This document shows, one piece after another, positions 1-55,042 of a stretch of 55,042 nt of DNA; the stretch's first letter is position 1; the number at the start of each line of letters is the position of its first letter. Origin of the DNA: Mariprofundus sp. (lineage in GTDB: Bacteria; Pseudomonadota; Zetaproteobacteria; Mariprofundales; Mariprofundaceae); the NCBI GenBank assembly GCA_021772835.1, contig JAJFLE010000022.1, forward strand, positions 1 to 55,042, given 5' to 3'. The translations under genes and the position numbers were made by a program. The notes beneath the pieces are model-generated. The model worked only from the letters and a program-made list of their open reading frames with translations. It searched no databases and was not told where the DNA came from.

Positions 1-182
1 TGAATCTGGATGTCACCCAGATTCATCGAGACCACACTGCGCTCGGAGCCCAGCATCATGCCTTCCATCAGCGAGGCAAAAACAATCATGATAAAACAGG
101 CAAAAGCCATGGCCAGCATGGTGACCAGAGAGCGTTGCCAGCTTCGGCGCACATTTCTTGATGCCAGCGTCAGAATTCTCAT
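1..182 (-). CDS. ABC transporter permease, N-terminal part only (FtsX/LolE-like)
   Basis: The minus strand reads MRILTLASRNVRRSWQRSLV followed by a hydrophobic segment (MLAMAFACFIMIVFASLM) and then SVVSMNLGDIQI. This is the standard opening of FtsX/LolC/LolE/MacB-type permeases: a short cytoplasmic basic stretch, TM1, then the start of the periplasmic domain. The gene runs off the left edge, so only about 60 residues are seen. It starts 12 bases after the stop of the LolA-like gene (195-953), which points to one operon for lipoprotein or lipid export across the inner membrane. The exact substrate cannot be told. Confidence 0.75.
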   Translation of the reverse strand, partial: MRILTLASRNVRRSWQRSLVTMLAMAFACFIMIVFASLMEGMMLGSERSVVSMNLGDIQI

Positions 183-194
183 CTCAGCTTAACA

Positions 195-953
195 TCAACG
201 GCGCTTTAAACTTGACTTTGAGAACATCGAATCGTTGACCGGAATATTCAGCTCAAGCTGCTCATAGATAAATTCGGTATACTCGTCGGGTTTGTCTGCA
301 GGTACGACGCGTAACACAGCGGGGCGTTCTTTCCCTCCAAGCAATTTCAGGTCGTTAAAAGTAAACGTGCGCGCCAATTGCATATCTTCATCGTAATAAA
401 ACTCGATCAAAGGAGTATAGGAGTCAGCCATAATGATCAGCAGTAATTTACCCCACACCACCGGTGCGTCCGGTTTGGGAACTAGCGTAAACTCAATGAT
501 TTTGCGACCATCTCGTTCTCCTTCAAAGCTGATTGAGGCATTATAATCCTCTTCCAGCCTGGCCTCTTTCACCAGGTCGTCATTGGTCAGGTGGCTGCCC
601 ATCCACGAACCCATCATCATGCCGCTGGTCAGGCGAATCGTGCGATCTGTCTTGGGCAAATAGGTGTAGATATGGTTTTCGGATTTCAACGTCATCGTGC
701 CCTTTTCACGCAGAGGTTCGAGCACACGGAACAGCGTTTTCTCCTTACCCTTGGACCACCCCTCCATACGCATTGTGCGGGTATAGTGTTCGGTTTTCAC
801 CCGCATAGTCACCATGGCATAAGAAGAAGCACCGCGCCAAAGATCATCGACTTTGTTCAGGATAAGGCTGGTTCGATCTTTATCAGCAACCGCTTCCGTA
901 GCAAAAGCTGGAAATGCAAAAAGACAGACAAGCAGGTAACTAAGGATTTTCAT
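195..953 (-). CDS. Outer membrane lipoprotein-sorting protein (LolA-like)
   Basis: This is a 252-residue periplasmic protein with a clear signal peptide (MKILSYLLVCLFAFPAFA, cleavage before TEA). The mature part reads like the LolA-like 'outer membrane lipoprotein-sorting protein' family: a half-barrel with SYAMVTMRVKTEHYTR, GKEKTLFRVLEP, the conserved 'YLP..DRTIRL' strand and 'MGSWMGSHLTNDDLVK'. The start at 953 was chosen because it opens directly with the signal peptide; an ATG six codons upstream is possible. It lies just upstream of an FtsX-like permease, the usual context for this family, so it probably hands lipid or lipoprotein between the transporter and the outer membrane. Confidence 0.8.
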   Translation of the reverse strand: MKILSYLLVCLFAFPAFATEAVADKDRTSLILNKVDDLWRGASSYAMVTMRVKTEHYTRTMRMEGWSKGKEKTLFRVLEPLREKGTMTLKSENHIYTYLPKTDRTIRLTSGMMMGSWMGSHLTNDDLVKEARLEEDYNASISFEGERDGRKIIEFTLVPKPDAPVVWGKLLLIIMADSYTPLIEFYYDEDMQLARTFTFNDLKLLGGKERPAVLRVVPADKPDEYTEFIYEQLELNIPVNDSMFSKSSLKRR

Positions 954-1015
954 AGAAACAGTGTAGAACATCGGAATGCCGAATGAAAGTTCAGGGGCTG
1001 CGACGACTAACCGTA

Positions 1016-1381
1016 CTATTTTCCGAAATTAAGGAATGGGCTGAGACTTACGTAGAGAATAAACAACGCTACAAGAATAAATATGATGACTACAACCGGA
1101 TGCTGTTTGAACTTGTCCAAGAATGTGACATGCCCACCCTCTTCTCTCAATCTGTCGTATTCGGCTCGAATTTCTGCAAAATGCTGTTCCTGGTAGCTAT
1201 CGATGAGCCCTCTCGCCTGATCCAGCTGCGTTTCATCATGCAACCAGATGGCCGGAGTGCCTATGCCCCAGCCGCCGGCATGCGTTTCGTAGAACGAGAT
1301 CTCATGCTCATATAATAACTGACGCACATCTTCAGCTTCATCATCCGGAACATCCCTGAGCTTAAATAACCTTGCTGCCAT
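1016..1381 (-). CDS. DUF6164 family protein
   Basis: A 121-residue protein. The N-terminal 65 residues (FKLRDVPDDEAEDVRQLL, HEISFYET, GGWGIGTPAIWL) match the DUF6164 family, whose function is unknown. An acidic/basic helix (residues about 65-90) follows, then one C-terminal transmembrane segment (VVVIIFILVALFILYVSL). The topology suggests a small inner-membrane protein with a cytoplasmic ferredoxin-like head. It is a single gene, antisense-facing to the pilin locus that begins about 170 bases away. Confidence 0.75.
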   Translation of the reverse strand: MAARLFKLRDVPDDEAEDVRQLLYEHEISFYETHAGGWGIGTPAIWLHDETQLDQARGLIDSYQEQHFAEIRAEYDRLREEGGHVTFLDKFKQHPVVVIIFILVALFILYVSLSPFLNFGK

Positions 1382-1549
1382 CTATATTCCATCCCTATCT
1401 AACCATATAAAGAGTCAGGTTACTCATCAGAAATCGTGTGTAAATCATTGAAATTCAAGCCTAAACACACAGGTGACCTTTTTTGACACCACAATGTGAC
1501 GTTTTCCAACACATTCTGACTAAAAATACCGTTGTTTATAGACATTCGC

Positions 1550-1565
1550 TGGCACAGCACTTGCT
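1550..1565 (+). promoter_or_regulatory. Sigma-54 (-24/-12) promoter of the first pilin gene
   Basis: The bases read TGGCAC-AGCAC-TTGCT, an exact match to the RpoN consensus, with GG at 1551-1552 and GC at 1563-1564 separated by the required 10 bases. It lies 63 bases before the pilin start codon. RpoN control of pilA, usually through PilS/PilR, is established in Pseudomonas and Myxococcus. No PilS/PilR gene is in this window. Confidence 0.85.
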
Positions 1566-1627
1566 TTATTATCTCCTGATAACATTGCCCATTGATGGCA
1601 ACAATAACGAAAAGGAGAATCATTCTT

Positions 1628-2074
1628 ATGATGAACATGATCAAGAAAGAAAAAGGCTTCACACTAATCGAGTTGATGATCGTAGTTGCCATCATCGGCA
1701 TTCTGGCGTCTATCGCCATCCCACAGTTCGCCAGCTACCGTGTAAAAGCATTCAACTCTGCAGCCCAGTCTGACCTGAGAACTGCACAGACTACCTATGA
1801 AGTATTCTTCAATGACAATAATGAGTACCCAGCAACCGAAGGTGTTCAAACTGGCACAATCACACTCGTTGATTCTGCTTCTGGTACCGCAACATTAACT
1901 ACATCAGCATCTGTTGAGTTCTCATCATTTGCGCCTAGTGGTGCCCAAGCTTATAGCGCGAACACAAAACATACTTCTGGTGATACTGAGTACAAAACCT
2001 CAAGTTCAAGTTCCACAGTTACTGAAACAGCTTCAGCAGCAGGTACTGCTCTGACTGCACTTTCTGCCCTGTAA
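1628..2074 (+). CDS. pilA: Type IV major-type pilin (PilA/PilE-like)
   Basis: A 148-residue prepilin. After a short basic leader (MMNMIKKEKG) comes the class III cleavage site [21 protein letters not shown], with Glu at +5 of the mature chain, then the usual alpha-1 helix (IPQFASYRVKAFNSAAQSDL). The C-terminal part is rich in Ser/Thr/Ala and has no cysteine pair, so it lacks the disulfide D-region of many pilins; the Ser/Thr-rich tail could be glycosylated by the PglL-like enzyme encoded downstream. The start at 1628 has AAGGAG ten bases upstream. A sigma-54 promoter precedes it and a strong terminator follows, so it is transcribed alone at high level. Confidence 0.93.
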   Translation: MMNMIKKEKGFTLIELMIVVAIIGILASIAIPQFASYRVKAFNSAAQSDLRTAQTTYEVFFNDNNEYPATEGVQTGTITLVDSASGTATLTTSASVEFSSFAPSGAQAYSANTKHTSGDTEYKTSSSSSTVTETASAAGTALTALSAL

Positions 2075-2095
2075 TAGTAGTGCTAGAGAAACAAG

Positions 2096-2120
2096 AAGAG
2101 GGCTGAGAGGCCCTCTTTTT
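2096..2120 (+). terminator. Rho-independent terminator after the pilin gene
   Basis: AAGAGGGC (2096-2103), a 6-base loop, GCCCTCTT (2110-2117), then a T run to 2120. It sits 22 bases after the pilin stop and separates the pilin transcript from the ABC transporter genes, allowing occasional read-through. Confidence 0.9.
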
Positions 2121-2172
2121 ATTTCTTCCATTTACCATACTTACATCTCTTTAGCCGGAAAGGTTTAATACA

Positions 2173-2853
2173 ATGAGTTGTTTAGAAGTTAAAAATTTAA
2201 GTAAAATATTCGGGCAAGACATGGCTCTCGAACAAGTGAGTCTTCATATTGATAAAAATAAAGCAGTTGGTTTATTAGGGGCCAATGGTGCAGGAAAAAG
2301 CACACTGATCAAATGTATTCTTGGCCTGGTCAATCCAGACTCGGGCAGCATCAATACTGATGAGCCTCCAGCTTATCTTGCCGAATTAGCTCAGCTCCCC
2401 GCCTCTCTCTCAGCTCTGGATCTTCTTACTTACAAGTGTCGTAGCAGTAACTACCCCTCGTCAGCCGCCAAGGACTCACTGAATGAGTTTGGCCTGCCTG
2501 ACAAGGCACAAAACAAACCGATCAGAACATATTCAAAAGGTATGCGACAACGAGCCTCACTGGCTCTGACACTATGTAACCATCCACGCCTGATTCTTCT
2601 GGATGAACCGATGTCGGGACTGGACGCACTTGGCAGGGCTGAAACACTGGCTACGCTCAAACATCGCAAAAAGCAGGGCGCGGCTATACTGATGAGCAGT
2701 CATATTGTTTCCGACATGGTTCAACTCTGCGACCGTATTTTGATTATGGCGCATGGAAAAATCTGCGAAAATATAACTCTTGTCACACACTCGTTGCATG
2801 AAGTAAAAATTCTTGAAGAGAAGCTGAAGCACTGGACAGAGTCCGCCCAATGA
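2173..2853 (+). CDS. ABC transporter ATP-binding protein (PilH-like position)
   Basis: A 226-residue ABC ATPase. Walker A is GANGAGKS (residues about 36-43), the signature region is degenerate (YSKGMRQRASLAL instead of LSGGQ), Walker B is LILLDEPMSGLD, and the H-loop follows (SSHIVSD). It is of the CcmA/drug-exporter (ABC-2) type. It overlaps the downstream permease by 4 bases (ATGA), so the two form a transporter. Its place directly after a type IV pilin gene recalls PilH of Myxococcus xanthus, an ABC ATPase needed for pilus assembly; that link is inference from context. Confidence 0.9.
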   Translation: MSCLEVKNLSKIFGQDMALEQVSLHIDKNKAVGLLGANGAGKSTLIKCILGLVNPDSGSINTDEPPAYLAELAQLPASLSALDLLTYKCRSSNYPSSAAKDSLNEFGLPDKAQNKPIRTYSKGMRQRASLALTLCNHPRLILLDEPMSGLDALGRAETLATLKHRKKQGAAILMSSHIVSDMVQLCDRILIMAHGKICENITLVTHSLHEVKILEEKLKHWTESAQ

Positions 2854-3659
2854 AAAAAACATTATTTCTGGCACTACTGACACTCAGGGAGATAGCCAGC
2901 CAACGCATCTACCAGATTCTGGCCGCCATATTGATGTTTGTCCCCTGGCTTATGTTAATTCCCGCCTCATTGTTCATGCTTGATATCGGCAAGGTGATAA
3001 TTGACCTGCTATTTTTATGTCTGCATTGTTGGCTTCTGGTCTACATCTTCTTTATTGCAACCCCGCTACTAGCTCGTGATATCGAACAGAGCACATGCCA
3101 TATTTTCCTGACACTACCTATGTCTCGTGCCCAGTATTTCCTGGCCCGTTTTGCTGGCATAACGTCTGGATTTCTGCCCCTGCTATTGCTGTTCCTGATT
3201 TCAGGATCTCTTGCTATCGCCTTTGCGTCTTCTGCATGGCAAGGATATGTCGGCTCAAATACAGATACCTCCTTCATCTTCGGAACGCTGTTGATTCTGC
3301 TGCCCTATATCGCTCTCACAGCTGTACTGTTTCTTATCACGTCAAGCGCCAGCGGACTACCGGAGATCACCGTATTCCTCTTTTCAGTCTGGATACTCTG
3401 TTGGACGATCCCTCCCGTTTTGGCCGCACTACAAAATGTGGAAATACAGCAAAGCACTTCCAATATTGTTATGGTGATCATACAAGCAACGAACCAGCTA
3501 CTGCCTGATCTCTCCAGCAGCGAGATATCTCTGGCTATGGCCCATAATCATACTATTGAGACTGTCCAGGTGATCGGCTACTGCATTCATCATCTGGCAT
3601 ATGCCCTCCTTGCAATGTTGATAGCCATTCTTTTGTTCAGGCGTAGAGATCTTTCGTGA
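2850..3659 (+). CDS. ABC-2 type transporter permease (PilI-like position)
   Basis: A 269-residue polytopic membrane protein with about six hydrophobic segments (for example ILAAILMFVPWLMLIP, LLFLCLHCWLLVYIFF, GTLLILLPYIALTAVLFLI). The motif 'DIEQSTCHIFLTLPMSRAQYFLARF' between TM2 and TM3 is typical of ABC-2 permeases. It overlaps the ATPase gene at its 5' end and the next gene by 4 bases at its 3' end, so the three are translationally coupled. Substrate unknown; the pilus locus suggests a role in pilus biogenesis or surface modification. Confidence 0.85.
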   Translation: MKKTLFLALLTLREIASQRIYQILAAILMFVPWLMLIPASLFMLDIGKVIIDLLFLCLHCWLLVYIFFIATPLLARDIEQSTCHIFLTLPMSRAQYFLARFAGITSGFLPLLLLFLISGSLAIAFASSAWQGYVGSNTDTSFIFGTLLILLPYIALTAVLFLITSSASGLPEITVFLFSVWILCWTIPPVLAALQNVEIQQSTSNIVMVIIQATNQLLPDLSSSEISLAMAHNHTIETVQVIGYCIHHLAYALLAMLIAILLFRRRDLS

Positions 3660-4336
3660 CACTCAGATGGACCGTCATTGTACCCGTTGCGGGCATATTG
3701 CTTGCTCTGGTGGTATGGGGTCGCTCGGTTTCAGATATTCAACTCTATGCTGCGCATCAGGAGGCACCAGTATGGTCAGATAAGCAACAGCTGTTTTATC
3801 GCGCATGGGCAGGCGCACTGCCGGGACTGGCGGCAGACCTTGCTGTGCTTAATGTTTTCAATATCTATGCTGAAAGCCAGAAAACAGTGCCATCATCAAG
3901 AAATACTTGGTGGAACCACCTGCATTATCAATTAAGGGTAGGGCAGATCATGGATCCTTATTTCAGAGATATCTATCGTCTCACCGAGGGGTTACTGGCA
4001 TACGAGGCCAACAAAATGCAGGAATCTGTTGAGATACTCTCAAAAAGTGAACCCTTTCTAAACAGCTCCGACCCGCTACTCGTTGCCAGTTTTATTGCTC
4101 ACCAGGAACTTCACAATGATGAACTGGCCTTTGACCTAGCCAATAGAGCATCCCAAAAGCCGGATGCGCAACCATTTACGGTTGGTTATGCATCATCATT
4201 ATTGAAAAAAAGTAACGGTTGCCGTGCTGCGGTACAATTTCTTGCGGGAAGAATGCAAACTATGCCTGAGAAGTACCAACAGGGAATTAGAAACAGAATC
4301 AAAAGACTTCAGGCAAATGACGAGTGTAACGATTGA
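3656..4336 (+). CDS. Membrane-anchored TPR-like protein of the pilus ABC operon
   Basis: A 226-residue protein with one N-terminal membrane anchor (VIVPVAGILLALVVWG) and an otherwise helical periplasmic part with TPR-like texture ('YRLTEGLLAYEANKMQESVEIL', 'FIAHQELHNDELAFDLANRAS', 'GYASSLLKKSNGCRAAVQFL'). No firm family was recognised. The start overlaps the permease stop (GTGACA region), so it belongs to the same operon. By position it is the third component of the ABC set, comparable to PilG in Myxococcus, but sequence similarity to PilG cannot be judged here. Confidence 0.75.
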   Translation: MTLRWTVIVPVAGILLALVVWGRSVSDIQLYAAHQEAPVWSDKQQLFYRAWAGALPGLAADLAVLNVFNIYAESQKTVPSSRNTWWNHLHYQLRVGQIMDPYFRDIYRLTEGLLAYEANKMQESVEILSKSEPFLNSSDPLLVASFIAHQELHNDELAFDLANRASQKPDAQPFTVGYASSLLKKSNGCRAAVQFLAGRMQTMPEKYQQGIRNRIKRLQANDECND

Positions 4337-4351
4337 GCTCTAGCTTGAGAT

Positions 4352-4367
4352 TGGCCTCTTACTTGCT
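4352..4367 (+). promoter_or_regulatory. Sigma-54 (-24/-12) promoter of the second pilin gene
   Basis: The bases read TGGCCT-CTTAC-TTGCT. GG at 4353-4354 and GC at 4365-4366 are 10 bases apart, as RpoN needs; the -24 box differs from consensus at two positions (CT for AC). It lies 51 bases before the second pilin start, nearly the same distance as in the first pilin gene. Confidence 0.7.
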
Positions 4368-4417
4368 GCCAGAAGATTGAGCCACTCATGCCATTTTTTA
4401 TCAGAAGGAACCTGACC

Positions 4418-4924
4418 ATGGATAATAAGCAATCTGGATTTACTCTCATCGAAATAATGATTGTTGTTGCCATCATCGGGATTCTTTCTGCCGTTGCAAT
4501 CCCCTCTTATCAAAGCTATCGGGAAAAAGCGAATAACTCTCAAACACTGGCAGATGTGTATCATCTGTATCTCTTTGAAAACAGTTTCTTTGATGATCAC
4601 CTCGAATATGTTCCGTTATTGACCACGGATAAACAGAGTAACGGCGTGGTCAGTAAAAATATTACACTAGCAAACTCGGATACTGAGTTGTTTGAAATTC
4701 GAAACCTTTCCATGGATGTTCAAATAGCTGCAACAGTAGGCAACAATAATCAAACCGTTATTGTTGGAGCAAAACACCAGGCTAGCCCGATTGTGATAGC
4801 CACGGATTTGGAAGCTAAGGATGGCTATCATAAAAAAGAAATATCTGGCGCATTCTCACAAGCAAGCATACCTGCAGCAACAACGGCCAATGATTTGACA
4901 AGCTGGGAACTTTATCAAAAATAG
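4418..4924 (+). CDS. Second type IV pilin-like protein
   Basis: A 168-residue prepilin: leader MDNKQSG, cleavage site [21 protein letters not shown] with Glu at +5, then [20 protein letters not shown]. The globular part differs fully from the first pilin ([28 protein letters not shown], few prolines, no cysteines), so this is not a recent duplicate of the 1628 gene; it may be a minor or alternative pilin. The start at 4418 has AAGGAA eight bases upstream; an upstream ATG would add a non-pilin N-terminus. It has its own sigma-54 promoter and is followed after 7 bases by the PglL-like gene. Confidence 0.9.
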
Positions 4925-4931
4925 TGTAACC

Positions 4932-6671
4932 TTGTTACGAACGGATTTTCTTCAACCAGCATCTTTGATCTCCATAACTGCATTTATATTGTTGCTACTT
5001 ACCCCGTATATTTTCCCGGGCACATTCCCATTTGATGTTAATTTAATTCTAGCTTCAGCTGCTGCCGCATTGTTTGCAGCAAGTATCATGCTTCAAAAGA
5101 AGTGGCTGTATCTATCCAAACCTCTATTTGCCAGTTTTATATTTATACTGTGTATTCAACTATTCCTGCTTAATAACAATTATCTGCTGGCTGAAGAAAC
5201 ATGGCGACTGCAAAATATCCAATATCTCATGGCATTTATAATGCTGATCATCGGTGCATCGGTTTCTTCGACTTCCCTGATCTGCTGGATGAAGGCATAT
5301 ATCTTCATCGCTATATCCTGGGGATTAATTGGTCTTTTCGTTTGGCTAGGAGGAACCTCTGGTGAGGCTCTTCAAATTGGTACGGTCACATTAGCTCTAC
5401 CTCCTGCCCTCAAAGTGTCGGGGCCGTTCAATCAGGGGAATATATTTGCTGCAGCAATCGGATTTGCATGGCTGTTTTCCCATTGGTTTTTTTTACTGGA
5501 AAAGAAACCTGTTTATGCGGCCTGTATCATTTTCTTTACTGCCCTGCTTTTTGATACACTATCCCGAGGCGGATGGATCGCTTTCCTCATAACGATCACC
5601 CTGCTTCTGTTCGCTCTTAAACCGGGACGAGTACTATTTACGCAGAAATTGATCCCCATGTGGCTTGCGGGGCTTGCAGCTGGCGCTATTTTCCTTGAAT
5701 TCAGCAACCCTTCGGTTGAAGCTCAGGGCGTCCAGGTTGTGACTCAAACGGCGGCGGCCTCCTTTAACGCCCGCCTCGTTATCTGGGTGGCAGCTATTCA
5801 TGAGTTCATGAATGCCCCACTTACCGGTGTCGGCTGGGGCCAGTTCCAATCTGAGTTCTGGATCGTGAAACCCGCTACTATCTCATGGATCAATGACAAC
5901 CTGAATATGGAAATTCCATCCAGTTTTGTTCCATACAATGCCCATAATATATTTCTTCATGTTTTGGCTGAAGCGGGTCTGATTGCATTCGTTGCGCTTT
6001 GCTGGGGCATTTATAAATTAGCTCAAGTCACTATCAAACTCGTGTTAAATGGAGATAGCATCAGGCTTCCTTTTGCTCTTGCGGCCTCTGCTTTCATATT
6101 GCAGTCACAAGTCAACACAGTATTCCACCGCCCCATGATTTTATTAGTCGCCTCATTCTTTGCAGGCATTGCACTGGCACCATGGCTTTGGAAAAACAGC
6201 TGGAAAATAAGATCAAGGTTTTCGGTGAAAGCTACGTCAATCATCTTAACATGCCTGCTTGTTATCTGGGCATCCCAGTTAACCCAGCAATGGTTTAAAG
6301 TAGAACAGGCTATTCTGAACCTGGATTTAGGACAAAAATATTCTGTAGAAAATTTAGTCGGTTTTGCATCTCACCCCAGAATGGGACCTCTATCTCTGAC
6401 ATGGCTTGGCTTTAAGGTAGCAACGGAGCAACAACACCTGCCATTGCTCAAATGGATGGTGCCATACCTGAAGCCCTCATTAAATGAGGTGCCATCTATA
6501 CTGGCGCATCAGGTTCTGTTTTATTCGTTTTCATTTTCTCAAGAGTTTGAAGAGGCCTGCAGGATCGGAAAAATCATATCCTCGCAAAAACTCCAGGGAG
6601 AACAAAACAATCCGGCCTACGACAAGGCCTGTGAATCCAGACAAGCAGCCAAATATTTATTTGGCTACTGA
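4932..6671 (+). CDS. PglL-like O-oligosaccharyltransferase / Wzy-type ligase
   Basis: A 579-residue polytopic inner-membrane protein (about 12 segments). The large periplasmic loop contains the hallmark of the Wzy/WaaL/PglL superfamily: ARLVIWVAAIHEFMNAPLTG, GVGWGQF, and PYNAHNIFLHVLAEAGL with the conserved His-Asn. C-terminal soluble residues (about 460-579) look like the PglL C-terminal region. PglL enzymes move a lipid-linked glycan onto Ser/Thr of pilins, which fits its place immediately after a pilin gene. Translation probably starts at TTG 4932 with no clear ribosome site, suggesting coupling to the pilin stop. O-antigen ligase is the alternative. Confidence 0.82.
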   Translation: MLRTDFLQPASLISITAFILLLLTPYIFPGTFPFDVNLILASAAAALFAASIMLQKKWLYLSKPLFASFIFILCIQLFLLNNNYLLAEETWRLQNIQYLMAFIMLIIGASVSSTSLICWMKAYIFIAISWGLIGLFVWLGGTSGEALQIGTVTLALPPALKVSGPFNQGNIFAAAIGFAWLFSHWFFLLEKKPVYAACIIFFTALLFDTLSRGGWIAFLITITLLLFALKPGRVLFTQKLIPMWLAGLAAGAIFLEFSNPSVEAQGVQVVTQTAAASFNARLVIWVAAIHEFMNAPLTGVGWGQFQSEFWIVKPATISWINDNLNMEIPSSFVPYNAHNIFLHVLAEAGLIAFVALCWGIYKLAQVTIKLVLNGDSIRLPFALAASAFILQSQVNTVFHRPMILLVASFFAGIALAPWLWKNSWKIRSRFSVKATSIILTCLLVIWASQLTQQWFKVEQAILNLDLGQKYSVENLVGFASHPRMGPLSLTWLGFKVATEQQHLPLLKWMVPYLKPSLNEVPSILAHQVLFYSFSFSQEFEEACRIGKIISSQKLQGEQNNPAYDKACESRQAAKYLFGY

Positions 6672-6677
6672 GGCTGG

Positions 6678-7703
6678 TTAAGCCAGCGGCCATCTCGGTT
6701 GCGCATCCCAGTCATCGGGAATATTCTGGTCGGCACAGGCGCGCTGAAATCCGGCATAAGCGATCATCGCGGCGTTATCGGTGCAGTGCTTGGGGTCAGG
6801 CAGGTGGACTTCGATTTGTTTTTTGCCTGCCATATCAAAGAGCATCTGACGCAGACTCTGATTGGCTGCTACTCCACCGGCAATCACAAGTCTGGGTGCA
6901 TCTTCCTTCAGACATGCACGAATACTCTTTTTCACCAGCACTTCACAGATTGCAGCTTCAATGGCGGCGGCCATATCGGACAATGCCTGAGCATCAAATG
7001 ATTCAACACCTCCGGCATTTTTTACAGCATACATTACTGCCGTTTTCAGGCCTGAAAAACTGAAGTGAAGATTGTCTGTATTCAACATCGGGCGCGGCAG
7101 CTTGAATCGTTTGGCATCACCACCTTTGGCCAGATGTGCAATTTCAGGGCCTCCCGGATATGGTAAACCCAGTAGTCTCGCCGATTTATCAAAACACTCA
7201 CCGGCCGCATCATCGAGCGTCTGCCCGACAATACTATAGGAGCCGATACCATCCACGCGCACCAGCATGGTATGGCCACCGGACACCAGCAGTGTGATAA
7301 ACGGAAACGTTGGTAACAGATTATCAATGCCGGGAGCCAGCAGATGACCTTCCATGTGATGGATCGGCATCACCGGAATATTATGCACCATGCCAAGTGC
7401 GCGGGCATAAGATGTGCCTACCAACAGAGCTCCCATCAAGCCCGGGCCTGCGGTGATAGCAATCTGATCAATCTGACTGAACGTCAAGCCGGTTTCTTGC
7501 ATGATAGACTCGATCATGGGCGGCAGTGCAGTCAGATGCTCACGTGATGCCACCTCAGGCACCACGCCACCAAAGCGCGCATGCGTTTCAATCTGTGATG
7601 CCACCTGTTCGGCCAGTAGCTTTCCCCTGCCGCTTGATCTGTCACCATCATAAATCGCCACAGCTGTTTCATCACACGATGTTTCAATACCAAGAAAAAT
7701 CAT
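6678..7703 (-). CDS. tsaD: tRNA N6-threonylcarbamoyladenosine synthase subunit TsaD
   Basis: A 341-residue TsaD/Kae1/Gcp protein, full length. It opens with ILGIETSCDETAVAIYD, has the metal-binding HxxxH (HHMEGHLLAP, residues about 111-120), the ASKHA phosphate loops (VSGGHTML, GQTLDDAAGECFDKSARLLGL) and 'VIAGGVAANQSLR'. It transfers threonylcarbamoyl from TC-AMP to A37 of ANN-decoding tRNAs, working with TsaB and TsaE (not in this window). It converges with the PglL-like gene, with only 6 bases between the stops. Confidence 0.97.
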   Translation of the reverse strand: MIFLGIETSCDETAVAIYDGDRSSGRGKLLAEQVASQIETHARFGGVVPEVASREHLTALPPMIESIMQETGLTFSQIDQIAITAGPGLMGALLVGTSYARALGMVHNIPVMPIHHMEGHLLAPGIDNLLPTFPFITLLVSGGHTMLVRVDGIGSYSIVGQTLDDAAGECFDKSARLLGLPYPGGPEIAHLAKGGDAKRFKLPRPMLNTDNLHFSFSGLKTAVMYAVKNAGGVESFDAQALSDMAAAIEAAICEVLVKKSIRACLKEDAPRLVIAGGVAANQSLRQMLFDMAGKKQIEVHLPDPKHCTDNAAMIAYAGFQRACADQNIPDDWDAQPRWPLA

Positions 7704-7735
7704 CTATCCACCATTATTAATAACATAAACATCTC

Positions 7736-7875
7736 ACCGCAGAGGCACCCCAGGGCGCTCTCTCTTGCGCAAGCGCAATTCACCTTGTCGCTAAGAACAC
7801 AGAGGAAAGCAGTATCCGCAGAACAATATACTACTGTATTTGTTTTACCCCTGCGTCCTTAGCGTCCTCTGTGGT
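7736..7875. repeat. Intergenic inverted-repeat element
   Basis: ACCGCAGAGG (7736-7745) faces CCTCTGTGGT (7866-7875), 9 of 10 paired. Between them lie CGCTAAGAACACAGAGG and CCTTAGCGTCCTCTG, which also pair in part. This is the palindromic, non-coding sequence type often found between proteobacterial genes. A similar but distinct inverted repeat is at 19228-19348. Confidence 0.55.
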
Positions 7876-7891
7876 AAAAAAAAAATGAAAT

Positions 7892-9442
7892 TCACTTTTC
7901 GTTTCCCACCGCTAGGCCAAAACCGCCGCCACCGGGTGTCTCGATTCTGATGCGATCACCTGCAAGCAGCACAACACTGCCTTTCGCTGGCAGTTCAGAC
8001 CATGCCCCGTTTCTAAACAGCCGGTTGCGACCACATTTTCCTGCCTCACCACCCTGCAGCCCGTAGGGCTGTGTAAGCCTTCGCTCAGTCAACAGTGACA
8101 GATGGCAATTTTCCAGCACCTGCCATTCGCGTATCAGGCCATCACCACCTCGATAAACACCGTTTCCGCCTGAGCCCTTGCGCACACTATATTCAGAGAT
8201 GCGCAGCGGATAATGCATCTCCAGCACCTCAATGGAGGAGTTTTTGGTGTTGGTCATGTGGCACTGCACTGCACTCAATCCGGCAGCATTAGCATGCGCT
8301 CCCATGCCCCCGGCCAGCGTTTCGTAATACACCCACTCAGAATTTTGTGAGCCACCGCCGAAGATCACATTATTCATCGTGCCCTGCGCTGCTGCAGGTA
8401 TGGATTCCGGAATAGCTTGCGCCAAAGCTCCCAATACAACATCGACAATACGCTGACTGGTCTCGACATTACCGGCGGCAACCGGTGCTCCGGCTCTCGC
8501 ATTCACAAGGCAGCCTTCCGGGGCCATGATCGAAACGGCATGAAAGATGGCGGCAGTTTGTGGTGTATGTTTTGGCATCAGGCAGCGGAACACATAAAAC
8601 ACACTGGCTGCAGTCACTGCCATCGGACAATTCACAGGCCCCATGCTCTGCTCTGCAGTACCGGTAAAATCAAGACTTACCTGTTCGTCAAATACGGTCA
8701 TCGTCAGGCGGATCGGTAAACAGGTTGAGCCACAACCATCATCCTCAAGGTGATCTTCAAACCGATATATGCCATTCGGGATCGATGCGATGGCATTACG
8801 GCCATAGACTTCTGAAATTGAAATGAGTGAGGCAAACATCGATTCCAGCTGATCGCTTTCAAACGCATTCAATCGTTGTGAGGCAAGTTGACAGGCAGCG
8901 CGCTGGGCTGCGAGATCTCCCATGCGTTCTTCAGGCGCGCGCACTCTGGCAAAGAACAGCTCCACCAGTTCCTGATTTTCCACGCCTGCTGCAAACCAGT
9001 GACGAGGTGAAATAATCAGCCCTTCATCTTCAAGACGGGTTTCCACGCCCATGGATCCGGGTGTGGCACCGCCAATATCTGCGTGATGCGCACGTGTTGC
9101 CGCAAATGCCGTCAACTCAAGCTCAACGAATACAGGTGTGACAATAGTGATATCCGGCAGATGTGTGCCACCCAAATACGGGTCGTTGAATATCACAACA
9201 TCGCCAACCTGCCAGTCGAATAACCCCACCACACCGGACATGGCAAATGCCATTGAACCCAGATGCACAGGGATATGGGCAGCCTGCGCAATCAACTCGC
9301 CATCCCTGGTGAACAGAGCACAGGAAAAGTCTTCGCGGTCACGGATATTGGGGGAAATCGCGCTACGTTTGAGTATGGCCCCCATCTCCTCACAGGTGGC
9401 TGCAAGGCGATGAGAAAACAGACTCAGCTCAACAGCACTCAT
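7892..9442 (-). CDS. hyuB: Hydantoinase/oxoprolinase B subunit
   Basis: A 516-residue protein of the HyuB (hydantoinase B/oxoprolinase) family. Recognisable stretches are SHRLAATCEEMGAILKRSAIS, REDFSCALFTRDGELIAQA, VIFNDPYLGGTHLPDITIVTPVF, and at the end GGGGFG. Together with HyuA it forms an ATP-dependent hydrolase of cyclic amides (N-methylhydantoin, 5-oxoproline or a related ring compound). Its start overlaps the stop of hyuA by 4 bases, so the two subunits are co-translated. Substrate cannot be decided from sequence; eukaryotic 5-oxoprolinase is the fused form of the same pair. Confidence 0.92.
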   Translation of the reverse strand: MSAVELSLFSHRLAATCEEMGAILKRSAISPNIRDREDFSCALFTRDGELIAQAAHIPVHLGSMAFAMSGVVGLFDWQVGDVVIFNDPYLGGTHLPDITIVTPVFVELELTAFAATRAHHADIGGATPGSMGVETRLEDEGLIISPRHWFAAGVENQELVELFFARVRAPEERMGDLAAQRAACQLASQRLNAFESDQLESMFASLISISEVYGRNAIASIPNGIYRFEDHLEDDGCGSTCLPIRLTMTVFDEQVSLDFTGTAEQSMGPVNCPMAVTAASVFYVFRCLMPKHTPQTAAIFHAVSIMAPEGCLVNARAGAPVAAGNVETSQRIVDVVLGALAQAIPESIPAAAQGTMNNVIFGGGSQNSEWVYYETLAGGMGAHANAAGLSAVQCHMTNTKNSSIEVLEMHYPLRISEYSVRKGSGGNGVYRGGDGLIREWQVLENCHLSLLTERRLTQPYGLQGGEAGKCGRNRLFRNGAWSELPAKGSVVLLAGDRIRIETPGGGGFGLAVGNEK

Positions 9443-11400
9443 AACAATCTTTTCAGCATCAGGTGCCCGCTAACATCAACGTGCATCTGCCATGCTTCTG
9501 ACAACCATAATGTGGATGTCGCTTCGACAATCAATGCGGGTCCCTTGCAGCTGAAGCCTGCCGATAATTGATCGCGCTGATAATGAGGCACATGCCCCAC
9601 ACCGTACACGTCGGAATATTCGCTCTGCCCAACATCAAGAGTGGAATAGAGTTTTGGGAAGGTGACCGCTGCCTGCTCAACCACAGCGGTGAGCCTGGCG
9701 GTCACCATTTCAACCGGACGCTTCAGACTGTGTCCATAAGCTTGCCTGTGCGCCTGCTCAAAACGCTGTTTGAGGTTCTTGTGCAGATTAACCCTGTCAC
9801 TCTCATACACATCAATGGTGATGTGAAACCCTTGTCCGGCGTAACGCATATCCATCCGGTGTTCAAACTGCAGTGTTAGTCCCTGCATGCCAGCTTTTGC
9901 CTCCTGCTCCAGTTCGGCGTACAACTCAGCGAGACTGGCAACTGTGCTTTCATCATCCAGTTTCAGACAGCGTGTACGGGAAAACTCGCCCTGCTGACGC
10001 CCAGCCAGCATGCCCATAGCTGAAAAAGCGCCACTGGCTACAGGGAAAATAATCCTGTTCATAGCCAGCTTTTCTGCCAGAGCACAGGCATGCAATCCAC
10101 CTGCCCCGCCGAAGCATAGCAGCGTAAAATCGGCAGGATTAAAACCGCGTTCCACCGATACCAGACGCAGCGCTCCAGCCATATGCTCTTCAGCGATATG
10201 AATAACCGCTTCGGCAGCTTGTTCGGCACCAATGCCGATCTTCTCACCATAGACAGCAAAGGCTTCCAATGCAGCCTCGCGGTTCAACGACATGGAACCG
10301 CCGAGTTTTGCAGATTCAGGAATGCGACCAAGCAGGAGATTCGCATCGGTCACAGCAGGAGTTATTCCACCTCGTCCGTAGCAAACCGGCCCCGGTGTTG
10401 CCCCGGCAGATTCCGGCCCCACCTGTGGTAGTCCTGCCTCATCCACCCAGGCAAGCGAACCACCACCGGCACCAATGGTATGAATATCCAGCATCGGTAA
10501 AGCAACCGGAATGCCTGCGATATTGCCCTCTGTTGTCATCGATGGAGCCCCGTTGATCAGTGCGACATCGGTACTGGTTCCTCCCATATCAAAGCTAAGC
10601 AGTTTAGTTTCACCCGTCTGTTGACCCACAGCCTGTGCGGCAACAAGGCCTCCGGCAGGCCCCGAAAGCACCAGAGACACGGCCTGCGCAGCGGCGGCAT
10701 CTGCTGCCATAACACCGCCTGCCGAGTGCATAACAAACAGATGTTTAGGGGCCAGTTCATGTTGTAAACGTTTCAGGTATCGCTGCACCAATGGGCCGAC
10801 ATAGGCGTTGAGATACGTGGTAGCTCCACGCTCATACTCCCGATATTCCGACAGCACCTGATGCGACAGTGAAACGAACAGGTTTTCAGGCAAAACAGCT
10901 GCCAGTTGCTGCTCATGCTCAGGGTTGAGAAAAGAAAACAACAGGTTTACTGCTACGGCCTCATAATCTCCCTGCTCAAGCAACCGGGTAATCATTTTCA
11001 GAGCATCAGAATCCATAAGCTCGATTTCATTGCCATCTGCATTGATTCTGCCAACCACACCGAGGCAGTCTTCATGTTTGATCCAGGCCTCTTTCGGAGC
11101 AGGTGTAAGTTGATACAACTCGGCTCTGGTTTGCCTGCCAATAATCAGCAGGTCTTCCAGGTCTTTATTGGTAATAAAAAGAGTGCGTACGCCTTTGCGT
11201 TCAAGAATGGCATTGGTGGCTACTGTTGAGCCATGCACCAGATGCAGATCTGCAGCATTAAGCCCGAGTTCGCTGATGCCCTGCTCAATGGCTCGCGATG
11301 GATCATCCGGCGTGGATAACACCTTGTGAAAACGAAAACCCGACTCATAGAAGAGCACAAAATCAGTAAAGGTTCCACCCGTATCCACGCCAAGAAACAT
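9439..11400 (-). CDS. hyuA: Hydantoinase/oxoprolinase A subunit
   Basis: A 653-residue HyuA protein: N-terminal Hydant_A_N domain (FLGVDTGGTFTDFVLF, an ASKHA-type phosphate loop), middle catalytic domain (VLSGPAGGLVAAQAVG, LLSFDMGGTSTDVALI, DIHTIGAGGGSLAWVD, GPVCYGRGG) and the C-terminal domain (AEEHMAGALRLVSVERGFNP). It uses ATP to activate a cyclic amide for ring opening by the B subunit. It is the first gene of a two-gene operon and is divergent from an outer-membrane protein gene, with a consensus CRP-type site between them that could control either gene. Confidence 0.93.
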   Translation of the reverse strand: MFLGVDTGGTFTDFVLFYESGFRFHKVLSTPDDPSRAIEQGISELGLNAADLHLVHGSTVATNAILERKGVRTLFITNKDLEDLLIIGRQTRAELYQLTPAPKEAWIKHEDCLGVVGRINADGNEIELMDSDALKMITRLLEQGDYEAVAVNLLFSFLNPEHEQQLAAVLPENLFVSLSHQVLSEYREYERGATTYLNAYVGPLVQRYLKRLQHELAPKHLFVMHSAGGVMAADAAAAQAVSLVLSGPAGGLVAAQAVGQQTGETKLLSFDMGGTSTDVALINGAPSMTTEGNIAGIPVALPMLDIHTIGAGGGSLAWVDEAGLPQVGPESAGATPGPVCYGRGGITPAVTDANLLLGRIPESAKLGGSMSLNREAALEAFAVYGEKIGIGAEQAAEAVIHIAEEHMAGALRLVSVERGFNPADFTLLCFGGAGGLHACALAEKLAMNRIIFPVASGAFSAMGMLAGRQQGEFSRTRCLKLDDESTVASLAELYAELEQEAKAGMQGLTLQFEHRMDMRYAGQGFHITIDVYESDRVNLHKNLKQRFEQAHRQAYGHSLKRPVEMVTARLTAVVEQAAVTFPKLYSTLDVGQSEYSDVYGVGHVPHYQRDQLSAGFSCKGPALIVEATSTLWLSEAWQMHVDVSGHLMLKRLL

Positions 11401-11447
11401 GAAAGGATTGTAACCTTAGGTTCAGGAATTGCAGTCTTAATTTGAGT

Positions 11448-11463
11448 TGTGATGTATATCACA
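11448..11463. promoter_or_regulatory. Consensus CRP/Vfr-type operator
   Basis: TGTGA-TGTATA-TCACA is a perfect TGTGA-N6-TCACA palindrome. It lies in the 130-base divergent region, 48 bases before hyuA and 68 before the outer-membrane protein start. CRP-family regulators bind this motif; whether the organism has such a regulator is not shown in the window. Confidence 0.6.
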
Positions 11464-11530
11464 GTTTATGCATTGCAAGTATCCAAGCATACGCCAGCAT
11501 TTCACTAAACCCAATCATGGAGACCAATCA

Positions 11531-12298
11531 ATGGTGATGAATTTGAAAACAAAAATGATGACTGCAATGGCAGCAGGTTGCTTTGCCTTTGCAGGTTTTG
11601 CCCAGGCGGATGAAACCGTCTCAATCAAGCTAGGCTACATGTTGCTCTCACCTTCCGGACAATTCACCTCAACCGTAAACAATATCGGTACTCGTATAGA
11701 TATGCAAAATGATATCAACTTTGATAACAGCAAACAGCCGACAGGCGAAGTCAGCATCAACATGGGGGACTCGTTGTTTACCCTCGGTTTCGTACCCATG
11801 AGTTTTACCGCTAATGGAACACTAGCCCGTCCGATCAGCTTTGGTGGTCTGAATTATATTCCCGGCACCACTGTGCAAAGTGAATTCAAGGCGGATCTGA
11901 TCGACTTCGGTTACACCTATTACCTGATCAACATGGATGACATGCCTTCCCGCTTCCAATTGGGTATTGAAACTTCAATTAAAACTATCATCGCCAAAAC
12001 ATCTATGACCAGCGCTGGCCAGACAGCCAATAAAAACTTCACTCTGCCTATCCCGACACTGGGCCTGCGCGGGCGTGTCGCACTGGCCGACTTTATCGGT
12101 GTAACCGGTCGTGTAGGTTATCTCGGTTATGCTGGCAACAGCTTCCTTGATGCCGATGCCCAGATTGAGTTTTCTCCTGTGCCGACACTCGGCATCTACG
12201 CCGGTTACCGACAGATGGCTCTGAAAGTTGACTCCAATGGCGCATTTGCCGATATTACATTCAAAGGCCCATATGCTGGCGGATTCTTCCGTTTTTAA
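11531..12298 (+). CDS. Predicted outer-membrane beta-barrel protein
   Basis: A 255-residue protein with a signal peptide (KTKMMTAMAAGCFAFAGFAQA, cleavage before DETVS). The mature chain is full of alternating amphipathic strands (SIKLGYMLLSPSG, LIDFGYTYYLINM, VTGRVGYLGYAGN, TLGIYAGYRQMALKV) and ends in aromatic Phe (AGGFFRF), the typical outer-membrane barrel signature. Strand number would suit an 8- to 10-stranded OmpW-like barrel, but no specific family was recognised. The start at 11531 has GGAG eight bases upstream. A CRP-like site lies upstream and a strong bidirectional terminator downstream. Confidence 0.8.
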   Translation: MVMNLKTKMMTAMAAGCFAFAGFAQADETVSIKLGYMLLSPSGQFTSTVNNIGTRIDMQNDINFDNSKQPTGEVSINMGDSLFTLGFVPMSFTANGTLARPISFGGLNYIPGTTVQSEFKADLIDFGYTYYLINMDDMPSRFQLGIETSIKTIIAKTSMTSAGQTANKNFTLPIPTLGLRGRVALADFIGVTGRVGYLGYAGNSFLDADAQIEFSPVPTLGIYAGYRQMALKVDSNGAFADITFKGPYAGGFFRF

Positions 12299-12320
12299 TC
12301 ACCATAGCGAAATTTAAGAT

Positions 12321-12354
12321 AAAAAAGGCCCGGTCAGATGACCGGGCCTTTTTT
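12321..12354. terminator. Bidirectional Rho-independent terminator
   Basis: An A run (12321-12326), GGCCCGGTCA, a very short loop, TGACCGGGCC, then a T run (12349-12354). The symmetry lets it end transcripts from both sides: the barrel gene (plus) and the icd operon (minus), which converge here. Confidence 0.92.
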
Positions 12355-12395
12355 CATTCAAGATTTTCCTTCGTGATCTCAGTGGTGAATGACCA

Positions 12396-14135
12396 TCAGT
12401 AGCTTTTGCCAAACTCCGTGGCATGACATTTCGGACACGGTGGTACACGTCCTGTCTTCTTAAAATGCAACTCATGCCCACAGGCATCACAGGTCAAAGT
12501 GCCGGCACTGGTAATCTCACCGGAGCGACATGAAACCGCCTTCTGGGTACGCTCGGCAATGCTGGTCAGAGCATTGCCCGCTGCACTGAGAAGCGCGGAA
12601 AGCGATGAAATCGCACCGGCACTGACACGTGACGGATTAAGTTTCTCTTTTGCTTCTTTACGCATGGTTGTCGCCATCTGGGCAAAATCACGCTCAAGAA
12701 AGGACTTCAGATTTTTGCCCTGCTCTTCAGAGAAGGTGCCCGCAGCAGTCAACTGCTTGCGTGCCTTCTCCATCGCCACCTGAGCCACTTCTGCGCTCTT
12801 CTCGGTACCCGCTTCAAACAGCACTTTAAAGCGTGCTGCCAACAGGTCATACTGATCCTCAACCGAATCAGCAGCTGCAACATCCATCTTCGCAATCACA
12901 GCATCACCGAATGCCGAGGTGGAAAGTTTGCTTGCACCATCCATCAGGCGATGAAAATCATAAGTGACGGTTTTCGCAGTGATTGCCCCTTTAATACCCT
13001 TCAGAATAAGCTCGGCCGCTTCCGTCCAGCCCATATAACGCAGCATCATTTCGCCGGAAAGCAGAACCGATGACGGGTTCACCATATCTTTATCGGCATA
13101 TTTCGGAGCTGTGCCATGAGTCGCTTCAAAAATGGCATGGCCGGTGTTGTAGTTGATATTGGCACCCGGTGCGATACCGATACCACCCACCTGAGCAGCC
13201 AATGCATCAGAGAGATAATCACCATTCAGATTCAGGGTGGCAATGACATCGAACTCAGTGGCACGGGTTAGCACCTGCTGCAGCGCGATATCAGCAATGG
13301 CATCCTTAATCACAATGCCATTCGGCAACTTGCACCATGGGCCACCATCAATCTCTACAGCACCAAACTCATTCCTGGCAACATCGTATCCCCAGTTGCG
13401 GAAGCCGCCCTCGGTGAATTTCATGATATTGCCTTTGTGCACCAGCGTGACTGACTTGCGATCATTATCAATGGCATACTGGATGGCAGCACGCACGAGT
13501 CTGGCTGTACCTTCCTGAGAAACCGGTTTAATACCGATGCCGCTGGAATCAGGGAAACGAATCTTGCTCACACCCATCTCATCCTGCAGGAAGGCAATAA
13601 CTTTTTTCACTTCGTCTGAGCCCGCTGCCCACTCGATTCCGGCATAAATGTCTTCGGAATTCTCACGGAAGATCACCATGTCCACATCTTCAGGGCGTTT
13701 GACCGGTGATGGCACTCCGGCAAAATACTTTACCGGACGCAGGCAGGTATAAAGATCCAGTTTCTGGCGCAAAGCCACGTTCAACGAGGTAATGCCGCCG
13801 CCGATCGGAGTGGTCAACGGGCCTTTGATGCCAATCAGGTATTCGGAAAATGCATCCAGTGTTTCCTGAGGCAACCAGGATTCATCTGTCTGACCGTACA
13901 TATTCCAGGCTTTTTCACCGGCAAATACTTCCATCCAGGCAATCTTGCGGTTACCGCCATAAGCCTTAGCTACGGCGGCATCAAGAACCCGCTGTGAGGC
14001 ACGCCAGATGTCACGCCCGGTGCCGTCGCCTTCGATAAAGGTAACAATCGGTTGATCGGGTACATTCAACAGGCCATTTTCGCCCATTGTGATTTTTTCA
14101 CCGCTTTCCGGCAGACAAATTTTATCAAATGCCAT
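12396..14135 (-). CDS. icd: NADP-type isocitrate dehydrogenase with C-terminal zinc-ribbon extension
   Basis: The first about 418 residues are a complete E. coli-type homodimeric isocitrate dehydrogenase: [15 protein letters not shown], substrate loop [89 protein letters not shown], ending at [12 protein letters not shown] where the E. coli enzyme stops. A further 161 residues follow in the same frame: a helical coiled region ([36 protein letters not shown]) and a zinc ribbon (CDAC at 549-552, CPKC at 567-570). The tail resembles the DUF1451/YbeL family of zinc-ribbon proteins. It is last of the aspS-lipoprotein-icd run, 22 bases after the lipoprotein gene. Confidence 0.93.
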
Positions 14136-14157
14136 GATTAACCCCGTAGTGTCTTAA

Positions 14158-14439
14158 TTAGTTATGTTGAAATTGTTTGAATTTAGCCGCCTGTTGCGCA
14201 TTACGCTTGGCTTCAAGCGCTTTGTTACGTGCACGATCATATTGTTCCAGCCTGATGGCTGCTGCGGCATCTTCCAGTGCCTTTTCGGCTGACTGTAAAT
14301 ACTTGTCTGCCCTGACTTCATGACCAGGCAGTTCCTGCGCAGTTTTAATGGCTGAGCGGGCATCAGACATTTCCTGTGCAGGCGGATGCGTTGCACAGGC
14401 AGATAGTGAGAGAAGCAGAACGAACAGGACTCGTTTCAT
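14158..14439 (-). CDS. Small DUF4398-like lipoprotein
   Basis: A 93-residue lipoprotein: signal peptide with lipobox (VLLLSLSAC, Cys acylated) followed by one long, charged, alanine-rich helical region (MSDARSAIKTAQELPG, YLQSAEKALEDAAAAIRLEQYD, ARNKALEAKRNAQQAAKFKQ). This pattern, including 'A..ALE.A..A', fits the DUF4398 family, whose function is unknown. The start at 14439 gives a direct signal peptide; upstream ATGs would add a polar extension. It sits between aspS (53 bases) and icd (22 bases), all on the minus strand. Confidence 0.78.
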   Translation of the reverse strand: MKRVLFVLLLSLSACATHPPAQEMSDARSAIKTAQELPGHEVRADKYLQSAEKALEDAAAAIRLEQYDRARNKALEAKRNAQQAAKFKQFQHN

Positions 14440-14492
14440 GCCTTGCATGATCAAACTATCGTTTGCCATTGTCAACGGGGCTGGCCGATTGC

Positions 14493-16280
14493 TCAGCTCT
14501 CTTTAATCGTAGGCCGTTTGCGTAATCCCAGCTCTTTCCACTGTGCGTCAGCAACTTCACTTGGTGCATTCGACATAGGGTCGGCTGCCTTCTGTGTTTT
14601 GGGAAAAGCAATCACATCACGAATAGAATCAACACCAGCCATCAACGAGAGCACACGATCCAGACCAAAGGCCAGACCACCATGTGGCGGTGCACCATAT
14701 TTCAGAGCATTCACCAGGAAGCCGAACTTGGCGTCAGCTTCCTCATCGGAGATACCCAGCGTTTTGAATACACGTGCCTGCGTTTCCGGATTATGAATAC
14801 GGATCGAACCACCACCGATTTCAGTACCGTTCCAGACCAGATCATAGGCCTGTGAAATCATATTGAGCGGATCGGTTTCAAGCTTGTGCAGATCTTCTGC
14901 AGAAGGTGCTGTAAATGGATGATGCAGGGCTTCAGGGCGTTTCTCATCTGCATTCCAGGCAAACATCGGGAAATCTACCACCCAGACAAAGCGGTGATCA
15001 TTTTCCGTCACCAGGCCCAGGTCCTGTCCCAGTTTCACACGCAGATGACCCAGGGCATCATTGACCACAGTCGTATCACCGGCACCGAAGAATAGCAGAT
15101 CACCGTTCTCAGCAGCACAGGCTTCCAGCATTTCAGCCAGCACATCTTCGGGCAGGAATTTCACAATCGGCGACTGCAGACCACCCGGCAGGTCGGACTT
15201 ATCATTGACCTTGATCCAGGCAAGCCCTCGTGCACCATAGATGGATACAAATTTGGTGTAATCATCAATCTGCTTGCGAGACAAAGCCGACGCGCCACCG
15301 GGCACACGCATCACCTTGATCAGACCACCATTGTCAGCAGGTTCACGGAATACTTTGAACTCCACCTTTTTCATCAGTTCGGTAAGATTCACATGTTCGA
15401 GCCCGAAACGCACATCCGGACGATCCAGGCCATATTTATCCATGGCTTCATGATAAGTAATACGTGGGAACTCTTCCGGCAATCGAATACCAACACCGGC
15501 ATCAAACATGGCGCGCAACAAGCCTTCGGCGACTGCCATGACTTCATCCTGATTGGCGAACGAGAGTTCAATATCCACCTGAGTAAATTCAGGCTGACGA
15601 TCTGCACGCAAGTCTTCATCACGGAAACAACGGGCAATCTGGTAATAACGATCCATGCCAGCCACCATAAGCAGCTGTTTGAAAATCTGTGGGCTCTGCG
15701 GCAAGGCAAAGAATGAACCGGGATAAACACGCGACGGCACCAGATAATCACGTGCGCCTTCAGGTGTGGATTTATTCAGGATCGGAGTTTCAATCTCAAG
15801 AAAACTCTGGGTGTCCAGATAATTTCGCGCAGCATGAGTGACACGATGACGTAGTTCCATAAAACGCTGCATTTTCGGACGGCGCAAATCGAGATAACGA
15901 TATTCCAGACGTACCTGCTCGGATGTATCGCAGTCATCATCCACCATAAACGGTGGAGTCTCGGAACGGTTCAACACAGTAATAGCCGTTGCTTTGATTT
16001 CGATTTCACCGGTAGGAATCTTGGTATTCACGGCTTCATCAGTTCGTGCAATCACCTCACCGACGACTTCAATCACATCCTGCTGACGCATCCCATGCGC
16101 AAGCTTGTGAATATCAGCTATATCCGGATGCACAACTACCTGCACGAGGCCGGAGCGATCACGCACATCGAGGAACACCACACCACCGTGGTCACGATTG
16201 GTTTGAGTCCAACCGTTCAGACGAACAGTCTGTCCGATATGCATTACTGTGAAATCTCCGCAATGTGTGCGTGGAAACAT
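14493..16280 (-). CDS. aspS: Aspartyl-tRNA synthetase
   Basis: A 595-residue bacterial-type AspRS. It has the N-terminal OB-fold anticodon-binding domain (TVRLNGWTQTNRDHGGVVFLDVRDRSG), class II motif 2 (QIARCFRDEDLRADRQPEFTQVD), the bacterial GAD insertion (about residues 280-420) and motif 3 (GGLAFGLDRVLSLMAG). It attaches aspartate to tRNA-Asp. The start at 16280 (MFPRTHCGDF) has GGAGGT eight bases upstream. Whether it is discriminating or also charges tRNA-Asn cannot be told from the window. Confidence 0.97.
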   Translation of the reverse strand: MFPRTHCGDFTVMHIGQTVRLNGWTQTNRDHGGVVFLDVRDRSGLVQVVVHPDIADIHKLAHGMRQQDVIEVVGEVIARTDEAVNTKIPTGEIEIKATAITVLNRSETPPFMVDDDCDTSEQVRLEYRYLDLRRPKMQRFMELRHRVTHAARNYLDTQSFLEIETPILNKSTPEGARDYLVPSRVYPGSFFALPQSPQIFKQLLMVAGMDRYYQIARCFRDEDLRADRQPEFTQVDIELSFANQDEVMAVAEGLLRAMFDAGVGIRLPEEFPRITYHEAMDKYGLDRPDVRFGLEHVNLTELMKKVEFKVFREPADNGGLIKVMRVPGGASALSRKQIDDYTKFVSIYGARGLAWIKVNDKSDLPGGLQSPIVKFLPEDVLAEMLEACAAENGDLLFFGAGDTTVVNDALGHLRVKLGQDLGLVTENDHRFVWVVDFPMFAWNADEKRPEALHHPFTAPSAEDLHKLETDPLNMISQAYDLVWNGTEIGGGSIRIHNPETQARVFKTLGISDEEADAKFGFLVNALKYGAPPHGGLAFGLDRVLSLMAGVDSIRDVIAFPKTQKAADPMSNAPSEVADAQWKELGLRKRPTIKES

Positions 16281-16536
16281 CGTTGCTACCTCCAAGGTTA
16301 AGCCCGTAAAACGGTCGCGCAGACTAACGCCGCAACCGCATTCAGGCAAAGAAACTATCCTGACTCAGGCTTTTTATTCCACCCGTTGATTTTACTGCCG
16401 AAATTCAAGAGATCATGACTTGTCACACATCCATGAAGAAACGTATGGTTATAGTTGCCGATGTTGTTTACGCACCAACAAGCAGGTGCCCTGCAAGGAT
16501 ATCAGCCCAAGCGGAAACTTTGTGTATCTGGAGCAG

Positions 16537-16884
16537 CTAAGGAGCTGAGAGCGGCTCTTTCGGCTTCCAGCCGCCGGGCACAATCGTACCTGACTCACCC
16601 ATATGTGCTGGCACATACTGATGAGGACCAACATCATCTGAACGTTGCAACTCCACAAATACGCTCACGGCACTAAACAAGCTGATGATCACCACGGTAA
16701 TGACAAACCAGTTCGGGTGAATGTGATTATGAATCGGAGTGATATCAATAATTTCTCTATCATGCGCATGCAGCTGCCTGTTTTTTAACCAGAGCCGCGT
16801 AATCAATACGATGTTGCGCAGCATGAACATCAGCAGAGCAGGACCGACAAAGAAGAAAATGGATACAAGAATACTGCGAATCAT
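16537..16884 (-). CDS. Small two-TM membrane protein (possibly DUF6111)
   Basis: A 115-residue protein with two membrane segments (SILVSIFFFVGPALLMFML and FVITVVIISLFSAVSVFV) joined by a basic, histidine-containing linker (LHAHDREIIDITPIHNHIHP). The C-terminus is a soluble tail with GPHQYVPAHMGESGTIVPGG. It faintly resembles DUF6111 proteins, a family of small membrane proteins without known role; the assignment is weak. Its start overlaps the stop of the DUF1841 gene by 4 bases, so the two are co-translated. Confidence 0.6.
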   Translation of the reverse strand: MIRSILVSIFFFVGPALLMFMLRNIVLITRLWLKNRQLHAHDREIIDITPIHNHIHPNWFVITVVIISLFSAVSVFVELQRSDDVGPHQYVPAHMGESGTIVPGGWKPKEPLSAP

Positions 16885-17327
16885 AACTGTGTTAGCTCCT
16901 TCATACGCCGGGCATAAGCTACCACATCCGGCTCACGACCGGCACGCTGGGCGTAATAAACTGTTTCAGCCAGCACTTCGAGCAATTTGTGCATAGCATC
17001 ATGACGATCCATTTTTTTCATCATCATATGCTCGAGCGCTTTGGCCAGCTCAGGCGGATGTTTGGTTGCCGCCTGCTCTTCCAGTGCCAGATGCAGGGAG
17101 AGATGCAGATAAGGATTCATGCCGTCATCCAGTTCAAAATCGCGATCGAGGAAATCGTCCATGTCATCAAAGTAGTGGTGATATTCCGGATGCATACTGA
17201 TGACGCGGGCAATACGCACTTCCAGCGCATTCAATGGCAGATCCGCCTGTGCTTTATGCCAGGCATCCCAGAATACCTGCCTATGCGCACGCAACTGTTC
17301 CCTGCTTGGCCCGCTTTGCGATTCCAT
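16881..17327 (-). CDS. DUF1841 family protein
   Basis: A 148-residue soluble helical protein matching DUF1841: REQLRAHRQVFWDAWHKAQ, LNALEVRIARVISMHPEYH, NPYLHLSLHLALEEQ, 'HDAMHKLLEVLAETVYYAQR'. Function of the family is unknown. It is common in beta- and gamma-proteobacteria and relatives. The start at 17327 has GGGAG nine bases upstream. It is the first gene of a two-gene operon and is divergent from the ICMT-like gene. Confidence 0.85.
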   Translation of the reverse strand: MESQSGPSREQLRAHRQVFWDAWHKAQADLPLNALEVRIARVISMHPEYHHYFDDMDDFLDRDFELDDGMNPYLHLSLHLALEEQAATKHPPELAKALEHMMMKKMDRHDAMHKLLEVLAETVYYAQRAGREPDVVAYARRMKELTQL

Positions 17328-17435
17328 GATTGCTCCCGTTGCTGTAATTATCGAAATATTAACACGATATTGCACATGAAAGGAGATTCTCTTTTCTCAG
17401 GTTCACATCTGCAACAAGTCAGTCATAGTACACGC

Positions 17436-17897
17436 ATGAAAAGACTCTCACTGAAGATCCCGCCGCCTGTGGTTGCGCTGCTTTGTGGACTGCTCATCTG
17501 GGGCTTGAGTGAAGCTCTTCCCGTGCACAGCATAGAGGCAGAGATCAGACACAGCATAGCTTATACCCTGCTGGTTATGGCGATCAGCATCGACCTCTGG
17601 GCCTTGATCAGTTTCAGAATTGCCAAAACAACGATCGACCCACGCTACCCGAAAAAAACATCGGCCATCGTCTCATCCGGCATTTACAGGTATTCGAGAA
17701 ACCCGATGTATCTCGGGCTCGGACTGATCCTGACTGCATTAAGTATCTGGCTTGGTGCCAAATTTGGCCTGTTCGTTGTTGCCGGTTTCATCATGTATAT
17801 TAACAAATTTCAGATTATCCCCGAAGAAGAGCATCTGGAAAAGCAGTTCGGCGACGTTTACATCCGATACAAAACCACGGTACGTCGCTGGATTTAA
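17436..17897 (+). CDS. Isoprenylcysteine carboxyl methyltransferase-like membrane protein
   Basis: A 153-residue integral membrane protein with four or five hydrophobic segments and the SAM-binding core of the ICMT/PEMT family: SSGIYRYSRNPMYLGLGLI, then IIPEEEHLEKQFGDVYIRYK near the C-terminus (RHPxY-like and EE...F...Y motifs). Such bacterial proteins methylate phospholipids or unknown substrates. The start at 17436 gives a normal N-terminus; an ATG at 17376 in the same frame is an alternative with a better ribosome-site context. It stands alone and converges with purA. Confidence 0.82.
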   Translation: MKRLSLKIPPPVVALLCGLLIWGLSEALPVHSIEAEIRHSIAYTLLVMAISIDLWALISFRIAKTTIDPRYPKKTSAIVSSGIYRYSRNPMYLGLGLILTALSIWLGAKFGLFVVAGFIMYINKFQIIPEEEHLEKQFGDVYIRYKTTVRRWI

Positions 17898-17911
17898 ATC
17901 ATCCCTGTATC

Positions 17912-19207
17912 TTACAGGTGAATGATATGATTACGATCAGGACCTGTTGAGAGCATGGTCACCTTGCAGTCACACACTTCCTCAATACGCCTGAGCAGGG
18001 CTACGGCATTGGCCGGCAACTGATCCATTGACGTCGCACCAAAGGTATTTTCAGACCAACCTGGCAGCACTTCATAAACCGGGGTTACAGATTCCAGTTG
18101 AGAACAACAGGCAGGAATAGATTCCAGAACTTCGCCGTTCAGTTCATAACCTGTGCACAGTTTCACTTCTTCAAGACCGTCCAACACGTCCAGCTTGGTA
18201 ATAGCAAGGCCGGTCACACCATTAATACGCACGGCATGCTGAACTACAGGACCATCAAACCAGCCTGTGCGGCGTGGACGCCCTGTCGTGGCACCGAATT
18301 CGTGACCTTTTTCAGCCATGTGTTTGCCTGCATGTTCAGCATCACACATGCCTTCTGCATTATACAATTCAGTCGGAAACGGGCCTGCACCAACACGGGT
18401 GGTGTAAGCTTTACAGATACCAAGCACTGCATCCACCTGACCCGGACCTACGCCAAGGCCAGCAAGGGCTGCACCGGCAACGGTATTGGACGAGGTTACA
18501 AACGGGTATGTACCATGATCAACATCAAGCATGGAACCCTGCGCGCCTTCATAAAGGATTTGATCTCCGGCTTTAATACGTTTCTGCAGAATCAGTGGTA
18601 CATCGGCAGCCAATGGCAACAGACGAGCTTTTGCGAGTTCCAGAGCTTCATCTACATCAGCACGATTGACTGGTGCTGCCTTCAAATACTGGGTCAGCAT
18701 GAAGTTTACATATTCAATATTGGCATCGATTCGTGCATCCAGATCAGGAGAAGTCAGGTCAACAAGCCTGATGCCACGGCGCGCTGTCTTATCTTCATAA
18801 CACGGGCCTATACCTTTGCCGGTTGTGCCAATTTTGCCTGCACCTTTGGCAGCTTCGCGTGCCGCATCCAGATCACGATGGTATGGCAGAATCAGCTGGC
18901 AGCGGTCGGAGATCTTCAAACGCTCTGCAACCGGAATTCCGGCATCGATCAGCATGTCCATCTCTTCAACCAGACGGAACGGATCTACAACCGTGCCGTT
19001 ACCAATCAGGCAGAGTGTATCATCATGCAGGATGCCGGACGGGATATGATTCAATACAGTTTTTTTATCGCCCAGCACCAATGTATGACCAGCATTAGGC
19101 CCCCCCTGAAAACGGGCCACCACATCCATATCGGGAGCCATAAGATCAACGATCTTACCCTTTCCTTCATCTCCCCACTGGATTCCAATAGCAACTGTGT
19201 TTGTCAT
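17912..19207 (-). CDS. purA: Adenylosuccinate synthetase
   Basis: A 431-residue PurA of standard length. The GTP-binding/catalytic opening is VAIGIQWGDEGKGKIVDLMA (catalytic Asp and Lys present), followed by FQGGPNAGHTLV, GIGPCYEDKTARRGIRL, EGAQGSMLDVDHGTYPFVTSS and the GTP specificity motif TKLDVLDGL. It condenses IMP and aspartate with GTP in AMP synthesis. It lies 156 bases after hisZ on the same strand, a neighbour pair frequently seen in proteobacteria. Confidence 0.98.
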   Translation of the reverse strand: MTNTVAIGIQWGDEGKGKIVDLMAPDMDVVARFQGGPNAGHTLVLGDKKTVLNHIPSGILHDDTLCLIGNGTVVDPFRLVEEMDMLIDAGIPVAERLKISDRCQLILPYHRDLDAAREAAKGAGKIGTTGKGIGPCYEDKTARRGIRLVDLTSPDLDARIDANIEYVNFMLTQYLKAAPVNRADVDEALELAKARLLPLAADVPLILQKRIKAGDQILYEGAQGSMLDVDHGTYPFVTSSNTVAGAALAGLGVGPGQVDAVLGICKAYTTRVGAGPFPTELYNAEGMCDAEHAGKHMAEKGHEFGATTGRPRRTGWFDGPVVQHAVRINGVTGLAITKLDVLDGLEEVKLCTGYELNGEVLESIPACCSQLESVTPVYEVLPGWSENTFGATSMDQLPANAVALLRRIEEVCDCKVTMLSTGPDRNHIIHL

Positions 19208-19227
19208 GTTTTATCCCCAATATTTGA

Positions 19228-19348
19228 ACCACGAAGATCGCGAAGAAAAGCAGCAGGAAGCGGCGACGAGCCCATTCATACATCTGTCTTTTCTCTGTGT
19301 ACTCAGCAGTAAATCTTTAATCCGGTCAAACGTCGTGATCTTCGAGGT
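19228..19348. repeat. Intergenic inverted repeat between hisZ and purA
   Basis: ACCACGAAGATC (19228-19239) faces GATCTTCGAGGT (19337-19348), 11 of 12 paired, across about 97 bases. It fills most of the hisZ-purA gap. Related 'CGTGATC...CGTGG' sequence appears upstream of the ankyrin gene near 54612-54630. Confidence 0.5.
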
Positions 19349-19363
19349 GAAGACCTTTCTCAA

Positions 19364-20323
19364 TCAAACTGCGTCGAGCAATGCCCATAAGTCACAGGAA
19401 AAGCCCGTAGCAGGCATATCACGACCATGTGCTTTCATCATCGCATCATAGCGACCGCCATGCAGAATCGCATGGGATACGCCATCAGCAAAACCAGCAA
19501 ACAGAATGCCGCTGTGGTACAGGAAACGTGGCATGATTGCAGCATCAGCATACACACGAACACTACCTTCCATCATCTCGCCTACTTCACCGACCAATGC
19601 CAGCAACTCAGCTGCAGCAAGGTCAAACTCAGCATTGATCTTGCCCGTAAAGCTTTCAACCCAGACCTTGCCACTGTTACCGCAAGCAAGCTGCAACAGG
19701 GCTTCCTGAGCAGTCTCTGACATCTGTTCATCGTTCATCAAGGTGGCCAGATCATCCGGCGACCTGCGCGCCAGCAGTACTGTCCATTGATCCAATGGCG
19801 CATCACATCCGGCAACCAGCGCCTTTAATAAGCCGATATGACCAACCTGCAGCACAGGTGTGGTAAAGCCTGCGGCCAGCATGGAACGTGCAGCCAGATG
19901 CATCACTTCAATATCACCCGCGGTTCCAGCCACACCCAGACACTCCACTCCGGTCTGCCACTGCTGACGCGATCCACCGCGTTGATCAGGGCGAGCCAGC
20001 ATGACCGTGCCGGAGTAGCAGAGTTTGAGTACCTTTTCACTACGCAGTCTTGTTGCAGCAATGCGTGCAATCTGCGGTGTCATATCCGAACGTATTGCCA
20101 ATGTCCCTGCCCCGGCAGGATCAGAAAATACCACGGTCTGGTCAGCCAGAAAACGACCTGCACCTGACTTCAGGGCATCGGGACGCTCCAGAATGGGAGG
20201 AATAACTTCTTCATAACCGGATGCTTCGTACAGGGAAAGCATTTTCCCCTGCATGGTGCGCAGTGATCTTGCACGCGAGCCAAAAGCGTCATCCAGTCCT
20301 ATAATAGGTTTATGCGTAGGCAT
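19364..20323 (-). CDS. hisZ: ATP phosphoribosyltransferase regulatory subunit HisZ
   Basis: A 319-residue class II aaRS-like protein lacking tRNA-synthetase activity. It shows DDAFGSRARSLRTMQGKMLSLYEASGYEEVIPP, motif 2-like AIRSDMTPQIARIAATRL, LCYSGTVML and the C-terminal GGRYDAMMKAHGRDMPATGFSCDL. It is shorter than HisRS and lacks the anticodon domain, so HisZ is the proper call. It partners with short-form HisG (not in this window) in the first step of histidine synthesis. Its ATG shares one base with the serA stop (TAATG), a coupling arrangement. Confidence 0.93.
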   Translation of the reverse strand: MPTHKPIIGLDDAFGSRARSLRTMQGKMLSLYEASGYEEVIPPILERPDALKSGAGRFLADQTVVFSDPAGAGTLAIRSDMTPQIARIAATRLRSEKVLKLCYSGTVMLARPDQRGGSRQQWQTGVECLGVAGTAGDIEVMHLAARSMLAAGFTTPVLQVGHIGLLKALVAGCDAPLDQWTVLLARRSPDDLATLMNDEQMSETAQEALLQLACGNSGKVWVESFTGKINAEFDLAAAELLALVGEVGEMMEGSVRVYADAAIMPRFLYHSGILFAGFADGVSHAILHGGRYDAMMKAHGRDMPATGFSCDLWALLDAV

Positions 20324-21912
20324 TACATCTTCCCCAGTTCAGCGTAACGAACAGCCAATACATTCGGTAATTCGGACATGCGGGCCAACACACTTGCATC
20401 AGGCGTTGTATCCACCTGAATCAGCGCAACTGCGCCACCTGTATCCACACGACGTCCAAGGCGGAAGTCACCGATATTGATGCCAGCATCGGCCAGTACC
20501 GCACCGATAGCAGCAATCACACCCGGTTTGTCTTCATTCTGGAAGAAGATCAGATTGCCTTCAGGCGCAATTTCCACTTCGCAGGTATCAAGGTTAACCA
20601 GACGCGGACGAGATTCATCAAACAGAGTTCCTGCAACAGAACGTACACCTTCATCACCCACGACTTCCAGACGAATCAGGGTAGAGAAATGATCGGATGA
20701 CTCGCTGGCCGACTCCTTCAGTTCGATGCCGCGATCCCTGGCCAGCATACCGGCATTCACCGCATTGACCTCTTCCATGCTCTGGGAAAGTAGCCCCTGC
20801 AGTATGGCATTGATTAAGGGTTTGCGATTCAGATTTGCCGCTTTGCCTTCAAATGAGACACTCACCCTAGAATAACCCGGTTTCATGGTCTGACCGATAA
20901 AGCTTCCCATGCGCTCGGCAAGCAACAGATAAGGCGAGAGCAGACGCTGCTCGTCCTGTGTCAGTGATGGCACATTCACTGCATTGGAAACGATGCCTGA
21001 GAGCAGGTAGTCGGACATCTGTTCAGCGACCTGTACTGCTACATTTTCCTGTGCTTCATCAGTTGACGCACCGATATGTGGTGTGAAACTGATATTATCC
21101 AGCTCAAACAGTCTGTTCTCACGTGCCGGCTCATGCTCAAACACATCGAGAGCCGCGGCACGCAAATGACCTGATTTGCATGCATCATAAAGCGCATCTT
21201 CATTAACAATGCCGCCGCGGGCGCAGTTCACGATGATGGAACCCTTTTTCATGCGACCGATAATATCAGCATTAATCAGATTACGTGTCGCATCCAGCAA
21301 AGGTACATGAATGGTCAGGATATCAACGGTTTCAGCAAGCTCCGCCACCGTCTCCATCTTGGTCACACCCATAGCCGCTGCGCGTTCATCGGAAATAAAC
21401 GGATCATAAACAAACACGGACATGTGCAAGCCTTTCAAACGGTCACAGACAATCGCACCAATATTACCGGCACCGATAACACCGGCTTTTTTACCGGTGA
21501 GTTCCATGCCCATAAAACGGGACTTTTCCCACTTTCCAGCTCGGGTTGATGCCGATGCCTGAGCAATCATGCGCGCTGCAGCCACAATATGTGACACAGC
21601 CAGCTCAGCAGTTGTGATGGTATTACCGAATGGCGTGTTCATCACTACAATACCGCGACGCGAACAGCCTTCGACATCAACGTTGTCAACACCGATTCCG
21701 GCGCGACCAATGACCTTTACGCGTTTGGCAGCATCGAGAAGATCGCCCTTGAGTGTGGTTGAGGAACGTACTGCAATGGCATCGTAATCACCGGCAATGG
21801 CCAGCTTTTCTTCATCAGATAGCCCCGGTTTGTAATCCACTTCAACGCCGCGATTTTTGAACACCTCAATCGCGCGTGAGGACATTTTGTCTGCGATCCA
21901 AACCTTAGGCAT
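20323..21912 (-). CDS. serA: D-3-phosphoglycerate dehydrogenase, long form
   Basis: A 529-residue SerA of the three-domain type. Substrate and Rossmann domains contain AVRSSTTLKGDLLDAAKRVKVIGRAGIGVDNVD, the nucleotide loop GKKAGVIGAGNIGAIV, catalytic VNCARGGIVNEDAL and HIGASTDEAQENVA. An intervening allosteric substrate-binding domain (about 320-450) and a C-terminal ACT domain (GVIAAIGAVLADAGINIGDFRLGR) follow. It oxidises 3-phosphoglycerate, the first step of serine synthesis, and serine usually binds the ACT domain. The ATG at 21912 was preferred over a GTG four codons upstream. Its leader contains a hairpin covering the ribosome-binding site. Confidence 0.96.
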   Translation of the reverse strand: MPKVWIADKMSSRAIEVFKNRGVEVDYKPGLSDEEKLAIAGDYDAIAVRSSTTLKGDLLDAAKRVKVIGRAGIGVDNVDVEGCSRRGIVVMNTPFGNTITTAELAVSHIVAAARMIAQASASTRAGKWEKSRFMGMELTGKKAGVIGAGNIGAIVCDRLKGLHMSVFVYDPFISDERAAAMGVTKMETVAELAETVDILTIHVPLLDATRNLINADIIGRMKKGSIIVNCARGGIVNEDALYDACKSGHLRAAALDVFEHEPARENRLFELDNISFTPHIGASTDEAQENVAVQVAEQMSDYLLSGIVSNAVNVPSLTQDEQRLLSPYLLLAERMGSFIGQTMKPGYSRVSVSFEGKAANLNRKPLINAILQGLLSQSMEEVNAVNAGMLARDRGIELKESASESSDHFSTLIRLEVVGDEGVRSVAGTLFDESRPRLVNLDTCEVEIAPEGNLIFFQNEDKPGVIAAIGAVLADAGINIGDFRLGRRVDTGGAVALIQVDTTPDASVLARMSELPNVLAVRYAELGKM

Positions 21913-21994
21913 AATACTTCTCACTCCGAAAGAAGGATTGTCACACCGACAACGGAGTGCGTGGGCACTCTATAGCCAGTGTTGTAAGGGTCAA
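21913..21994 (-). promoter_or_regulatory. serA promoter and leader hairpin
   Basis: On the minus strand a -35 box TTGACC (21989-21994) and -10 TAGAGT (21967-21972) are 16 bases apart, giving a start near 21960. The transcript would open with CACTCCG, an inner stem TTGTC/GACAA, then CGGAGTG, which pairs with the first segment (+ strand 21953-21959 with 21922-21928). The second arm contains the GGAG likely used by the serA ribosome site, so the hairpin could limit translation. Confidence 0.5.
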
Positions 21995-22004
21995 CTTGGG
22001 ATGT

Positions 22005-22256
22005 GCTACGGTGTTAGGAAAACACTGAAAAACTACGACCATGTAGCTTATGAGCATGCAAAGGTAAAAGCGTGGCAAAAAGGCAGTTACTGCCTGGACA
22101 GCTGTAAACCGCCCGCAGAGAGGTACACCCTTTTTAATGATTCATCGCGGAAGTCCGGGAAACTTTCTTCATGAAATGTAAAACATGAATCTTATGTGAG
22201 GGTGTTGATACCCCGTCCAGAATCTTCCCGCTAATCCGCGATGAACCGTTTTTAAT
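22005..22256. other. Highly structured intergenic region, candidate non-coding RNA
   Basis: No credible gene. Several stems are exact: GCTAC/GTAGC (22005-22009 with 22043-22047) enclosing GTGTT/AACAC; AGGCAG/CTGCCT (22081-22095); and an outer arm TTCATCGCGGA (22141-22151) with TCCGCGATGAA (22235-22245), nested over CGGGAA/TTCCCG (22156-22161 with 22225-22230), which encloses TTCATG/CATGAA and GGGT/ACCC hairpins. TTTTTAATG occurs beside both outer arms. It matches no RNA family I recognise. Strand is unknown. Confidence 0.45.
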
Positions 22257-22291
22257 GCCTGGAGCAGCAGAGCCACATGAGGCGAGTGCCG

Positions 22292-22642
22292 TTAGCTTAA
22301 TTGCGGATAATTTTCAGAATCACTGTCCAGTGTATCAAAAAACATAAGCGTATGGATTTTGTCCCTGTGTATGCGTTCTGTTTGGTTATTCGCGGCCAAT
22401 ACAAATGAAATAGTCATTGTTTTTACCAAGTGGCCTTTTAGGTCATCACCGCTTTTTGTTTTAATTTCATCAGTAGCCGGGAAACCTGTGCCATCCGGAT
22501 GCATCAAGTGCAGATGCACGATATCATCTTTATTCACAGTCACATCGCCAAATGACGTTTTTATTCTAAATTCATTTTTAAGGACCTTACCTGCTACAGC
22601 TTGACCATCTCGCAATATGAGCAGGTCTTTTGAGTATACCAT
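22292..22642 (-). CDS. Hypothetical protein with two repeated beta units
   Basis: A 116-residue soluble protein of unknown function. Two related units can be seen: residues about 10-48 (GQAVAGKVLKNEFRIKTSFG, then DVTVNKDDIVHLHL) and about 60-102 (TKSGDDLKGHLVKTMTISFV, then ERIHRDKIHTLMF). Each is a short beta pattern ending in a K-D-x-I-x-x-L motif, as in small SH3/Sm-like folds. No family was recognised. The start has AGGAG seven bases upstream, a strong ribosome site, which supports it being real. It stands alone. Confidence 0.6.
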   Translation of the reverse strand: MVYSKDLLILRDGQAVAGKVLKNEFRIKTSFGDVTVNKDDIVHLHLMHPDGTGFPATDEIKTKSGDDLKGHLVKTMTISFVLAANNQTERIHRDKIHTLMFFDTLDSDSENYPQLS

Positions 22643-22925
22643 TTATTTCTCCTTGATTTCCCCATGCCTCTTCTAGGAAACAGATGCACGCCACGTTCCA
22701 TGTGTTGCCTCAAATATACGCCCGCTGTTCGTTGAAACCGGATGAACGAACAAACAAGGCAGTGGATTACAAAACCGCGAACGCAAGATGATAACACGAT
22801 CCACGTATTAATAGCGACACCGTAAGCAGCGGCCATGCACCAACTGCCACTGTTCCTTGCCAGTCCGTGATGTGCCGGGAATCTACATGGATGCAGTTTT
22901 CTTGATTTCAACTTAGTCTGCCGCC

Positions 22926-24128
22926 ATGTCAGACAAAACATTCACATTTATTGATAACCCAACCCAGCTGCAAACTGCTGCAGAGACCATGGCCCAGTGC
23001 AAGGTTCTATGCGTTGATACCGAGTTCCACCGCGAATCAACCTATTACCCCGAATTTGCCCTGTTGCAGATCTACGGCAATAGTCAGTGCTGGATCATTG
23101 ACCCGATCAAACTGCCCGATCTGCAGCCGATCTGGGAGCTCATGGCCAACCCTGATATTCTGAAAGTATTTCATGCCGCCCATCAGGATGTGGAAATCAT
23201 CTTCAAAGAGTCAGGCAAGATGCCTTTGCCGCTGTTTGATACTCAGGTTGCAGGTGCCCTGCTGGGTTACGGGCAACAGGTTGGTTTTGGCAATCTGGTT
23301 CAGCGCGTCACCAAAAAGCTGCTTCCCAAAGGTGAATCCTTCACCGACTGGAAGGCAAGGCCGTTGACTGCCAAACAGCTCACCTATGCCGCCGATGATG
23401 TCATATGGTTGATGCCGGTATTCCAGCATCTGCAGGAGCGCCTTGAAGCCACTGGCCGCACCTCATGGCTACAGGAAGAGCAATGCCGTCTTTGCGATGA
23501 AGCCACCTATAATAACAATGAGTCGGAAGTATTCTGGCGTGTCAAAGGTGCCAGCAAGCTCAAAGGCAAGCATCTGGCCGCGCTGCGTGAAATGGCTGCA
23601 TGGCGTGAACGAGGTGCCAAGAGCCGCGATATCCCCCGCAGACGCATGCTGGCCGATGAACCACTGATTGAAATCGCACGACGCGACACATTGAGCAAAG
23701 AAACCATGCAACGTATGCGAGGCATCAATGATGGTTTCATCAAACGTTTCGGTGATGATGTGATCGAAGCATGGCAACTGGGTATCGACTCACCTGAAGA
23801 GTCGTGGCCAAAATTGGCACCACGCAGTCACAACACCAAGGGAACCGACCTGCGCCTGGAAATGCTCGATACGCTGGTGCGCCTGAAAGCTGAAGAGGGA
23901 GAAATTGCCACCCCTATTCTGGCCAGCAAATCCGATCTTTCTGAGCTGGCATCCTGGGGCTTTCGCTGCAAGGGCGATGTGCCTGATGTGGCCTGCCTGC
24001 ACGGCTGGCGTTATGAACTGGTCGGCCGTGATCTGGTCAAATTACTGCGCAGTGAAGTCTGTATGTATATCAACCCGAAGACCGGTTTCCCTGTGATCAT
24101 GCCGATCAGCGAATCTGGCGAAGAATGA
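22926..24128 (+). CDS. rnd: Ribonuclease D
   Basis: A 400-residue RNase D. The DEDD exonuclease domain has ExoI VDTEFHRESTYYPEFALLQIY, ExoII VFHAAHQDVEIIF and ExoIII TYAADDV, giving all four acidic residues and the Tyr of the DEDDy class. It is followed by HRDC-type helical domains (LAALREMAAWRERGAKSRDIP). It trims the 3' ends of tRNA precursors and other small RNAs. It overlaps the next gene by 4 bases (ATGA). Confidence 0.94.
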   Translation: MSDKTFTFIDNPTQLQTAAETMAQCKVLCVDTEFHRESTYYPEFALLQIYGNSQCWIIDPIKLPDLQPIWELMANPDILKVFHAAHQDVEIIFKESGKMPLPLFDTQVAGALLGYGQQVGFGNLVQRVTKKLLPKGESFTDWKARPLTAKQLTYAADDVIWLMPVFQHLQERLEATGRTSWLQEEQCRLCDEATYNNNESEVFWRVKGASKLKGKHLAALREMAAWRERGAKSRDIPRRRMLADEPLIEIARRDTLSKETMQRMRGINDGFIKRFGDDVIEAWQLGIDSPEESWPKLAPRSHNTKGTDLRLEMLDTLVRLKAEEGEIATPILASKSDLSELASWGFRCKGDVPDVACLHGWRYELVGRDLVKLLRSEVCMYINPKTGFPVIMPISESGEE

Positions 24129-24763
24129 AAAACTGTTTTTCCATTGATGCGCTTTCTCCGTCCGGCGCCAATGCATGGCGCCTGCTTGAGAATGGTAGCT
24201 GGCGCGAATGCATATATGCCGAAGCTTTAAAAGACGGTGATGCCCGCATTGCAGATAAAAAGAGTGCTGAAGACTGGAGTGGTCGCCGCCTGAAAAAAGA
24301 TAAGGAACTGGTTCTGGTTGCCCAGCAAAAAGCGGGCACGTTCGATTTTCTGATGCGTGGTGTTTTTGCTCATGCCGTACTGCATCGCTCGTCATCCGCA
24401 CCCGTACCTGCCAAGGATCAGATGCTCGCATGTATTGGAGCGTTGGAACCGGGAACGCCGTGGCTGGTCTATCTCAATGTGTCCGGCCACTTTGTAGTAC
24501 TCGATACAAGTAAGGTATCGATCATCAGCAACCTCGATATTGCCGTACGCGGTGAAATTGCCTCCAGTGAAGATTACATCGGCCCGATTGCGGCCGCCAA
24601 AGAAAAGATGATGAATGATCTCTACCGCCAGTTCCTGGCCGGCTGGCTGGATCACCTGAAATCCTCAAACATGAACGTCTTCATTCCCGATCTAGAAAAA
24701 CTGAAAGAGGATAGCGTTTACATCGAAGAGATTCAGAACTGGCAGAGCGAGCAGTCAGTCTGA
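24125..24763 (+). CDS. Hypothetical protein co-translated with RNase D
   Basis: A 212-residue protein without signal peptide or membrane segment; not recognised. It is mixed alpha/beta: SIDALSPSGANAWRLLENGSW, a central beta-rich part (GTPWLVYLNVSGHFVVLDTS, VSIISNLDIAVRGEIASSEDY) and an amphipathic C-terminal helix (AAAKEKMMNDLYRQFLAGWL). The start codon overlaps the rnd stop by 4 bases, so it is translated with RNase D; a role in RNA processing would be guesswork. Confidence 0.75.
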   Translation: MKNCFSIDALSPSGANAWRLLENGSWRECIYAEALKDGDARIADKKSAEDWSGRRLKKDKELVLVAQQKAGTFDFLMRGVFAHAVLHRSSSAPVPAKDQMLACIGALEPGTPWLVYLNVSGHFVVLDTSKVSIISNLDIAVRGEIASSEDYIGPIAAAKEKMMNDLYRQFLAGWLDHLKSSNMNVFIPDLEKLKEDSVYIEEIQNWQSEQSV

Positions 24764-24812
24764 GAATGGTGTGCAGTTAAATAAGTAAACTGTCACTTTA
24801 TTTTCTTTATTT

Positions 24813-26195
24813 TTAGCATTCAGTGATGTTCACTGCCAAACCACCCAGTGATGTTTCTTTGTATTTATACGACATCTCTAATCCCGTTTGTTTCATGGCT
24901 TCAATACAGTTATCAAGTGGCATAAAGTGCTTACCGTCGCCTCGCAAGGCAAGTGAAGCTGCAACATAAGCTTTGATTGCACCAAAACCATTTCGCTCAA
25001 TGCATGGCACTTGCACCAAACCTTTGACGGGATCACAGGTCATGCCCAAATGATGTTCAAGCGCAATCTCTGCTGCATTTTCAATTTGCTCAGGCGTGCC
25101 ACCACGTATAGCGCACAAACCCGCTGCAGCCATGGATGCAGCCGAACCCACCTCACCCTGACAGCCCACTTCTGCCCCGGAAATCGAGCTCCTGTACTTG
25201 ATAAGCCCGCCAATGGCTGCTGCCGTCAGAAGAAAAGTGTGCACCTGATCAAGGTTTGCCTGCTCAAATTTCACAGCGTAATAAAGCACTGCTGGAATAA
25301 CGCCCGCAGCCCCATTGGTTGGTGCCGTCACCACCATCTGCCCGGCGGCATTTTCTTCATTCACCGCCATGGCATAAGCACACAGCCAATCATTTACGCT
25401 CACACCCCTGGCATTCTCCAGCAGTTGGTCGTGCAATCCTTTTGCTCGGCGAGCAACTTTCAGCCCTCCGGGCAAGATGCCCTCTGCCTTTAATCCACGC
25501 TGAATACAATGACACATGGCTTGCCAAATATCATCAAGACCCTGAAAAAGTCTCGCTTTTTTATGCCTGAGCAATTCATTGGCAAGCTTCATTTCAGCAA
25601 TGGATATGTGCTGCTCTTGTGCCATATCCAACATGGATGCTGCTGAATCAAAGGGGTAAGGATGTGCTGCGGAGGCTTGCATCTGTAGCGGTGCAACCAC
25701 TTGGCTGATCTCCCCAAGTGTACTGATAAAACCACCACCAATGGAAAAATAAACTTGCGATAGCAACACCACATTCGACACATCAAGTAGCTCAAAGCGT
25801 AAACCATTGGGATGTTCGGCAAATGGTTCGCCGCGATCGAAGATGATATTCGTTTTTGGAGAAAAGCGCGTCGTAAATTTCGCAACATCCGTAGTTATGG
25901 TTGTTTGATTCCAGACATGCAATATAAGCTCATCTACGTTTTCTGTGGCCAAGTCCTTGGCCACGTAGCCATGCAGTCCTAAACAAATTGCGCGATCTGT
26001 TGCATGCCCTTTGCCAGTATAAGCCAGTGAACCTTTTAACGTACAACGGACATAAGTATCATGAATGTTGCCATGCTCTGCCAGAAATTCGCCAACACGT
26101 TGTCTAAAATCATGGGCTGCGGCCATAGGCCCAACTGTGTGCGAACTTGATGGACCTATGCCAATTTTAAATAGCTCTAATACACTAATAAACAA
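24813..26195 (-). CDS. sdaA: L-serine ammonia-lyase, single-chain iron-sulfur type
   Basis: A 460-residue SdaA. The N-terminal beta domain starts [21 protein letters not shown]. The alpha domain contains [52 protein letters not shown], '[27 protein letters not shown]' with the cluster cysteines, and a late tail Cys (ITEC). It converts serine to pyruvate and ammonia with a [4Fe-4S] cluster. Its place close to serC and serA is notable because it degrades what they make. Confidence 0.97.
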
Positions 26196-26304
26196 GATTC
26201 ACTCCTTCATAAAAATGAAACATAAAACCTGCAACCACTATATCCTAACCAACTGCATCAAAGCTTCAAATCAATCGACAAAGGTTTGAAAGGCTTGGTA
26301 TCAA

Positions 26305-26353
26305 ATGAGGTTTGGGGTCATGAGGTTTGGGGTCAAGTCTTGAATCTTGAATC
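26305..26353. repeat. Short tandem repeats (15 bp x2, 7 bp x2)
   Basis: ATGAGGTTTGGGGTC occurs twice without a gap (26305-26319, 26320-26334), followed by AAGTC and two TTGAATC units (26340-26353). GATTCAA at 26363-26369 is the inverse of the last unit. The wording 'TTTGGGGTCAAGTCTTGAATC' resembles sequence often found beside REP-associated transposase genes; no such gene is here. Confidence 0.6.
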
Positions 26354-26390
26354 ATCTTCCCCGATTCAAAACAAGGAGGTACCTACTTAT

Positions 26391-26918
26391 TCACAGGCCA
26401 TCGATTGGGTTTGTTTGAACAACAGATGAACTGTCAGCCGGTTTCCCAACTTGAGATTTAGCATACTTGATCGCTTTCTCTCGTTCCTTTTCATCAGGAA
26501 TGATTGAAGTGAAAGTTGTTCTCACGGATAAAATCCCAATAAGGAAGACTGGTGAAACGATAATTCCGACAACCGTGACAAAGCAGATCACAGTAAACAT
26601 GATCTGTTGCTTAAGCTTAGCCTTGTAGATGACATTCAGGCTATCTGCGATGCCGAAATCGATCACAAGGTCATCAGAAACGATAGCGGCGAAAGCGGTG
26701 ATATCCGGTCGGCCTTCTTTTTTAACGTAACAAAACAGGTCGACCGTATTCCCTTCTTTGACCTGTGTATCAAGTTGAGCCGTTACCAACACGTGCTCTA
26801 AATCCAGTTCCTCACCATGATCATCTTTGATACGAAGATTCGCATAATGTGTGCCATCAGCTCTTTTCTCTTCTATGCATGCTGCAACCACAACACCCTT
26901 GACCCTTGAAAGCTCCAC
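26391..26918 (-). CDS. Hypothetical membrane protein with N-terminal beta domain
   Basis: A 175-residue protein of unknown function. The first 95 residues look like a beta-barrel of OB type (VKGVVVAACIEEKRADGTHY, EHVLVTAQLDTQVKEGNTVDLF, then FCYVKKEGRPDITAFAAIVS). A long membrane segment follows (IMFTVICFVTVVGIIVSPVFLIGILSV in two parts), then a polar tail (PDEKEREKAIKYAKSQVGKP). Translation likely starts at GTG 26918 with GAGG 11 bases upstream. It lies just outside the left end of the restriction-modification element, beside small tandem repeats, so it may be accessory DNA too. Confidence 0.65.
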   Translation of the reverse strand: MELSRVKGVVVAACIEEKRADGTHYANLRIKDDHGEELDLEHVLVTAQLDTQVKEGNTVDLFCYVKKEGRPDITAFAAIVSDDLVIDFGIADSLNVIYKAKLKQQIMFTVICFVTVVGIIVSPVFLIGILSVRTTFTSIIPDEKEREKAIKYAKSQVGKPADSSSVVQTNPIDGL

Positions 26919-27045
26919 GAAAAACTACCTCGTCATTTTGATTGTATAAGAGGTGGCTATATGGCCCGTAAAATCTGCATCCTCTTGCCTGAGATGAATA
27001 TCCCTTTTACGGTCAGGTGACTCGCATAAGCAAACAGTAAAAGAA

Positions 27046-27091
27046 AAAGCCCTCAGTTTGCACTCAAGGGGATCAGCAAAGGTGTTGATAA
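27046..27091 (+). repeat. Left terminal inverted repeat of the R-M element
   Basis: It begins AAAGCCCTCAGT and contains ACTCAAGGGGATCAG and AAAGGTGTTGA. The reverse complement of the right end has the same blocks in the same order; four changes in a row (TTGC versus GCAA) and two or so others separate them, about 40 of 46 bases paired. The last bases (TTGATA) also serve as the transposase -35 box. Confidence 0.85.
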
Positions 27092-27114
27092 TCATCCTTT
27101 GAAAGTGATATAAT
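27085..27114 (+). promoter_or_regulatory. Promoter of the R-M element operon
   Basis: -35 TTGATA (27085-27090) and a perfect -10 TATAAT (27109-27114) separated by 18 bases. The -35 box overlaps the inner end of the left inverted repeat. Transcription would start near 27121 and drive transposase, methyltransferase and endonuclease. Confidence 0.75.
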
Positions 27115-27139
27115 CCCTCTAACCACAACGGTTAGGGGG
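27115..27139 (+). promoter_or_regulatory. Hairpin covering the transposase ribosome-binding site
   Basis: CCCTCTAACC (27115-27124), loop ACAAC, GGTTAGGGGG (27130-27139), nine Watson-Crick pairs and one T-G. The right arm includes the AGGGGG Shine-Dalgarno of the TTG start at 27149. RNA from the element's own promoter begins inside the left arm and cannot form the whole stem, whereas RNA entering from outside can. Confidence 0.6.
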
Positions 27140-27148
27140 ATTATTTAT

Positions 27149-28924
27149 TTGGGAAAGAAATCTTCTCCACGCATTCCGCTAGAGATTGACGGCATTCAGG
27201 CCAATTTCTGCAAGAATCCTGTGTGCGACAATTACGGTGTTCCGGCCAGTACACAGGCACAGCCTCGCGGGCCGGGTGCTGCTTCACGCACCAGAGACAA
27301 TTACAGGCTTAGTCGCGGTAGCAGAAAGCCTGTCACCCAGCTTGTATGCCTATGCTGTAATGAGGTTTTTCCTATCAAAAGCAATATAGGCATATCCGAA
27401 GAATCAAGTCGCATTGGTCAATATCTTGAACCGGGAGATGAACCATCATGTCCGAACGATCTTTGTGCCAATCATGGGGTTGGAATCAGTGCTGGAAAGA
27501 TAGCGTATCAATCCTTCGGTAAAACCAAATCAGGTTCACAGCGATACCGATGCAAAAGATGCGGCCAATCGTTTTCCGTCGGAAAATCTACAACCGGGCA
27601 CAAGCAGCCGCACAAGAACAAGCTTATTTTCAAGCTGCTGATGAACAAATCTCCATTGAAGCGGATATGCGAAGTCGCTGATGTGCGGATGGAAACGGTG
27701 TATGGGAAAATTGATTTTCTTCACAGGCAATGCCTCGCGTTTGCTGCTGACAGGGAGCGTAAGCTTTTGAATGGCAAGCCTATCCACAGGATTTACGCGA
27801 GCGCAGATCGGCAGGAATACGTGGTCAACTGGTCAAGGCGGGAGGATAAGCGAAACGTAAAACTGACTGCGATTGGCAGCGCTGATAATCTGACTGGTTA
27901 TGTGTTCCAAATGAATCTGAATTATGCCCCGTTCCTTGATACGGATGAAATAGAGGCAGATGCACTGGCCCTTGGTGATCAGTCTATGCAGCCTGCTTTC
28001 AGAAGATATGCTCACGTCTGGCTGAACGTTGATTATGAGCAAAACCTGATTAAACCAGTGTCACGGAAAACCGCCGTCACTGGATTGAATGGTTCGATTG
28101 AGGATGCCTATCAGGTGGCAGTCGGCCGGGATGATGTTGAGTCTTCTGAACGCATTGCGAGCACCAGACGACTGCCATCCAGGGGTGTCCAGATACATTC
28201 AGAATACACCATGTATGGACACTTCTTTCATTTACAAAAGCTGTTTGGCGGAGCTGAAAAGGTTCGTTTCTTTCTGGATCAGGATTCCGGTATTCGAGCA
28301 GCGTGCCTATCTGCGTTTCAATCGGAAGTGGCCAATCGTTCCTGCGATGCCTTCTATGTACGAACCAACAAGGATTTGACCGTTGATGAAAAACGCCGTG
28401 CGCTGTCTGATTCCAGGCGAGAGTTCAAGGCATCACAGGCAGTGAATCCGGGCTTATCTGAAAATGATGTGAAACTACTGCTTATCAAGCAGCGGATGGC
28501 GACCATGACAGAAATCGGCAAGTGGAAGGATCGCTGGTTGCTACATCCATTCCCAAGCATGTCCGAGCCTGAGAAAGCCATCTGCTATTTGACCGATCTC
28601 GGTGATTACGATGCCGATCATCTGGCATGGCTATATAACAAGGCATCCATGCATGGCATTGATCGATTTTTTATGCAGGTTCGCCGCCGCCTATCCCTTT
28701 TGGAAAGGCCCATCTCCACAGCTAGTAGTGCCAGGCGCACTTGGTATGGGTATAGCCCATACAATCCCGCTGTGATCGTTAAGTTGCTCGATATCTTCAG
28801 GGTCTTTTACAACTACTGCTTGGTCGGGGAGGATGGGCAGACACCGGCAATGCGTATCGGATTGGCGAAAGGAAAAACCGATATGGAAAAAATAATTTAT
28901 TTCCAGACAATAAAGGATTACTGA
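27149..28924 (+). CDS. Tandem zinc-ribbon DDE-like transposase of the R-M element
   Basis: A 591-residue protein. Two zinc ribbons are arranged in tandem: C21/C26 with C67/C70, and C101/C106 with C135/C138 (YRCKRCGQSF, like IS1 InsA). A helix-turn-helix region follows (MNKSPLKRICEVADVRMETVYGK in two parts, residues 165-187), then an RNase H-like core with ASADRQ (D220), FFLDQDSG (D377 or D379) and HGIDRFFMQVRRR (D505, where most families have Glu). The C-terminus (WYGYSPYNP, IFRVFYNYC, TPAMRIGLAKG) is typical of DDE transposases. TTG start with AGGGGGA upstream. The family is not one I can name; transposition activity is inference. Confidence 0.75.
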   Translation: MGKKSSPRIPLEIDGIQANFCKNPVCDNYGVPASTQAQPRGPGAASRTRDNYRLSRGSRKPVTQLVCLCCNEVFPIKSNIGISEESSRIGQYLEPGDEPSCPNDLCANHGVGISAGKIAYQSFGKTKSGSQRYRCKRCGQSFSVGKSTTGHKQPHKNKLIFKLLMNKSPLKRICEVADVRMETVYGKIDFLHRQCLAFAADRERKLLNGKPIHRIYASADRQEYVVNWSRREDKRNVKLTAIGSADNLTGYVFQMNLNYAPFLDTDEIEADALALGDQSMQPAFRRYAHVWLNVDYEQNLIKPVSRKTAVTGLNGSIEDAYQVAVGRDDVESSERIASTRRLPSRGVQIHSEYTMYGHFFHLQKLFGGAEKVRFFLDQDSGIRAACLSAFQSEVANRSCDAFYVRTNKDLTVDEKRRALSDSRREFKASQAVNPGLSENDVKLLLIKQRMATMTEIGKWKDRWLLHPFPSMSEPEKAICYLTDLGDYDADHLAWLYNKASMHGIDRFFMQVRRRLSLLERPISTASSARRTWYGYSPYNPAVIVKLLDIFRVFYNYCLVGEDGQTPAMRIGLAKGKTDMEKIIYFQTIKDY

Positions 28925-28925
28925 T

Positions 28926-30017
28926 ATGGATAAGAATGTGATGCAAATATCGGAAAAGCGCCCTAGAGCCATTACCGTAGATGGCAAGGATGGTGCCACG
29001 GCAAGCCTTGAGTTTAACGATGCGATGAATTGCTACGAACGATGGCCTTCACCCACAGCAATCATCTCCGATGGCCCTTATGGGTTAGGAAAATATCCTG
29101 GCGAACCAAAAACGCCTGAAAATTTAGGAAAATGGTATGAGCCTCACATTAAACTATGGAGTGAATGTTCTTTGCCATCTACAACTCTTTGGTTCTGGTG
29201 TACTGAACAGGGATGGGCTGATGTGCATTCCGTCCTGAAGTCGCATGGATGGGTGTATCGTGCGGCCCACATTTGGGATAAGGGCATAGGTCATGTAGCA
29301 GGGAACTGTAATGGAGACACAATTCGGAGCTTCCCTGTTGTAACTGAGGTCTGTGTTCAATATGTCCGCGATGTTCGGATTACCGCAGAAGATGGCCGCG
29401 AGCTATCAATCAAGGAGTGGCTGCGCCATGAATGGAGGAGAAGCGGGCTTCCGCTTTGCAAAACAAACGAAGCATGTGGCGTGAAAAATGCGGCAACCCG
29501 GAAATACTTTACTCAATGCCACCTGTGGTACTTCCCTCCATTAAATAAAATGATGCAGCTTGCAGAGTACGCAGAAAAATTTGGTAATAAAACAAGCCGC
29601 CCATATTTCTCACTTGATGGAGTATCACCACTCACGAAGGAAAAATGGTCGGGAATGCGAGCTAAGTGGAACCACACACATGGCATCACCAATGTCTGGC
29701 AAGAGCCTGCAGTTCGTGGAGTCGAGAGGATTAAACAAAATGGCAAATTAAAAAGCTTACATGCAAATCAAAAGCCACTGAAATTGATAACCCAAACAAT
29801 ACTGGCCAGCACGGATTCTGGAGATGTTGTATGGGAGCCTTTTGGCGGGATGTGCTCTGGACTCATATCAGCTTTACACCATAATAGGCGTGGATACGGT
29901 GCGGAGTTACTACCCGAATACTACAGGGTAGCTTCTGAGCGGCTGTTGTCGGAATCACTGGGGAGGGATTCAATTGCCTACAACAAAACCAAAAGAACCA
30001 ACACAGAAAGAACTTAA
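28926..30017 (+). CDS. DNA methyltransferase, N4/N6 amino type
   Basis: A 363-residue modification enzyme. Motif IV appears first as SDGPYG (residues 48-53; a DGPY variant of D/S-PP-Y), motif X/linker HANQKPLKLI and the SAM motif I as WEPFGGMCSG near residue 315, then YGAELLPEYYRVASERL. The IV-before-I order is the beta class, as in many type II enzymes with N6-adenine or N4-cytosine targets. A middle region (about 140-270) is probably target recognition. It starts one base after the transposase stop with AAGGA upstream and overlaps the endonuclease gene by 44 bases. Confidence 0.88.
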   Translation: MDKNVMQISEKRPRAITVDGKDGATASLEFNDAMNCYERWPSPTAIISDGPYGLGKYPGEPKTPENLGKWYEPHIKLWSECSLPSTTLWFWCTEQGWADVHSVLKSHGWVYRAAHIWDKGIGHVAGNCNGDTIRSFPVVTEVCVQYVRDVRITAEDGRELSIKEWLRHEWRRSGLPLCKTNEACGVKNAATRKYFTQCHLWYFPPLNKMMQLAEYAEKFGNKTSRPYFSLDGVSPLTKEKWSGMRAKWNHTHGITNVWQEPAVRGVERIKQNGKLKSLHANQKPLKLITQTILASTDSGDVVWEPFGGMCSGLISALHHNRRGYGAELLPEYYRVASERLLSESLGRDSIAYNKTKRTNTERT

Positions 30018-30903
30018 CAGAAACCATAAGCACCGGGGTTTATTTGAAGGCGTTAAAGAGGCGCTTCATAGACTGCCGGAGTCTTTCGAGTCACCTCTTG
30101 AAATTAAGGGTGTCTTGTCCACAGATTTGTTTTCTTTTAACACATCTCTTAGCGCTACCATTGAAGAACAAGTTGTTGCCAGCCTTAATGACCTAAGACA
30201 TGTATGGGATGAAGAGAGCAAGTATGATTTGTACTCATTTGAACGCCAACCTCAAACTTTTCCCGATGTTGTACTGAGAACTAATGCCCCAAAAAAAGAG
30301 CCAAAAATCATCATGGGTATTGAATTGAAGGGGTGGTACGTTTTATCAAAAGAGAAAGAACCAAGCTCACGATATAAGGTCACGCCCTCTGTGTGCGCTG
30401 ACACGGATTTATTAGTCATTGTTCCGTGGGTTTTAGATGAAGTAACCTCCGGATCACCTATTGTTTTTGATCCGTTTATTGTTCGGGCTAGATATGCAGC
30501 AGAATATAGAAACTGGTGGTGGGAACATAAGCGCGAATCAACATCAAATAAGAACATCATCCTGTCATCCTGCACCAATAGCTACCCATCAAAGAAAGAT
30601 CAGATACTAGATAAGCCAGCCTCAGACAGTGGAAATAATTTTGGCAGATTTGCTCGCACAGGCATTATGGGACAATATTTTGAGTCACTATTCAACACGC
30701 TCTTGTCAGGAATACCCTTGGGATCATGGCAAGCTTTCTTTAGTCTTTTTAGCCAAGATGTGGACCTATGTTCGATAGAGGAAGCTATAAATAAAATGAA
30801 AGTAGAAACTGTTAAAAGCAGTCCTCCGGATACTCTACTAAGCCAAACAGCAAAAATTCTTTCCGACTTGGCCGATAAAATATCGTCCAATAAAAGCGCA
30901 TAG
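29974..30903 (+). CDS. Type II restriction endonuclease, PD-(D/E)xK type
   Basis: A 309-residue protein with the nuclease signature FPDVVLR (D98) and GIELKGWYVLSKE (E117, K119), then 'SVCADTDLLVIVPWVL' and ARYAAEYRNWWW. The catalytic triad order and spacing fit a PD-(D/E)xK restriction enzyme, which the overlapping methyltransferase gene supports. Translation probably starts at TTG 29974 with GGGAGGG six bases upstream. Recognition sequence unknown. Followed by a terminator, then the right inverted repeat. Confidence 0.82.
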   Translation: MPTTKPKEPTQKELNRNHKHRGLFEGVKEALHRLPESFESPLEIKGVLSTDLFSFNTSLSATIEEQVVASLNDLRHVWDEESKYDLYSFERQPQTFPDVVLRTNAPKKEPKIIMGIELKGWYVLSKEKEPSSRYKVTPSVCADTDLLVIVPWVLDEVTSGSPIVFDPFIVRARYAAEYRNWWWEHKRESTSNKNIILSSCTNSYPSKKDQILDKPASDSGNNFGRFARTGIMGQYFESLFNTLLSGIPLGSWQAFFSLFSQDVDLCSIEEAINKMKVETVKSSPPDTLLSQTAKILSDLADKISSNKSA

Positions 30904-30998
30904 CACACAAGACTTTGCAAAAAGTATAAATTCGATTATCACCAAACAAGCAGAATATAGCTTACCCCATGCAGGAAAATAGTTACCGTAAAAACGAT

Positions 30999-31028
30999 AA
31001 AGGCAGCGAATGATTTCGCTGCCTTTTA
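30999..31028 (+). terminator. Terminator of the R-M operon
   Basis: AAAGGCAGCGAA (30999-31010), loop TGAT, TTCGCTGCCTTT (31015-31026) with a further T; a perfect 12-base stem. It lies 95 bases after the endonuclease stop and 12 bases before the right inverted repeat, so it shields serC from the element's transcripts. Confidence 0.88.
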
Positions 31029-31039
31029 AAGTCATGCTG

Positions 31040-31085
31040 TTTTCAACACCTTTACTGATCCCCTTGAGTTTGCACTGAGGGCTTT
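31040..31085 (-). repeat. Right terminal inverted repeat of the R-M element
   Basis: Read on the minus strand from 31085 inward it gives AAAGCCCTCAGT, then ACTCAAGGGGATCAG and AAAGGTGTTGA, the same blocks as the left repeat. The outer end lies 21 bases from the serC stop codon. Confidence 0.85.
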
Positions 31086-31106
31086 GAATTGTTGAAACTT
31101 GAGCTG

Positions 31107-32189
31107 TCAGGCGTTGTTGCTTGCAAACTCCTGCATATAGGCAACCAGCGCATCCACGCCCTCTTCCGGCATCGCATTGTAGATACTGGCGCGCATACCG
31201 CCGACGGATCGATGGCCCTTCAGGGTCACCAGACCGCGTTCTGTAGCACCTTTGAGGAACTCGGCATCCAGATCAGAGTCAGCCAGTGTGAACGGGACGT
31301 TCATCCATGAGCGGCCATTGATTGCCACGGGACTACCGTAAAAATCAGTGGCATCGATCGCGGCATACAGTTTGTCGGCCTTGCGCCTGTTAACCTCAGC
31401 CATCGCCTCAAGTCCGCCCTTCTCTTTAATCCATTCAAAAACGAGGCCCGCCACATACCAGCTGTAGGTTGCAGGCGTGTTGTACATGGAATCGTTTTCG
31501 GCATGGGTAGCGTAGTTGAGCATGGCAGGCGTGATGCTTAATGCCTTGCCCAGCAGATCGTCACGAATTATCACGATGGTCAGGCCTGCAGGACCGATAT
31601 TCTTCTGTGCACCGGCATAGATCATGGCGAATTTGGATACATCAATCGGACGTGAAAGAATAGTGGAAGACATATCGGCGATCAGAGGTACGTCGCCCGT
31701 ATCCGGAATATAATCGAACTCCACACCGCCGATGGTCTCGTTCGGCGTATAGTGCACATAGGCCGCATCAGGATTCAGTTTCAGCTCTGCCTGCGTGGGT
31801 ACGGTTGTGAAACTGTTACCCGAGGTGTCTGCGGCGATATTCACGGTGCAATAACGTTTGGCCTCGGCAATCGCTTTCTTCGACCACATACCGGTATTCA
31901 TATAATCGGCGCTGGTTTTGTCACCCAGCAGATTCAGCGGGATCGCGGCGAACTGGGAAGAAGCGCCGCCCTGAAGAAAGAGTACCTTGTAGTTATCAGG
32001 AATCGACATCACGTCGCGCAGATCCTTCTCTGCTTTTGCCGCGATGGACATGTACTCTTTGCCGCGGTGGCTCATCTCCATCACGGACATGCCTGAGTCG
32101 TTCCAATCCAGCATCTCGGCTTGCGCGCGCTCTATAACTGCTGTTGGCAACATTGCCGGGCCTGCACTGAAATTATACTTTCTTGCCAT
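31107..32189 (-). CDS. serC: Phosphoserine aminotransferase
   Basis: A 360-residue class V aminotransferase. It opens YNFSAGPAMLPTAVIERAQ, has SVMEMSHRGKEY, FLQGGASSQF, ADMSSTILSRPID and the PLP lysine in YAGAQKNIGPAGLT (Lys about 195), and ends with GGMRASIYNAMPEEGV. It makes 3-phosphoserine from 3-phosphohydroxypyruvate, the step after SerA, and also works in vitamin B6 synthesis. AAGGA lies eight bases before the ATG. Confidence 0.97.
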   Translation of the reverse strand: MARKYNFSAGPAMLPTAVIERAQAEMLDWNDSGMSVMEMSHRGKEYMSIAAKAEKDLRDVMSIPDNYKVLFLQGGASSQFAAIPLNLLGDKTSADYMNTGMWSKKAIAEAKRYCTVNIAADTSGNSFTTVPTQAELKLNPDAAYVHYTPNETIGGVEFDYIPDTGDVPLIADMSSTILSRPIDVSKFAMIYAGAQKNIGPAGLTIVIIRDDLLGKALSITPAMLNYATHAENDSMYNTPATYSWYVAGLVFEWIKEKGGLEAMAEVNRRKADKLYAAIDATDFYGSPVAINGRSWMNVPFTLADSDLDAEFLKGATERGLVTLKGHRSVGGMRASIYNAMPEEGVDALVAYMQEFASNNA

Positions 32190-32406
32190 GGTTAAAATCC
32201 TTTTTTTGCGGGTGAATTCAGGGGAGGCATAATCTGCTTCCTGCCAGTTTTCGTCAACGCGAGGAAGATAGCTCGGTAACCACGATTCCTCAATGAGCGA
32301 AAATTAAAACCTAGCTAATCTGCAATTGACAGCACGAACAATTAGAAGGCTAAAAACTTTCAGGCGCTGTTACGGAAACTCTGAGTTTTTCAAAGTTACC
32401 TTATCT

Positions 32407-32760
32407 CTAATTGTCCGACCATACCGCATATTCATTGCCGTTCGGATCGGTAAAGTGAAAACGTCGTCCACCCGGAAAGGCAAAGATTGCTTTGATGATG
32501 GCCCCCCCGGCACGCTCGATATCTGTCTGAGTTTGTTCCAGTGCCTTGCTGTAGAAAACAATCAGTGCGCTGCCGTTTTCAGTCGAAACAGTCTTATCCG
32601 ATTTAAAGAACCCGCCATCAAGACCTTCATTTGAAAAAGCTGAATACTCAGGCCCGTAATCCACAAATGACCAATCAAATACAGCAGCAAAGAATGCCTT
32701 TGTAGCCTCCATATCCTTCGCCGGAAATTCGACGTAATTGATTTTCCCGTGTTTATTCAT
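32407..32760 (-). CDS. VOC (glyoxalase/bleomycin-resistance fold) family protein
   Basis: A 117-residue single VOC protein: INYVEFPAKDMEATKAFFAAVFDWSF, 'GLDGGFF' and the closing 'FPGGRRFHFTDPNGNEYAVWS'. The C-terminal Glu-type metal position is present (GNEYAVWS). Members include glyoxalases, dioxygenases and small-molecule binding proteins, so no substrate can be given. It is read in the same direction as the cupin gene behind it. Confidence 0.88.
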   Translation of the reverse strand: MNKHGKINYVEFPAKDMEATKAFFAAVFDWSFVDYGPEYSAFSNEGLDGGFFKSDKTVSTENGSALIVFYSKALEQTQTDIERAGGAIIKAIFAFPGGRRFHFTDPNGNEYAVWSDN

Positions 32761-32800
32761 GATCCACCCTCTTTTTTCACCTTTACAAGATCAGGTGAGG

Positions 32801-33172
32801 CTAATACTCACCCGTTTTGTTCGGGAAAGAGACCTCATGAACCACGCACCCTTCTTCTGTTTTGAAAGGGCCGTGCACTTCACCTGGAGGTCTGCTTGCG
32901 TAGTGGCCGGCTTCAAGCCACAAATCAAATGCCTGATCATACAGCCGTCCACTGACGATAAAAATCTCTTCAGGATAATCATGGCTTTTCCCGCCAAAAG
33001 AGACTGTATCCGCACCGGCATGAAAGCGGGTTAAACGTGTGTATTCGCCTGTTTCGTCATCAATACTGAGTGTCAACTGCTCAGCCATGCCTTCAAGCCC
33101 ATCAACTGGCTGCCACTTTCCCGTGTTCTCAGGCCTCAATGGATTCCAGTAGCTTATCGTTGTCTTAGCCAT
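32801..33172 (-). CDS. Cupin-domain protein (ChrR-like cupin)
   Basis: A 123-residue single cupin. The metal-binding pattern is seen in FHAGADTVSFGGKSHDYPEEIFIVSGRLYDQ (shown here in short: His 63, Glu 83 area) and 'GHYASRPPGEVHGPFKTEEG'. The layout recalls the cupin of ChrR anti-sigma factors and related oxygenase-like cupins, but no zinc anti-sigma domain is attached. Substrate unknown. Confidence 0.8.
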   Translation of the reverse strand: MAKTTISYWNPLRPENTGKWQPVDGLEGMAEQLTLSIDDETGEYTRLTRFHAGADTVSFGGKSHDYPEEIFIVSGRLYDQAFDLWLEAGHYASRPPGEVHGPFKTEEGCVVHEVSFPNKTGEY

Positions 33173-33311
33173 GCACAGGTCCCCTTTTCAGCAAACGTTA
33201 TCTATCAACGGTGAGTTTACAAGTCACCTGCTAGGATTGAATCGGATCATATGTGTTTCAGCCATTGCCTTTTCCACCATTCAGGCACAGGCCACCACAA
33301 ACCTCCGGCTT

Positions 33312-33881
33312 TCATGATGTCTGTGGAACTGATCTCCCACCTTCATGAGCATGCTCAATGATGGCGTCACGAAACTGATGCAACAGCTCTCTCAAGACAA
33401 CCGAAAACTCCGCGTGATCGACGATGCCATCCGCATCCAGACCGCTGCCCAGTAGTGCTATGGAGATTGATGCGCTTTCAATGATCTGACCCGACATGGT
33501 GGTGGTGACCTCTCTCAGTGCCGCCTGTGCGTGACTGGCTCGGGGGGATGTGTTGATCAGGGCAACAGGCATGCTCGGGAACGCTTCTCCGCTGACCAGC
33601 CAGTCCAGGGCATTCTTCATCACGCCGGAAATGCCATGCGCATATTCGGGGCTGGCGATGATCAGCCCATCCGCCATGTCGATCTCATGCCGTAAAGCAT
33701 CAACCGAGCTTATGGGCGCTTCATCCCGATCAGGATTAAACAGCGGCAACTCTCCCATAGCCGGAAATAACACGACATCCATGCCTCGGGGTGCCAATGT
33801 ACTCAGCGCTTGCAGCACAGCTGTATTGTACGAGACCTTTCTCAAGCTACCGGATAAACAGAGAATTCTAACGCTTTTCAT
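33312..33881 (-). CDS. NADPH-dependent FMN reductase family flavoprotein
   Basis: A 189-residue flavodoxin-like reductase. The FMN phosphate loop is CLSGSLRKVSYNTAVLQAL and the second FMN segment is IIASPEYAHGISGVMKNALDWLV, both typical of the SsuE/ArsH/chromate reductase group. It likely reduces FMN or quinone-like compounds with NAD(P)H. Its start overlaps the stop of the HxlR regulator gene by 4 bases; such pairs often respond to quinones or electrophiles. Confidence 0.9.
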   Translation of the reverse strand: MKSVRILCLSGSLRKVSYNTAVLQALSTLAPRGMDVVLFPAMGELPLFNPDRDEAPISSVDALRHEIDMADGLIIASPEYAHGISGVMKNALDWLVSGEAFPSMPVALINTSPRASHAQAALREVTTTMSGQIIESASISIALLGSGLDADGIVDHAEFSVVLRELLHQFRDAIIEHAHEGGRSVPQTS

Positions 33882-34276
33882 AAACCCTCTTTACAGGAAT
33901 ATACAGCCACACCCGTGCTCAAATCGTCAGCATCGGCTCGATTTTCGGCCCGCTCTATTTCTATACCGAACTGTGCCATTGCCAACAGCAGCGGCTCCAG
34001 TTTTTGCCCAAGGGCGGTTAACTCATATGCCGTGCCTGTAGACACAGTGGGGCAAACTGTTCTGCTCAGCAAACCATCTGCCTCCAGATAGCGTAAACGC
34101 GCTGTCAGCACTTCTGGGCTGATCCCGTGCAGTGCCCTGTGTATTTCTGCATAACGGTCTTTCCCCGATAACAGCTCCCGAATCAGCAGCGGCGTCCACT
34201 TGCCTTCAATAACCTGTGCAGCTCTTTTTACAGGACATGCATCCTCACAAACAGCATGTGCCAACATCTCATTCAT
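33878..34276 (-). CDS. HxlR-family transcriptional regulator with N-terminal cysteines
   Basis: A 132-residue winged-helix regulator. The family signature is clear: VIEGKWTPLLIRELLSGKDRYAEI, GISPEVLTARLRYLEADGLLSR, YELTALGQKLEPLL. The N-terminus has CEDACPVKRA, with cysteines at 10 and 14; one Cys just before the 'xxxIxGKW' helix is the redox sensor in YodB/QorR-type members. It probably controls its own operon with the FMN reductase. Confidence 0.9.
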   Translation of the reverse strand: MNEMLAHAVCEDACPVKRAAQVIEGKWTPLLIRELLSGKDRYAEIHRALHGISPEVLTARLRYLEADGLLSRTVCPTVSTGTAYELTALGQKLEPLLLAMAQFGIEIERAENRADADDLSTGVAVYSCKEGL

Positions 34277-34369
34277 ACATAAAAACCTGCTATCCTTGTG
34301 CTAACTACTTCCATAAGCCTAGTGCGTGTCTAACATAGCTCAAGTGCGAACAAATCGGAGTGGGATATA

Positions 34370-35047
34370 ATGAAGACATGGAAATGGTTAAAATATATTG
34401 CCGGGCGCTTGCAAATCCTGTTATTGCTGGCATTCAAGCCAGTCTCGTTGTTTAAAAAAATTAACCGTCTAACCTGGTATCAAGGAGCTTTATGCAGCTG
34501 GATTCAGCGTCAGGCTTTTCCCGCGCAAGCAAGGATACTGGAAGCAGGCTGCGCCTCCGGCGATCTGGTTGCATACCTGAGCGCATCGGGTTACACAGCC
34601 ACAGGCATTGATGCATCTGCTGCCATGATCTCAGCAGCCAGTACGGCTGCGCACGATGCTCAATTTCAAGTTGCCGATATAACAAAACTCCCCTTTGCCA
34701 GGGACACATTTGATGCAGTGATCTCGGCATCCCTGCTCAATATCGTTTCAGAACAAGCGCTCGCCGTCGTCGAGATGGCCCGGGTATGCAAGGCTGGCGG
34801 TATCATCACAATTTTTGTGCCCGCGCACGGTTTTTCCAACCACGACGTACAGGCGCTTGCCGATGCATTAAATCTGTCCGGTTTTTCCAAAGCGGCACTG
34901 CACACATGGCATCAATCCGCACCCAAGATGCAGCGACAGGCTGTTGAATCCCTTCTGCTTGCAGCAGGCCTGACACCAACACACACCGATGACTACTTAG
35001 GCGGCATGGCCTTCTCAATCACTGCTGTAAAGACGGTTGCACCATAA
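34370..35047 (+). CDS. Class I SAM-dependent methyltransferase
   Basis: A 225-residue enzyme with an N-terminal helical lead (KYIAGRLQILLLLAFKPVSL) and a Methyltransf_11-type domain: ILEAGCASGDLVAYLSASGY (motif I, with GCASG in place of GxGxG), TGIDASAAMISAAS, 'VADITKLPFARDTFDAVISASLL'. Substrate unknown. GGAG lies 14 bases before the ATG. It stands alone between the HxlR operon and a convergent GFA gene. Confidence 0.85.
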   Translation: MKTWKWLKYIAGRLQILLLLAFKPVSLFKKINRLTWYQGALCSWIQRQAFPAQARILEAGCASGDLVAYLSASGYTATGIDASAAMISAASTAAHDAQFQVADITKLPFARDTFDAVISASLLNIVSEQALAVVEMARVCKAGGIITIFVPAHGFSNHDVQALADALNLSGFSKAALHTWHQSAPKMQRQAVESLLLAAGLTPTHTDDYLGGMAFSITAVKTVAP

Positions 35048-35066
35048 GCAGGCCCTGCAATGTGCA

Positions 35067-35474
35067 TCAATCCAGAGCGCCATCCGGAATGCCCTGAAAT
35101 GAAGGGATATCCATGCCGGGTTCATGCCACGATGCCTTGGACTCGACATTGGCATGCGCAACAGGGCCTGCATCAATTGCCGTATCCACGCAGGACAATG
35201 CAACACTCAGGTACTGGCTTTTGTCCGGGGCATAGTTCATCAGCCTGGAACCACACTCACCACAGAATGCCCGCACACCACGACCGCCTGTATACTCCTT
35301 CAGCTGCGCAGCACCTTTGAGTATTTTTAGCGTATCCCCTTTTGCCAGCGCCTGTGTCGCAAATGCAGCACCATGCGCCTTGCGGCACCATGAGCAGTGA
35401 CAGTTGTATATCTTTCCGGGTATCAGTTCGACCTCATATGCAACAGCCCCGCACAAACAACTACCTTGTATCAT
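35067..35474 (-). CDS. GFA family zinc protein
   Basis: A 135-residue GFA/CENP-V-like protein (formaldehyde-activating enzyme family). Zinc ligands: SCLCGAVAYEV (CxCG), YNCHCSWCRKAHGAAF (CxCxxC) and RAFCGECGSRL (CxxC). Most members have no proven formaldehyde activity, so the function is open. It converges with the SAM methyltransferase gene 20 bases away. Confidence 0.88.
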   Translation of the reverse strand: MIQGSCLCGAVAYEVELIPGKIYNCHCSWCRKAHGAAFATQALAKGDTLKILKGAAQLKEYTGGRGVRAFCGECGSRLMNYAPDKSQYLSVALSCVDTAIDAGPVAHANVESKASWHEPGMDIPSFQGIPDGALD

Positions 35475-35505
35475 CCTGCACCTCCAAAATTTATCGTCAA
35501 ACTCG

Positions 35506-36114
35506 TCATCCGCAAGAACAGTTTCTTACTCCCTGCGCGGTTAGCGATGGCACATAAGGGACTGAATCAAGCAGAGATGCATCTGGAATTTCAACTCCGT
35601 GCTTTTTGATCACAGAACTTTCCATACGGTGTTTGCTCATGGCCGCTGGTTCGGCCTTAAATACAGCACGGATTTCATTTTCTCTTGTTTCCAAAATCAC
35701 TGCTTCTTGCCGTTTTCCCAGAGCAGATAAGACCGCCGCATATTCAGCAAGAATATTTGCATACCCAATAGCATCACGTGTATCGGCCTGGAGCCTGTCT
35801 AACGCTTCCTTAGCCAAAGAAAAATAGTGCTCAGATTTATCCAGCATCCCCTGAGCGTGATACATTCTAGCCAGTTCTACTAAATCCATATGAATTGGAC
35901 CGTCTGTTTTACTGTCCAGCTCATAAGCTTTTGTTAAGCCTCGTTCCGCTTCCTGCCAGTCACAAATTGCATCTGAAGCTCGGCCATACTCGTAGGCATA
36001 GACTGATGTCACCTTATCTTCGGCATTTCCAAGATTAGCATTTGTCCATGCACGTCCAAAAGCCATTCTCGCATTAAACCACTTCCCTTCTTTTGCGTTG
36101 GAAACCCCACTCAT
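35506..36114 (-). CDS. TPR-repeat protein, possibly lacking its N-terminus
   Basis: A 202-residue protein with tetratricopeptide texture: GKWFNARMAFGRAWTNANLG, CDWQEAERGLTKAYELDSKT, YHAQGMLDKSEHYFSLAKEA, YANILAEYAAVLSALGKRQE. It begins in the middle of what looks like a repeat and has no signal peptide and a poor ribosome site, so it could be the C-terminal remnant of a longer secreted TPR protein. It lies three bases behind a broken alkylation-repair gene, which also hints at decay here. Function unknown. Confidence 0.6.
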   Translation of the reverse strand: MSGVSNAKEGKWFNARMAFGRAWTNANLGNAEDKVTSVYAYEYGRASDAICDWQEAERGLTKAYELDSKTDGPIHMDLVELARMYHAQGMLDKSEHYFSLAKEALDRLQADTRDAIGYANILAEYAAVLSALGKRQEAVILETRENEIRAVFKAEPAAMSKHRMESSVIKKHGVEIPDASLLDSVPYVPSLTAQGVRNCSCG

Positions 36115-36117
36115 GTT

Positions 36118-36967
36118 TCAAGGCATCAACAGCTGAAACTCTGATGATGCCACGGACACACCGTTCACCATCACATCCACCCTGTGCAAACCCGGATAAT
36201 AGACCCGCGTCGTAATTTTTCTGATGGCGTGTTTTTTTGAAATCTGCAGTTTCCTGTGGCCCTGCAGGTTTATCGCCCTCCATTTGAATACCTTCGGTGA
36301 GGTACTGCCATTGGCCTTCTGGTGATGAATCACATAATCGATCATCAGAGCCTGATCGTGATCTGCGCTCGAATGCAGGGAGAGGCTAAACGCTAAAGCA
36401 GCGCCAAACTCAACTGCCGGCGTCAACATTTCGATGGCCACATGACGAATCTCAGGCGGCCCGTAACCCAGGATCTGCAATGTTTTTTTATGTCCCTTTT
36501 TTATCAGGTAACCAGCCACGCAATATCGACACGGTTTCATCTGGCGATGCCAGCAGAAAAAAGCGAATGGCAAACTCTGAAGAGAAGCGTTTGGTCATCT
36601 CCTTGAGCAGCATCATCGACAGCTCAAAATGTTCATGACCGTACAGGCCCACATAATGACTTATCGGCATAATCGCCCAGCCCGCAATGCCATTATCATC
36701 CACACCAATAGCGAAAATATCACCGTCGACAGCAGGGCTCAGACTGGCCAGCAATATTGCACCGGCTTTGGCAAAATCGGCGGGCAGGTGCTCAGCCATC
36801 GCAGCGGTGATCTGCTCGGATCGCGCTTTTAATTCCAGGGCATCCAGACCATTGCATGCCGCAGCCACAAAACCCCTGTCATCAAACGCCGGGTAGTGAT
36901 TTAAAAAGTGTGCAGCCATGCCGGCTATCATCTCTGTGTTAAATGCATTTTTAAACGGCTCAGCCAT
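36118..36967 (-). pseudogene. DNA alkylation repair protein, broken by internal deletion and frameshift
   Basis: The 5' part (36967 down to about 36488) encodes a normal N-terminus of the HEAT-like DNA alkylation repair family (MAEPFKNAFNTEMIAGMAAH, LDALELKARSEQITAAMAEH, SSEFAIRFFLLASPDETVSI, LRGW) and stops at DKKGT. The 3' part (from about 36520 to 36118, another frame) encodes its C-terminus (KTLQILGYGPPEIRHV, MIDYVIHHQKANGSTSPKVF, TTRVYYPGLHRVDVMVNG). The middle HEAT repeats, roughly 100 residues in relatives, are missing at the junction (36480-36525, an A-rich stretch). Neither half should work as a repair protein. Confidence 0.85.
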
Positions 36968-37006
36968 CTGTCTATCCTTTCTGCTTATTTGCGTTGTTGA
37001 AATATG

Positions 37007-37705
37007 TTATTTGCCTGAGAGCCATGAAAACGATTGTTTCAAAAACGGCATGCCATGCCCCATAATGCATTCGCCATGGGCAACAATAATATTTTCCGGT
37101 TGCCAGCTTAACATGGTGCTCAGAGCCAGTCTGGCTTTCGCTTTGCCAAACACAAAACCCAACCTGCGGATCGCTGGTGTTTTACCACCCGAGGCCATTA
37201 ACCCTGCCATTCTGGCTAGATTTATTTTCCATCCGACAAAGGATTCTTCTTTATAATTTTCAATCAAATCGGTAAGGATCAGTGTTTTTGAATCCATATG
37301 GAAAAACACGACTTCTTCCATTGCAGAGCTGCCTTGAAAAATGAGCTGCCCTATCTCGCCGTGCCACACTGATTCGGCGCTGTCGCCCAGTTCTTTACTA
37401 AAACTGATATCACTACGTTTTTTAATAAGGCCCGGCGCAGCATAAGCTTTTGCACGGGGATAAGTGGCAATCCAATCAGGCAGGTACAGGTGATGAAATT
37501 TATTTGGCGCAATCAAATGGCATACGGGTCCGAGCAGTTCAAGATTCTGCTGCAACTGCGGGTTTAACGCGATGGGTGAATGGACCCACAGCTCACCGTT
37601 CGCAAGGCGAATCACCGTCATGCGGGTGCTGAACGATAAACCATAAAAGCGAACCACATCACCCTCAATCACCCAAATATTCTCAGCGATCATGTTCATT
37701 GGCAT
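37007..37705 (-). CDS. DUF4336 family protein (metallo-beta-lactamase-like)
   Basis: A protein of about 232 residues of DUF4336: IWVIEGDVVRFYGLSFSTRM, VIRLANGELWVHSPIALNPQ, VCHLIAPNKFHHLYLPDW, 'LILTDLIENY', IIVAHGECIMGHG. The layout (N-H-x-H near residue 80, D near 150, H near 210) is that of a metallo-beta-lactamase fold with altered ligands. Start 37705 was chosen since GGGGTG lies just upstream; an open frame continues to 37828 but its extra 41 residues are not family-like. Function unknown. Confidence 0.8.
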   Translation of the reverse strand: MPMNMIAENIWVIEGDVVRFYGLSFSTRMTVIRLANGELWVHSPIALNPQLQQNLELLGPVCHLIAPNKFHHLYLPDWIATYPRAKAYAAPGLIKKRSDISFSKELGDSAESVWHGEIGQLIFQGSSAMEEVVFFHMDSKTLILTDLIENYKEESFVGWKINLARMAGLMASGGKTPAIRRLGFVFGKAKARLALSTMLSWQPENIIVAHGECIMGHGMPFLKQSFSWLSGK

Positions 37706-37996
37706 ACACACCCCATCCGGCCCATAGCCATGCGAACTGCGGCACAGGTGGTAGATGGATGCACGAGGCGAGCCCCCCTTACCCTCAAAACAACTGTCTT
37801 CAATACCAAACATAGCACGGCTTAACAAACCTGCCAGCCAAGTTATAGCCAGCCCGAAGCAGCGTCAACGGGATGGAGTCAGCCCGTTGCGCGCGTTTGG
37901 CAGGACTGCACTGCAAGTGTCAGGACGGCGGCATCCCACCAGTTAATCGGAGTTCAGCGAGCAGTTTCACCTATGCTGCTGAGCCTGAACACCATC

Positions 37997-38332
37997 CTAG
38001 GGGTGACCGTAGAAGATATAATTGCTCGAATAGTCACTGAACTCAAAATAGACCTTTTTTTCTCCGGCATCAGCGATCATATTCATGTTTGCATCCAGAA
38101 TTCCATAAGCAAACCGATAAGGACGAGGAATATCACCACTGGTGCTGATAGCCGTGGAAAGCTTATCTATCTTGAGAAACCGTTTAACCAGTTTATCACC
38201 TGCATAGATTTCCAACACACCATCCGTGCCAGTATAATTCTGCACGACGCGGCTGATCTTATTCTGCTGTTCCTGAGTACAAGCACTCATTACAACCATC
38301 ACCAGTAAAACACTAAATATACGCATAATCAT
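37997..38332 (-). CDS. Hypothetical lipoprotein
   Basis: A 111-residue lipoprotein: signal sequence IFSVLLVMVVMSAC with the lipobox Cys, then TQEQQNKISRVVQNYTGTDG, VLEIYAGDKLVKRFLKIDKL and ILDANMNMIADAGEKKVYFE (a small beta domain). No family recognised. The start at 38332 has GGAGG nine bases upstream; an open frame further upstream is polar and unlikely to be translated. Confidence 0.7.
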   Translation of the reverse strand: MIMRIFSVLLVMVVMSACTQEQQNKISRVVQNYTGTDGVLEIYAGDKLVKRFLKIDKLSTAISTSGDIPRPYRFAYGILDANMNMIADAGEKKVYFEFSDYSSNYIFYGHP

Positions 38333-38449
38333 CTTTTTCTTCCTCCTCTTGGAAACTTTTTCATATGGGCTACATTCAGTAGACCTTTGGCCACCATCGA
38401 TACAAAGTCTGTTCATAGTCAACTGGCGATCGGCCTGATTCGGCTCGAA

Positions 38450-39352
38450 CTACATAGCGGCGACATAACTCAGATGCTCGGGCCCGGTACCGCAACAGCC
38501 ACCGAGAATTTTCACCCCGTACTGCCGGTTCAGCTTAAGCATGGCTTGCCCCCATTCGGCAACATCCTCGCCCTGCAACTGCTCTGCCCCATCCAGATCA
38601 CAATGGTCCAGTGAAGAGGCATTGGCCAGATAACCGATCAGTCGGCTGAACAGATGCGCCGACTGTGTTTCGGCATTTAAAAATGTCGGGTAGGCACAAT
38701 TGACCATATAACCGAGTGGTTTTCTTTCTGTGATGGAATCGATCTGCTCTACAGCAGCAGGCAGAGCTGTGCCGTCGAGCAGATGGCCATCGCGGGAAAT
38801 GACGAAACTGATGAAATACGGCAGGCCTGTTGACGCCATGGCTTTGGCAATGCCTTTGGCCTCTTCAATTGCTGGCAGCGTTTGAGCGATCAGAAAGTCT
38901 ACGCCAGCCCCGGCAAGCTGATTGATCTGCCAACCATGAAACAGTTCTGCTTCAATCTCTGACAAACCTTCTTCGGGCCTGTAACAGTCATTTTTGCAGC
39001 CGATCAAACCGCCGACTTTGATGTTTGTACGACCTGGTTGTTGGGAGTTGCGCAGCTCCTGCATAAAACGTACTGCATCTGCATTGATAGCGGGATTCGC
39101 TTGTGCCTCGATCACGCGAGCATGATTGGCCCGCCATGTCGGTGTACACATGAGAAAAGGCACTCCGGATGTTAAAGCTATATCGATGTAAGCCTGATAG
39201 GTATTTTTCAACGCCGCCCTGCCAGCCTCATCATAGATAAGTGGCGCATTGATCAGTGTCGGATGCAACTTCACCTCACCGGATCGCCGCAACAGCTCAA
39301 CAATCGCACCTTCCATCAAAACCAGTTTATGACGCTGCACGAATCCCATCAT
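38450..39352 (-). CDS. Homocysteine S-methyltransferase family protein
   Basis: A 300-residue TIM-barrel protein of the homocysteine methyltransferase (MmuM/BHMT) family. LVLMEGAIVELLRRSG at the N-terminus, NCAYPTFLNAE (Cys near 222, first zinc ligand) and ILGGCCGTGPEHLSYVA at the C-terminus (the paired zinc cysteines) are all present, so the zinc site is complete. Methyl donor may be S-methylmethionine or another compound. It overlaps the upstream kinase gene by 4 bases. Confidence 0.88.
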   Translation of the reverse strand: MMGFVQRHKLVLMEGAIVELLRRSGEVKLHPTLINAPLIYDEAGRAALKNTYQAYIDIALTSGVPFLMCTPTWRANHARVIEAQANPAINADAVRFMQELRNSQQPGRTNIKVGGLIGCKNDCYRPEEGLSEIEAELFHGWQINQLAGAGVDFLIAQTLPAIEEAKGIAKAMASTGLPYFISFVISRDGHLLDGTALPAAVEQIDSITERKPLGYMVNCAYPTFLNAETQSAHLFSRLIGYLANASSLDHCDLDGAEQLQGEDVAEWGQAMLKLNRQYGVKILGGCCGTGPEHLSYVAAM

Positions 39353-40239
39353 ATGGCCTTCACCTGCAAATCGATCATGTGATGTTGATCATCCAGCCTA
39401 ATCACTGCATCGGCGGATGCAGGGATTGTAAGCATGCAGTGCTCACTCAGGCGCTGGAAATGTTCGATAAAACGTTTGCATTGCTGCTCGTTTAACAATC
39501 CACTTCCGGTGCCATCTGCAGCTTGCGCCAATTTACTTTCCTGCAACAACCGCCACCCGCTCACCACCTCAAAACCGGGAGCATTTAACATCAGCAACCA
39601 GTCTATACTCTCAAACAGGGCCTGATACTCGCTTGCCAGAAACTGACTGTAAGCTTTACGCCACAAGCCGTTTTGATCTTCGTAGCGCTCCAGATCATTG
39701 ATCGGCTTATCCATAGCCTTATGATCAAGTGGGCGGGCACCGACACACCAGCCTTCAAAAATTATGGCCGAAACCGGACCGTGCATCACGTCCCATTGCG
39801 TCGGCGGCTTACGATCATCACACGCCTTGTCAAAGCGTGGCAGATAAACCGTTTCACCCGGCAGAGCGTGTTTCAATGCGCTTATGGTGTTTAAAGCGAG
39901 TTCGACATCATGGGTGCCGGGCACGCCGCGTGTGACAAACAGCGGATGTATCGTCTGAGCCATATGTTTGCGTTCGCCTTTTGTGCGATAGAAGTCATCA
40001 ATGGAAAGCACGGCAACGCGCTGAGCAGCGTTATTTTCAAGCAGAACCTGCAGAAAAAGCGCCGCAGTTGATTTGCCCGAACCCTGAGCACCATTGATAC
40101 CTACGACAGGTATTGAACCCTGCTTCATTTGATCTTGGATGATCTTGGCAATCGGCTCAAGGTAGAGCGAAACATAGCTTGCATATGCATTGGGTAGTGC
40201 AAGCCGATTTATCAATCCCAGTATAGTTTCATGCTGCAT
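39349..40239 (-). CDS. Kinase of the plant-type D-glycerate 3-kinase (GLYK/YggC) family
   Basis: A 296-residue P-loop kinase: VVGINGAQGSGKSTAALFLQ (Walker A), LSIDDFYRTKGERKHMA, GVPGTHDVELAL, YLPRFDKACDDRKP, 'IIFEGWCVGARPLD'. These are hallmarks of the phosphoribulokinase/uridine-kinase fold subgroup containing plant glycerate 3-kinase. Likely product is 3-phosphoglycerate, feeding serine metabolism, but substrate is inferred. It overlaps the methyltransferase gene by 4 bases. Confidence 0.85.
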   Translation of the reverse strand: MQHETILGLINRLALPNAYASYVSLYLEPIAKIIQDQMKQGSIPVVGINGAQGSGKSTAALFLQVLLENNAAQRVAVLSIDDFYRTKGERKHMAQTIHPLFVTRGVPGTHDVELALNTISALKHALPGETVYLPRFDKACDDRKPPTQWDVMHGPVSAIIFEGWCVGARPLDHKAMDKPINDLERYEDQNGLWRKAYSQFLASEYQALFESIDWLLMLNAPGFEVVSGWRLLQESKLAQAADGTGSGLLNEQQCKRFIEHFQRLSEHCMLTIPASADAVIRLDDQHHMIDLQVKAI

Positions 40240-40320
40240 GAGTTACTTAGCTTAGCCTCTCAACTCTGGCATCGCCAGCTATCCAAGACACCCGATGGCT
40301 GGTTTTAAATCATTCTGGCA

Positions 40321-40440
40321 CAAAAAGCAGCCCTTGTAGCAGCCCGTCTCCCCCAACTTCTTCAACGCTGTTTTTACAGCATTACGCCTGATTATCACAC
40401 ACACCCAGTATTCAGGGATATGGATTTTGCCGACCTGTTT
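40321..40440 (-). pseudogene. Degenerate copy of the DbpA RNA-binding domain
   Basis: The minus strand encodes KQVGKIHIPEYWVCVIIRRN followed by AVKTALKKLGE and KGCF. The intact DbpA at 44159-45544 has KQVGKIHILDNWAYVAVSRD, AVKIALKKLGE and KGRTF at the same spacing. So this is a roughly 40-residue relic of the DbpA C-terminal RRM-like domain, without helicase domains. It came from this or a related helicase gene, presumably by duplication and decay. Confidence 0.75.
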
Positions 40441-40774
40441 TCTGTTTTTAAGCAGAGTCAGGGTATGCATGGGCGGCCTACCAAAATCGTGCACGGTTTT
40501 TCTGTGAGCCTAGGCGAAATGATGCCTGCCTCGGGCACTTGCCCCGCGGGCGGCCTTCAGCCGTCCAACCGGCACCTTGCCTTCTCGTCACGTCGTTGCC
40601 TTAGCGTACTGAGCATTTCACAGGAATGAGTGGTGTGACTGCAAGCTAGCCAAAGTATGAGCCACATGAACATGGCGAATAAAAACGACACGGAGGTAGT
40701 TTTTCAGAGTTCTCCGCAACTGAACTAGCCCCGGCATTCCCTAAACTGATAACAAACAATCACATGTGTAGTAG
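40441..40774. other. Intergenic region, no gene recognised
   Basis: Apart from the DbpA relic next to it, I see no conserved gene here. The part 40520-40620 is GC-rich (CCCCGCGGGCGG) and a short hairpin GCGGGCGGCC/GGCTG-like lies in it. Could be the remainder of a decayed insert. Confidence 0.3.
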
Positions 40775-42844
40775 CTACGAATCTAATAACTGCTTGATAG
40801 TTTGGCTTAGGGACTCGACTGAAAACGGCTTGTTCAACACGAGACTATTGGCAACCTCTTGCTGTGCTTTCAGCGCTTGTTCCTTGTCATAGCCGGTTGC
40901 AAACATAATTGGCACACGAGGATTCGATTGTCGGATAAGTCGGGCAGCTTCGACACCACCCATTTTGGGCATAACAACATCGAGAATCACCAGATCAATC
41001 TGGTTTGCATGTTCTTTATAAAGCTTTACCGCAGCCATGCCATCCACCGCAGTTAAAACGCGATAGCCAAGTTTTTGCAAAACGGCTTTGATAACTTCCC
41101 GGAGCTGCTCTTCATCATCAACGATCAAAATCAGTTCACTTTGTCCCATGGCAGGTTCAAAGGATGGAACCGTCTCTTCCTCCGCTTCGCTGGATACAGA
41201 AACGGGTGCGAGAGGCAGATAAATGTTAAATGCAGTTCCTTGCCCGAAGACGCTCTCCACCTCAATTGCGCCTTGATGATTCTGCACCGCGCCATAGACC
41301 ATCGCCAAGCCCAGGCCTGTGCCTTTATCGACTTCTTTGGTGGTAAAGAAAGGTTCGAATACCCGATCCATTACTTCTTTTCTGATACCGCAACCATTGT
41401 CGCTGATCGATAAACAGGCGAACTCATGCCCCTCGCATGTCGGATACCTTAATCTGAAGTCCATGTCGGCACTGTATGGTTTAAGAGAGCAAATGATTTT
41501 TCCATCCCGGATGTTTTCAACCGCATCTTTGGCATTATTCATCAGATTCATAATCACTTGCTGCAACTGGGTTGGATCAATGTGAATACGCATATCTTCA
41601 GATGGCGTTTCACACAGGCATTCAATATTTGCTGGGATTGCCGTGCAGGCAAGTTTCACGGCCTCTTTCAGAAAAGAGGCCGCAGACAGAGACTGCATTT
41701 TCACCCGATCTTTGCGGGCAAAGGTCAGCAATTGTCTAACCATCTCTGCTGCCTGATTGCTTAGCGTGTCGATCGTTTCTATATTATTGAGTAACTTGGG
41801 AATATCTGCAGCATGCATTTTAGCCAGGTAAGTATTACCCATGATGCCTGCAAGCATGTTATTAAAATCGTGGGCAATGCCACCAACAAGTGTACCGATG
41901 GCCTCCATCTTTTGAGACTGTAGAAGCTGCTCTTCCAGATACTTGCGCTCGCTGACATCACTATCGAAGGCAACATGATAGGCCTTGCCAGCAAACTCAA
42001 TGTACTTAGCTGTGACTTCAACCGGGAAAATTTCACCATTTTTTCGCTGATGTTTTGTTTCGAAAGAACCCGTTTTACAGTTTTTCAACTTTTTCCAATG
42101 CTCATCCCACACGTCACTTGGAAAAAATGGATCAATATCCGGAATGCTCATACCAAGCAGCTCTTCCTTTGTATAACCAAGCGTCTCACATGCTGCTTTG
42201 TTCACATAACGAATACGAGCATTGGCATCCAGGAAGGTGATGTTGACCGATGCGTTTTCCATCACAAACTGGATGAGTTCCATGCCTCGTTCAGCTCGCT
42301 TTCGCTCAGTGATATCCATAGCCGTGCCACGAATCCGGAATGCTTTCCCTTCCGGATTGGGAATCGGTTGAACATTCGCATGCACCCAACGGTTATCCCT
42401 GTTTTTCACAGGAATCTGAAAGTCTATTTCAAAGCTATCTCCTTGCACGAGAGCGGTGTCTACAGCAGCGGTAAACTTTTCCCGGTCTGCTGAATCAAGG
42501 CATGCAAGAAAATTGGAATAAGAAGGTGTCAATGATGTGCAAGCCAATCCGAAGATATGAATACATCCATCCGACCATTGGCCCGTATCATTCTGTAAAT
42601 TAAAATTCCAGTCACCCAGCCCGGCAATGCGCTGAGCTTCGGTTAGGCGCAGGCATATTTCCTCAATTTCATTGGAAGCCAAATCCTGTGAACGGCTAAG
42701 CAGGTAACGTTCCTGGTCAGCCTCAGTGTAGGCGTGGCTGATCCGTTTTAGCAGATTGTTCCATTGCTCGGGTGTCGAGGGTGGATCTCCCTCTTTCCAC
42801 CCCGAACGTTCAAGCTGCCGAAGTAGCATGGGGTGAAGCGACAA
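40775..42844 (-). CDS. Hybrid sensor histidine kinase with two PAS domains and a receiver
   Basis: A 689-residue soluble kinase. Order: N-terminal helical lead; PAS 1 (about 70-185, RIAGLGDWNFNLQNDTGQWS); PAS 2 (about 190-305, ending 'DSDVSERKYLEEQ'); HisKA with GGIAHDFNNMLAG (His about 325); HATPase with NLMNNAKDAVENI, SISDNGCGI, TGLGLAMVYGAV; receiver (about 570-689) with VDDEEQLREV, VILDVVMPKMGG (phospho-Asp) and LNKPFS. No membrane segment. It follows the FIST gene with one base between them, so the FIST protein is its probable sensory partner. Output target unknown. Confidence 0.93.
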   Translation of the reverse strand: MSLHPMLLRQLERSGWKEGDPPSTPEQWNNLLKRISHAYTEADQERYLLSRSQDLASNEIEEICLRLTEAQRIAGLGDWNFNLQNDTGQWSDGCIHIFGLACTSLTPSYSNFLACLDSADREKFTAAVDTALVQGDSFEIDFQIPVKNRDNRWVHANVQPIPNPEGKAFRIRGTAMDITERKRAERGMELIQFVMENASVNITFLDANARIRYVNKAACETLGYTKEELLGMSIPDIDPFFPSDVWDEHWKKLKNCKTGSFETKHQRKNGEIFPVEVTAKYIEFAGKAYHVAFDSDVSERKYLEEQLLQSQKMEAIGTLVGGIAHDFNNMLAGIMGNTYLAKMHAADIPKLLNNIETIDTLSNQAAEMVRQLLTFARKDRVKMQSLSAASFLKEAVKLACTAIPANIECLCETPSEDMRIHIDPTQLQQVIMNLMNNAKDAVENIRDGKIICSLKPYSADMDFRLRYPTCEGHEFACLSISDNGCGIRKEVMDRVFEPFFTTKEVDKGTGLGLAMVYGAVQNHQGAIEVESVFGQGTAFNIYLPLAPVSVSSEAEEETVPSFEPAMGQSELILIVDDEEQLREVIKAVLQKLGYRVLTAVDGMAAVKLYKEHANQIDLVILDVVMPKMGGVEAARLIRQSNPRVPIMFATGYDKEQALKAQQEVANSLVLNKPFSVESLSQTIKQLLDS

Positions 42845-42845
42845 A

Positions 42846-43982
42846 CTAGAACTCCTCTAAGGTCGTCAACATCATGGTTTGATTATGGAAGTCGCAGGAC
42901 CCTGTCGAATAGGGAGAAATACCTCCGTAGCCGTAAAAACCCACCTGTTTTGCACCATCAGGCAGATGCTCAAGCATCGCTTCAGTTTCATCCTCGACAT
43001 GTTCACCGAGTACAAGCCTGCGGCCTACACAGCTCACAGCAACGGCAAGCATAGGACTTCCAATGTTCAAATCCTCCCGAGCGAGTTCGGCAGACTCAAC
43101 CGCCCCCCCCACCAGTTTGTCAAAACTGGCGCGCATCAGTCTCGCCAAAAAGTGTTCAGGGACATCGCCAGCAAAAATCAGGGACTGGTTCTCCTCATCG
43201 ACACCGAGAATAGTTCGAACCAGACATTTGGTGTCGCTGTGCCCGTCACGAATAGCCAAAGGAAACTTCAGTCCCGAAGAGGGAAGATCATTTGCAAGTT
43301 TCCCCAAGTATTCTTTGTAGAGAGCCAGGGCAGGCTTTCCATCGAGTTCGTAGAGTATGTTATTCTCAGAGCGGGTTATTTTGCGTTCGGGCCCAAATGA
43401 TTCCCAACCTCCACGCGCACCATGCGTCATATGGAATTTTTCACCGTAAAAACCAACCGCAGTGGCCATGCCAGATACTGCCTGGCCTTCGTGTAACACC
43501 CACGTGTGTTGAAACTGGGCGCCATCGGCAGCCATTCCACCTGTGACAGGAATATGGTCTGGAACATGGCCCAAGCCGCTAACCAGCTGGCTGCCATTAA
43601 TCCTGAGTCCATCGGCGAGCACAAACACACCACGTAGTCCTTCCACAGGAAGTTGTTTTGCTAAAAATTCACCAGCAGCATAGGAGTCGGAAGGAGATTG
43701 CACGGAGGTTGAAGTCAGAATAAGGCTACTGGACTCAAACTTCAGGACTGCAACGGAAAGACTCATATCGTTCACCTGAGCCCCGGCAATTTCTCCGGCC
43801 GTCGAACAACCCATAATTTTTGATTTTGGATATGCCTTGTAGATCTTCTCAATAAGTGACAGCTCATCACGGTACGCCGGTGCCGCAAATATCAGAACAA
43901 GTGTATTCTCGGAATCCACTTCAGGAAATGCGTCAACGGACCATCCATGGTCTACTTGATAAGTAAACGTGTTTATTATCAT
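42846..43982 (-). CDS. FIST-domain sensory protein
   Basis: A 378-residue protein with FIST_N (residues about 25-220: NTLVLIFAAPAYRDEL, KSKIMGCSTAGEIAGAQVND, VTGGMAADGAQFQHTWVLHE) and FIST_C (about 220-365: ELDGKPALALYKEYLG, LAVAVSCVGRRLVLGEHVED, QVGFYGYGGISP). FIST domains are predicted small-ligand sensors, often paired with kinases or chemoreceptors. Strong ribosome site AGGGGAG before the ATG. First gene of a two-gene operon with the hybrid kinase. Confidence 0.93.
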   Translation of the reverse strand: MIINTFTYQVDHGWSVDAFPEVDSENTLVLIFAAPAYRDELSLIEKIYKAYPKSKIMGCSTAGEIAGAQVNDMSLSVAVLKFESSSLILTSTSVQSPSDSYAAGEFLAKQLPVEGLRGVFVLADGLRINGSQLVSGLGHVPDHIPVTGGMAADGAQFQHTWVLHEGQAVSGMATAVGFYGEKFHMTHGARGGWESFGPERKITRSENNILYELDGKPALALYKEYLGKLANDLPSSGLKFPLAIRDGHSDTKCLVRTILGVDEENQSLIFAGDVPEHFLARLMRASFDKLVGGAVESAELAREDLNIGSPMLAVAVSCVGRRLVLGEHVEDETEAMLEHLPDGAKQVGFYGYGGISPYSTGSCDFHNQTMMLTTLEEF

Positions 43983-44158
43983 ATTGAAATCTCCCCTCTC
44001 GTCCCCATGGTAAACATAGTATATAAATATAGGGTGGTTTCAAGTTACGTTGCAATACGTTTAAGGCAATTTATGCCGTCGAAATAACTCAGACATGAAA
44101 GTTTCAGCCGGTCATTTCCTACGAAACAGCCTTAAAATTCACGCAGTTGTTACAAAAA

Positions 44159-45544
44159 CTAACCCCCGATCAGGCGAACGCGGAACGTGCGCCCTTTTAA
44201 TGTTCCTTCACCCAGTTTTTTGAGGGCGATTTTTACGGCATCACGGCTGACGGCAACATAGGCCCAGTTATCAAGAATATGAATTTTTCCCACCTGTTTG
44301 CCTGTGATTCCGCCCTCACCTGTCAGTGCCCCCAGAATATCGCCAGGACGAACCTTCTGTTTTTTGCCACCGCCAATTTGCAAGGTTGCCATGCTTGATT
44401 TGAATACTGGTTTATCCAACACGCTCTGTGGTGGTAGTGGCTCACTCTCGATTTTTGTACTCAGGTAATCACCGAACAGGGCCAGTTTATATTCATTGCC
44501 ATTATGCAGCGTGAATGCAGCACCTTTGCTTCCAGCACGACCAGTGCGGCCAATGCGGTGAACATAGGTTTCAGGTTCATGTGGAAACTGGAAGTTGATG
44601 ACAGCATCAAGCGCATCGATATCCAAACCTCTGGCTGCCACATCTGTTGCGACAAGTATGGAGACACTTTTATTGGCAAAGCGCACCATCGTCTGATCAC
44701 GATCCCATTGCTCAAGATCGCCATTGAGAGCCAGCGCACTGAAGCCATGTGAAACAAGTTCGTCAGCAATGTCCTGAGTCTCCCGTTTGGTATTGCAAAA
44801 GACGACTGTGGATTCCGGACGCTGTTCCAGCAGTAACAAACGCAGGGCTGTCATGCACTGTTTCTGATCGTTCACCTGATAAAAATGCTGTGAAATCGTG
44901 CTGCTGTCATGTGTGGATTCCACCTGCACAATGACAGGTTTAATCATGATACGCTTGGATATGGACTTGATCTGATCCGGAAATGTCGCACTGAACAGCA
45001 ACGTCTGGCGCCATTTGGGTATCTGATCCACGATGGCATCGAGGGAGGCCTGAAAACCCATATCAAGCATGCGGTCGGCTTCGTCGAGCACCAGCGTATT
45101 CACATGATTGAGCTTCATCGTGCCGCGGCTCAAATGATCTTCAATACGTCCGGGCGTGCCGACAACAATGTGGGCACCATATTCAAGGGACCCCACCTGA
45201 GGGCCGAACGGCATGCCACCGCACAGGGTGAGCACCTTAATATTTGGCAGGCTGCGGGCCAGTCTGCGAATTTCTTTGGTCACCTGATCAGCGAGCTCCC
45301 GCGTAGGACAAAGCACCAGTGACTGCACGCCATGGGCCTTTACATCGAGTTTTTGCAGCAGACCAAGACCAAAGGCTGCAGTTTTTCCCGAACCTGTTTT
45401 GCCCTGAGCAATCACATCTTTACCATCGAGAATCAGAGGCAGACTTTGTGCCTGAATGGGTGTCATCGACGCATAACCAAGACTGATTAGATTCGTTAGC
45501 AGATCGGCATGCATATCTAGGGTAGAAAAGGCTGTCTGGCTCAA
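44159..45544 (-). CDS. dbpA: ATP-dependent RNA helicase DbpA
   Basis: A 461-residue DEAD-box helicase: Q motif (GYASMTPIQAQSLPLIL), AQGKTGSGKTAAFGLGL (I), PTRELADQV (Ia), VLDEADRMLDMGF (II), FSATFPDQIKS (III), VVFCNTKRETQDIAD (IV), ATDVAARGLDIDALD (V), HRIGRTGRAGSKG (VI). The C-terminal RRM-like domain (about 385-461, GDILGALTGEGG...GRTFRVRLIGG) is the 23S rRNA hairpin-92 binding domain of DbpA. Acts in late 50S assembly. A relic of this domain is at 40321-40440. Confidence 0.95.
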   Translation of the reverse strand: MSQTAFSTLDMHADLLTNLISLGYASMTPIQAQSLPLILDGKDVIAQGKTGSGKTAAFGLGLLQKLDVKAHGVQSLVLCPTRELADQVTKEIRRLARSLPNIKVLTLCGGMPFGPQVGSLEYGAHIVVGTPGRIEDHLSRGTMKLNHVNTLVLDEADRMLDMGFQASLDAIVDQIPKWRQTLLFSATFPDQIKSISKRIMIKPVIVQVESTHDSSTISQHFYQVNDQKQCMTALRLLLLEQRPESTVVFCNTKRETQDIADELVSHGFSALALNGDLEQWDRDQTMVRFANKSVSILVATDVAARGLDIDALDAVINFQFPHEPETYVHRIGRTGRAGSKGAAFTLHNGNEYKLALFGDYLSTKIESEPLPPQSVLDKPVFKSSMATLQIGGGKKQKVRPGDILGALTGEGGITGKQVGKIHILDNWAYVAVSRDAVKIALKKLGEGTLKGRTFRVRLIGG

Positions 45545-45720
45545 TGGCGTATCCTGTGTTGGAACAATATTACTACTTGTGAATCAACTCTGTGTGCTGT
45601 TCATGTGGGCGAACATTAGTGATACAGGGTCATAAAAGATACGGCAGCTGGTTTAGGGAGGGGTATTGCATGGAACGCTGAGTATATCAGTACTTCCTGT
45701 TAACTCCCCGACACTCCCAT

Positions 45721-46299
45721 TCACTTCTTGCGCAGCTCCCACTGGAATGCGGGCTTTGAAACTGCAGTTTTTTTCGCTTCGATTTTTGGCATCGAAGGTT
45801 TTTCAGCCGCAGCTTTCGGCGCTGCGTTTTTAGTATTTTTTTCACTACGATATTTAATCTGCAAGCCTTTTAAGAAATTACGCAATATCTGATCCATGCA
45901 GGCTCGATAGTGGTTATGACCGGGTTTGCGGAAAAAAGCACTGAGCTCATGTTTACTCATGTGCCGCTCATCCAGTGCCAGGATCTTCAGAATATCATCG
46001 TCTTTCAGGTTCAGCGCGATTCTCAGTTTCCTGAAAATGATATTGTTATTAGTGCGCTGCTCAGGCTCAGGCTGCGGCCCCTCTTTCTTGCCACGTTTAT
46101 CGACAATAAAACCATTGAGAAACAGAGCCATTTCCCTGTCTCTAAACTCCACAAGTGCAGGGTCATCATCCTTTTTCAGCCAGGCACTGATCTGTTCGCG
46201 TGTAACCGGATAATCGGCCAGAGTAAACAGAGCCATCATTTTAGAATCGTTAAAATCAAAGGCATAGCGGACTCGGCGCAGGATATCGTTATTGGTCAC
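45721..46299 (-). CDS. DUF1456 (YehS) family protein
   Basis: A 192-residue protein with two copies of the DUF1456 unit: NDILRRVRYAFDFNDSKMMA (with ITAWL-like REQISAWLKKDDDP) and NIIFRKLRIALNLKDDDILK (with SKHELSAFFRKPGH). The last 45 residues are basic and low-complexity (KNAAPKAAAEKPSMPKIEAK). Family function unknown; it is widespread in gamma-proteobacteria. Good stand-alone gene. Confidence 0.9.
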   Translation of the reverse strand: MTNNDILRRVRYAFDFNDSKMMALFTLADYPVTREQISAWLKKDDDPALVEFRDREMALFLNGFIVDKRGKKEGPQPEPEQRTNNNIIFRKLRIALNLKDDDILKILALDERHMSKHELSAFFRKPGHNHYRACMDQILRNFLKGLQIKYRSEKNTKNAAPKAAAEKPSMPKIEAKKTAVSKPAFQWELRKK

Positions 46300-46698
46300 A
46301 TGGTCTCCTCGGTGCAGGGATCACGCTCCTGCATGAAAAACTATAACCCTATCGAGCTGCCTTGAAAACGGACATTCTTCTTTCACCTCTACTTACGAAC
46401 AACATTCAGAGTTAAAAGGCATTTTATGCCTGCAAATCAGGCGAATGTTTGAGTAGATTTAGCGGCACAGCAAGTGCATACGCCCCTCTTTCTGCCTGCG
46501 TCTGCGCACACCTGTCTTAATCGGATCCTGTACCTTCACAAAAGCGCACCTTCCAGGGAGATGCTGGATAAATCAGTGTTTTCCTAGATTGCCTCTCCGT
46601 ATTACTCCGGATTACCAGATCTTTTCACCACAATACAATGGGCTAATGCCTCAAGATTGAGAGTGGCAAAAAATAAATACATTGAGTGGAGAGCTATT
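46300..46698. other. Intergenic region, no gene recognised
   Basis: About 400 bases between DUF1456 and the small membrane gene. A weak hairpin AAAGGCA/TGCCT lies at 46415-46432. No conserved reading frame seen. Confidence 0.3.
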
Positions 46699-46869
46699 AT
46701 GACAAAGCCATCAACAGAAAGTCACAAGAATATGTACGGGTACTTTATAGACCCCATACACGATGAACATAAAGGGCTGGGAAACATCAGTGAGGTAAGT
46801 GATGCCTGTATTGTAACATCTATAATAGCGGCATTGGGTGTATGCAGCCTGGTCAGCCTTGTAATATAA
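46699..46869 (+). CDS. Small hydrophobic-tail protein (56 residues)
   Basis: Starting at ATG 46699 with GGAG eight bases upstream, the frame gives a polar N-terminus (TKPSTESHKNMYGYFIDPIH, DEHKGLGNISEVSDA) and one C-terminal membrane segment (CIVTSIIAALGVCSLVSLVI). Not recognised; the good ribosome site and tail-anchor layout make it plausible as a small membrane protein. Confidence 0.5.
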   Translation: MTKPSTESHKNMYGYFIDPIHDEHKGLGNISEVSDACIVTSIIAALGVCSLVSLVI

Positions 46870-46972
46870 GTGAGGTTTAATACCCAAGTGCTACATGGAT
46901 GAGCCGCATTGATGTGTTGAAATAAAGGCCCAGTTTTTTTACACTTCTTTTGGCTGACGGCATACTACCGCA

Positions 46973-47755
46973 ATGAAAATTATCACCGCTAACCTCAACG
47001 GTATCAGGGCAGCCACACGCAAAGGCTTCTGGGACTGGTTCAACGATCAGGACGCCGACCTGCTCTGCCTGCAGGAATTAAAGGCACACGAACACCAGCT
47101 GCCGCCTGAAGCACTACCGGAAGAATTCCACCGCCACTTTCACTTTGCCCAAAAACCTGGATATTCCGGTGTGGCACTCTATTCACGCAACAAGCCAGAT
47201 GCTGTGCATATAGGGCTTGGCTCTATTGACCCCAACACAGACTGGTCACGTTTTGATGCCGAAGGCCGCTTTGTCATGGCTGATTTCGGTAACCAGTCGG
47301 TTATCTCCGCCTATTTCCCATCCGGCTCCGGCACGCCTGAACGCCAGGCAGGCAAGATGGTCTTTCTTGAACAGTTTCTGTCCCTGGTCAAACGGCTGAA
47401 AAACGAGGGGCGCGAACTGATTATCTGTGGCGACATCAATATTTCCCACCAAGCCATTGACCTGAAAAACTGGCGAGGCAATCAGAAAAACTCCGGTTTC
47501 CTGCCGGAAGAACGGGCCTGGTTTAGTCAATGGCTTGCTGTCGGCTTTGTCGATCCCTTCCGCACCCTTTACCCTGAAAAAGAGCAGTACAGCTGGTGGT
47601 CAAATCGCGGGCAGGCACGCGCCAACAACGTAGGCTGGCGCATTGATTATCACGTCTGCACACCTGAAACTGCCGCGAAAATCATAGAAATCGATGTTTT
47701 TACCGATCATTGGTATTCTGACCATGCTCCTGTCACAGCAATATTTGGAGACTGA
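46973..47755 (+). CDS. xthA: Exodeoxyribonuclease III
   Basis: A 260-residue EEP-fold nuclease: ITANLNGIRAATRKGFWDWF, DLLCLQELKAHEHQLP (catalytic Glu), GYSGVALYSR, IICGDINISHQAIDLKNW (Asp/Asn), 'QYSWWSNRGQARANNVGWRIDYHV' and VFTDHWYSDHAPVTAIF (Asp-His). All active-site residues are present. It is an AP endonuclease and 3'-5' exonuclease of base excision repair. It is followed at once by a small gene at 47756. Confidence 0.96.
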   Translation: MKIITANLNGIRAATRKGFWDWFNDQDADLLCLQELKAHEHQLPPEALPEEFHRHFHFAQKPGYSGVALYSRNKPDAVHIGLGSIDPNTDWSRFDAEGRFVMADFGNQSVISAYFPSGSGTPERQAGKMVFLEQFLSLVKRLKNEGRELIICGDINISHQAIDLKNWRGNQKNSGFLPEERAWFSQWLAVGFVDPFRTLYPEKEQYSWWSNRGQARANNVGWRIDYHVCTPETAAKIIEIDVFTDHWYSDHAPVTAIFGD

Positions 47756-48025
47756 ATGAGTAGCATCAAACCTGCAAAAGCTTTGCAGAAGATAGGCGTC
47801 ATCGATGGTAATCACCCACCGTGCAGCCTGTCAGCAGGCCATATTATCCGTAGCGCATGCAACAGCCTGAGCAAGCAGGTACGCTTTACTGTTTTCACCA
47901 CACCGCTCAAACTCATATGTGCAGATTTAGATAGCACCTACAATGTGGCGCTACCCATGTGGCGAGAAGCTCGCCTGGCCGGGGCCAAACTGTTTGATGT
48001 GCAATTGCCATCTCTGATGCGTTAA
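47756..48025 (+). CDS. Hypothetical 89-residue protein after xthA
   Basis: The ATG directly follows the xthA stop (TGAATG). The product is mildly basic with possible beta strands (RFTVFTTPLKLICADLDSTY) and no membrane segment. Not recognised. Tight linkage to xthA supports translation; lack of a known family lowers confidence. Confidence 0.4.
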   Translation: MSSIKPAKALQKIGVIDGNHPPCSLSAGHIIRSACNSLSKQVRFTVFTTPLKLICADLDSTYNVALPMWREARLAGAKLFDVQLPSLMR

Positions 48026-48145
48026 GTAGTGCATTGAAGCGGCGCAAATTTGATATACAGTTGTATCAGCAGCTCACCGGGTAAAATGCAGGGAAAACAA
48101 ATCAGGCAGAGGCTACCTGTTCAGCATTGCCTATAAACAGCTCCA

Positions 48146-49027
48146 CTACGATGCTGGCGGCACATCATCCTGAATCGGCTGCTTTGCAGGCGCAGCTGGC
48201 ACATGGCTCTGCAGCTTTGCTTGTGCAACAATTTTAAAAGCACCGCCCTTTTTCAGCTGAGCCAGCGTCAGCACGTTGCCCCATACGCAGCCTGTATCGA
48301 GTCCGAGCACATGCGGTTGATTATCGACCAGTCCCCTGGCCGCCCAATGGCCGTAAACCACATGACACTGCCTGCGCCACTTCACCCTTGAAACTGCATA
48401 CCAGGGTCTGTCGCGATGATTGCTGCTCTCACCCGAACGCACATCCCAGTTAAACAGACCATCACTGGTACAATATCGAATACGTGTAAACACAGCGGTG
48501 GCGAACAGCAGACGGGCCTCCGCATCACCTTTGGCCGGGTCACGTTTGGGGAATTTCACATGATGCAACTGGCGGCAAAAATCCCGCCAGTTATCGCCCT
48601 GCAACTGAGCTTCAACCTTTTTTGCCCGCTTGAGAGCTTTTTTCAGGCTCCAGCCCGGATGCATGCCTGCATGCACCATGGTCCACTCAAGCTCTTTATC
48701 ATGATGCAAGATCGGCCGCGTACGTAGCCAGTCGATCAGTTCATTGCAGTCTTCAGCCGCAAGCACAGCTTCCAGCGAATCACGACGGTAATTCTGACCT
48801 CCAGCAACGATCTCCAGCAGATGCAGATCATGATTGCCGAGCACACAAATACAGGCGTCACCCAGACTTTTGAGAAACCGCAGTGTAGCCAGCGAATCGG
48901 GGCCCCTGTTAACCAGATCCCCGACACACCAGAGTGTGTCGATTTCAGGATTGAAATCCACTGATCTGAGGAGCTTCTTCAGTGTCTGGTAACACCCCTG
49001 AATATCACCGACCGCATACACTGCCAT
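48146..49027 (-). CDS. apaH: Symmetrical bis(5'-nucleosyl)-tetraphosphatase
   Basis: A 293-residue ApaH. Metallophosphatase motifs: VYAVGDIQGCYQTLKKLLRS (GDxxG), WCVGDLVNRGPDSLATLRFL (GDxxNRG), CVLGNHDLHLL (GNHD), VHAGMHPGWSL and CHVVYGHWAARG, then LDTGCVWGN. It hydrolyses Ap4A to two ADP. The C-terminus has an extra proline-rich stretch. Followed 6 bases apart (upstream on its strand) by rdgC, so the two may form an operon. Confidence 0.96.
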   Translation of the reverse strand: MAVYAVGDIQGCYQTLKKLLRSVDFNPEIDTLWCVGDLVNRGPDSLATLRFLKSLGDACICVLGNHDLHLLEIVAGGQNYRRDSLEAVLAAEDCNELIDWLRTRPILHHDKELEWTMVHAGMHPGWSLKKALKRAKKVEAQLQGDNWRDFCRQLHHVKFPKRDPAKGDAEARLLFATAVFTRIRYCTSDGLFNWDVRSGESSNHRDRPWYAVSRVKWRRQCHVVYGHWAARGLVDNQPHVLGLDTGCVWGNVLTLAQLKKGGAFKIVAQAKLQSHVPAAPAKQPIQDDVPPAS

Positions 49028-49033
49028 AGCGCG

Positions 49034-49936
49034 CTAGGCTTTTGCTTTGACTGCACCGAGCAGTGCCGGAATAAATTCCGCCAGTTCAGCCGCCATAATG
49101 GCAAAATCCGCATCGAAACGGCTAGCTTCATCGTCAGCCGAATCGCTGGCCCCATCAACAATCTCCGTATCAAAACGCATACGTTTAACTGAAAGATCTT
49201 CACTGAGGACAAACGAGAGTCGTTCCTGCCAGTTCATAGCGAGTTTTTTAACCCGATAACCCGTATTAATGTGCGCCCGAACCTCTCCTGATCCAAGGTC
49301 AACATAAGAGCAACGAATAATGCCTTCATTTTCATTGCTTGATCGCATCTCGCAGGCATCTTCAACCGTAAAACCTACTGGCAGATCCTGATCATTTAGC
49401 AGCCATGAGGTCATGGCTGCTTCCAGTGATTCATCCGTAGATGGTGATACTACATTGAAACTACCCAGCGTTTTACGCAGGTATTCAATAAGCTCTTCCG
49501 CTTTTTTAGCACTGGATGCATTGACAACAAACCAGCCCTGTTTTGGCAAGATGGCAGCGAACGTCTGACTGGTCTTAACCAGCGCTCTTGGCATCAGCTC
49601 CTGCAGCACAGCATCCTTGATATCGAGACGTTCTTTACGACCAACCGGGCGCCCAGCATGCTGCTCGATTTCCTGAGCTTTCAGCTCCACCTCCTCCTTT
49701 ATCAACGAGGCAGGCAACACCTTGTCTTCACGGCGCAGACAAAGCATCAGATTGCCATCAGTCTGATGCACCAGCATCAATCCATCGTTACCGAGCGGTG
49801 GACACCAGCCCTGAGCTGACATCTCCATCTGCCCGCAACCTCGCGCCTTGCGTGTTTCAAGTGCCGTATGCAGCGCTTGTGCATCCAGCTTGAAATCATC
49901 CTCAAACTTGTAGAAGTGTATGTTTTTAAACCACAT
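49034..49936 (-). CDS. rdgC: Recombination-associated protein RdgC
   Basis: A 300-residue RdgC, starting MWFKNIHFYKF as usual. Characteristic regions include 'GWCPPLGNDGLMLVHQ', LPASLIKEEVELKAQEIEQH, GRPVGRKERLDIKDAVLQEL and the late YRVKKLAMNWQERLSFVLSE. RdgC is a ring-shaped dsDNA-binding protein that restrains RecA. Start at 49936 preferred to an upstream ATG since the family begins there. It is divergent from ybdK and ends 6 bases before apaH. Confidence 0.95.
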   Translation of the reverse strand: MWFKNIHFYKFEDDFKLDAQALHTALETRKARGCGQMEMSAQGWCPPLGNDGLMLVHQTDGNLMLCLRREDKVLPASLIKEEVELKAQEIEQHAGRPVGRKERLDIKDAVLQELMPRALVKTSQTFAAILPKQGWFVVNASSAKKAEELIEYLRKTLGSFNVVSPSTDESLEAAMTSWLLNDQDLPVGFTVEDACEMRSSNENEGIIRCSYVDLGSGEVRAHINTGYRVKKLAMNWQERLSFVLSEDLSVKRMRFDTEIVDGASDSADDEASRFDADFAIMAAELAEFIPALLGAVKAKA

Positions 49937-50095
49937 AAAATATTTTACCCTTAGTTGTTGAGTGAGACTGAAGCAGCCTTTGAACTGTCGGAACAGACGA
50001 AATGTACCATCGCATCGACAGTTCACACAACTATCGAATCCACATCTGAATCTCCGGCTTCATCATTCTGGGAAGCAGCGCTATACTCAGCTGTG

Positions 50096-51211
50096 ATGTC
50101 TGACACAGCCAACGGAATTTCCTTCAATCACTCCAGCCCCGGCACACTGGGTGTAGAGATGGAATGGATGAGTGTGGATGCCGATTCAGGCAGCCAGGTT
50201 CCGCTTGCTCCTTATGTTTTTTCCGTCATTGGTGAGACGCCACGCATCAAACCCGAATTGTTCACCTCCATTGTCGAGATCAACACGAATATTCATACCT
50301 GCACACCTGCCGCCATGCAGGAGTTACTCAACCTGTATCGACAGGTGGATGTGGTTTTACGGGAACAGAATGGCTCTCTGCTCTCCACTGGCACACACCC
50401 GTTTTCTCACTGGCGTGATCAGGTGGTCAGCGATGACCCCCGTTACAATCAACTGCTTAAACGTCTGCAATGGGTCGCCCGCCGTTTTAATATTTGCGGC
50501 ATTCACACGCATATCGGCATGCCCGATGGTGACACCTGCATCAAGGTCATGAATCACTTGCTACCTATTATGCCGGTATTCCTGGCTATCTCGGCCAACT
50601 CACCATTCTGGCATGGTGAAAAAACCGGACTTGCAGCCAGCCGCATCAAGATATTTGAAGGTTTAAGTCAGGGTGGCATGCCCTTCTATTTTGCCGACTG
50701 GCAAGACTTTGAACATTGTACACAAAGGCTGATGGCCACAGGTAGCATAGGTTCGGTGCGCGATATCTGGTGGGAAATGCGTCCTCACCCCGACTTCGGC
50801 ACTCTGGAGATCCGTATTGGTGACATGCCTGCAAGCTTTGACGATACCGCGGCTTATGTTGCTTATGCCAGAGCTGAAGCCATGGCCGCGATCGGGCATG
50901 AAGAAGCGCTAAAGGTTCACCCCTCGCTGATTCGTGAAAACCGTTGGCGGGCCTGCCGTTTCGGCATGCGGGCAACAATAATTGACCCCTTTACCGAAGA
51001 GCTGTGTCCTATGCTCGACTGGCTGGATAAACGGCTCGATCAACTTGCTGCATTTGGCATTGACGAGCATGAGCTGCAACTGGTTGCCCGCAGAATTCAG
51101 CACTGGCGTATTCACGGCGGCGGCGCTGACTTGCAACACAATCTGTACAATACAACTGAAAACTTTTCAGCCATGGTGCGAGCCATGCGCGAACTCGATG
51201 GGTGGGATTAA
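50096..51211 (+). CDS. ybdK: Carboxylate-amine ligase YbdK (GCS2-like)
   Basis: A 371-residue glutamate-cysteine ligase 2 family enzyme: TLGVEMEWMSVD, SIVEINTNIHTCTPAAMQEL, STGTHPFSHWRDQ, CGIHTHIGMPDGDTC, 'WWEMRPHPDFGTLEIRIGDMP'. YbdK has weak gamma-glutamylcysteine ligase activity in E. coli; real substrate unknown. The start at 50096 fits the usual length; an open frame continues upstream to TTG 49955. The stop overlaps the ATG of the M20 peptidase gene by one base (TAATG). Confidence 0.9.
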   Translation: MSDTANGISFNHSSPGTLGVEMEWMSVDADSGSQVPLAPYVFSVIGETPRIKPELFTSIVEINTNIHTCTPAAMQELLNLYRQVDVVLREQNGSLLSTGTHPFSHWRDQVVSDDPRYNQLLKRLQWVARRFNICGIHTHIGMPDGDTCIKVMNHLLPIMPVFLAISANSPFWHGEKTGLAASRIKIFEGLSQGGMPFYFADWQDFEHCTQRLMATGSIGSVRDIWWEMRPHPDFGTLEIRIGDMPASFDDTAAYVAYARAEAMAAIGHEEALKVHPSLIRENRWRACRFGMRATIIDPFTEELCPMLDWLDKRLDQLAAFGIDEHELQLVARRIQHWRIHGGGADLQHNLYNTTENFSAMVRAMRELDGWD

Positions 51212-52392
51212 TGTCTATAACAGTAGAAGAGCTTGCCATAGCTGTAGAAATGGTGATGGCTGAAGTTGTAAAAATTCGCCGTTATCTGCACCAGCACCCG
51301 GAACTCTCCGGCGAAGAAGCAAAAACGGCACAGCTGGTGGCTCAAACGTGCAAAAATCTGGGCATGGACGTGCGTGAAAACATAGGCGGGCATGGCATAC
51401 TGGCGACCCTGAAAGTGGACGAAAACAAACCCTGGATGGCTTTTCGGGCCGATATGGACGCCTTACCCATTCAGGACGGCAAACAGCGCCCATACGCCTC
51501 CAGAGTGACTGACAAATCACACAGCTGCGGACATGATGCACATACCGCTATCATGCTCGGTCTGGTGCATGTGTTGCACGCGCAACGCGAGAAACTTAAC
51601 CGCAACATCGCTTTTGTATTTCAACCTGCTGAGGAGACCTGTGAAGGTGCCGCATCCATGCTGCGCGATGGCGTGTTCGGCGACATCCAACCTGAACAGA
51701 TTTACGCACTGCACGTTTATCCTTATCTGCCAGCGGGCTCCATTGGCCTGAGAGTTGGCCCAATGTGCGCCGCTGCCGACATGTTTGATGTGCAGATTTT
51801 TGGCCGTGGTGGTCATGCCGCACGTCCGCACGAATGTATTGATGTCGTGCTGGTCGCCACGCAGGTCATTCAGTCTTTGCACCAGATCGTCGGGCGCCGC
51901 GTCAATGCGCTACATCCTGCCGTACTCACCATTGGCCAAATTCACGGCGGCCATGCCGGCAACGTCATTCCCGATCACATCTCGTTTTCAGGCACCTTCC
52001 GCAGTCTGCATCCTGAAGCGCATGAGGAGATCCGCTCCATGATGGATCGCATTATCCGCCAGACTGCTGAAGCATGGGGCGCAAGCGCCAAGTTCAATCT
52101 AAAGCAGGCAACACCAGTTTTAACCAATAACTCAAACCTGTTATCTCAAGCTCGTGAAATATTTAAAGAAGTCATTCCAAATACCTTACTGATTGATATT
52201 GAAGAACCGTCCATGGGAGGCGAAGATTTTGCCGAGTTCATGCGCGATATTCCGGGCTGTCTGTTCCGGCTTGGCACCGGCGGTAGCCCGGAAACTAGGT
52301 ATCCGCTGCATCACCCCTGCTTTGATATTGAAGAAGAATCCATGCGATCCGGCGTTGCCGCTTTTGCAGCGCTGGCTCTGAATCAGAAGTAA
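51211..52392 (+). CDS. M20-family amidohydrolase (hippurate hydrolase/N-acyl amino-acid deacylase-like)
   Basis: A 393-residue M20D enzyme: RRYLHQHPELSGEEAKTAQL, AFRADMDALPIQD, SHSCGHDAHTAIMLGL (metal ligands Cys/His/Asp), FVFQPAEETCEGA (Glu ligand), VFGRGGHAARPHECID (shown in short), HHPCFDIEE (final His). It removes acyl groups from amino acids or related amides. Co-translated with YbdK via a one-base overlap, so the two may act on one compound class, for example making and breaking amides. Confidence 0.92.
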   Translation: MSITVEELAIAVEMVMAEVVKIRRYLHQHPELSGEEAKTAQLVAQTCKNLGMDVRENIGGHGILATLKVDENKPWMAFRADMDALPIQDGKQRPYASRVTDKSHSCGHDAHTAIMLGLVHVLHAQREKLNRNIAFVFQPAEETCEGAASMLRDGVFGDIQPEQIYALHVYPYLPAGSIGLRVGPMCAAADMFDVQIFGRGGHAARPHECIDVVLVATQVIQSLHQIVGRRVNALHPAVLTIGQIHGGHAGNVIPDHISFSGTFRSLHPEAHEEIRSMMDRIIRQTAEAWGASAKFNLKQATPVLTNNSNLLSQAREIFKEVIPNTLLIDIEEPSMGGEDFAEFMRDIPGCLFRLGTGGSPETRYPLHHPCFDIEEESMRSGVAAFAALALNQK

Positions 52393-52393
52393 C

Positions 52394-52672
52394 TCATACG
52401 GTAGGACTTAGTGGCCTGGCCTGACATGCCAGCCTGTAGCCCTGCTGCAGCTCATCAGCACTAAGTGCGCCCTCCTCAGAGCTGGAGAGCGGCATAAACC
52501 CGCCAGCTTCGACACGTACAAGGCAAAGACCACATTTGCCGACACCTCCGCAAGCGCCTGGCAGGAAGATCCCTTGGGTTTCAAGTATATCTATAAGTAA
52601 ATCAGGTGTTTCAACGCGCTCATATGGGATGCGTAATTCATGTTGAGAAACTGTAACCTTCAGTTCAAGCAT
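52394..52672 (-). CDS. 2Fe-2S ferredoxin-like protein
   Basis: A 92-residue single fer2 domain: IDILETQGIFLPGACGGVGK, CGLCLVRVEAGG and LACQARP, giving the C-x5-C-x2-C...C set of a [2Fe-2S] cluster. The spacing is adrenodoxin/corrinoid-activator like rather than plant type. Orphan gene; redox partner unknown. It ends at the M20 stop, convergent with one base between. Confidence 0.85.
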   Translation of the reverse strand: MLELKVTVSQHELRIPYERVETPDLLIDILETQGIFLPGACGGVGKCGLCLVRVEAGGFMPLSSSEEGALSADELQQGYRLACQARPLSPTV

Positions 52673-52960
52673 GATCGGAAACCCTGAGTAATATAAACGT
52701 CATGATGCAGTTTAAACATAAGAGGCTTTGGATGTCGACTTATAGATGGAACGTGTCAACGTGATTGTTATTCTTGGATGCAGCCAGTGATTATCACCTG
52801 AATTCTGTCACCCTGCATGCTCCAGCTGTGAATACTTGCCTTTGCTCAAAAAGGCCATTCATAGTGTCTGTGCTTGTATATATCATGGTCAGCACTAAGC
52901 TGCGCGGCACTTCAGGCCATAGTCAGACATGGTTAATCTTTTGTACAACGGAACGGCACT

Positions 52961-54553
52961 TTGATTTCTACATCCGGTATTACCATGCAATTCGGGGACG
53001 ATCCCCTGTTCGAAAACATCACGGTTAAATTCGGTGATGGCAATCGTTATGGCCTGATTGGAGCCAATGGTTGTGGTAAGTCCACCCTGATGAAAATTCT
53101 CGGTGGTGATCTGGTGCCAACAGCTGGCAATGTGAGCATTGACCAGCATGAACGGCTAGGAAAACTGCGTCAGGATCATTTCGCTTTTGAAGAGTTTACT
53201 GTGCTCGATACCGTCATGATGGGTTATGAAAAGCTGTGGCAAATCAAGGAAGAGCGCGACATTCTCTACGCCAAAAGCGAAATGTCCGAAGAGGATGGCA
53301 TGCGCGCCGGTGATCTGGAATGTGAGTTTGCCGAGCTTGATGGATACAGTGCAGAATCGAATGCCGGTGAACTGCTGATAAGCATGGGTATCCCTGTCGA
53401 AGATCATTACAACCTGATGAAATCCATTGCTCCGGGCGGCAAGTTACGTGTACTGCTGGCGCAGGCACTGTTTGGTGATCCTGAGATTATTCTGCTCGAT
53501 GAGCCAACCAATAACCTGGACCTCAATGCTATTCGCTGGCTTGAAGGTGTGATCAATGCACAGAAAGGAACCATGATCATCATTTCGCATGACCGTCATT
53601 TCCTCAATAGTGTCTGTACCCATATGGCTGACCTGGATTATGGCGAACTGCGTATCTACCCGGGTAAATATGATAAATATATGGAAGCTGCAGCACTGGT
53701 GCAGGAGCAGCTCTTAACTGCAAATGCCAAGAAAACTGAGGAGATTCAAGAGCTTCAGGCATTCGTTCGCCGCTTCTCTGCCAATGCATCCAAAGCAACG
53801 CAGGCACAATCACGCGCCAAAAAACTTGATAAAATCAAACTCGATGAAGTGAAACCTTCAAGCCGCATCAATCCTTTTATGCGTTTCATTCAGGATAAAA
53901 AGCTTTTCCGCATTGCGCTTGAGCTAAAAAAGCTAAGCAAATCATTTGATGAGCAACCGCTGTTTGAAAACTTCGATTTGATGGTGTCTGTTGGTGAACG
54001 CATTGCCGTCATTGGCCCCAACGGTATTGGTAAAACCACCCTCCTGCGCTGCCTTGCAGGTGATCTGAAAGCAAGCTCCGGCGAAATCAAATGGTCTGAA
54101 AATGTTAAGCTGGGTTATTATGCTCAGGATCATTCGGCTGATTTTGCCGAAGATCTGAAGCTGTTTGACTGGATGGCGCAGTGGAAAAGAGAAGAACATG
54201 GCGAGCAGGAAGTGCGCGGCAATCTTGGTCGTATGCTGTTTTCCCAGAATGACATTTATAAATCGGTCAAAGCGCTTTCCGGTGGTGAACAGGGACGTAT
54301 GCTGTTTGGTAAATTCATGTTCCAGAATCCCAACGTGATGCTGCTCGATGAACCCACCAACCACATGGATATGGAGTTCATTGAATCTCTGAACACCGCG
54401 TTGGCAGATTACCCGGGCACGCTTATCTTTGTCTCCCATGACCGTGAGTTAATTTCTACAGTTGCCACCCGCATTATTGAGCTGACACCTGCAGGCATTG
54501 TGGATTACCATGGCACCTATGAAGAGTATTTGAAATCTCAGGGTGTCGTTTAA
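52961..54553 (+). CDS. ybiT: ABC-F family ATPase YbiT
   Basis: A 530-residue ABC-F protein with two ATPase domains: [20 protein letters not shown] ... [20 protein letters not shown] and [20 protein letters not shown] ... [19 protein letters not shown]. The first signature is degenerate ([14 protein letters not shown]), the second standard ([12 protein letters not shown]). A charged linker (about 240-320) separates them. Length and N-terminus ([20 protein letters not shown]) match YbiT. It probably acts on ribosomes. TTG start; ribosome site GGAA. Confidence 0.93.
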
Positions 54554-54687
54554 AGAGCAGGAAGAGACGAAACCTGGCGTATACACACGACATCACTTAA
54601 AATTCATTTATTCGTGATCATTCGTGGAATCTGTGACCAGATATTTTTCTTCATTGCTCTTAACGCAAAACCGGAGGTGGGTCCGTA

Positions 54688-54907
54688 ATGACAGAGGAAG
54701 AGACAAAACAGGCCTGGCTGGATGCTGCTGTTCGTGGAGATAACGAAGCTCTCAAGGAGCTGTTTAAGCCGGATGTTGATATCAATACCGCAGATGAAAA
54801 AAAGAATACCGCCCTGCATCATGCCGCCAGGCAGGCGCATCTCGGCATGATGCATTTTCTCATTGAAAATGGTGCTAATCTGAATGCCCTGAATGATAGA
54901 TCCTCGA
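54688..54907 (+). pseudogene. Ankyrin-repeat protein, truncated by IS insertion
   Basis: The start (GGAGGTG eleven bases upstream) gives TEEETKQAWLDAAVRGDNEA, then an ankyrin repeat: VDINTADEKKNTALHHAARQ, AHLGMMHFLIENGANLNALN. The frame breaks off after about 73 residues where IS256-type end sequence starts (GAGGGTGTAAG), with a stop at 54913-54915. The remaining repeats are expected past the right edge, beyond the IS. Confidence 0.75.
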
Positions 54908-55042
54908 GGGTGTAAGAAATTTTGTGTAAACGGCTTTGGTTTACTGCCTTGGCATCCTGTCGTCGAATTGAATGCTAAAGCGGTTTAGTGCTGCTTTCCA
55001 ATCTCTGATAGGCATCGTCCACTTTTTGCTGATGTTTTTCAA
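54906..55042 (-). mobile_element. IS256-family insertion sequence, 3' end only
   Basis: GAGGGTGTAAGAAATTTTGT at 54906 on is the kind of terminal repeat used by IS256-family elements (GxGTGTAA...TTTGTGTAA). The transposase C-terminus lies just inside on the minus strand. The rest is outside the window. Confidence 0.75.
54941..55042 (-). CDS. IS256-family transposase, C-terminal 33 residues
   Basis: The minus strand from the right edge reads LKNISKKWTMPIRDWKAALN then RFSIQFDDRMPRQ and stop. 'KKWT-P-R-DW--ALN---I-F--R' is the standard ending of IS256-family (mutator type) transposases. Most of the gene is outside the window. Confidence 0.85.
   Translation of the reverse strand: MKNISKKWTMPIRDWKAALNRFSIQFDDRMPRQ

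What the first reader, a model, noticed from the sequence alone, without database searches (positions are those of the whole stretch)
27046..31085. A 4 kb transposon that seems to carry a complete type II restriction-modification system
Inverted repeats of about 46 bp (about 40 paired) lie exactly around three genes: a zinc-ribbon DDE-like protein, a beta-class methyltransferase and a PD-(D/E)xK nuclease. The methyltransferase starts one base after the transposase stop and the nuclease overlaps it by 44 bases, so all three read as one operon from a promoter overlapping the left repeat. R-M systems are usually mobilised by other elements; here the R-M genes appear to be in the transposon's own operon. 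The element sits 21 bases past serC. GAA on both sides may be a 3-base target duplication.
Basis: partly seen in the sequence, partly recalled or inferred. Interest (0 to 1): 0.85.

Follow-up and report, generated by a model that had tools for sequence, protein, structure and literature searches.

The report
Terminator-splitting transposon carrying restriction-modification genes
A bacterial jumping gene has landed inside the transcription stop signal of a neighbouring gene, carrying a two-gene DNA-cutting defence set; relatives of the same jumping gene carry other, unrelated defence sets, so it looks like a vehicle that moves such systems between genomes.

Summary
Confirmed and extended, with one correction. 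A zinc-ribbon DDE-like transposase, a beta-class methyltransferase and a PD-(D/E)xK nuclease lie between inverted repeats. The 46-bp repeat is composite: the transposon ends are ~25 bp (27065-27089, 31042-31066); the outer 19 bp are halves of the target, the serC terminator AAAGCCCTC-AGTTTGCACT-GAGGGCTTT, split with a 10-bp duplication, not GAA. In 18 of 18 relatives with a readable serC end an uninterrupted hairpin follows serC, by eye 12 of one type.
The window's transposase passes no curated cut-off. Of 21 elements with both ends found, 18 have exact duplications of 9 bp or more and 14 sit in hairpins that at most 4 of 300 random sites match. 14 of 21 carry cargo; four carry R-M systems of different make-up (this one, NotI-like, PstI-like, BcgI-like), three of them in the two genomes, of 78 searched in the class, with full-length copies. 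Transposition and restriction are inferred. Known parts: R-M units with repeats and duplications; terminator-seeking IS1272. Apparently new: this family, its target rule, its exchangeable R-M cargo.

The parts
27046..27054 (.). left half-stem of the split serC terminator (target DNA, not transposon)
   Evidence: joined flanks give AAAGCCCTCAGTTTGCACTGAGGGCTTT, 12-bp stem
27055..27064 (.). target duplication, copy 1 (AGTTTGCACT, covers the loop of the terminator)
27065..31066 (+). transposon, 4002 bp
27065..27089 (+). left terminal inverted repeat CAAGGGGATCAGCAAAGGTGTTGAT
   Evidence: compare CAAGCCGATCAATAAAGGTGTTGAT in L025
27085..27114 (+). promoter-like site TTGATA-18-TATAAT, first hexamer at the inner edge of the left repeat
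   Evidence: 11 of 12 matches; consensus match only; 4 such sites found in the region, 6.6 expected from shuffles
27110..27144 (+). hairpin overlapping the -10 hexamer and covering AGGGGG, the likely ribosome site (27134-27139), before the transposase start
   Evidence: a hairpin before the transposase is seen by eye in the RNAfold output of all 21 elements; ungapped stem scan beats all 60 shuffles in 17 of 21
27149..28924 (+). transposase, 591 aa, zinc ribbons then DDE-like core (D220, D377, E519 proposed)
28926..30017 (+). beta-class DNA methyltransferase, 363 aa (PF01555); class assigned by motif order, recalled rule
29974..30903 (+). restriction endonuclease, 309 aa, PD-(D/E)xK (P97 D98 ... 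E117-L-K119)
30999..31026 (.). hairpin near the right end, terminator-like on the - strand
   Evidence: nearly the same AAAGGCAGCGAA stem in sister element L024 although cargo differs
31042..31066 (-). right terminal inverted repeat (2 of 25 positions differ from the left)
31067..31076 (.). target duplication, copy 2
31077..31085 (.). right half-stem of the split serC terminator

Best explanation
A 4002-bp autonomous DDE-type transposon of a family without a curated model inserted into the loop of the serC intrinsic terminator and duplicated 10 bp. [Shown: ends, duplication, split terminator, uninterrupted hairpins in relatives.] Its transposase recognises ~25-bp ends and prefers DNA that can form a hairpin, mostly gene-end terminators. 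[Preference shown statistically; mechanism inferred.] The promoter has its -35 at the inner edge of the left end and drives transposase, methyltransferase and nuclease as one unit. [Inferred.] A hairpin over the -10 and ribosome site forms in full only in transcripts that read in from outside, so it keeps transposase, and perhaps the R-M genes, off when a neighbour's transcription runs through; a second hairpin near the right end can stand in for the terminator that was destroyed. [Hairpins shown, roles inferred.] The R-M pair is interchangeable cargo: it defends the host and may make loss of the element costly, while the element gives the R-M genes mobility. [Difference of cargo between sister elements shown; benefit inferred.]
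For: Ends and 10-bp duplication. 18 of 21 family elements with exact duplications of 9 bp or more; 14 of 21 in strong hairpins centred on the duplication. Uninterrupted hairpin after serC in 18 of 18 relatives with a readable end (by eye 12 of one recognisable type), and after a thioredoxin-like gene in 19 of 19 loci examined where L024 splits it. The window's, L024's and L025's transposases form one starred group (100/99) but carry three R-M systems of different families; a fourth, BcgI-like, sits on another branch next to a cargo-free element. Foldseek's five lowest E-values include ISCth4 (twice), Tn5 and Mos1 transposases. Hairpin before the transposase in all 21 by eye, 17 of 21 above all shuffles.
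Against: Only one copy in its own genome and no element caught moving. Fold match weak: no hit at E 0.001 or below, best 0.011, TM of the top hit 0.26/0.40, model pLDDT 65; one of the top three rows is not a transposase. 5 of 21 sites show no hairpin above chance (L019, L020, L069, L073, L084) and two are borderline (L014, L025). The promoter and terminator scans found no more sites in the region than shuffles. Activity of the R-M enzymes unknown; REase hit in PADLOC weak (2.5e-5). No C protein or other regulator among the ORFs. 7 of 21 elements have no cargo, so R-M is not needed by the family.
Confidence: 0.82

Rival explanations
1. Terminators are where insertions survive, not where they are aimed: the transposon inserts anywhere and selection leaves those between genes.
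For: Gene ends are safe; 5 of 21 sites have no hairpin above chance. My control used random sites of the same loci, not intergenic sites only.
Against: Safe intergenic DNA alone would not place the duplication on the hairpin centre; 14 of 21 centred hairpins with at most 4 of 300 random sites as good.
Confidence: 0.15
2. The R-M pair moves by itself (R-M units with imperfect repeats and target duplication, as reviewed in PMC3874152) and the transposase is a bystander.
For: R-M units with repeats are reported; this R-M pair exists on plasmids without the transposase.
Against: Ends of the same kind bound transposase-only elements of ~2 kb (L009, L010, L017, L070) and elements with other cargo.
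Confidence: 0.03
3. A dead, fixed insertion: the ends are relics and the R-M genes are now ordinary chromosomal genes.
For: One copy; no match for this REase in the other 77 genomes searched of the class.
Against: All three frames intact, ends differ at only 2 of 25 positions, duplication exact, proposed triad kept.
Confidence: 0.25

Closest known systems
IS1 / IS1595 families (NCBIfam NF033558, NF050000)
   Same: Zn-ribbon at residues 123-143; duplications of about 8-10 bp are recalled for IS1
   Different: Scores 44.6 vs cut-off 100 and 27.1 vs 28; match stops at residue 193; the IS1 profile is 199 long, this protein 591
IS1272 / TnSha1 (IS1182 family), PMC4923244, passages read
   Same: Targets hairpins, often terminators; can carry a host-type gene
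   Different: Per that paper: blunt deletion of part of the stem, no target duplication. Here the stem is kept and 9 bp or more duplicated; no IS1182 model among the matches
Mobile R-M units with imperfect repeats and target duplication (Furuta 2010, known to me here only through passages of PMC3874152)
   Same: R-M between inverted repeats with target duplication
   Different: Here a transposase gene lies between the repeats and the R-M type differs between sister elements
Plasmid-borne MTase-REase pair (L108-L111)
   Same: Same two genes, adjacent, 48-56% (MTase) and 38-44% (REase) identity
   Different: No transposase of this family in the stretches read
ISCth4 (IS256), Tn5
   Same: Among the best fold matches; IS256-type 4-Cys zinc domain model matched weakly
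   Different: Below curated cut-off (21.9 vs 27); fold match not significant

Membership tests
IS1 | NF033558 score at or above 100 bits | tested here: not met
   window protein 44.6 bits, residues 123-193 only; all 16 members of A1 match at E 0.01 or better, their scores not shown
IS1595 | NF050000 zinc domain at or above 28 bits | tested here: not met
   27.1 bits
IS256 | NF048018 4-Cys domain at or above 27 bits | tested here: not met
   21.9 bits; fold resemblance to ISCth4 weak
IS1182 / IS1272 | insertion deletes part of the hairpin, no target duplication (PMC4923244) | tested here: not met
   18 of 21 elements have exact duplications of 9 bp or more
DDE transposon | terminal inverted repeats plus target duplication | tested here: met
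DDE transposon | RNase-H-like core with D, D, E | tested here: inconclusive
   D220 16/16, D377 15/16, E519 14/16; best fold match E 0.011
Type II R-M | DNA methyltransferase domain | tested here: met
   PF01555 64.4 bits vs 26.7
Type II R-M | adjacent nuclease with conserved PD-(D/E)xK | tested here: met
   P97 D98 E117 K119 invariant in 5 of 5; motif name recalled
Type II R-M | cleavage and protection of one motif | not testable with these tools
   needs expression or methylation calling

The most novel reading that the evidence does not exclude
A distinct, widespread transposon family that seeks the hairpin of transcription terminators, insulates itself from read-through with hairpins at its ends, and serves as a swap-in chassis for self-preserving modules (several unrelated R-M types, a Mokosh-like set, HipA), with R-M cargo killing cells that lose the element so that excision is punished.
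Probability: 0.35. Interest if true: 0.82.

Novelty: new variant of a known kind. Interest (0 to 1): 0.62.

Why it matters
How R-M genes spread so widely without obvious vehicles is an old question (recalled). Here is a small vehicle with clear ends, a largely predictable landing site (terminator loops) and exchangeable R-M cargo, which makes it testable: one can look for its empty sites in related genomes and for R-M genes between the halves of a split terminator. It also warns that palindromic targets lengthen apparent terminal repeats and hide the true duplication.

Tried and rejected
GAA as target duplication: rejected, the exact 10-bp duplication lies further in.

Re-pairing of the transposon tip with the target half-stem to rebuild a terminator: idea suggested by the window (CCCT..AGGG). 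Tested by swapping ends among elements: mean -7.7 observed vs -7.2 swapped kcal/mol, Wilcoxon p 0.36 for all 42 junctions, 0.14 for the 28 junctions of palindromic sites. Not supported.

Family specialised in defence: not supported. Of 14 cargo-bearing elements 4 carry R-M, 1 a Mokosh-like gene plus HNH and a nucleotidyltransferase/HepT pair (L086), 1 HipA (L013), 1 a dihydrofolate reductase-like gene (L084), the rest none recognised as defence; L018, L022 and L084 cargo was not scanned against families, L069's against Pfam only.

Vibrio-like chromosomal relatives (seven loci read: L021, L078-L083; eight genomes of one unnamed genus; kinship judged from L021 and L078) gave no pair of ends resembling the family's; in the one row aligned (L021) D377 is P and E519 is missing: left out of the element set. 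Other loci with no convincing pair of ends and left out: L011 (contig stops), L023 (one end), L015, L026-L028, L068, L072, L074, L075, L077, L085; L003-L006 were fragments. For L016 the right end was found in the longer stretch L086.
Full report
Observation. The inverted pair 27046-27091 / 31040-31085 is real (46 nt, 87%). Between the arms are a 591-aa protein, a 363-aa methyltransferase starting one base after its stop, and a 309-aa protein overlapping that by 44 bases. The genome appears to belong to Mariprofundus: the nearest relative, 68% identical in the transposase, is on a contig of M. micogutta ET2 that has the same length as contig C1 of genome G050, listed as same genus.

What the genes are. 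The first protein has no Pfam match at E 0.01 and only sub-cut-off NCBIfam matches to zinc domains and N-termini of IS1, IS1595, IS256 and IS1249 transposases. An AlphaFold model from 8 sequences (mean pLDDT 65) finds no PDB fold at E 0.001; the five lowest E-values (0.011-0.020) are ISCth4 twice, HerA-NurA, Tn5 and Mos1. Acidic residues kept in the 16-row alignment are D220 (16/16), D377 (15/16) and E519 (14/16), with strands at 212-226 and 369-377; I propose these as the triad (inference). A few other acidic residues are about as conserved, such as E85. The methyltransferase matches PF01555 above cut-off. The third matches a PADLOC type II restriction model at 2.5e-5 and keeps PD..ELK in 5 of 5 aligned relatives. 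Ten plasmid records hold a relative of the nuclease; in the 4 I opened a DNA methyltransferase lies directly upstream, 48-56% identical to the window's, and a profile search finds no transposase of this family in those four stretches (positive control L086 found). So the pair is a two-gene R-M unit that also exists without the transposon. No solved-structure sequence matches the nuclease at E 1.

Correcting the ends. Comparing ends of relatives shows a family pattern close to CAAGCCG.TC..TTAA..TGTTGAA, with variation. In the window this is CAAGGGGATCAGCAAAGGTGTTGAT (27065) and its partner (to 31066), differing at 2 of 25 positions. The outer 19 bp of each 46-bp arm read AAAGCCCTCAGTTTGCACT and AGTTTGCACTGAGGGCTTT. 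Joined over one copy of AGTTTGCACT they give AAAGCCCTCAGTTTGCACTGAGGGCTTT, which on the serC strand is followed by TTCTTTTA: an intrinsic terminator that begins 21 nt past the stop codon. Of 21 serC loci in the genus search (20 of 23 genomes), 19 had a readable end: the window's own and 18 others. All 18 others have a hairpin within 120 nt (best hairpin, no shuffle control here); by eye, in 12 it is recognisably the same terminator (such as AAAGCCCTCTGCGAAAGCAGGGGGCTTT), in 4 another strong one, in 2 (L103, L104) a weaker one. A second locus repeats this: L024 splits the terminator behind a thioredoxin-like gene, which is whole in 19 of 19 other loci examined (L114-L132), the window's own genome included; L133-L142, partial or weaker matches, were not examined.

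The family. Sources: 8 loci from GTDB contigs, 8 of 130 plasmid places (the 40 rows listed hold many Enterococcus and Staphylococcus copies at the same identity), 2 viral contigs, and genome searches with 15 of 398 hits in the phylum (the window's genome and G050 among them, 8 of the 15 one unnamed genus of Vibrio-like degenerate relatives), 7 of 7 genomes of earlier loci, 2 of 345 and 2 of 345 (apparently nearly the same sample), 3 of 293 (each of these three counts includes the centre genome, known to have a copy), 6 of 78 in the class (2 genomes with full-length copies, one of them the window's, 4 with fragments). E. coli genomes: no DNA match. I found both ends for 21 distinct elements. 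18 have an exact flanking duplication of 9-12 bp when the boundary may shift by a few bases (palindromic targets make it ambiguous); L014, L018 and L086 have 5, 0 and 6. Scoring the best hairpin centred within 3 nt of the duplication against 300 random sites of the same locus, 14 of 21 have at most 4 of 300 as good, 2 are borderline (11 and 19 of 300), 5 are at chance. So the family tends to insert in hairpin loops, many of them terminator-like; L012 sits directly behind a tRNA-Arg gene.

Cargo. 7 of 21 are about 2 kb with the transposase alone. 14 carry more: R-M in four, namely the window, L024 (D12 methylase and a NotI-family nuclease, convergent), L025 (Eco57I-type methylase and BsuBI/PstI-type nuclease), and L066 (IIG-type fused enzyme plus specificity subunit, BcgI-like by layout as I recall it). 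L086 (10.1 kb) has a protein matching PADLOC MkoC at 2e-157, an HNH protein and a nucleotidyltransferase/HepT pair; L013 has HipA; L071 a J-domain protein; L067 a hydrolase match below cut-off; L084 a gene in the place where its near-twin L023 is annotated dfrG; L012, L069, L073 no confident family match; L018, L022 not scanned. A fifth R-M pair stands beside the transposase in L072 (weak REase match), but I found no ends there. On the transposase tree (25 rows) the window, L024 and L025 form one starred group with three different R-M types; L066 is sister to cargo-free L017; the R-M label, L072 included, needs 3 changes, shuffled mean 4.7, 21 of 500 shuffles as low, so R-M carriage is somewhat clustered. 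Hence cargo differs among close relatives while the chassis persists. How cargo is acquired is not shown.

Expression and insulation. A promoter-like site (11 of 12) has its first hexamer at the inner edge of the left end, its second at 27109-27114; the region as a whole has no more such sites than shuffles. A hairpin at 27110-27144 overlaps the second hexamer and includes AGGGGG (27134-27139), nine bases before the TTG start. By eye, RNAfold shows a hairpin between left end and transposase in all 21 elements; an ungapped stem scan beats all 60 shuffles in 17 of 21, fails in L012, L019, L086 (bulged or long-looped stems) and is weak in L025. Sequences differ, so structure seems to be what is kept; no covariation test was run. 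By analogy with IS10 and IS50 (recalled; one search found no paper) I infer that transcripts from outside carry the whole hairpin and are silenced, while own transcripts start inside it. The right end has a second hairpin in the window, nearly shared with L024 despite different cargo; 14 of 21 right ends beat all 60 shuffles, 7 do not.

What is known. PMC3874152 (passages read) states that R-M systems occur on transposons and that some R-M units with imperfect repeats insert with short duplications. PMC4923244 (passages read) shows that IS1272 and TnSha1 target hairpins, with partial deletion and no duplication, and ties dfrG to other insertion sequences.

Verdict. A real, apparently intact R-M transposon of a family without a curated model, with an unusual target rule. 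New variant of a known kind.

Noticed in passing
L084:165-3440; L023:4923-7607: The dfrG trimethoprim-resistance gene annotated in L023 seems to sit in a transposon of this same family (L084: both ends TAAGTAGTTCAGTTTTGGAGTACAAA, 9-bp duplication CTATTCGAT; L023 keeps one end), besides the IS257/IS256 links named in PMC4923244.
   Followed up: partly
L021, L078-L083: A Vibrio-like chromosomal relative of the transposase without findable ends; in the aligned copy D377 is P and E519 is absent: a possible domesticated or dead copy kept across one genus.
   Followed up: partly
L086:820-10941: A 10.1-kb family member on a Polaromonas plasmid with a Mokosh-like helicase, HNH protein and nucleotidyltransferase/HepT pair, in the hairpin AAAGCCGCCCTCACGAGGGGCGGCTTT.
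   Followed up: partly
L072:4514-8842: Transposase relative beside a methyltransferase and a weak REase_II match, a possible fifth R-M element whose ends I could not find.
   Followed up: partly
L012:5767-9920: Family member inserted in a hairpin directly behind a tRNA-Arg gene (5767-5843); its 396-aa cargo protein matches no Pfam or PADLOC family.
   Followed up: partly
L011:5893-9606: Left end and transposase followed by a helicase-like protein with a DdmD match (1.9e-9); contig stops before a right end.
   Followed up: no
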